The translations under genes were made by a program, and so were the position numbers. 20,961 nucleotides of DNA from a virus. The stretch covers positions 1 to 20,961 of the IMG/VR virus record IMGVR_UViG_3300040751_002743; one strand, written 5' to 3'. The notes under the pieces were generated by a model. That model made no database searches. It was not told the origin of the DNA and saw only the letters and a program-made list of their open reading frames with translations. Shown one piece after another: positions 1 through 20,961 of this stretch. Within the stretch, counting starts at the first letter, position 1. Each line of letters starts with the position of its first letter.

Positions 1-1073
1 GGTTTGCCAGCACCATGAAGCGATGCCATCATCCGGCTCGCCTGATGATTCGTTCGTGCAACGAGTAGCCATGAGTCGCGAGGGTCGAGGCCGGCGACGA
101 CCTCCTCGATGCTCCCGGCTTCACGAACAACTCCATCGTGGTCAGCAGGTGCGATGCCTCGGTCGAAGTATCCCTCGTGCATCCTCCGTAGACATGCCTC
201 ACCGAGTTCAGCAATCGGCTTCGGGCATCGCCACGACTTCGGCATAGTTCGCTCTTTCGCAACCTCCCACGACATGAAGCACTTGGCGTTCGAGCCCGCG
301 AAACCGTAGATCGCTTGGAACGGGTCGCCGACGACATACGCCCAGCGAACAGTCGGTGCGGTGATGAGCCTGCGGCAGACAGCATCGAGCAAGGCACTCG
401 CGTCCTGTTGCTCGTCGAACAACCACGCACCGACCTCGGGCAACTCACCCTCGGGTGTCTTCTCGTAGAGCCCCTCCTGTGGTGAGATGCCAATGCCGGA
501 GAACCTCAACAAGATGTCAGCGAAGTCGCTTCGTCCCTCAATCCGTTTCGCCGACTCATATTTGTCGGATACCCGAACAACAGAACCAAGTTCGGGGATG
601 CCGTCGTCGATCTGTCGCATCGCTCGAACGACTTCACTGAGCGGGGTCAGGGTGGCCCGTGCGATGCTCCAGCAGTTGAGCGCAGCAGCGACGGCAGGGT
701 CGCCGACGAACTTGTTGTTCCCGGTCTCGTCGACCTCAGTCCTAACTCGCACCCCCAACTGCTCACTGACCCACTCGATGTCGTCTTTGCAATCGGTCAG
801 GAGTTCACCGCTTGCAATTCCGAGGCAGCGGTAGACGGTCGAGTGAACTGTGCGGAACCAGCCCTTGTTCGACAGCAGGTCTTCGCTGACGCCCCAAGCA
901 CCAGAGGCACGCAGGACAGCCTCAGCCCTCGCGGCTCTTGTGAACGATGCGAAGCCCAGCATCAGGGGGTCGCCCCCGAATGCGTCGAGGGCTCCCTCCA
1001 TGATGTTGAGCAGTTCGGTGGTCTTCCCGGTTCCTGCTCCACCGATCAGTCGTGCGATGGCTGTTTTCGTCAT
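1..1073 (-). CDS. UvrD/Rep/PcrA-like superfamily 1 DNA helicase (C-terminus beyond window)
   Basis: An open frame runs from an ATG at 1073 to the window edge (357 codons, no stop), so the C-terminus is missing. Motifs of a UvrD-type SF1 helicase appear in order: Walker A GGAGTGKT (residues 11-18), motif Ia FASFTRAARAEA, motif Ib-like GWFRTVHS, motif II WLFDEQQDAS (about 217-226, DEQQD for the usual DEAQD), motif III VGDPFQAIYGFAGS, motif IV-like SWRCPKPI and a later LLVARTN. Members of this family are ATP-driven 3'-5' ssDNA translocases that unwind DNA in replication and repair. The start is fixed by the closeness of the Walker A motif to the N-terminus, although no good Shine-Dalgarno is visible (ACCTTACATAAT precedes the ATG). 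It is the last gene seen on the left of the replication block, 212 bp after the primase. Motifs V and VI must lie outside the window. Confidence 0.93.
   Translation of the reverse strand, partial: MTKTAIARLIGGAGTGKTTELLNIMEGALDAFGGDPLMLGFASFTRAARAEAVLRASGAWGVSEDLLSNKGWFRTVHSTVYRCLGIASGELLTDCKDDIEWVSEQLGVRVRTEVDETGNNKFVGDPAVAAALNCWSIARATLTPLSEVVRAMRQIDDGIPELGSVVRVSDKYESAKRIEGRSDFADILLRFSGIGISPQEGLYEKTPEGELPEVGAWLFDEQQDASALLDAVCRRLITAPTVRWAYVVGDPFQAIYGFAGSNAKCFMSWEVAKERTMPKSWRCPKPIAELGEACLRRMHEGYFDRGIAPADHDGVVREAGSIEEVVAGLDPRDSWLLVARTNHQASRMMASLHGAGK
565..580 (-). repeat. Intragenic copy of the TTGTTCGGGTATC motif
   Basis: The minus strand reads TTGTTCGGGTATCCGA inside the helicase gene (codons for VVRVSD). 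It is identical over 16 bases to the copy at 10420-10435 that follows the stop of the MoxR-like gene, and shares its core with the copies near 7128 and 7367. Here it is coding, so the match may be chance or an internal functional site. Confidence 0.6.
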
Positions 1074-1285
1074 ATTATGTAAGGTCGTCCAGTAGGAGTG
1101 GGGGGTAGAAAAGGCTGCTACACGATTTTTTTCTCGGCAGAAAAGGTTTTGTCGCAGGTTTTCGCGGCACGTTTTACCACTGAAAAACAAGCACGAAACG
1201 CACGATGCCTTGAAAACCAACCCCTCGCGAACACGATTCGAGACAATTTTTTTTCCCTATATAAAGGGGCGACATTTTTCACGGC
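1074..1285 (-). other. Noncoding AT-richer gap between primase and helicase genes
   Basis: No convincing gene is present. On the minus strand, just after the primase stop, it holds CCCCTTTATATAGGG followed by a run of eight A. Further on there are repeated GGTTTT/AAAACC blocks: plus-strand GGTTTT at about 1145 and 1157, and GAAAACC at about 1212, which could pair with GGTTTTC. A/T content is clearly higher than in the flanking genes. It probably holds the promoter or leader for the helicase gene; its place between primase and helicase also makes it a candidate replication origin (inference). I could not assign a convincing -35/-10 pair. Confidence 0.4.
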
Positions 1286-2971
1286 TCAGGCTCCGTCGCG
1301 GGTCGCCTCATTCGCCATGCCTTCCAGTACAGCGAACTCGGCAGCCTTCCAGACAACGTAAGACTTGCGAGTCCCTCCGAGGTGTCTGAACTCGGCGTGC
1401 TTGAAGTCGCGGCTCTCGCCCCCGAAGCGGGCCAGCAGGCGTCGTTTCAGCGACAGCCGCTCCCCCTCCATGATCCGATGCTGCCGCTCGATGTCTTCCC
1501 AGACTTTCGACCACGAGAACCATAGCGTTCCGTCCTGCCTCCACGAGGCTCGGCCGCTCGGGTCGGGTACGTCGTCCTCAGATGGCTGCGATGCCTGAGC
1601 CAGCCTGTCGTAGAGCCAGCCTGCGAGGATGACATACCGAAGGCTCGATGCCCCCGGCCACTCATGGTCGACGTTGTCGAGTAGTTTCGCCTTCAGTCCG
1701 AGGGCGACTCGTTCCTTGTCGCCACCGTCCTTCTTGTCGACAACCTTGTAGCCGCCATCCCATATCTGCACCCATCGCTTCGGCTCGGCGTCTAGCATCA
1801 CCACACCAGTCGCAGCCAGTACGCTCGCCGCCACTTTTCGTGCCGAGCGATACTGATCGACAGACAGCGACACGTTGCCCGTACCGTCTGCCGTCCATTT
1901 TTTCCACGCAGGAGCATGAAGCCTGTACTCAAGCGGGTCAGAGTGAACAACAGTAAGCCGCCAGTCTCCGGGCTTCCACTCCGGCGTCGAGTCTGAGCCG
2001 GGAACAAGCGGCCCGAACGACAGCCCTTCGACAGTCAGGGTGCGAACGTAGTCTGATGGTTCGGCCTTCTTGACGATCGACCTCCCTTGCTCGCTTGCAT
2101 TGACGGCTTCGTCGGGTGCGATCTCAGCGGCTCGAGTCTTCCGTATGTATGCAACCGCCGACCGGTAGCAGTTGATGACCTCAGAGTCAGGCAGCGGCGG
2201 CTTGCAGTTCACGAGGTTGATCGCTCGCACTTTGGCGAGTAGGTCTTGTTGCTCGAACGGGTCGTCGAGGTTTGGCCCGCAACGAGCAGCCTCTCGAACA
2301 GCGAACCGATGCAGGGTTTCGTTCCGCGAACCGTTAGGGATCTCCTCGTGCATAGCGAGCCTCGCAGGCTTTCGACTGTCGTCCGGCCCCGAGGAGTTCC
2401 ATAGCAACTCGACCAACTTCTCAGGCAACTCGGCCAACTCAACTTCGTCTGGCGACAGTCCCGGAATCCACTGGTACATCGCTCCCGTGTGGTGCGTGCT
2501 GGGCGGTATTACAGAGTGAATCGCCTTACCACCGTTACCGATCCGCATCTCAATACCCATCGGCTTCTTCACTGATGTCGCCGGCAGTTTCTCAGACCAC
2601 TTGAACAATCGGTGCGGCCCACGCCCAGCCTGATAGGTCGGCGTCCATATCTCGCCGAGTTCGAGCGCATCCCAAGCGGCCTTCGCTTCAGGGCCGTCGA
2701 GTTCGATGTCGATGACCCCCGATCGCGGCCCGAGGAGCAGCCCAACGTTGACGGGCATCTTTCCCTCGAACCAACTCATGACCGTCTCTTCGTCGCCCGT
2801 AGCCCTCGCATCCCACTGTTCACCGACTGGGTGTTTCCCCGGCGTTCCGCAGTCGGCGTTCTTTGCGCAGGTGCAGACAGACGGCTCGTGTACTCCGTAG
2901 CATCGAACCAGTTTCCACCCCAGTTGCGTGTAGGACGCAGCAAGCATCCCGATCGAAGCGTTTGTGTTCAT
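1286..2971 (-). CDS. Prim-Pol (AEP superfamily) DNA primase/polymerase
   Basis: This 561-residue protein has an N-terminal bifunctional primase/polymerase fold, which makes primers or extends DNA with metal-dependent chemistry. Visible marks: Cys-rich segment CTCAKNADCGTPGKHP (about 33-48) typical of phage and plasmid Prim-Pols, first metal motif GVIDIELDG (D88, D92), GRGPHRLFKW (117-126), and the second motif IPPSTHHTG (155-163). A helical PriCT-like region follows (about 210-280). Residues 300-561 are not recognised and contain no Walker A, so unlike many Prim-Pols it is not fused to a helicase; separate helicases lie on both sides. GAGGA lies 9 nt before the ATG at 2971 in a leader that also contains CAACCAAG. 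Confidence 0.88.
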   Translation of the reverse strand: MNTNASIGMLAASYTQLGWKLVRCYGVHEPSVCTCAKNADCGTPGKHPVGEQWDARATGDEETVMSWFEGKMPVNVGLLLGPRSGVIDIELDGPEAKAAWDALELGEIWTPTYQAGRGPHRLFKWSEKLPATSVKKPMGIEMRIGNGGKAIHSVIPPSTHHTGAMYQWIPGLSPDEVELAELPEKLVELLWNSSGPDDSRKPARLAMHEEIPNGSRNETLHRFAVREAARCGPNLDDPFEQQDLLAKVRAINLVNCKPPLPDSEVINCYRSAVAYIRKTRAAEIAPDEAVNASEQGRSIVKKAEPSDYVRTLTVEGLSFGPLVPGSDSTPEWKPGDWRLTVVHSDPLEYRLHAPAWKKWTADGTGNVSLSVDQYRSARKVAASVLAATGVVMLDAEPKRWVQIWDGGYKVVDKKDGGDKERVALGLKAKLLDNVDHEWPGASSLRYVILAGWLYDRLAQASQPSEDDVPDPSGRASWRQDGTLWFSWSKVWEDIERQHRIMEGERLSLKRRLLARFGGESRDFKHAEFRHLGGTRKSYVVWKAAEFAVLEGMANEATRDGA

Positions 2972-3020
2972 TCTTGGTTGTCCTCGTGTCTGTGGTTGGG
3001 TTTGTTTTAGTCATCGTGAG

Positions 3021-3043
3021 AAGCAGCCGGGGCCGCCCCGCTT
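3021..3043 (-). terminator. GC-rich hairpin between genes (possible terminator or attenuator)
   Basis: Plus strand CGGGG (3028-3032), loop CCG, CCCCG (3036-3040), with a further AAGC/GCTT pairing outside it across a bulge. It lies in the 106-bp gap between the gene ending at 3078 and the primase start at 2971. There is no U-run after it on the minus strand, so it may only slow or partly stop transcription. Confidence 0.35.
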
Positions 3044-3077
3044 GGGCAACAGGACGACCCCGAACTAGCCTCACTCA

Positions 3078-3842
3078 TCAGTCGTCACTGTTGCTGCCGA
3101 GTTGCTGCGACATTCTCGACAGTGGTTGCGTGTAGAGTTTCTGCACGATCAGCCCTTCCTCCTGCGACAGAGTCCCGATCGCTCTCGGCACGACCTGCGA
3201 GTACGGCTGGCCGCCTTCGCTCGTCGCCTTCTGTAGCGTCAGGCTTACGACAGTCCGATAGTGCGGAACCGTCATACCTGTCTTCAGGAATCGCCGGACG
3301 TTCTTCAACGACCCGACACCACACCGAACCAGCAGAGGCCACGCATCGTCCTCTCGGAGGATGGCAAGCAGCCGGCTTTCCTTGCACCGACGCATCTGCG
3401 TTCCGTTGCCAGCACTTCCCGGCTTGTTGTAGGGAAGACGCTGCCAGTCGTACTCGCGGTCGCCGATGCGACATGACTCCAACGCCTCGGCATCGAGGTC
3501 GCCGATGTCATCGTTCACTCGGTACGCAGTCTGGAGGTCGTGCGTAACAAGCACCGGGGGAACCCCCGACTGCGGTTGCTCACTTCCCCACAACGTACCC
3601 TGCGGGCCGAACCACACGAGCACGCCATCAATCGCTTTCGCCGACTGATCGTTGTTCCCCGAGTCCGTCCACGACCACACGAGCCCGCCGCCGGCAGGCA
3701 CAGACACACGAGGCAGATCGCTCGCCTCAATCACTTCTCCGGCAGCAAGGTTCGCAGCGAGAGCCTCACGAATGTCACTGTCGGGTCGCAGAACCGCGAA
3801 CTTGCTGTCCTCGGTCCCGATCATCAGTTCACCGGATGTCAT
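3078..3842 (-). CDS. Conserved phage protein, possibly ssDNA-binding type
   Basis: A 254-residue protein with no catalytic motif. Features seen: a Trp/Gly-rich N-terminal half (GGGLVWSWTDSG, DGVLVWFGPQGTLWG), then GSAGNGTQMRRCKESRLLAIL, LLVRCGVGSLKNVRRFL, MTVPHYRTVVSLTLQKA and YSQVVPRAIGTLS. From memory, this C-terminal pattern recurs in phage proteins encoded beside Prim-Pol primases and SNF2 helicases, sometimes annotated as ssDNA-binding proteins; I could not check this. Its position between those two genes fits a replication accessory role (inference). The start at ATG 3842 has AAGGA 8 nt upstream, and the preceding gap holds the TTGTTCG-type motif. The C-terminus is polar (SNSDD). Confidence 0.7.
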   Translation of the reverse strand: MTSGELMIGTEDSKFAVLRPDSDIREALAANLAAGEVIEASDLPRVSVPAGGGLVWSWTDSGNNDQSAKAIDGVLVWFGPQGTLWGSEQPQSGVPPVLVTHDLQTAYRVNDDIGDLDAEALESCRIGDREYDWQRLPYNKPGSAGNGTQMRRCKESRLLAILREDDAWPLLVRCGVGSLKNVRRFLKTGMTVPHYRTVVSLTLQKATSEGGQPYSQVVPRAIGTLSQEEGLIVQKLYTQPLSRMSQQLGSNSDD

Positions 3843-3861
3843 AGTTGACTTCCTTCTTCTT

Positions 3862-3878
3862 TGGGTACACGAACAACT
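3862..3878 (-). repeat. Post-stop motif TTGTTCGTGTACCC
   Basis: On the minus strand TTGTTCGTGTACCCAAAG begins 4 nt after the stop codon of the coiled-coil gene and leads into the ribosome binding site of the next gene. It is a variant of the TTGTTCGGGTATC motif seen at several other junctions. Confidence 0.6.
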
Positions 3879-3880
3879 AA

Positions 3881-4300
3881 CTACGAAGCACGGCTACACA
3901 ACCGACTTCGACAATAGCCTTTCAGCAATCCTTTGAACGCAGTGCCTTCGCAAGCGTTCTCCAGTGAAAGACCTTGCTCCTTTGCACGCTCAACGAGCCA
4001 CGCCTTTAGCGTCGTGGTGTTGACCGTCATCAACTCCTCGAGAATGCCCTCGGCCTCAGCCGCATCGAACACCTCGTCGCGAACTTCCTTGGGGACGGTC
4101 AGGCTCATCGCCTCATCAGACCACCACGTTCGTCCTGCAACGTTCACACGATCGAGACCAGACGCAGCCAGCATCTCGATCGCCAGCCCCTCAACCGTCT
4201 CGAGTTCTTTCTTCGCTTCTCGAAGCACCTGCTCGGCTTCAGCCTTTACTGCCTTTGCCTTCGCAACCTTCTCGAGCATCTTTGCAAGTTCCTCACTCAT
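3881..4300 (-). CDS. Small phage protein with N-terminal coiled coil
   Basis: A 139-residue protein whose first 40 residues (EKVAKAKAVKAEAEQVLREA and on) form a charged Lys/Glu/Ala helix, probably a coiled coil. A middle segment, AGRTWWSDEAMSLTVPKEVR, may be a small beta unit, followed by a helical C-terminus ending in a basic, Cys-containing tail (GYCRSRLCSRAS). GAGGAGG lies 9 nt upstream of the ATG at 4300, and the gene starts 1 nt after the SNF2 stop, so the two are translationally linked. I do not recognise a named family; short proteins like this are common next to phage SNF2 helicase genes (from memory). Confidence 0.75.
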   Translation of the reverse strand: MSEELAKMLEKVAKAKAVKAEAEQVLREAKKELETVEGLAIEMLAASGLDRVNVAGRTWWSDEAMSLTVPKEVRDEVFDAAEAEGILEELMTVNTTTLKAWLVERAKEQGLSLENACEGTAFKGLLKGYCRSRLCSRAS

Positions 4301-4301
4301 C

Positions 4302-5663
4302 TCAGGCAGCCTCCTCGGCTCGTTGGGTCAACTGGTCAAGCACCCCGTCGATGACGTCTCGGCGGTTCTTCAATGCTCGATATACCGAACCGTCGATCGT
4401 TGCGTTCGCGACGAGGTGGTAGTACCTCACGCACCTCGTCTGCCCCGGACGATGAAGCCTCGCGAGGCTCTGGTCGTAGTCACCGAGGGAGAAGCCCAGC
4501 GAGTAATAGACGCAGTAGGCTGCTCTCGTCAGGTCGATACCAGCCCCGCCACTCTGAATCTGAACACCGAGGATCGTCGTGTCGCCACGCTGCCACTCTT
4601 CCAGCGTCTTCGTCTCTCCGCTCACTTCTGAGTACGGTCGCCCAAGCCTTCTCGCCATCGCCTCGACCTCTCTCAGGTCGTGACGAAACCGACAGAACAC
4701 AACGACCGGCTCGGTGGCTGGCAGGTCTTCGAGCATCGACTCAAGTGCTAACGCCTTCTCGGGCGTCCCACTGATCAGCGTCATATCGAAGCCACCGTCG
4801 ATGTGGCAGTAACCGGACGTCACCTGTTGAAGCCTCAGCAACTTCGTCAGTGCATTCGATGCAGTCATCACGCCGGTGTCGATGTCTGCGACCATCTCGT
4901 TCTCGAACGCATCGTAGACGGCTCGCGTCTTCGGTCTGAGGTCGACCTCGATTCGTTCGTGTAACGTAGACGGCAGATCAAGCACCTCATCGGCAGTCAC
5001 CCGCCACGAGTTCTCGTCGAGCAGTTTTGACAACTCCTGCTGGTTCCGCCACTCGACGACCTTGCTGGGGAATACAGGGTCGGTGATTGCGTACCGAGCC
5101 CTCATCCTCGTGAACGAAGTCCCGAACACCGTGGGGTCGAGGAACCGAAACTGCCCGTACAGGTCGAGCGGCGAGTGAGGCATCGGCGTGCCAGTCAGGC
5201 AGAGACGCTTCGCCTTCGGGTGTTTCTTCGCAAGGCCAGCCAGCCATCGCGATGCCTTTCCTCCCGGCGACTTGATGCGGTGCGACTCATCGAGAACAAT
5301 CGCCCCCCATCGCGTTGCCATGATGTCCTTCGCCAACTGTCCTCGCCACACTGAGTCGTAATTCACGACCACCAGCGTCGGCTTGTTGGTCAGCATGGCG
5401 TTCGCCAGTTCCTTCGCCCGCTTCGCGTTGCCCCCCTTGGTGAGATTCACCACACGCAGTCGCTCGCGATGGAGGCCGAGGGCCATCAATGCCGTAAGCG
5501 ACTTACCTGTCCCCATGTCCATACCGAGCAGGGTGGCGTCTCGTCCTGCGGCATAATCGCTCGCACTGATCTGGTGTTCCCACGCCTCAGCATCCGGGGC
5601 CATCCGTGCGACCTTCTCCCAAGCAGGCCCGACCGCCTGCGGAACAACAATGAGTACGTTCAT
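4302..5663 (-). CDS. SNF2-family DNA helicase/translocase, phage type, unusual motif order
   Basis: A 453-residue two-lobed SF2 ATPase. Seen: Walker A MDMGTGKS (48-55), DESH box VLDESHRIKS (123-132), motif III LTGTPMPHSPLDLYGQF (156-172), C-lobe VVVFCRFRHDL, GGAGIDL and SLARLHRPGQ with the motif VI arginine. SNF2 proteins translocate on dsDNA; phage forms are often encoded beside primases. Oddity: the segment NVLIVVPQAVGPAWEKVA (2-19), which reads like motif Ia, precedes the Q-motif-like HQ (30-31) and Walker A. In the family it normally follows Walker A. The ATG at 5663 overlaps the previous stop (ATGA), has GGAGGAGG 8 nt upstream, and an in-frame TAG about 30 nt upstream rules out a longer N-terminus. 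Confidence 0.93.
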   Translation of the reverse strand: MNVLIVVPQAVGPAWEKVARMAPDAEAWEHQISASDYAAGRDATLLGMDMGTGKSLTALMALGLHRERLRVVNLTKGGNAKRAKELANAMLTNKPTLVVVNYDSVWRGQLAKDIMATRWGAIVLDESHRIKSPGGKASRWLAGLAKKHPKAKRLCLTGTPMPHSPLDLYGQFRFLDPTVFGTSFTRMRARYAITDPVFPSKVVEWRNQQELSKLLDENSWRVTADEVLDLPSTLHERIEVDLRPKTRAVYDAFENEMVADIDTGVMTASNALTKLLRLQQVTSGYCHIDGGFDMTLISGTPEKALALESMLEDLPATEPVVVFCRFRHDLREVEAMARRLGRPYSEVSGETKTLEEWQRGDTTILGVQIQSGGAGIDLTRAAYCVYYSLGFSLGDYDQSLARLHRPGQTRCVRYYHLVANATIDGSVYRALKNRRDVIDGVLDQLTQRAEEAA

Positions 5664-5977
5664 GAGTGAGCCTCCTCCATGATGGTTTCGCTAAGTTCCT
5701 TCCAATCCACCTCCTCGAGCGACGACTTCAGCAAGTCCATGAAGACGCCAGTAAGCATGACGCTTTCGGCTCTCTCGAATCCGTCCCAGTGAGCCGCCTT
5801 GAGTGCCTCCTCAAGCCGCCGCTCTGCTTCCTGCTGAGCCGTCAAGAACTTGCTCGGCTCAGTTGTCTGATCGAGATGTCTTGCGACCTCGATCCAGTAG
5901 TCGTGCTGCCCTTGGTCGTTGTCGATCCAGACCTTCACGATCCAAGTCTCGTAGTTTCGGTAGCCGTTGTGTGACAT
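5660..5977 (-). CDS. DUF7249-like phage protein
   Basis: A 105-residue acidic protein. The N-terminus YRNYETWIVKVWIDND (6-21) followed by a YW pair matches, from memory, the small phage family DUF7249 (pattern NYETW-x-V-x-LW-x-DND); its function is unknown to me. The rest is helical and Glu-rich. It starts 1 nt inside the upstream stop codon (TGATG) and its stop overlaps the SNF2 start (ATGA), so it belongs to a tightly coupled operon with the zinc-ribbon protein, the SNF2 helicase and the coiled-coil protein. Confidence 0.75.
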   Translation of the reverse strand: MSHNGYRNYETWIVKVWIDNDQGQHDYWIEVARHLDQTTEPSKFLTAQQEAERRLEEALKAAHWDGFERAESVMLTGVFMDLLKSSLEEVDWKELSETIMEEAHS

Positions 5978-6246
5978 CAGGCAGCCCCCCTCGACACGGG
6001 TCGTGCGTACTCAGAGACACCACGACCGAAGCCGAAGTGACTAGCACAGAGGATGCGGCGGTCGCCATAGCCGCTCGAAAACCCTCCGTAGGTGCATCTC
6101 GCGTAGAGTTGAATCGCACGCTCATGACAGTCAGGGCATCGGTGGCAGCGAGTGTTCCCCGACGCATAGAACTCGAACTCGAAGCCTTCGTAATAGCCGG
6201 AGCCGACAGCCCCGCAATCGTGGCACGTTCTCAATCTTTGGCACAT
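5977..6246 (-). CDS. Small zinc-ribbon-like protein
   Basis: An 89-residue protein with CHDCG near residue 8 and CHRCPDCHERA near residue 36, then a single Cys in YARC: two CxxC knuckles that would bind one zinc ion. Between them is an aromatic stretch (GYYEGFEFEFYASG). The Gly/Tyr-rich second half (TYGGFSSGYG) has no known motif. I chose ATG 6246 rather than 6288 because GAGGA lies 8 nt upstream and the longer form would translate the CCAA repeat tract. Function unknown; a nucleic-acid-binding or structural role is only a guess. Confidence 0.7.
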   Translation of the reverse strand: MCQRLRTCHDCGAVGSGYYEGFEFEFYASGNTRCHRCPDCHERAIQLYARCTYGGFSSGYGDRRILCASHFGFGRGVSEYARPVSRGAA

Positions 6247-6260
6247 GGTTTCGTTCCTCG

Positions 6261-6288
6261 TTGGTTGGTTGGTTGGGTACTCGAACAA
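6261..6288 (-). repeat. Junction module: TTGTTCGAGTACCC plus (CCAA)4
   Basis: Directly after the TAA stop of the Pyr_excise-like gene the minus strand reads TTGTTCGAGTACCC and runs into four CCAA units (6261-6277), followed by GAGGA and the ATG of the zinc-ribbon gene at 6246. Confidence 0.75.
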
Positions 6289-6726
6289 TTAGACCGGCCA
6301 CACATACGGCAGGTCGTCAGGGACACGCCAGCCGAACTGGCCGTAGAACTCAGCATCCTTGCGGAGCAGGTTGCTCTGGTGGCTGCGGTGAAAAGCCTCG
6401 TCGCCCATCCACGCAGGCATCGGTGCGGCCCACGCATCTGCCGCTATGGATGCGAACTGAGGGGCGAGGCTGTCCTTATACCCTCGGCTAATCCACTCCC
6501 GACAAACGGCGTGAGCGTACTCAGCCAGTTGCCGCTCGTGGCCCCGCCACATTTTTGCCGCTGGGTGGTTTCGCCAGTGGCTCTCGGGATTCGGCTTGTG
6601 GTCACCGACCGCAACACCGAGGGCGAGCAGGAGTTGTTTTGCTTCGACTCTCTGCTTGCCGAGCCTCAGCCTGTCAAGGCATCGTGCTGAGTCAGCGAAC
6701 GTGGGGTAGGGCATGAACGTCTGCAT
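6289..6726 (-). CDS. MSMEG_6728/Pyr_excise-like protein
   Basis: A 145-residue protein that strongly resembles the family annotated as MSMEG_6728 or pyrimidine-dimer DNA glycosylase/endonuclease V-like. Seen: MQTFMPYPTFADSARCLD at the N-terminus, RLGKQRVEAKQLL (21-33), ESHWRNHPAAKMWRGHE near 48-64, and the C-terminal SHQSNLLRKDAEFYGQFGW ending DDLPYVWP. This pattern is known from actinobacterial and phage proteins; the enzymatic assignment rests on distant similarity to T4 endonuclease V and has not, as far as I know, been shown for this branch. DNA repair of UV damage is the usual guess. Unusually, the start codon directly follows AAACCAACC; the nearest SD is AGGA 10 nt upstream. Confidence 0.8.
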   Translation of the reverse strand: MQTFMPYPTFADSARCLDRLRLGKQRVEAKQLLLALGVAVGDHKPNPESHWRNHPAAKMWRGHERQLAEYAHAVCREWISRGYKDSLAPQFASIAADAWAAPMPAWMGDEAFHRSHQSNLLRKDAEFYGQFGWRVPDDLPYVWPV

Positions 6727-6735
6727 TGGTTGGTT
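6726..6735 (-). repeat. Start-associated (CCAA)2 tract
   Basis: AAACCAACCA on the minus strand abuts and overlaps by one base the ATG at 6726. It is the only copy that touches the start codon itself. Confidence 0.6.
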
Positions 6736-6753
6736 TCCTGTCTGGGTAAGGGG

Positions 6754-6939
6754 TCAAGAGATTGTGGCGAGTGCTTCCTCAAGCACAGCCGGTTCGATAC
6801 CAACGACGGACGCAGCCCGCCGAACGATTGTGTAGCAGCCTGCGTAGAGGCAAGCCTGTTCGAGCCTGTCTCTGTCACCTGCTTCGATTGCCTCGGCCAG
6901 TTCTTCGCCGAGGTCGCGTAGTGTCCTGATATGTCGCAC
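6754..6939 (-). CDS. Small helical protein, unknown
   Basis: A 61-residue protein of mostly charged helix (RTLRDLGEELAEAIEAGDRD, then LEQACLYAGCYTIVRRAAS). The start is ambiguous: GGAGG touches the ATG at 6945, too close for use, whereas a GTG at 6939 in the same frame lies 6 nt after it, so I prefer GTG 6939. The reading frame is open further upstream to 7074, but that stretch crosses a GC-rich hairpin and another small gene. No family recognised. Confidence 0.55.
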   Translation of the reverse strand: MRHIRTLRDLGEELAEAIEAGDRDRLEQACLYAGCYTIVRRAASVVGIEPAVLEEALATIS

Positions 6940-6971
6940 GATCATCCTCCATCGGTTAGTGAATTGGAGAA

Positions 6972-7003
6972 CCGGGGTGGCGGCCATCCGTGACCGCCCC
7001 CGG
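6972..7003 (-). terminator. GC-rich hairpin before a small gene
   Basis: Plus strand CCGGGGTGGCGG (6972-6983) pairs with CCGCCCCCGG (6994-7003) with a 2-nt bulge and a 10-nt loop. It lies between the stop of the 24-codon ORF and the ribosome binding site of the next gene. No U-run follows on the minus strand, so termination is uncertain; it could protect mRNA ends or attenuate. Confidence 0.4.
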
Positions 7004-7015
7004 CCCAACCAGAGA

Positions 7016-7090
7016 TCAGCCTGCCTGTCCTGCGGCGAGAAGCCGAAACAAAACGGACAGCAACTCGAAAACAATTTCCCAAGTCATCAT
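7016..7090 (-). CDS. Possible 24-residue peptide
   Basis: ATG ATG at 7090/7087 opens a frame encoding MMTWEIVFELLSVLFRLLAA and four more residues, ending in TGA at 7016. It is hydrophobic enough to be one short membrane segment. Support: GGGAGG lies 7 nt upstream of the ATG, and the full junction module (TTTGTTCGGGTATC, then CAACCAA) sits between the previous stop and this start, as it does before recognised genes. It is too short for coding statistics, so it may instead be a leader. Confidence 0.4.
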   Translation of the reverse strand: MMTWEIVFELLSVLFRLLAAGQAG

Positions 7091-7110
7091 GGTTACGCCT
7101 CCCTGCGTAG

Positions 7111-7135
7111 TTGGTTGTGTAGATACCCGAACAAA
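7111..7135 (-). repeat. Junction module: TTTGTTCGGGTATC plus CAACCAA
   Basis: The motif abuts the TGA stop of the 61-residue gene (7136) and is followed by CAACCAA (7111-7117) and then the GGGAGG of the 24-codon ORF. Confidence 0.7.
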
Positions 7136-7321
7136 TCAGCCAGCGAGATTCTCTTGAAGCCGAATCACCTCGCAGAGTTCTTGAATCAGGTTCAGGGTGG
7201 CAGCAACCGCACGAGGGTTGTCGCCAACCTTTGTTTCGAGGTTTGTTGTGCGATCGTCGCGACTCAGCATCTTGATCGCATCGTTGATCTTTCGGAAGTC
7301 TAGTTTCGTTTGGGCTTTCAT
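7136..7321 (-). CDS. Small protein, unknown
   Basis: A 61-residue, mainly helical protein (KINDAIKMLSRDDRTTNLET, then a C-terminal helix VAATLNLIQELCEVIRLQ). No motif is recognised. The ATG at 7321 follows a junction module with the longest CCAA tract; AAGGA lies about 9 nt upstream. Its stop is immediately followed by another copy of the post-stop motif. Probably an early phage protein of unknown role. Confidence 0.6.
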   Translation of the reverse strand: MKAQTKLDFRKINDAIKMLSRDDRTTNLETKVGDNPRAVAATLNLIQELCEVIRLQENLAG

Positions 7322-7333
7322 CTTTTCGTTTCC

Positions 7334-7374
7334 TTGGTTGGTTGGTTGGTTGGTTGTACAGATAACCGAACAAT
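7334..7374 (-). repeat. Junction module: ATTGTTCGGTTATC plus (CCAA) x 5.75
   Basis: Directly after the stop at 7375 the minus strand reads ATTGTTCGGTTATC, then TGTA, then a 23-nt perfect CCAA tract (7334-7356) ending 12 nt before the ATG at 7321. The tract has the same length as the one at 7655-7677. Confidence 0.8.
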
Positions 7375-7638
7375 TCAGTCAACATAGATTCCGAGGTCGT
7401 TCGCGAGAACGAACACCCTTTGCAGAGCCCTGCGAATATCGGACGCCCCATCAGCAAGCATCTCGAAGTCGTCGGCCGCATCATCATCACCTGCGACAGC
7501 ATCATCGAATATGTCTTGGGCCGCCGCCGCTGAGTTCTCAAGTTGCTCTACGAGCGACGGCAGGTTCGCAGCCATCTCACTGATGCACTCAAGGCTGAAC
7601 TCGAGGTCGCTCAGTTTTTTCTGGATAGTTTCGCTCAT
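7375..7638 (-). CDS. Small acidic helical protein, unknown
   Basis: An 87-residue very acidic protein, with an Asp-rich centre (IFDDAVAGDDDAADDFEML) flanked by helices (LSDLEFSLECISEMAANLPS; IRRALQRVFVLANDLG). Such small acidic phage proteins are sometimes DNA mimics or host inhibitors, but nothing specific shows that here. GAGGAG lies 8 nt before the ATG at 7638, itself just after a 23-nt CCAA tract. No family recognised. Confidence 0.65.
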   Translation of the reverse strand: MSETIQKKLSDLEFSLECISEMAANLPSLVEQLENSAAAAQDIFDDAVAGDDDAADDFEMLADGASDIRRALQRVFVLANDLGIYVD

Positions 7639-7654
7639 CTTTTCATCTCCTCAG

Positions 7655-7677
7655 TTGGTTGGTTGGTTGGTTGGTTG
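7655..7677 (-). repeat. Start-associated (CCAA) x 5.75 tract
   Basis: A 23-nt perfect CCAA tract on the minus strand followed by CTGAGGAG and the ATG at 7638. No TTGTTCGG motif precedes it; instead there is a GC-rich stretch (CCGCCCGGCGG) after the upstream stop. Confidence 0.8.
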
Positions 7678-7696
7678 CCGCCGGGCGGGTGGTGGC

Positions 7697-7882
7697 TCAG
7701 GCCGAAACATTGGCTTTCCACCACTGCCGTGCGCCTTCAATCGTTCCCGTATAAAAACACTCGGGCCAGCCGCACGATTCTCCGGCAGGGAAATCGATCC
7801 ACACTTGAACTGCCCCAGACTTGCGGCGAACCACTCGGTAGAAACGATTGTTGATTTTGGCCGAGTAGATTGTTTGATTCAT
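7697..7882 (-). CDS. Small basic/aromatic protein, first gene after promoter P1
   Basis: A 61-residue protein with a beta-rich look (TIYSAKINNRFYRVVRRKSG, then AVQVWIDFPAG) and a C-terminal GARQWWKANVSA. I place the start at ATG 7882 because GGAG lies 8 nt upstream; the in-frame ATG at 7918 would lie inside the leader hairpin of promoter P1. It is the first gene of the transcription unit that runs left through the small genes. Function unknown. Confidence 0.65.
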   Translation of the reverse strand: MNQTIYSAKINNRFYRVVRRKSGAVQVWIDFPAGESCGWPECFYTGTIEGARQWWKANVSA

Positions 7883-7912
7883 TTTCTTTTCTCCAGTTAG
7901 CGGTTTCGGTCT

Positions 7913-7928
7913 CGGCATCCTCTTGCCG
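7913..7928 (-). promoter_or_regulatory. 5' leader hairpin of P1 transcript
   Basis: Minus strand CGGCAAGAGGATGCCG forms a 6-bp stem with one mismatch. It starts 8 nt after the -10 box, so it would be nearly at the 5' end of the mRNA. The same hairpin, at the same distance, follows promoter P3 (11744-11759). Confidence 0.55.
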
Positions 7929-7936
7929 TATGCTTC

Positions 7937-7969
7937 ATTGTAGCCTATCGGCTCAGAGAATCAATAGGG
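7937..7969 (-). promoter_or_regulatory. Promoter P1 with operator-like inverted repeat
   Basis: Minus strand -35 TTGATT (7959-7964), 16-nt spacer, -10 TACAAT (7937-7942), a good sigma70-type match. CCCTAT (7964-7969) and ATAGGC (7943-7948) form an inverted repeat whose half-sites start 21 bp apart. The A9 tract at 7976-7985 upstream could act as an UP element. It drives the gene at 7882 and probably those beyond. Confidence 0.75.
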
Positions 7970-7970
7970 T

Positions 7971-8429
7971 TTAGAATAATTTTTTTTTGCCTGTTTTCCC
8001 CTCGAAAACAGCGTTCACGATGTCCCGGCCCACACTCATCGCCTCCTCGACGCTAGGCTCTGGCCGCTTCTCGAGAACCCTCCTGCCGACCGGAGCCGCA
8101 GGGCATCGCCGCACGGCTTTCGCAGCAGCCTTCTCGCGGAGCCTCGACCCCACCGTGTACGGCCTCGTAACGAGCGACCCCGGCATGATGCTGGGCCTGT
8201 CCTCAGTCAGGCATAGAATCACCTGCGTGCCTTCTCTCGTCGAGTACGCCTCTAGCCACTCACGGCCATCGTCCTCGCAGTGTCGCAGGAACACGAACGG
8301 CCCCTTCGCAGCCATCGAGATATGGTCGCCTCGTTGTGTGATGTAGTACGGGCCACCGCTTGCGCGGAACACATCGCCACGATTCAAGGTCTTTCGTTCG
8401 CTTACTCGATAGGTTTCTGTTGCGTTCAT
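7971..8429 (-). CDS. Hypothetical protein, beta-rich N-terminus, basic C-terminus
   Basis: A 152-residue protein. The N-terminal half looks like a small beta barrel (LNRGDVFRASGGPYYITQRG, GPFVFLRHCEDDGREWLEAY, GTQVILCLTEDRPSI). The C-terminal half is basic and Arg/Lys-rich (REKAAAKAVRRCPAAPVGRR), ending in GKTGKKKLF encoded by a run of nine A. ATG 8429 is preferred over ATG 8435 because AAAGG is 8 nt from the former and only 2 nt from the latter. SH3-like or nucleic-acid binding is possible but unproven. Its stop abuts promoter P1. Confidence 0.65.
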   Translation of the reverse strand: MNATETYRVSERKTLNRGDVFRASGGPYYITQRGDHISMAAKGPFVFLRHCEDDGREWLEAYSTREGTQVILCLTEDRPSIMPGSLVTRPYTVGSRLREKAAAKAVRRCPAAPVGRRVLEKRPEPSVEEAMSVGRDIVNAVFEGKTGKKKLF

Positions 8430-8447
8430 CGTCATCGCCTTTCGTTC

Positions 8448-8660
8448 TCAGTTGGTTGGTTGGAAGTCTTTCATGAAGTCAGCCATCGTGTCGTCATAGT
8501 CACCAAGATGCGTCCACACGATCTCGCACGCACCTCCCTTCGCTCGCTTGCAGAGTCTCTCTGCCTCTTCTCCATCAACGGCTCGGCATGAATAGAACCG
8601 CAATCGGTAGTCATTCGCCGGGACGTAGAGCACGCCCCACGGGTCGCGATAGTCACTCAT
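8448..8660 (-). CDS. Small protein, unknown
   Basis: A 70-residue protein: YRDPWGVLYVPANDYRLRFY, a central helix DGEEAERLCKRAKGGACEI, and an acidic end (YDDTMADFMKDFQPTN). The start at ATG 8660 has GAGGAGG 9 nt upstream and overlaps the end of the DUF3846-like gene by 8 bp; a GTG at 8669 is also in frame. Its last codons (QPTN) are encoded by the CCAA tract that precedes the next gene, so the repeat is partly coding here. No family recognised. Confidence 0.65.
   Translation of the reverse strand: MSDYRDPWGVLYVPANDYRLRFYSCRAVDGEEAERLCKRAKGGACEIVWTHLGDYDDTMADFMKDFQPTN
8452..8463 (-). repeat. (CCAA)3 tract overlapping a stop and a leader
   Basis: Minus strand CCAACCAACCAACTGAGAAC: the three CCAA units encode the last residues of the 70-residue gene and its stop TGA, and lead into the AAAGG of the next gene. 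Confidence 0.7.
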
Positions 8661-9084
8661 CGTTCGCACCCTCCTCAGTCACGGGGACTTCCGGCAATTC
8701 GAACGAGTAGACCGCAACGCTCGGCCAGTCCGAGCCCTTCAGACGCTCCCGAAGCCACGCAGCCTCAGCCCCCATGAACCGAACGTGCTGTCGATAGAAC
8801 TCAGCATCGTTCACCGCAGGAGCAGCATCGCCGTCCTCCGTCTCGTTCAAGACCAACCCACTGCCGAGCAGTGGACTCGGATACCACGGCGTCGTGAATA
8901 GCACGCTGTTGCGGCTCGCAGTCAACAACCCCTCGTCGTCAATGAACAGGGAGTCGCCTCCCGGCAACCCTCTGACGCAGGTGAACAACCTGCACCCGAG
9001 CATCGGCGCAATCGTCTTCCAGTCTCCGTCATATTCGACGTCTCGAATCTCACGCTTCTCAGCGTCAATGAATACTGCTTTCAT
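8653..9084 (-). CDS. DUF3846-like phage protein
   Basis: A 143-residue protein. The N-terminus MKAVFIDAEKREIRDVEYDG, followed by IAPMLGCRLFTCV, LPGGDSLFIDDEGLL and LLGSGLVLNETEDGD, matches my memory of DUF3846, a small family common in phages and plasmids whose function is unknown to me. The C-terminal part (residues 95-143) carries an extra helix and the segment DWPSVAVYSFELPEVPV. AAAGG lies 8 nt upstream of ATG 9084 after a CCAA tract. The end overlaps the next gene by 8 bp. Confidence 0.75.
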   Translation of the reverse strand: MKAVFIDAEKREIRDVEYDGDWKTIAPMLGCRLFTCVRGLPGGDSLFIDDEGLLTASRNSVLFTTPWYPSPLLGSGLVLNETEDGDAAPAVNDAEFYRQHVRFMGAEAAWLRERLKGSDWPSVAVYSFELPEVPVTEEGANDE

Positions 9085-9099
9085 CGTTCGTACCTTTCG

Positions 9100-9113
9100 T
9101 TGGTTGGTTGGTT
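9100..9113 (-). repeat. Start-associated (CCAA)3.5 tract
   Basis: Minus strand AACCAACCAACCAA lies between the stop at 9120 and the AAAGG of the DUF3846-like gene, preceded by ACTGAG. Confidence 0.75.
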
Positions 9114-9119
9114 CTCAGT

Positions 9120-9443
9120 TCAGTTGTTTGGGGCCGCCTCGATCATTCGCATCGTTTCGTGGTAGACGTTCGCAAACACGAAGCCCTCGTGGGCGAAGTT
9201 TGCATTGACAAGGCAGAGCCACTTGTCGCTGCTGAGTTCGCCGCTCGATGTTGCACCCCCAACTGACCTCGCCACTCGTTGAGTCAGTTGGTCTTGCACG
9301 TCATTGATGATTCGCAGGATTCTCGGCGAGTGCTGAACGCACTCGTCCATCGTCCACCCGAGAGACTTCAGGCGGACTAACGCTGACGCAATAAAGTGAT
9401 CGAGCCCCTTGTCCACATCGAAGTCGTAGCCGTTCATGTCCAT
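9120..9443 (-). CDS. Hypothetical protein
   Basis: A 107-residue protein: acidic N-terminus (MDMNGYDFDVDKGLDHFIAS), a central helical region (LVRLKSLGWTMDECV; ILRIINDVQDQLTQRVARS), and GFVFANVYHETMRMIEAAPN at the end. AGGA lies 9 nt before ATG 9443; the longer in-frame ATG at 9482 would start within the junction motif. No family recognised. Confidence 0.65.
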   Translation of the reverse strand: MDMNGYDFDVDKGLDHFIASALVRLKSLGWTMDECVQHSPRILRIINDVQDQLTQRVARSVGGATSSGELSSDKWLCLVNANFAHEGFVFANVYHETMRMIEAAPNN

Positions 9444-9465
9444 GTCGTCGGATCCTTTCTTAAAG

Positions 9466-9487
9466 GTTGGGTAAGTAAACAATTCAT
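9466..9487 (-). repeat. Degenerate junction module
   Basis: Minus strand TGAATTGTTTACTTACCCAA, then CC: a weakened form of TTGTTCGGGTACCC with one CCAACC unit. It begins 7 nt after the stop of the DUF7192-like gene at 9495, and precedes the gene at 9443. Confidence 0.45.
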
Positions 9488-9494
9488 CGACAGG

Positions 9495-10328
9495 TCAAAC
9501 GTATGACCCGTCGAGTTCGATTCCGCAGAGACGGCAGATCGAGATGACCTGCTGCACCATCTCGGCGTGTGTTGGCGTGTGACCCTGCTTGAGTTCAGGC
9601 AGGACAATCGCACCAGCGTTGTCGCCACCACTCGGGATGGGGCCGGGGTAGCAGGCACACGGGTTCGCCCCGAACGACTGCATCCATTTAAAGCCGACCG
9701 TTCGGAAAAACACGGGGTGGCAGAGGACAGCGGCGAGTCGATCGGCGTCAACCGGCTGCCCAGCATCCTTTACGGTGAACTGGAGGTCGAGCGTTTTCTT
9801 CTTCGGGTAGTTGTCGATGCCGAGCCCGACATCGACCTGCACCCGATGCCCCATGGCCTCGAGAATATCAACAGCGGCCAACGTCGCGGCTCCTCGGGCG
9901 AACATAGCCTCGTGCGACACCGAACCACTGACACAAAGATTCATGACGATGCGAATGATCTTCGTGCCGCCGTCTTCGCCATCGTACTGAAACGAGCCGC
10001 AGCACTCAGGCTCGCCAGTCGCGATCCGTCCAGCATCAGCCCAGTCGCCCTCGACGTCGTACCAGACCTGCGCGGCCTTCTCATTCAGTATCTTCTGGAC
10101 CGCCTCGCTGAGTTCTGCCCGAACGTTGCTGACTCGGACAGCACCCTCACGCCATCCGGTTGTCAGCATCTCGCGAGCCTTGTGGATTGTCCCGCCGTAG
10201 AACTTCTCACCACTGTCGTGTGTGTCGCTGCTGCACTCGCACGACTTGTGACGCTCATCGATGTCAGTCATCATCTCGGTCACACTGCTCCAGCGGTGTT
10301 CTGTGTGGTTGCTCTTGCCGTATTTCAT
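9495..10328 (-). CDS. DUF7192-like protein, partner of the MoxR-type ATPase
   Basis: A 277-residue protein. Seen: ARGAATLAAVDILEAMGHRV (about 143-162), which resembles the helix-strand pattern of VWA-like partners of MoxR ATPases, a Cys-rich tract GEPECCGSFQYDGEDGG (about 104-120), and a C-terminal segment with HTPTHAEMVQQVISICRLCG. From memory, phages often encode a DUF7192 protein beside a CobS/MoxR-like ATPase; the adjacency here fits that, but the family call is not verified. No complete MIDAS motif (DxSxS) was found. GAGGAG lies 8 nt before ATG 10328. It is the first gene after promoter P2. Confidence 0.65.
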   Translation of the reverse strand: MKYGKSNHTEHRWSSVTEMMTDIDERHKSCECSSDTHDSGEKFYGGTIHKAREMLTTGWREGAVRVSNVRAELSEAVQKILNEKAAQVWYDVEGDWADAGRIATGEPECCGSFQYDGEDGGTKIIRIVMNLCVSGSVSHEAMFARGAATLAAVDILEAMGHRVQVDVGLGIDNYPKKKTLDLQFTVKDAGQPVDADRLAAVLCHPVFFRTVGFKWMQSFGANPCACYPGPIPSGGDNAGAIVLPELKQGHTPTHAEMVQQVISICRLCGIELDGSYV

Positions 10329-10344
10329 TTCGATCGCTCCTCAG

Positions 10345-10355
10345 TTGGTTGGTTG
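10345..10355 (-). repeat. Start-associated (CCAA)2.75 tract
   Basis: Minus strand CAACCAACCAA followed by CTGAGGAG, the same context as at 7655. It lies between the P2 -10 box and the ATG at 10328, so it is the leader of the P2 mRNA. Confidence 0.75.
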
Positions 10356-10362
10356 TTTCTGA

Positions 10363-10395
10363 ATTGTAGGCTATAGGGGCGGAGAGTCAATAGGG
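10363..10395 (-). promoter_or_regulatory. Promoter P2 with operator-like inverted repeat
   Basis: Minus strand -35 TTGACT (10385-10390), 16-nt spacer, -10 TACAAT (10363-10368). CCCTAT (10390-10395) and ATAGCC (10369-10374) repeat the half-sites seen in P1, again 21 bp apart. Drives the DUF7192-like gene and probably the genes down to 7971. Confidence 0.78.
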
Positions 10396-10419
10396 GCTCC
10401 CCGCCCCCTCGTGTTTTTT

Positions 10420-10435
10420 TCGGATACCCGAACAA
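10420..10435 (-). repeat. Post-stop motif with hairpin potential
   Basis: Minus strand TTGTTCGGGTATCCGA starts 1 nt after the stop of the MoxR-like gene. With the following A it gives the inverted repeat TTCGG-GTAT-CCGAA, then a run of A. Identical over 16 nt to the copy inside the helicase gene (565-580). Confidence 0.65.
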
Positions 10436-10436
10436 C

Positions 10437-11711
10437 TCAGCAGATCGAGTCGAGGTTGGCGTGCTGGCAGACCTTCGAGACGGTGTCGGAGTCGAGTCCC
10501 TTCCAGATGCCCCACTGCATGACCGTGTCCATCGGGAACCCAGCCCGCAGCATGGTGACGCCAGCCTTCGTCGCACGAGGGCTGACGATATGCCGAACCT
10601 TCAGTTCGTCGATCGACCGCCTGATGGCAACGATCTTGCGAGCCAGTAGTTCGCATCGACCCTCGGCGTTCTCTGTCGGCAGGAACTCAATGGGCTCGGG
10701 GCGTGGCATATCGGAGAAGCACGACGCAGGGAGGCCTGTCATCGCGGCCTCGATCGCAGGGTCGTAGCCGAAGGGCATCAGAACGAACCTATCGAGCGTA
10801 GCCTTGTCCAACTGATTCCTTCCAACATACTGCGAGTCAGCACCAAGCCCGACCGTGTTCGCACCGGCCAGCAGAATGAAGTCGTCGTGCTTCGCCACCA
10901 TCCCATCAGGGTACGAGCAGTGGCCGTTCGCCATCAGGTTGTTCAACACGACCATGACGTTCGGGTTGCCGGCGTCCACCTCGTCGAGCAGGAACACACC
11001 ACCATGCTCGTAGGCACGACGCAGATCAGTCTCGACGTACTCGCCTGTCGAAACGTTGCGATACCCGACGAGGTCGGACTTGGACGTCATGGCACAGACC
11101 GACGTAGAGTAGAACGGCAGGTCGAGTGCCTCAGCGACAGCAGATGCGACCGACGTCTTACCTGAGCCAGCAGGGCCGACGAGCCAAGTGTTCAAGCGAT
11201 TCGCAACCAGACGGAGCAGGGCATCGAACATCGCGTGCTGCACTCCGACGTCCTTCGTCTCTCCCACTGGCGAGACAACCTCAACTCGTCGCGGCATGGT
11301 CATCGAGGTGAGTCGCTCGTCGATGATCTTCACCACATCGTCGCGGTCGATCTTGCTCGCAACGTATGGGCCGATCGCCGCACCGAGCATCTCAGCCAGA
11401 CTGCCGGTCGCTTCTGCTGGTGTTGCTTTGGCGGCTTCCGTGGTTACTTCATCGGTAGTCCGTTGCTCCGAAGTCTCTGTTGCCTCGGCCCTTTGCTGAC
11501 GATACGCCTTGCGTGCGAAAGCCATCTTTCTTGCAGACCACTCGAAGTGTCGGGCGTATCGTTCCGAGTACACGGTGAAAACTTTTTTACGCTTGCGACC
11601 ACTCCCACTAACCCATGCAGAACTTTTGATCTCGACAACTCCGTATCGCGTGTCGAACTTGTCGCCGGTCATCATTTGGTGGCTCAGTTTGTGGTTGGCA
11701 TTGGCTTCCAT
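10437..11711 (-). CDS. MoxR/CobS-like AAA+ ATPase
   Basis: A 424-residue protein with a MoxR-type AAA+ core: Walker A GPAGSGKT (179-186), LVGYRNVSTGEYVETDLRRA (pore-loop region), Walker B VFLLDEVD (239-246), sensor 1 LLAGANT (280-286) and Arg-finger region DKATLDRF (302-309). MoxR proteins are chaperone-like ATPases that work with a partner protein; phage copies are often labelled CobS. The first 140 residues are a separate domain: a basic beta segment (FDTRYGVVEIKSS; GRKRKKVFTVYSERYARHFE) and a Glu/Thr/Ala linker. ATG 11711 is chosen over 11795, which would lie inside promoter P3; GAGGA is about 9 nt upstream. Confidence 0.9.
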   Translation of the reverse strand: MEANANHKLSHQMMTGDKFDTRYGVVEIKSSAWVSGSGRKRKKVFTVYSERYARHFEWSARKMAFARKAYRQQRAEATETSEQRTTDEVTTEAAKATPAEATGSLAEMLGAAIGPYVASKIDRDDVVKIIDERLTSMTMPRRVEVVSPVGETKDVGVQHAMFDALLRLVANRLNTWLVGPAGSGKTSVASAVAEALDLPFYSTSVCAMTSKSDLVGYRNVSTGEYVETDLRRAYEHGGVFLLDEVDAGNPNVMVVLNNLMANGHCSYPDGMVAKHDDFILLAGANTVGLGADSQYVGRNQLDKATLDRFVLMPFGYDPAIEAAMTGLPASCFSDMPRPEPIEFLPTENAEGRCELLARKIVAIRRSIDELKVRHIVSPRATKAGVTMLRAGFPMDTVMQWGIWKGLDSDTVSKVCQHANLDSIC

Positions 11712-11728
11712 TTTTCGTCGTCCTCTCT

Positions 11729-11736
11729 GGTTGGTT
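11729..11736 (-). repeat. Start-associated (CCAA)2 tract
   Basis: Minus strand AACCAACC, directly after CGAA and before AGAGAGGA and the ATG at 11711, within the leader of the P3 transcript. Confidence 0.6.
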
Positions 11737-11743
11737 TCGTTCT

Positions 11744-11759
11744 CGGCAATCGTTTGCCG
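11744..11759 (-). promoter_or_regulatory. 5' leader hairpin of P3 transcript
   Basis: Minus strand CGGCAAACGATTGCCG: a perfect 6-bp stem with a 4-nt loop, 8 nt after the -10 box, flanked by GCATA before and GAGAACGAAACC after. The P1 leader has the same arrangement. Confidence 0.6.
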
Positions 11760-11767
11760 TATGCCAT

Positions 11768-11800
11768 ATTTTACCCTATCGGCACGCCGGGTCAATAGGG
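11768..11800 (-). promoter_or_regulatory. Promoter P3 with operator-like inverted repeat
   Basis: Minus strand -35 TTGACC (11790-11795), 16-nt spacer, -10 TAAAAT (11768-11773). CCCTAT (11795-11800) and ATAGGG (11774-11779) form a perfect 6-bp inverted repeat with starts 21 bp apart, as in P1 and P2. An A/T block lies upstream (11806-11818). Drives the MoxR-like gene. Confidence 0.78.
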
Positions 11801-11823
11801 GCCAGAAAAAAATTTTTTGGCCC
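11799..11823. other. A/T-cored palindrome upstream of P3
   Basis: Plus strand GGGCCAGAAAAAAA is followed by TTTTTTGGCCC: GGGCC and GGCCC arms plus A6/T6 pairing, with a 2-nt bulge. It overlaps the distal P3 half-site. It may be an UP element, a cruciform, or a second bidirectional terminator after the HTH operon. Confidence 0.45.
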
Positions 11824-11835
11824 GTAAAACAGGGG

Positions 11836-11854
11836 AAAAGCCGCTATTTGCGGC
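11836..11854 (-). terminator. Intrinsic terminator after the HTH genes
   Basis: Minus strand GCCGC-AAATA-GCGGC followed by TTTT and then CCCC. The loop contains the TAG stop of the 77-residue HTH gene. It would end transcription of the HTH operon before promoter P3. Confidence 0.6.
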
Positions 11855-12077
11855 CTCGACCGCCAGCGATCCAGACGGGATTGCCGGGGGTTTCGTGAAT
11901 GACGCCTCGAATTTCTTCGACGTCGCGGGGGCTCAAGGCGACCAGTTTTCCTCGCACGTAGATACCGACGCCCTTCGCCCTTGCACCACGGCTGACAGAG
12001 GACTTGCTGCAACCTAGTCGCTCTGCTGCGTCGCCAGTCCCGAGGTATTCAGTTTGCCGTTGCTTCGAAGTCGACAT
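11844..12077 (-). CDS. Small HTH DNA-binding protein (AlpA/excisionase-like)
   Basis: A 77-residue protein: YLGTGDAAERLGCSKSSVSR (10-29) is a helix-turn-helix of the AlpA/MerR-like excisionase type, then GVGIYVRGKLVALSPRDVEE, which corresponds to the wing and following helix. The tail GGRGRK is basic. Such proteins act as excisionases or small repressors in phages. ATG 12077 has GGAAGG 7 nt upstream; the first 29 bp overlap the end of the preceding HTH gene, so they are probably co-expressed. Exact role unknown. Confidence 0.75.
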   Translation of the reverse strand: MSTSKQRQTEYLGTGDAAERLGCSKSSVSRGARAKGVGIYVRGKLVALSPRDVEEIRGVIHETPGNPVWIAGGRGRK

Positions 12078-12270
12078 TTCGTGGCCTTCCAGTTCCGGGG
12101 CGACGCCCCTTGCGTATGTAGTCTCTCACTGACCGGCTCTCGATGAGCCAACGATAGGCAGTAGGGTGATGACGCGCAACCAACCTACCGTTGCGAATCA
12201 ACTCGCGAACCCGTCGCGGCTGAACGCCAAGCATCTCAGCCGCTTCCCGCACCTCAATCTCTCTCGCCAT
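12049..12270 (-). CDS. HTH_17/excisionase-like protein with AT-hook-like tail
   Basis: A 73-residue protein: EIEVREAAEMLGVQPRRVRE (4-23) then LIRNGRLVARHHPTAYRWLI is a winged HTH of the excisionase (HTH_17) type, where the helix pair recognises DNA and the following hairpin contacts the minor groove. The C-terminus RKGRRPGTGRPRN carries a GRP core as in AT-hooks. Candidate Xis or repressor. The SD before ATG 12270 is weak (TAGGTG). Expressed from the promoter at 12290-12340. Confidence 0.8.
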   Translation of the reverse strand: MAREIEVREAAEMLGVQPRRVRELIRNGRLVARHHPTAYRWLIESRSVRDYIRKGRRPGTGRPRNVDFEATAN

Positions 12271-12289
12271 AGTTCACACCTACTGACTC

Positions 12290-12340
12290 GCCGACTCAAT
12301 AACTCTTATTCAGTATTGCGACCAAGTCAAGCCGAGTCAA
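12290..12340 (-). promoter_or_regulatory. Promoter bracketed by direct repeats TTGASTCGGC
   Basis: Minus strand TTGACTCGGC (12331-12340) and TTGAGTCGGC (12290-12299) differ at one base and lie 41 bp apart, about four helix turns. Between them: TTGACT then AATACT at a 17-nt spacing, or a second TTGACT with TAAGAG at 16 nt. The repeats cover the -35 and the likely start region, as expected for a regulator site in front of the 73-residue HTH gene. Confidence 0.55.
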
Positions 12341-12341
12341 G

Positions 12342-12563
12342 TCATGCTGTCCGGCGGGGGCGTCCCGGCTTCGCGATTTTCCTCGCACGATATTCTTTGT
12401 CGTTACGTTCAACAGAATCGCGAGAAACGGCCCACGCTCTACCCGACAGCCTGAACGCTTCCAACTCGTTGCTGCGTATGAGTTTGAGTACACCGACGTC
12501 GCTAATCCCCAGCACCTCAGCAGCCTCCGGCACGCTCATCCATTCCGATTTCGCCTTGCTCAT
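12342..12563 (-). CDS. HTH_17/excisionase-like protein with AT-hook-like tail
   Basis: A 73-residue protein: EWMSVPEAAEVLGISDVGVL (7-26), KLIRSNELEAFRLSGRAWAV (27-46): the standard HTH_17 excisionase fold, with VSRDSVE following. The tail RKIAKPGRPRRTA again holds a GRP core like an AT-hook. ATG 12563 has GGAG 9 nt upstream; the longer frame to 12704 crosses an inverted repeat and a CCAA tract, so it is not used. It is the HTH gene nearest the integrase and is transcribed away from it. Confidence 0.8.
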   Translation of the reverse strand: MSKAKSEWMSVPEAAEVLGISDVGVLKLIRSNELEAFRLSGRAWAVSRDSVERNDKEYRARKIAKPGRPRRTA

Positions 12564-12597
12564 TGTTTGGGACTCCGTACTATTGAACACAGGGAAA

Positions 12598-12630
12598 CCG
12601 ACCGCCATGAGCAGAGCCCACGGCGGTCGG
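12598..12630. repeat. 12-bp inverted repeat
   Basis: Plus strand CCGACCGCCATG (12598-12609), 9-nt loop, CACGGCGGTCGG (12619-12630): 11 of 12 pairs, the odd one becoming a G-U pair in minus-strand RNA. On that strand TTTCCC follows. It could be an attenuator for the HTH gene, an operator, or part of an att region. Confidence 0.6.
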
Positions 12631-12642
12631 CCAACCAACCAA
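12631..12642 (+). repeat. (CCAA)3 tract in plus orientation
   Basis: CCAACCAACCAA directly abuts the inverted repeat and is followed by CGAGGG. It is the only multi-unit copy on the plus strand, and lies on the side where transcription runs toward the plus-strand integrase. Confidence 0.65.
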
Positions 12643-12784
12643 CGAGGGCGACGAACCCACGTTGGAATCTCAATTTCGTAAGTGGCGGGGACAGGATTCG
12701 TCACCGCTATGACGCAGGGCGAAAATCTTTTGCAATCATCATGAGACGAGCAATCAGAAAAAACAGAAGAACCAGCAGCGTCAT

Positions 12785-12815
12785 TTGACAGCCACGGAGG
12801 GCGTGCAAGTTTATG
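12785..12815 (+). promoter_or_regulatory. Possible integrase promoter
   Basis: TTGACA at 12785-12790 is a perfect -35 box. The -10 is weak: AGTTTA at 17 nt, GTTTAT at 18 nt or TTTATG at 19 nt. The integrase ATG follows about 25 nt later with GGAG 10 nt upstream. Confidence 0.4.
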
Positions 12816-12837
12816 GACATCATGGAGTCCGCACGCT

Positions 12838-13722
12838 ATGAAGACGATCTACGACCTGTTTGAAGAGCGGTATCGACCGCTCAGGCTACGAGGACGCTCA
12901 CCGAATACTGTTCGCCTCTACCACTGCACGATCCGCTCGTACTCAAAATGGCTGGGCAGGCAGGCAACGCTCGACGACCTGACCGAACTGACCGTCTCTC
13001 GGTTTCTCGAAATAAGGGCGAGACAGTGCAGCCCCTACACCGCCGAGAAGGAACGGACACAACTGTGCTGCCTGTGGCGGTTCGCCGCTGATCTCAGGCT
13101 CGTCGAGTCTCGGCCAATGGTTCCGGCTGCACCGCTCCCTGACAGAGTGCCGAAGGCATGGTCAGAGGAGGACATGCGGTCGCTATTCCGAGCAGCGTCG
13201 TACACGCGAGGGGTCATCGGCCACGTGCCTGCTCGGATATGGTGGCCCGCACTCATCTCTGTGCTATGGGAAACAGCCGAACGAATCGGTGCGATCATGG
13301 AGGTGGAGCCAAGCGACCTCGACCCGCCACACCTGCTCGTCCGTGCTGAGTACAGAAAGGGCGGGAAGCGCGACCGCGTCTACAAACTCAGCGAGAACAC
13401 GCTCACGCTCGTCCGTGCCTGCATCAGCATTCGCAGGTCGCACAAGGTATTCGAGTGGCATCGCAACCGGAACTCACTCTGGCGACACTTCGGCGACATC
13501 GTGACTCGTGCGGGCCTTGGCTGCGGATGGGGGAACGGGCGACGCAGTCTCAAGTTCCACCAGATTCGACGCTCGGCAGCCAGCCACTATGCAGCCAGAG
13601 GAGGCGACCCTGTCTCGCTTCTCGATCATTCGAGCCCGCGAATCACGAAGCGTTGGTATCTCGACACACGATTGACCGACAAGGCGGTTCGTCCTTGCGA
13701 CACACTGCCAGGGCTTGAGTAG
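12838..13722 (+). CDS. int: Tyrosine recombinase (phage integrase)
   Basis: A 294-residue tyrosine recombinase and the only clear plus-strand gene. N-terminal core-binding (SAM-like) domain about 1-95; catalytic domain from about 105 with ETAERIGAI (R149), a K at 174 or 177 (EYRKGGKRD), KFHQIRRSAASHY (H241, R244), LLDHSS (H264) and RWYLD (Y274 as nucleophile). These are the family's conserved catalytic positions, so the enzyme is probably active. It would catalyse integration and excision between attP and attB. There is no long arm-binding N-terminal domain, so it is nearer the short Xer-like type. It ends convergent with the glycosyltransferase gene, sharing an inverted repeat; the adjacent HTH proteins are candidate directionality factors. 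Confidence 0.92.
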   Translation: MKTIYDLFEERYRPLRLRGRSPNTVRLYHCTIRSYSKWLGRQATLDDLTELTVSRFLEIRARQCSPYTAEKERTQLCCLWRFAADLRLVESRPMVPAAPLPDRVPKAWSEEDMRSLFRAASYTRGVIGHVPARIWWPALISVLWETAERIGAIMEVEPSDLDPPHLLVRAEYRKGGKRDRVYKLSENTLTLVRACISIRRSHKVFEWHRNRNSLWRHFGDIVTRAGLGCGWGNGRRSLKFHQIRRSAASHYAARGGDPVSLLDHSSPRITKRWYLDTRLTDKAVRPCDTLPGLE

Positions 13723-13742
13723 TCGCACGCAGAACTACTCAA
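13715..13742. terminator. Inverted repeat at convergent gene ends (terminator or att core)
   Basis: TTGAGTAGT (13715-13723), 10-nt spacer, ACTACTCAA (13734-13742): a perfect 9-bp inverted repeat. Each arm contains the TAG stop of one convergent gene. A bidirectional terminator is the simple reading, although no clear U-run follows. The 9-10-9 layout beside an integrase also suits a recombinase core site. Confidence 0.5.
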
Positions 13743-14442
13743 TACCGAGAGCGTGCCTGAATAGTTTGCCGAGAAAATTCCGGCAACGGAGGATGCGAGT
13801 TTCCGTCCAATCTCTGTAATGATTGTAGACGTGGTGATTTATCATCCACAAAACCGCAGAAGAAGGGTTTCTCGTGCAGTCCATCGAGTTCATCGTTGAA
13901 AAAATGTCCCAATAATCGAGCGGATAGTACCGTTGATGCGGAAACAGGACACGAGACGAGCCATCACCCGTCTCGATGTGCGGCCTGAGCATTCTGTCAT
14001 TCGGCTTGTTGTCGTAGAACTTTCGCAACACTTCCTGATACCGGACAAAGGTTTGTTCGAGAAGCGGGCTCCCTGCACGGCCACCGATGACAGTCTCTCG
14101 CGCGGGCCAATTTGGACTGGTGACACCAACGAAGTCGTACGAATAGCACATCCACACAAGTTCGATTGGCGACATACATATCGAGTCAGCGTCGATGAAT
14201 ATGCCGCCGAACTTCCAAGTCAGCCAGATCCGCAGGATATTTGACTGAAAGCACAGCGGGAGTCGCCTAAACGGCTTCAATACAGGCGCAGCACCTAACT
14301 CGGCTGCGGCCTTGTAATCGAGAACCCTCGCCGACGGGTTGTACCTCCTGATCGTCTTGATGCAGAGAGAGACGATAGGCGGCTTCCTGCCCTCCCAGTA
14401 CAACCAGACCGGAGGCGTCTCACTCTTTCTCAACTCAGTCAT
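13735..14442 (-). CDS. GT32-like glycosyltransferase (DXD sugar transferase)
   Basis: A 235-residue protein. VWLYWEGRKPPIVSLCIKTI (12-31) then RRYNPSARVLDY, and FQSNILRIWLTWKFGGIFID leading into IDADSICM with the DxD motif at 84-86: this is the pattern of the GT32/capsular-polysaccharide family (Gly_transf_sug), which uses a nucleotide sugar and a divalent metal. The FQSNILR segment is the family's conserved helix before DXD. The C-terminal half (HHVYNHYRDWTETRIL) is less conserved. ATG 14442 lies 8 bp inside the end of the preceding gene; the SD is weak (GGAA), so coupling is likely. The acceptor is unknown; its last gene position in the block suggests surface or virion glycan modification. 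Confidence 0.82.
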   Translation of the reverse strand: MTELRKSETPPVWLYWEGRKPPIVSLCIKTIRRYNPSARVLDYKAAAELGAAPVLKPFRRLPLCFQSNILRIWLTWKFGGIFIDADSICMSPIELVWMCYSYDFVGVTSPNWPARETVIGGRAGSPLLEQTFVRYQEVLRKFYDNKPNDRMLRPHIETGDGSSRVLFPHQRYYPLDYWDIFSTMNSMDCTRNPSSAVLWMINHHVYNHYRDWTETRILRCRNFLGKLFRHALGIE

Positions 14443-15151
14443 CGGATATTCCGTTGTCGAATTCCCCGCCAGCCGGAAGCCTCTTTGCGATCTGCGAAAT
14501 GATGCCACACTCGACTGCGTGATCGTCGTAACTGAACAACCCGAACTTCCTGAATGCGAAGCCCATTCGCTGTCTCGTCGGTTCATGAATTTTCAGGTCG
14601 GGCCTCTTCTTCGTGCAATCGGCGCAAAACATATTCCCGTACACACTTCGTATGTGGTAGTCGCCGTCAATCCATCCCCCAAGCGATAAGTATTTTTCCC
14701 GTTCAAACCAGATAGGAAAGTGCAGTTCGTAGTTCTTGGTTGTGTAACCAGCCGCATGCAGTGCTTCTTTCGTCCTCTCTCTTGTCACAGCCCACCTGCA
14801 ATCGCGTTCAAAGTGCAGGTCGCCATTCGAGTAGTTCCTTGCTTGCGAGACATCCATCGGCCTCGTCATGACGTAATCATCTGCCCACAACGCGATAGTG
14901 TTCGTGAGAGGTAATGACTCGAATGCCCATCGAACTTTTCTTGAAGACCTTCCCTCCCTTGTTGCAGGGAACTCTTCGACCGCAGCGTGTCTGTATCGCT
15001 CTGTAGAGACGAACCAGAATGGTTTGTGACCAATCACCCACACCCAACGAATCCCCTGTGCGTACTTTTCAATGCTTCGAAGGCAGAGTCTAAGTTCGTC
15101 ATCTCTGCCACCAACCGAGCCGACGCCAAGCGGTATGACAATGTCGATCAT
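14435..15151 (-). CDS. Glycosyltransferase-like protein (Stealth/GT-A-like)
   Basis: A 238-residue protein beginning MIDIVIPLGVGSVGGRDDEL, with CLRSIEKYAQGIRWVWVIG (a GT-A-like N-terminal strand-helix-strand) and IALWADDYVMTRPMD (about 89-103, an acidic DD where Stealth-type sugar-phosphate transferases carry DDD). The middle has TKNYELHFPIWFEREKYLSL and a CADC pair. I read it as a nucleotide-sugar or sugar-phosphate transferase; the exact donor is unknown. ATG 15151 overlaps the upstream TGA (ATGA). With the GT32-like gene and the GT25-sulfotransferase gene it makes three sugar-modifying genes in this block. Confidence 0.7.
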   Translation of the reverse strand: MIDIVIPLGVGSVGGRDDELRLCLRSIEKYAQGIRWVWVIGHKPFWFVSTERYRHAAVEEFPATREGRSSRKVRWAFESLPLTNTIALWADDYVMTRPMDVSQARNYSNGDLHFERDCRWAVTRERTKEALHAAGYTTKNYELHFPIWFEREKYLSLGGWIDGDYHIRSVYGNMFCADCTKKRPDLKIHEPTRQRMGFAFRKFGLFSYDDHAVECGIISQIAKRLPAGGEFDNGISDD

Positions 15152-15417
15152 TTCAGTCTGTACCCTAACGCCCACAGTATCTTCGCGAGGTCGCTCGCCT
15201 GCTGCGTCACGGCGTCTTCGCTATGGTCGGGGTTGGCGAAGTGCAAGAACTCGTGGATTTCCGTGTCGAGTCTTCGACGACCCTGCAAGCGTTTGTCGAT
15301 GAGGATTTTTGTACCGTGGTATGTCCACCCGACGGCATCGCCCGCAAGGCGAGAGTATCGCCACAGCATTTTGCGTTCGCCGATTTTGAAGTGGTGGTCT
15401 TCGTTACCTTGAGACAC
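15148..15417 (-). CDS. Small HEXXH (zincin-like) protein
   Basis: An 89-residue protein with IHEFLHFANPDHSED: HEFLH at 55-59 fits the HEXXH zinc-protease motif, followed by a helix DAVTQQASDLAKILWALGY. Very short proteins of this kind, with a beta N-terminus (KMLWRYSRL, WTYHGTKILID) and an IHE-LH helix, are known to me from phages; no substrate is known. The start is GTG 15417 with GAGGAG 8 nt upstream. It lies inside the 3' part of the longer MazG-like frame, in a different frame. Confidence 0.72.
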   Translation of the reverse strand: MSQGNEDHHFKIGERKMLWRYSRLAGDAVGWTYHGTKILIDKRLQGRRRLDTEIHEFLHFANPDHSEDAVTQQASDLAKILWALGYRLK

Positions 15418-15722
15418 TGATTCGACTCCTCATGAAGAACACCCATGATGACTGCGTACGAAGCGAGGTCGTCGATTGCGTCCTCGATACCTTCGTTTGC
15501 GAGTCTCCCATTGGCGATGTACGACTTGATCCGTTGAAGTTTGTCGGCGATACGCACGAGACAAGCCTGCCAGTCCGGGATGCCAAGCAACTCAGCACCG
15601 GCCCGAACGTTTGCGAGCGGGTCTTCCGAGTCCCCATAGTCGGCAGACTTTCTCGCGTGAAGCGAGGCCATTCGAGACAGCCGCTCGTAGAATCCCCTCG
15701 AACCGTATTGCTCCTGATTCAT
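15207..15722 (-). CDS. MazG-like/DUF6378-like phage protein with C-terminal extension
   Basis: A 171-residue frame. The first 100 residues (SLHARKSADYGDSEDPLANV, then LGIPDWQACLVRIADKLQRI and GIEDAIDDLASYAVIMGVLHE) match small phage proteins of a MazG-like all-alpha type (I recall DUF6378), thought to act on nucleotides. After HEESNQ the family normally ends. Here 68 more codons run on, overlapping the HEXXH gene by 211 bp in another frame; this tail is Ser/Thr/Lys-rich and looks unconserved. Either the ancestral stop was lost (the codon at the GTG is TGT, one change from TGA) or there is an indel. ATG 15722 overlaps the metallophosphoesterase stop (ATGA). Confidence 0.7.
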   Translation of the reverse strand: MNQEQYGSRGFYERLSRMASLHARKSADYGDSEDPLANVRAGAELLGIPDWQACLVRIADKLQRIKSYIANGRLANEGIEDAIDDLASYAVIMGVLHEESNQCLKVTKTTTSKSANAKCCGDTLALRAMPSGGHTTVQKSSSTNACRVVEDSTRKSTSSCTSPTPTIAKTP

Positions 15723-16588
15723 GCTCCCTCGTCCCTCGGCTTGTCGTGATATGTTGCGACCAGTCCAGTCTTGTCCGAGTTCCACTTCAGCCGCAGCCAC
15801 CAGCCGCCGACAGGGCGAGCCGCCATGCCCTTCTCGACAGCCCAGCCGTCGTGGAGGGAGTCCCGCTTATAGGTTGAACTGCGAACAAGATGAACAGGTG
15901 CGACGCTCGGGATTCCGTGAGGCGTAATACGATGACGAGAAGCCTCAACGAGCGTCTTCTGATGAACGTGACCGGCAACGATTGCGTCCGCATCGACATC
16001 AACCATGAGTCGAGAGAAGTCAATGACGCCACGAGTCACTGGGCCGCCACCACCGAACCCGTGGTGATACCAGACGCGATACACCGAACTTGACTTGTGG
16101 AGGACGCCCCGGATGAGGAGCCAGCCTGCGTATCCATTCTGGACAACGGGAGAGCCGTCAACGCGAAGCCGCTCGACGAGCCTTGTCGTCAAGCACGTTT
16201 CCTGTCGCTTGCGTATCGCTGTCTCGTGGTTCCCCGGAGTAATCAGTGCCATCGACTCTCGATAGGGTTTCATCCAATCGCAGCACTGATTCACAATCTC
16301 GTCGAAATAGTTACCGACCGAAAACTCTGGCCGCACCTCGCTCTTCGAACTTCTCGGGTCGTACTTACCCCCCATGCAGTCGAAGTGGTCGCCGAACGAG
16401 CAGACAGCGGCCCCGAGTTCCTTGGCTGTTCTCAAGTCATCCTCGAGTGCGTCTCGGTCGCACTTCGTGCTATCCCAGTGCCAGTCGCTCGACAGATATA
16501 CCCATTGGCTTCGTCCGGTAAACGTGAGCCGACTAACGCCAGCACCCATCGACTCGACACTCCACGCCTTCGGTTTCGACTTCGCCAT
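15719..16588 (-). CDS. Calcineurin-like metallophosphoesterase
   Basis: A 289-residue phosphoesterase. Two-metal motifs in order: SSDWHWD (D35, H37), FGDHFD (D67), PGNHE (GNHE 119-122), YHHG (174-177) and AGHVH (GHVH 205-208). The family hydrolyses phosphodiesters or phosphomonoesters; in phages such enzymes may act on DNA, RNA or sugar phosphates, and the substrate cannot be told here. AAGGAGG lies 9 nt upstream of ATG 16588. All motifs are intact, so it is probably active. Confidence 0.88.
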   Translation of the reverse strand: MAKSKPKAWSVESMGAGVSRLTFTGRSQWVYLSSDWHWDSTKCDRDALEDDLRTAKELGAAVCSFGDHFDCMGGKYDPRSSKSEVRPEFSVGNYFDEIVNQCCDWMKPYRESMALITPGNHETAIRKRQETCLTTRLVERLRVDGSPVVQNGYAGWLLIRGVLHKSSSVYRVWYHHGFGGGGPVTRGVIDFSRLMVDVDADAIVAGHVHQKTLVEASRHRITPHGIPSVAPVHLVRSSTYKRDSLHDGWAVEKGMAARPVGGWWLRLKWNSDKTGLVATYHDKPRDEGA

Positions 16589-16592
16589 GCAC

Positions 16593-17009
16593 TCAGCCCT
16601 CCTTGGCTGCTCGCTTCTTTGCGGTCTTTATGGCACGACGAACGATCGCCATGCCAGCCGTGCGAACAAACGGAAGCCGCCTGCGTTTCGCCTCCTGCTC
16701 GAGCCAAGTGACGATGACGCCTGCGTTCTTCTCGCACCACTCAATACCACGCTCGTCCATCACGCGAGCCTTCGTATTGCACGAGCAGTTCGGTTTCGCT
16801 GTTATCCCGATGAAACGAAGGAGTTTCTTGAGTTCAGTTCCAGCACCACCGCTCGCCTTCTTGCGCTCGTGCGGATACGCCCAGTGATTCGTGTCTATCT
16901 CCCATACGTCGCCATCTCTGGACACAACGCACGGCAAAACCTGCTCGACTTGATAGCCTCGCTCACGGCATCGCTCGAACAAAAACTGCTTGTGGCACTT
17001 CACGATCAT
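16593..17009 (-). CDS. Conserved phage protein with Cys cluster, unknown function
   Basis: A 138-residue protein. Seen: MIVKCHKQFLFERCRERGYQ, LPCVVSRDGDVWEIDTNHWA, GAGTELKKLLRFIGI, CSCNTKARVMDERGIEWCEK and a basic helical end (VRRAIKTAKKRAAKEG). The pattern C-x-C-N-x-x-A-x-x-MD-x-x-G-x-x-WC is one I recall from phage genomes, usually just after Ser/Gly-rich tail-type proteins; no function is known to me. The Cys residues could bind zinc. The ATG overlaps the stop of the 362-residue gene (ATGA), and its SD, GGAGGAAACC, lies within that gene's last codons. Confidence 0.7.
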   Translation of the reverse strand: MIVKCHKQFLFERCRERGYQVEQVLPCVVSRDGDVWEIDTNHWAYPHERKKASGGAGTELKKLLRFIGITAKPNCSCNTKARVMDERGIEWCEKNAGVIVTWLEQEAKRRRLPFVRTAGMAIVRRAIKTAKKRAAKEG

Positions 17010-18090
17010 GGCAGTGGGTTTCCTCCGTTACTTGATGACGATGAGCCGGAACTACTAGCAGACGATGAGCCGGAACTACTAGCAGACGATGAGCCGGAAC
17101 TACTAGCAGACGATGAGCCGGAACTACTAGCAGACGATGAGCCGGAACTACTACCGCGAGATGATCCGAGCGAAGATCCACCGCTCGACGATTCTCCCGG
17201 GCAAGGCAACTCAGTGACAACGCCGGATGACTCAGGGATGACAGGCTCGAACGCCCCTGTCTCCTGTTCCCATTGGTGAGTCGTCGAAGACTTTATGACC
17301 GGCAGCCCAGTCTCGGGGTCACACTCATCGCAGTATTCGATGTCCGTGTAATAAGAGAAGCATGTGCCGGGTACGCTGCCGCTCAGTTTTGTTGCAACGA
17401 CCCTTCCGCATATTGTCGTGTACTCCGCTGGCGGTGGAGTGTTTTCGCCTCCGCAGTCATCGCTTGAAGAGGAGGAGCCACCGCCGCCACCACCGCCACC
17501 ACTACTGCTGCTCGGCGGGTCAGGTGGTTGAGGATACCCACCGCCTCCGCACTGGCTCCAGATCAACGTGATGGACTGCCACGAGCAGACCATGTAGTCG
17601 AACCAGTACAAGATGATGCCACCCTGAGAACCATCGGGGCAAAATAAGGGCGTCGCTGGCGGTGGAAGTTCCGGGATGCAGCGGCCGGTTCCGCCGCTCT
17701 CGTCACCTCCAGAAGTTTGAGGTACGCACCTATTCACGCAGGCCACGAGTGATGAATACGGCCCCTCCTGTCCGCCGACGCACTCACCGTTGACGCAGGT
17801 ATACCGCAGCGGAACACACTCGAGCCCATTCCATTCAGTGTCGGCGGGGCATTTGCATTCGCAATCAGATTGGTCGCGAACCCTGCCACCCCCACACTCA
17901 GACGTATCCTCGCAGATACATCGGCACTCGAAGTTCGCAAACGTCCCCTCGGGGCATTGGAGCAAGCAGATGCACTCGAATGAGTCCGGGTCACGGATGC
18001 CGCAGGCACACTCGCACTCGAACTGAGTCTCATAGCAATTCCCAGCCTCATCACTCCCGAGTGAGTCGCAGTCTGTAACGATCCTGCATG

Positions 18091-18094
<4 letters not shown>
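17006..18094 (-). CDS. Cys-rich, Ser/Gly-repeat surface-type protein
   Basis: A 362-residue protein with no known enzyme motif. Residues 1-135 are Cys-rich, with repeated FECxCxC-type modules (QFECECACG, SFECICLLQCPEG, FECRCICEDTSECGGG, CECKCPADTEWNGLEC) and a YTCVNGECVGG...SLVACVNRC unit, like small disulfide-knotted repeats. A Pro/Ser/Gly linker follows (PPDPPSSSSGGGG), then a Trp/Cys domain (about 230-300), then a long SSSGSSSA repeat tail ending NGGNPLP. No signal peptide is seen, so it is more likely a virion fibre or adhesin than a secreted host protein (inference). ATG 18094 overlaps the previous stop. Confidence 0.75.
17037..17153 (-). repeat. 24-bp tandem repeat (about 5 copies)
   Basis: Plus strand unit GACGATGAGCCGGAACTACT plus AGCA repeats without change at 17037, 17061, 17085 and 17109, with a fifth partial copy. 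It encodes SSSASSSG. Identical codons show recent expansion by slippage or unequal recombination, and the copy number may differ between isolates. Confidence 0.9.
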
Positions 18095-18846
<752 letters not shown>

Positions 18847-18863
18847 CGCTCAGCCCCAGCGTG

Positions 18864-20213
18864 TTATTGCCTTTGCTTCACATGAGCAATCGCATTTCGG
18901 ATCATCTGCTTTGTCGGCTTGAGGCCAGCGAACTTCACGATGTCGTCGACGGCCCTCGTAGGGTTCGACAGAACGTCGGCATACTTCAGGTGCAGAACGC
19001 TTTCCTTTGGGAGCGTAGCGACGAACTTCTCCTTCTCATTATGGAGCCATCTCTGCACGGCCTCGCACTGAGAGTCACTTGCGGCGAGCCAACCCTTCGA
19101 CTGCTTGCTTCGTCGTTTCAGTGAGTCGATAGACTCCTCAATCGGACGAACGCAGTGAATGACCTTCAGCCCCTCGCCACAGATGCTCTTGAGTTGGTCA
19201 CCCATCGCACACAGGTGCGGATACTTACCGCCGACGGGTACGCCACCGAGTTTCCGCTTGCTAATTTGCACACGCTGCTGAATCCACTTCCTCAGCCTGT
19301 CTTCGATATTTTGATGCGGCTGCGTAAAACCGGGGGAAGGGAAGCGGCCAGCCCACTCGCAAAGTTTCGCAAGGCCGATCGCCTCGCCGCCGCCGCCATT
19401 CTTCGACTCGTAGCCCCCGAGTTTGTCCCCGATGTTCAACCCAAGTTTGTAACACATCATGGCGATGCACGAACTGCCAGACCTATGCGGCCCGACGATA
19501 GCGATGAAATCCATTGAAACCCTGTTCGGTTGTGCGGGTGAAGTCCTCACAAAATCCTGTACTGCCGCTGACACATTTCCACGAAGCCACCAACGTTCAC
19601 CTGCTTCCTTCCATGAGATGTCCGACTTACCTTCAGCCTGACCGCAGAGCCACTGGGCCGGAGCGTAGTACCCCGAACTCGCGTTCCAGTGCAGGCGACC
19701 ATAGTGATGGTCGACGTGGTTTCTGTTCCGCCACTTCGTCGTCTCGTTCAACCATTTGTAGATGGTCGTCATCCCCTCACGCCCGCCGACTGCATAGGCG
19801 TGCGTTCTGTTGATGTCCCGAGCCCGGACGACAAGGGGATTGTCAGCAAGTTCGATAGGCTTCTTCAGGTGTTGCCCGCCGAGGTAAGCCTGCGACCATC
19901 CCTGCGGCAAGGCTTCAAGGTATCTCTGGGAAGCCTCTGTAAAGTTTTCGCAGAACGTGGCGTCGTCTTCAAAGATCAAAACGCTCTGGTGTCCTGCGTT
20001 CAGGCATTCCTCGAGGATGCGGGCGTGCGATCTGTAACACCCCCAGGCACCGCCGCCTTGCTTCCACCACACAGGATGCTTGCACATCCTTCCGTCGATT
20101 GCCTTGTATACCTCGATCTCGCCGAATGGAAAATCTTTCGGCACCCGCTTCATAAAGTCGCCGAGCCTGTCGGGCCTTCGCTCTAGCGATATTACGACAA
20201 CACGATCGAACAA
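18864..20213 (-). CDS. GT25-type glycosyltransferase fused to a sulfotransferase
   Basis: A 449-residue two-domain protein. Residues 1-about 225 are GT25-like (LPS/procollagen type): VISLERRPDRL (7-17), GAWGCYRSHARI (55-66), LIFEDDATF (79-87, acidic metal-binding motif) and a later NRTHAYAVG. Residues 235-449 are a PAPS-dependent sulfotransferase: FIAIVGPHRSGSS (5'-PSB loop, 236-248), KVIHCVRPIEESIDSLKRR (3'-phosphate site) and LKYADVLSNPTRAVDDIV. The first would add a sugar and the second transfer sulfate, perhaps to the same glycan (inference). Start: TTG 20213, with GGAGG 8 nt upstream; a longer TTG start at 20237 is possible. The stop lies 17 nt before the Cys-rich gene's ATG. Confidence 0.85.
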   Translation of the reverse strand: MFDRVVVISLERRPDRLGDFMKRVPKDFPFGEIEVYKAIDGRMCKHPVWWKQGGGAWGCYRSHARILEECLNAGHQSVLIFEDDATFCENFTEASQRYLEALPQGWSQAYLGGQHLKKPIELADNPLVVRARDINRTHAYAVGGREGMTTIYKWLNETTKWRNRNHVDHHYGRLHWNASSGYYAPAQWLCGQAEGKSDISWKEAGERWWLRGNVSAAVQDFVRTSPAQPNRVSMDFIAIVGPHRSGSSCIAMMCYKLGLNIGDKLGGYESKNGGGGEAIGLAKLCEWAGRFPSPGFTQPHQNIEDRLRKWIQQRVQISKRKLGGVPVGGKYPHLCAMGDQLKSICGEGLKVIHCVRPIEESIDSLKRRSKQSKGWLAASDSQCEAVQRWLHNEKEKFVATLPKESVLHLKYADVLSNPTRAVDDIVKFAGLKPTKQMIRNAIAHVKQRQ

Positions 20214-20230
20214 TGTATGCGCCCTCCGTA

Positions 20231-20961
20231 CTAACAACCCGAAGCAGTAAGTATCCCGCTGTCGACTTGATTGCCGTTGCGTGTGACATAGTAAGCAAAC
20301 GGTCCAGACTCAGAGCCTGTGTAGGAGATGCTCCCAGACGATCCAAGAGTTCCAGAGGCAACGAGGTCTGTTCCTGAGTAAATCTCGTAGGAGTCACCAG
20401 CCTGCGCTGACCCACCGAGCGAAGAACAGTATGTCGATGTCTCACCGCCGCCAGTGTCACCACCGCCAGTGTCACCACCACCAGTGTCACCACCACCAGT
20501 GTCACCACCACCAGTGTCACCACCACCAGTGTCACCACCACCAGTGTCACCACCACCAGTGTCACCACCACCAGTGTCACCGCCGCCGCCACCGGTACTG
20601 CCACCGGTACTGCCACCGGTACTGCCACCGGTACTGCCACCACCAGTTTCGCCACCACCGCCAGAGTAGACTCCGTAGAGCGTTGTCGTTGTCACGACGA
20701 GGTTGCCGCCGGAGCATGACACCCCTGTGACTACTGTGACGCCAGTATCGCCGCCGCCACCTGAGCCGCCGCCACCTGAGCCGCCGCCACCGCCGCCGCC
20801 GCCGCCTGAGCCGCCACCACCATCTGAGCCGCCGCCACCACCACCGCCACCGCCGCCGCCGCCACCGCCGCCACCTGAGCCGCCGCCACCATCTGAGCCG
20901 CCGCCACCACCGGAGCCGCCGCCACCACTGGAGTCGTCGCCACCGGAGCCACCTGAGTCAC
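20231..20961 (-). CDS. Gly-rich repetitive protein (N-terminus beyond window)
   Basis: The frame is open from the window edge to TAG at 20231, so the N-terminus is missing; the codons read as starts inside it (such as GTG 20722) are probably internal. Residues from the edge are nearly all Gly/Ser/Asp (GGGGSGGGG type), then DTGVTVVTGVSCSGGNLVV, a (GGST) and (GGGDT) repeat tract, and a C-terminal domain YCSSLGGSAQAGDSYEIYSG...SGSISYTGSESGPFAYYVTR that ends ILTASGC. The last part looks like a small beta domain with one Cys at each end. Probably a fibre, stalk or tail-type protein; the exact identity is unknown. Confidence 0.7.
   Translation of the reverse strand, partial: DSGGSGGDDSSGGGGSGGGGGSDGGGGSGGGGGGGGGGGGGGGGSDGGGGSGGGGGGGGGSGGGGSGGGGDTGVTVVTGVSCSGGNLVVTTTTLYGVYSGGGGETGGGSTGGSTGGSTGGSTGGGGGDTGGGDTGGGDTGGGDTGGGDTGGGDTGGGDTGGGDTGGGDTGGGETSTYCSSLGGSAQAGDSYEIYSGTDLVASGTLGSSGSISYTGSESGPFAYYVTRNGNQVDSGILTASGC
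20454..20640 (-). repeat. 15-bp (GGGDT) and 12-bp (GGST) tandem repeats
   Basis: About nine copies of plus-strand GTGTCACCACCACCA (20454-20588; the first copy has GCCA), followed by about four copies of a 12-bp unit CCACCGGTACTG. Near-identical units show recent expansion. Confidence 0.85.
20757..20961 (-). repeat. Gly-codon low-complexity tract
   Basis: Plus strand (GCC/ACC)n with TGAGCC spacers, encoding poly-Gly with Ser/Asp. It continues past the window edge. Assembly errors are likely in such a tract. Confidence 0.8.

Follow-up and report, generated by a model that had tools for sequence, protein, structure and literature searches.

The window, that is, the whole stretch of viral DNA that was analysed (20,961 nucleotides), carries a gene for an SNF2-family SF2 ATPase at 4302..5663 on the minus strand, an open reading frame of 453 aa in which the N-terminal part of RecA lobe 1 is permuted. 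The gene upstream of it belongs to the DUF7249 family (5660..5977, minus strand; PF23907, 1.1e-6), and its stop codon overlaps the ATG of the SNF2 gene as ATGA. A Shine-Dalgarno sequence, GGAGGAGG (5671..5678, minus strand), lies at a spacing of 7 nt from the ATG. An earlier note on this DNA had credited the gene with both signals, and both are found in the sequence. Downstream are three conserved neighbours, all on the minus strand: a DUF7307 gene of the Pam3 gp33-like type (3881..4300; PF23984, 1.4e-9), a gene for a 254-aa protein that matches phrog_23155 (3078..3842), and a gene for a primase-polymerase (PrimPol; 1286..2971; PF09250, 1.1e-22).

Elsewhere in the window, a tyrosine integrase (12838-13722; phrog_1, PF00589) is encoded on the strand opposite to the SNF2 gene and suggests that the virus is temperate. 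A phrog_7999 protein is encoded at 14435-15175, and the protein encoded at 18864-20237 is weakly similar to phage glucosyltransferases. Short tandem TTGG arrays stand ahead of several minus-strand genes (GGTTGG at 6263, 7336, 7657, 8454, and 9102; CCAACC at 12631) and are absent from the five related loci checked (L008, L014, L018, L024, and L091). Tandem repeats are also present at 17037-17153, 18179-18238, 18638-18735, 20442-20663, and 20749-20928, several of them within open reading frames that encode low-complexity proteins rich in Ser/Gly or Gly/Asp/Thr.

The SNF2 protein of the window matches phrog_62 DNA helicase (1.8e-103), and its best sequence match in the PDB is 1z63. Both Pfam domains of the family are present, namely PF00176 (SNF2-rel_dom; 3e-20, 72.9 bits against a cut-off of 24.9, residues 66-281) and PF00271 (Helicase_C; 1.1e-7, 32.5 bits against a cut-off of 23.5, residues 307-407). 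Walker A (motif I), MDMGTGKS, lies at 5499..5522 (minus strand, residues 48-55), and the other motifs follow on the same strand: motif II, DESH (5280-5291, residues 125-128), motif III, LTGTP (5184-5198, residues 156-160), motif V, QIQSGGAGIDLTRA (4521-4562, residues 368-381), and motif VI, QSLARLHRPGQTR (4434-4472, residues 398-410). The residues G51, G53, K54, D125, and E126 are unchanged across 62 homologues; a subgroup of the related proteins (L010, L022, L028, and L030) has a Walker A of the form MGCGKT and not MGTGKT. Both RecA-like lobes are recognizable in the structure model, in which about residues 20-436 align to SNF2 remodellers. Walker A, motif II, both Pfam domains, and motifs III, V, and VI thus place the protein in the SNF2 family, and the view that the gene is otherwise intact holds, as all remaining helicase motifs are intact. 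The order Q - I - Ia - Ib - II - III, a collinearity that is usual in the SNF2 family and lies outside Pfam's score definition, is not what the protein displays; it reads Ia - Q - I - Ib - II. Because the usual motif order is absent, we file the protein as a topological variant of the SNF2-family SF2 ATPases rather than as a standard member.

The reading frame opens with MNVLIVVPQAVGPAWEKVARMAPDA, continues with EAWEHQ...LLGMDMGTGKSLTALMALGLHRERLR, and then with VVNLTKGGNAKRAKE. The first of these segments is a strand and helix of motif-Ia type placed at the very start of the protein, and the stretch with the Q motif and Walker A, EAWEHQ...GMDMGTGKS...RERLR, comes after it. VVNLTKGG sits directly behind the Walker A stretch; in relatives, a segment of this type comes after motif Ia. 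We refer to the transposed beta-alpha unit with motif Ia, NVLIVVPQAVGPAWEKVARMAPDA (5589..5660, minus strand, residues 2-25), as block B, delimited by profile match, structure model, and a length balance of 24-25 aa, and to the Q-motif helix, Walker A strand, P-loop, and helix (5454..5588, minus strand, residues 26-70) as block A, delimited by profile match and model. The remainder of the SNF2 core (4302..5453, minus strand) is collinear as usual according to the alignments and the PF00176 and PF00271 matches. Homologues with the usual order read A-B-rest.

Profile comparisons support this assignment. A profile of the N-terminal block built from 25 swapped-order sequences, the window protein among them, matched the internal motif-Ia profile of normal-order homologues with 97.5% probability (E 5e-12), and the block A profiles of swapped and normal-order proteins matched with 99.5% probability (E 3.5e-23); the comparison profiles for the motif-Ia and Walker blocks were built from normal-order homologues only. 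The motif-Ia-like segment is absent from its usual place in the window protein, and in profile-profile comparison the region behind Walker A in the swapped proteins gave no motif-Ia match (18%). Taken alone, the window protein matches motif Ia weakly (2.3 bits), and the strength of the match comes from the clade. The earlier note had described a motif-Ia segment that comes first and is followed by HQ and Walker A, and the profile matches and alignments agree with that description. The limits it gave, 2-28 and 29-69, were close, and 2-25 and 26-70 fit best.

The same swapped order occurs in 28 other IMG/VR contigs with 57-100% protein identity, and the carriers are a lineage of uncultured bacterial viruses. 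A sister virus traced via its primase (66% identical) also has an SNF2 gene in swapped order, with 64% identity across the full length. One near-identical contig (L002) differs from the window at 21 positions, all at 42-1172 and none within the SNF2 gene; by itself it is not strong evidence against misassembly. In five independent close pairs, block B (22 codons each) has a summed Sd of 25.5 and Nd of 6.5, so that dN is far below dS, which indicates that the block is under purifying selection. As a virus contig from a metagenome, the window could in principle owe a local swap free of inversion to a misjoin; the 28 other contigs, reaching down to 57% identity, the conserved flanking genes, and the synonymous divergence inside the block nevertheless make an assembly artefact or chimeric contig scarcely credible.

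Outside this lineage the usual order prevails. Relatives examined at <=50% identity keep it, and an order scan of 47 relatives in bacterial genomes classed none as swapped. The swapped N-terminus had zero matches among 50,697 phage records, and the best matches of the whole protein in a plasmid search were <30% identical. Three phage isolates whose tblastn matches start at query residues 3-9 (phiVC8, Gordonia Fribs8, and Streptococcus Javan626) were considered as further swaps and have the normal order. Within the lineage, block B is preceded by an additional N-terminal stretch of the type MAWHDSFDRMK.RPH in the SNF2 proteins of L008, L010, L011, L014, L016, L018, L022, and L028-L030; proteins of the L024, L033, L025, and L027 types lack it, as does the window protein. 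This stretch has low confidence in the structure model; it could have been added later or be a leftover of the rearrangement.

In an unrooted tree built on residues 95-453 only, that is, downstream of the rearrangement, all swapped proteins fall on one side of a single branch (support 100/97), which amounts to one change, and the swapped clade lies inside normal-order relatives. Judging from these sequences, the swap is the derived state, because the normal order is shared by 1z63, the SNF2 relative with a solved structure, and by the other relatives. Among normal-order proteins, the clade nearest to the swapped one (L046, L059, L065, L080, and L087) is about 41-45% identical. Its three downstream genes are those of the swapped loci, DUF7307, the 254-aa protein, and PrimPol; therefore, this is the same gene in related viruses, the swapped and sister genes are orthologous, and the block was moved in place. 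The event is thus not peculiar to the gene of the window, being old and lineage-wide, with 28 other contigs in one clade. The sister clade resembles the window protein in its neighbourhood, its near-identical motif-Ia block, and its short N-terminus, and differs in having the order A-B and a start of the form MLWQHQ or MWQHQ, whereas the window protein reads B-A. In four of its five proteins, the start codon stands 1-2 residues before the Q-motif Trp, with a Shine-Dalgarno sequence ahead in several.

Comparison with one sister protein (L059) makes the move explicit. Its internal motif-Ia block, VLICCPKAVVPAWGKQ, is nearly the same as the swapped block, VLVVCPQAVAPAWGKV. The LTKG Gly follows the Walker A Lys at 47 aa in L059 versus 23 aa in the window protein, and the distance from the N-terminus to the Q-motif Trp is 2 aa versus 27 aa; from the Q-motif Trp to the Walker A Lys it is 26 in both. 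About 24 residues have therefore been lost internally and about 25 gained at the N-terminus. It could be supposed that an N-terminal look-alike was gained independently and the internal motif Ia lost separately, as the block is short (about 24 aa), convergence is conceivable, and the window protein alone scores so low. We regard this as highly improbable, given the E-value of the profile match, the near equality of the sister and swapped blocks, and the agreement of gain and loss within one residue. The swap of two adjacent blocks originally proposed is instead borne out by the single clade, the profile matches, and the length balance.

An AlphaFold2 model of the window protein, computed from an input of 62 sequences, has a mean pLDDT of 91.8 and a pTM of 0.86. 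In it, block B forms a strand (3-7) and a helix (9-24) with a pLDDT of about 95, and block A forms a helix (29-39), a strand (43-48), and a helix (54-61). A second member, modelled from swapped sequences only, has the same order of elements at lower confidence (pLDDT 76.3, pTM 0.57). The best VIA-align match was Ino80, with Z 29.4 over 370 residues at 2.7 Å, covering model residues 20-436, and among the 50 matches listed Ino80, ISW1, CSB, and SNF2h had Z values of 22.9-29.4. Apart from the moved block, a normal SNF2 fold is thus confidently predicted. The structural alignments among the matches listed begin at model residue 20-28 and leave block B out, which is expected of a sequential aligner when the first unit is displaced. 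Most likely, block B still occupies the usual second-strand slot beside the Walker B strand; we infer this position from its confident strand, its conserved motif-Ia residues, and the lack of any substitute segment. As for the structural point raised earlier, whether motif Ia still packs beside Walker A, a confident SNF2 model with the strand and helix of block B was obtained, and the usual position of the block in the sheet is probable.

The same alignments could be read differently, since residues 1-20 are left unmatched by sequential aligners. Block B might be conserved yet lie outside the motif-Ia slot as an N-terminal appendage with a new role, which would leave a motor without a canonical Ia or an inactive one. 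We consider this unlikely: the motif-Ia signature is kept, as L4, P8, A10, V11, and W15 do not vary among the 21 swapped proteins aligned, and the block is modelled at high confidence as a helix and a strand, the latter requiring a partner strand; a motif-Ia match is seen in no other segment, and the remaining ATPase motifs are intact. Terminal beta-alpha units are typical domain-swapping elements, and block B of one subunit could for that reason complete the sheet of another in a domain-swapped dimer; however, with a B-to-A linker of only about 4 residues and a high-confidence prediction for the monomer, such a dimer appears very unlikely.

The Pfam profile itself responds to the changed order. 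In five of six normal-order proteins, the PF00176 match begins within profile positions 1-23, and in four of five swapped proteins within 76-106; in the fifth swapped protein (P0006) it starts from profile position 43 at protein residue 7. A collinear profile such as Pfam SNF2-rel_dom can therefore miss the N-terminal part of permuted proteins.

Taken together, it is highly likely that the gene encodes a working SNF2-type DNA translocase whose motif-Ia beta-alpha unit was transposed once to the N-terminus in an ancestor of the lineage. The order of homologous segments differs without any joining of the termini, as in a non-circular permutation, and a circular permutation does not describe the protein, as the C-terminal lobe and the C-terminus stay in place; the change is best described as a non-circular permutation within RecA lobe 1 that is fixed and probably functional. 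The viable topological variant that the earlier note had envisaged is consistent with the independent contigs, purifying selection, synteny, and the confident predicted fold. That note would have counted close homologues that share the order and have a normal predicted fold against its own reading; such homologues do exist, but they exclude a fresh rearrangement or misassembly and favour a topological variant.

Mechanistically, one unit of ~24 aa, the motif-Ia strand and the next helix, would have left its place after the Walker A unit and taken up an N-terminal position. The beta-alpha units of a parallel sheet all start and finish at the same (bottom) edge. The two units could thus have been exchanged by rewiring the bottom loops only, so that helix 2 leads into the Q-motif helix and strand 3 comes after helix 1, and the move would be tolerable because each unit begins and ends at the bottom edge and only the loops there are renewed. 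The swap amounts to a shift of one unit to the N-terminus, because there is almost nothing ahead of the Q motif in the sister proteins. It is possible that the first 70 codons were duplicated in tandem, that translation then began inside the first motif-Ia copy, and that the second copy was lost, although this route is a guess; no B-A-B intermediate was seen in any locus scanned, and upstream of the sister genes there was no clear motif-Ia-like copy. The pentamer GCGTG, previously suggested as microhomology for the exchange, occurs at codons 27 and 69 of the window gene and at three further sites in the gene, and when 20 other swapped genes were checked, not one had it at both junctions. It is not conserved and is uninformative about the origin of the swap; because the event is old and lineage-wide, the present repeats are not its footprint.

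After such a move, motif Ia would still contact DNA, and the enzyme would act beside PrimPol as a conventional dsDNA translocase or fork remodeller driven by ATP. Sequence and gene context suggest that a role of this kind in phage replication or fork remodelling is most likely, since PrimPol and other replication genes adjoin. SNF2-like helicases also adjoin polymerase genes in environmental phages (PMC6302109).

Textbooks and profile models treat the motif order of SF2 motors, which are among the commonest enzymes, as fixed. We found no description of a permuted SF2 helicase in the literature searched (mostly open-access journals). We think it likely that the window protein represents a natural, fixed permutation in the catalytic RecA lobe of SF2, with motif Ia before motif I and the motor still working, which would mean that evolution can rearrange the order of core elements even in a motor family as common as this one. 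The swapped lineage and its unpermuted sister in the same neighbourhood form a rare matched pair, which allows the tolerance of an ATPase core to chain order, the way in which such moves happen, and their engineerability to be tested.

SNF2/Rad54-like ATPases (SsoRad54 1z63, Ino80 8oo7, and ISW1 9jnp) and phrog_62 helicases share their motifs, two lobes, and fold with the window protein. In 1z63 and other normal-order relatives, motif Ia comes after Walker A, whereas in the window protein it precedes the Q motif and Walker A. The BPP-1 capsid protein (HK97 fold) is a non-circular permutation in which the three-dimensional fold is kept, and its authors call such changes rare (PMC3863775). Both are phage proteins with non-circularly swapped fold elements, fold retention in the window protein being a prediction. 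The BPP-1 protein has no recognizable sequence similarity to its unpermuted form, whereas the window protein has a known unpermuted sister, and the moved unit of about 24 aa lies in an enzyme core, not in a capsid protein. Circularly permuted GTPases (YRG/YlqF family, YqeH, and cpRAS) are P-loop NTPases that remain functional with reordered motifs (PMC2430557, PMC2741578); there, the whole domain is permuted, while here one unit has moved and the rest stays. P-loop folds are also known to tolerate strand swaps and insertions (PMC7758060), but those strand swaps are ancient and lie between families, whereas the present case falls within a single family in which both states are present.
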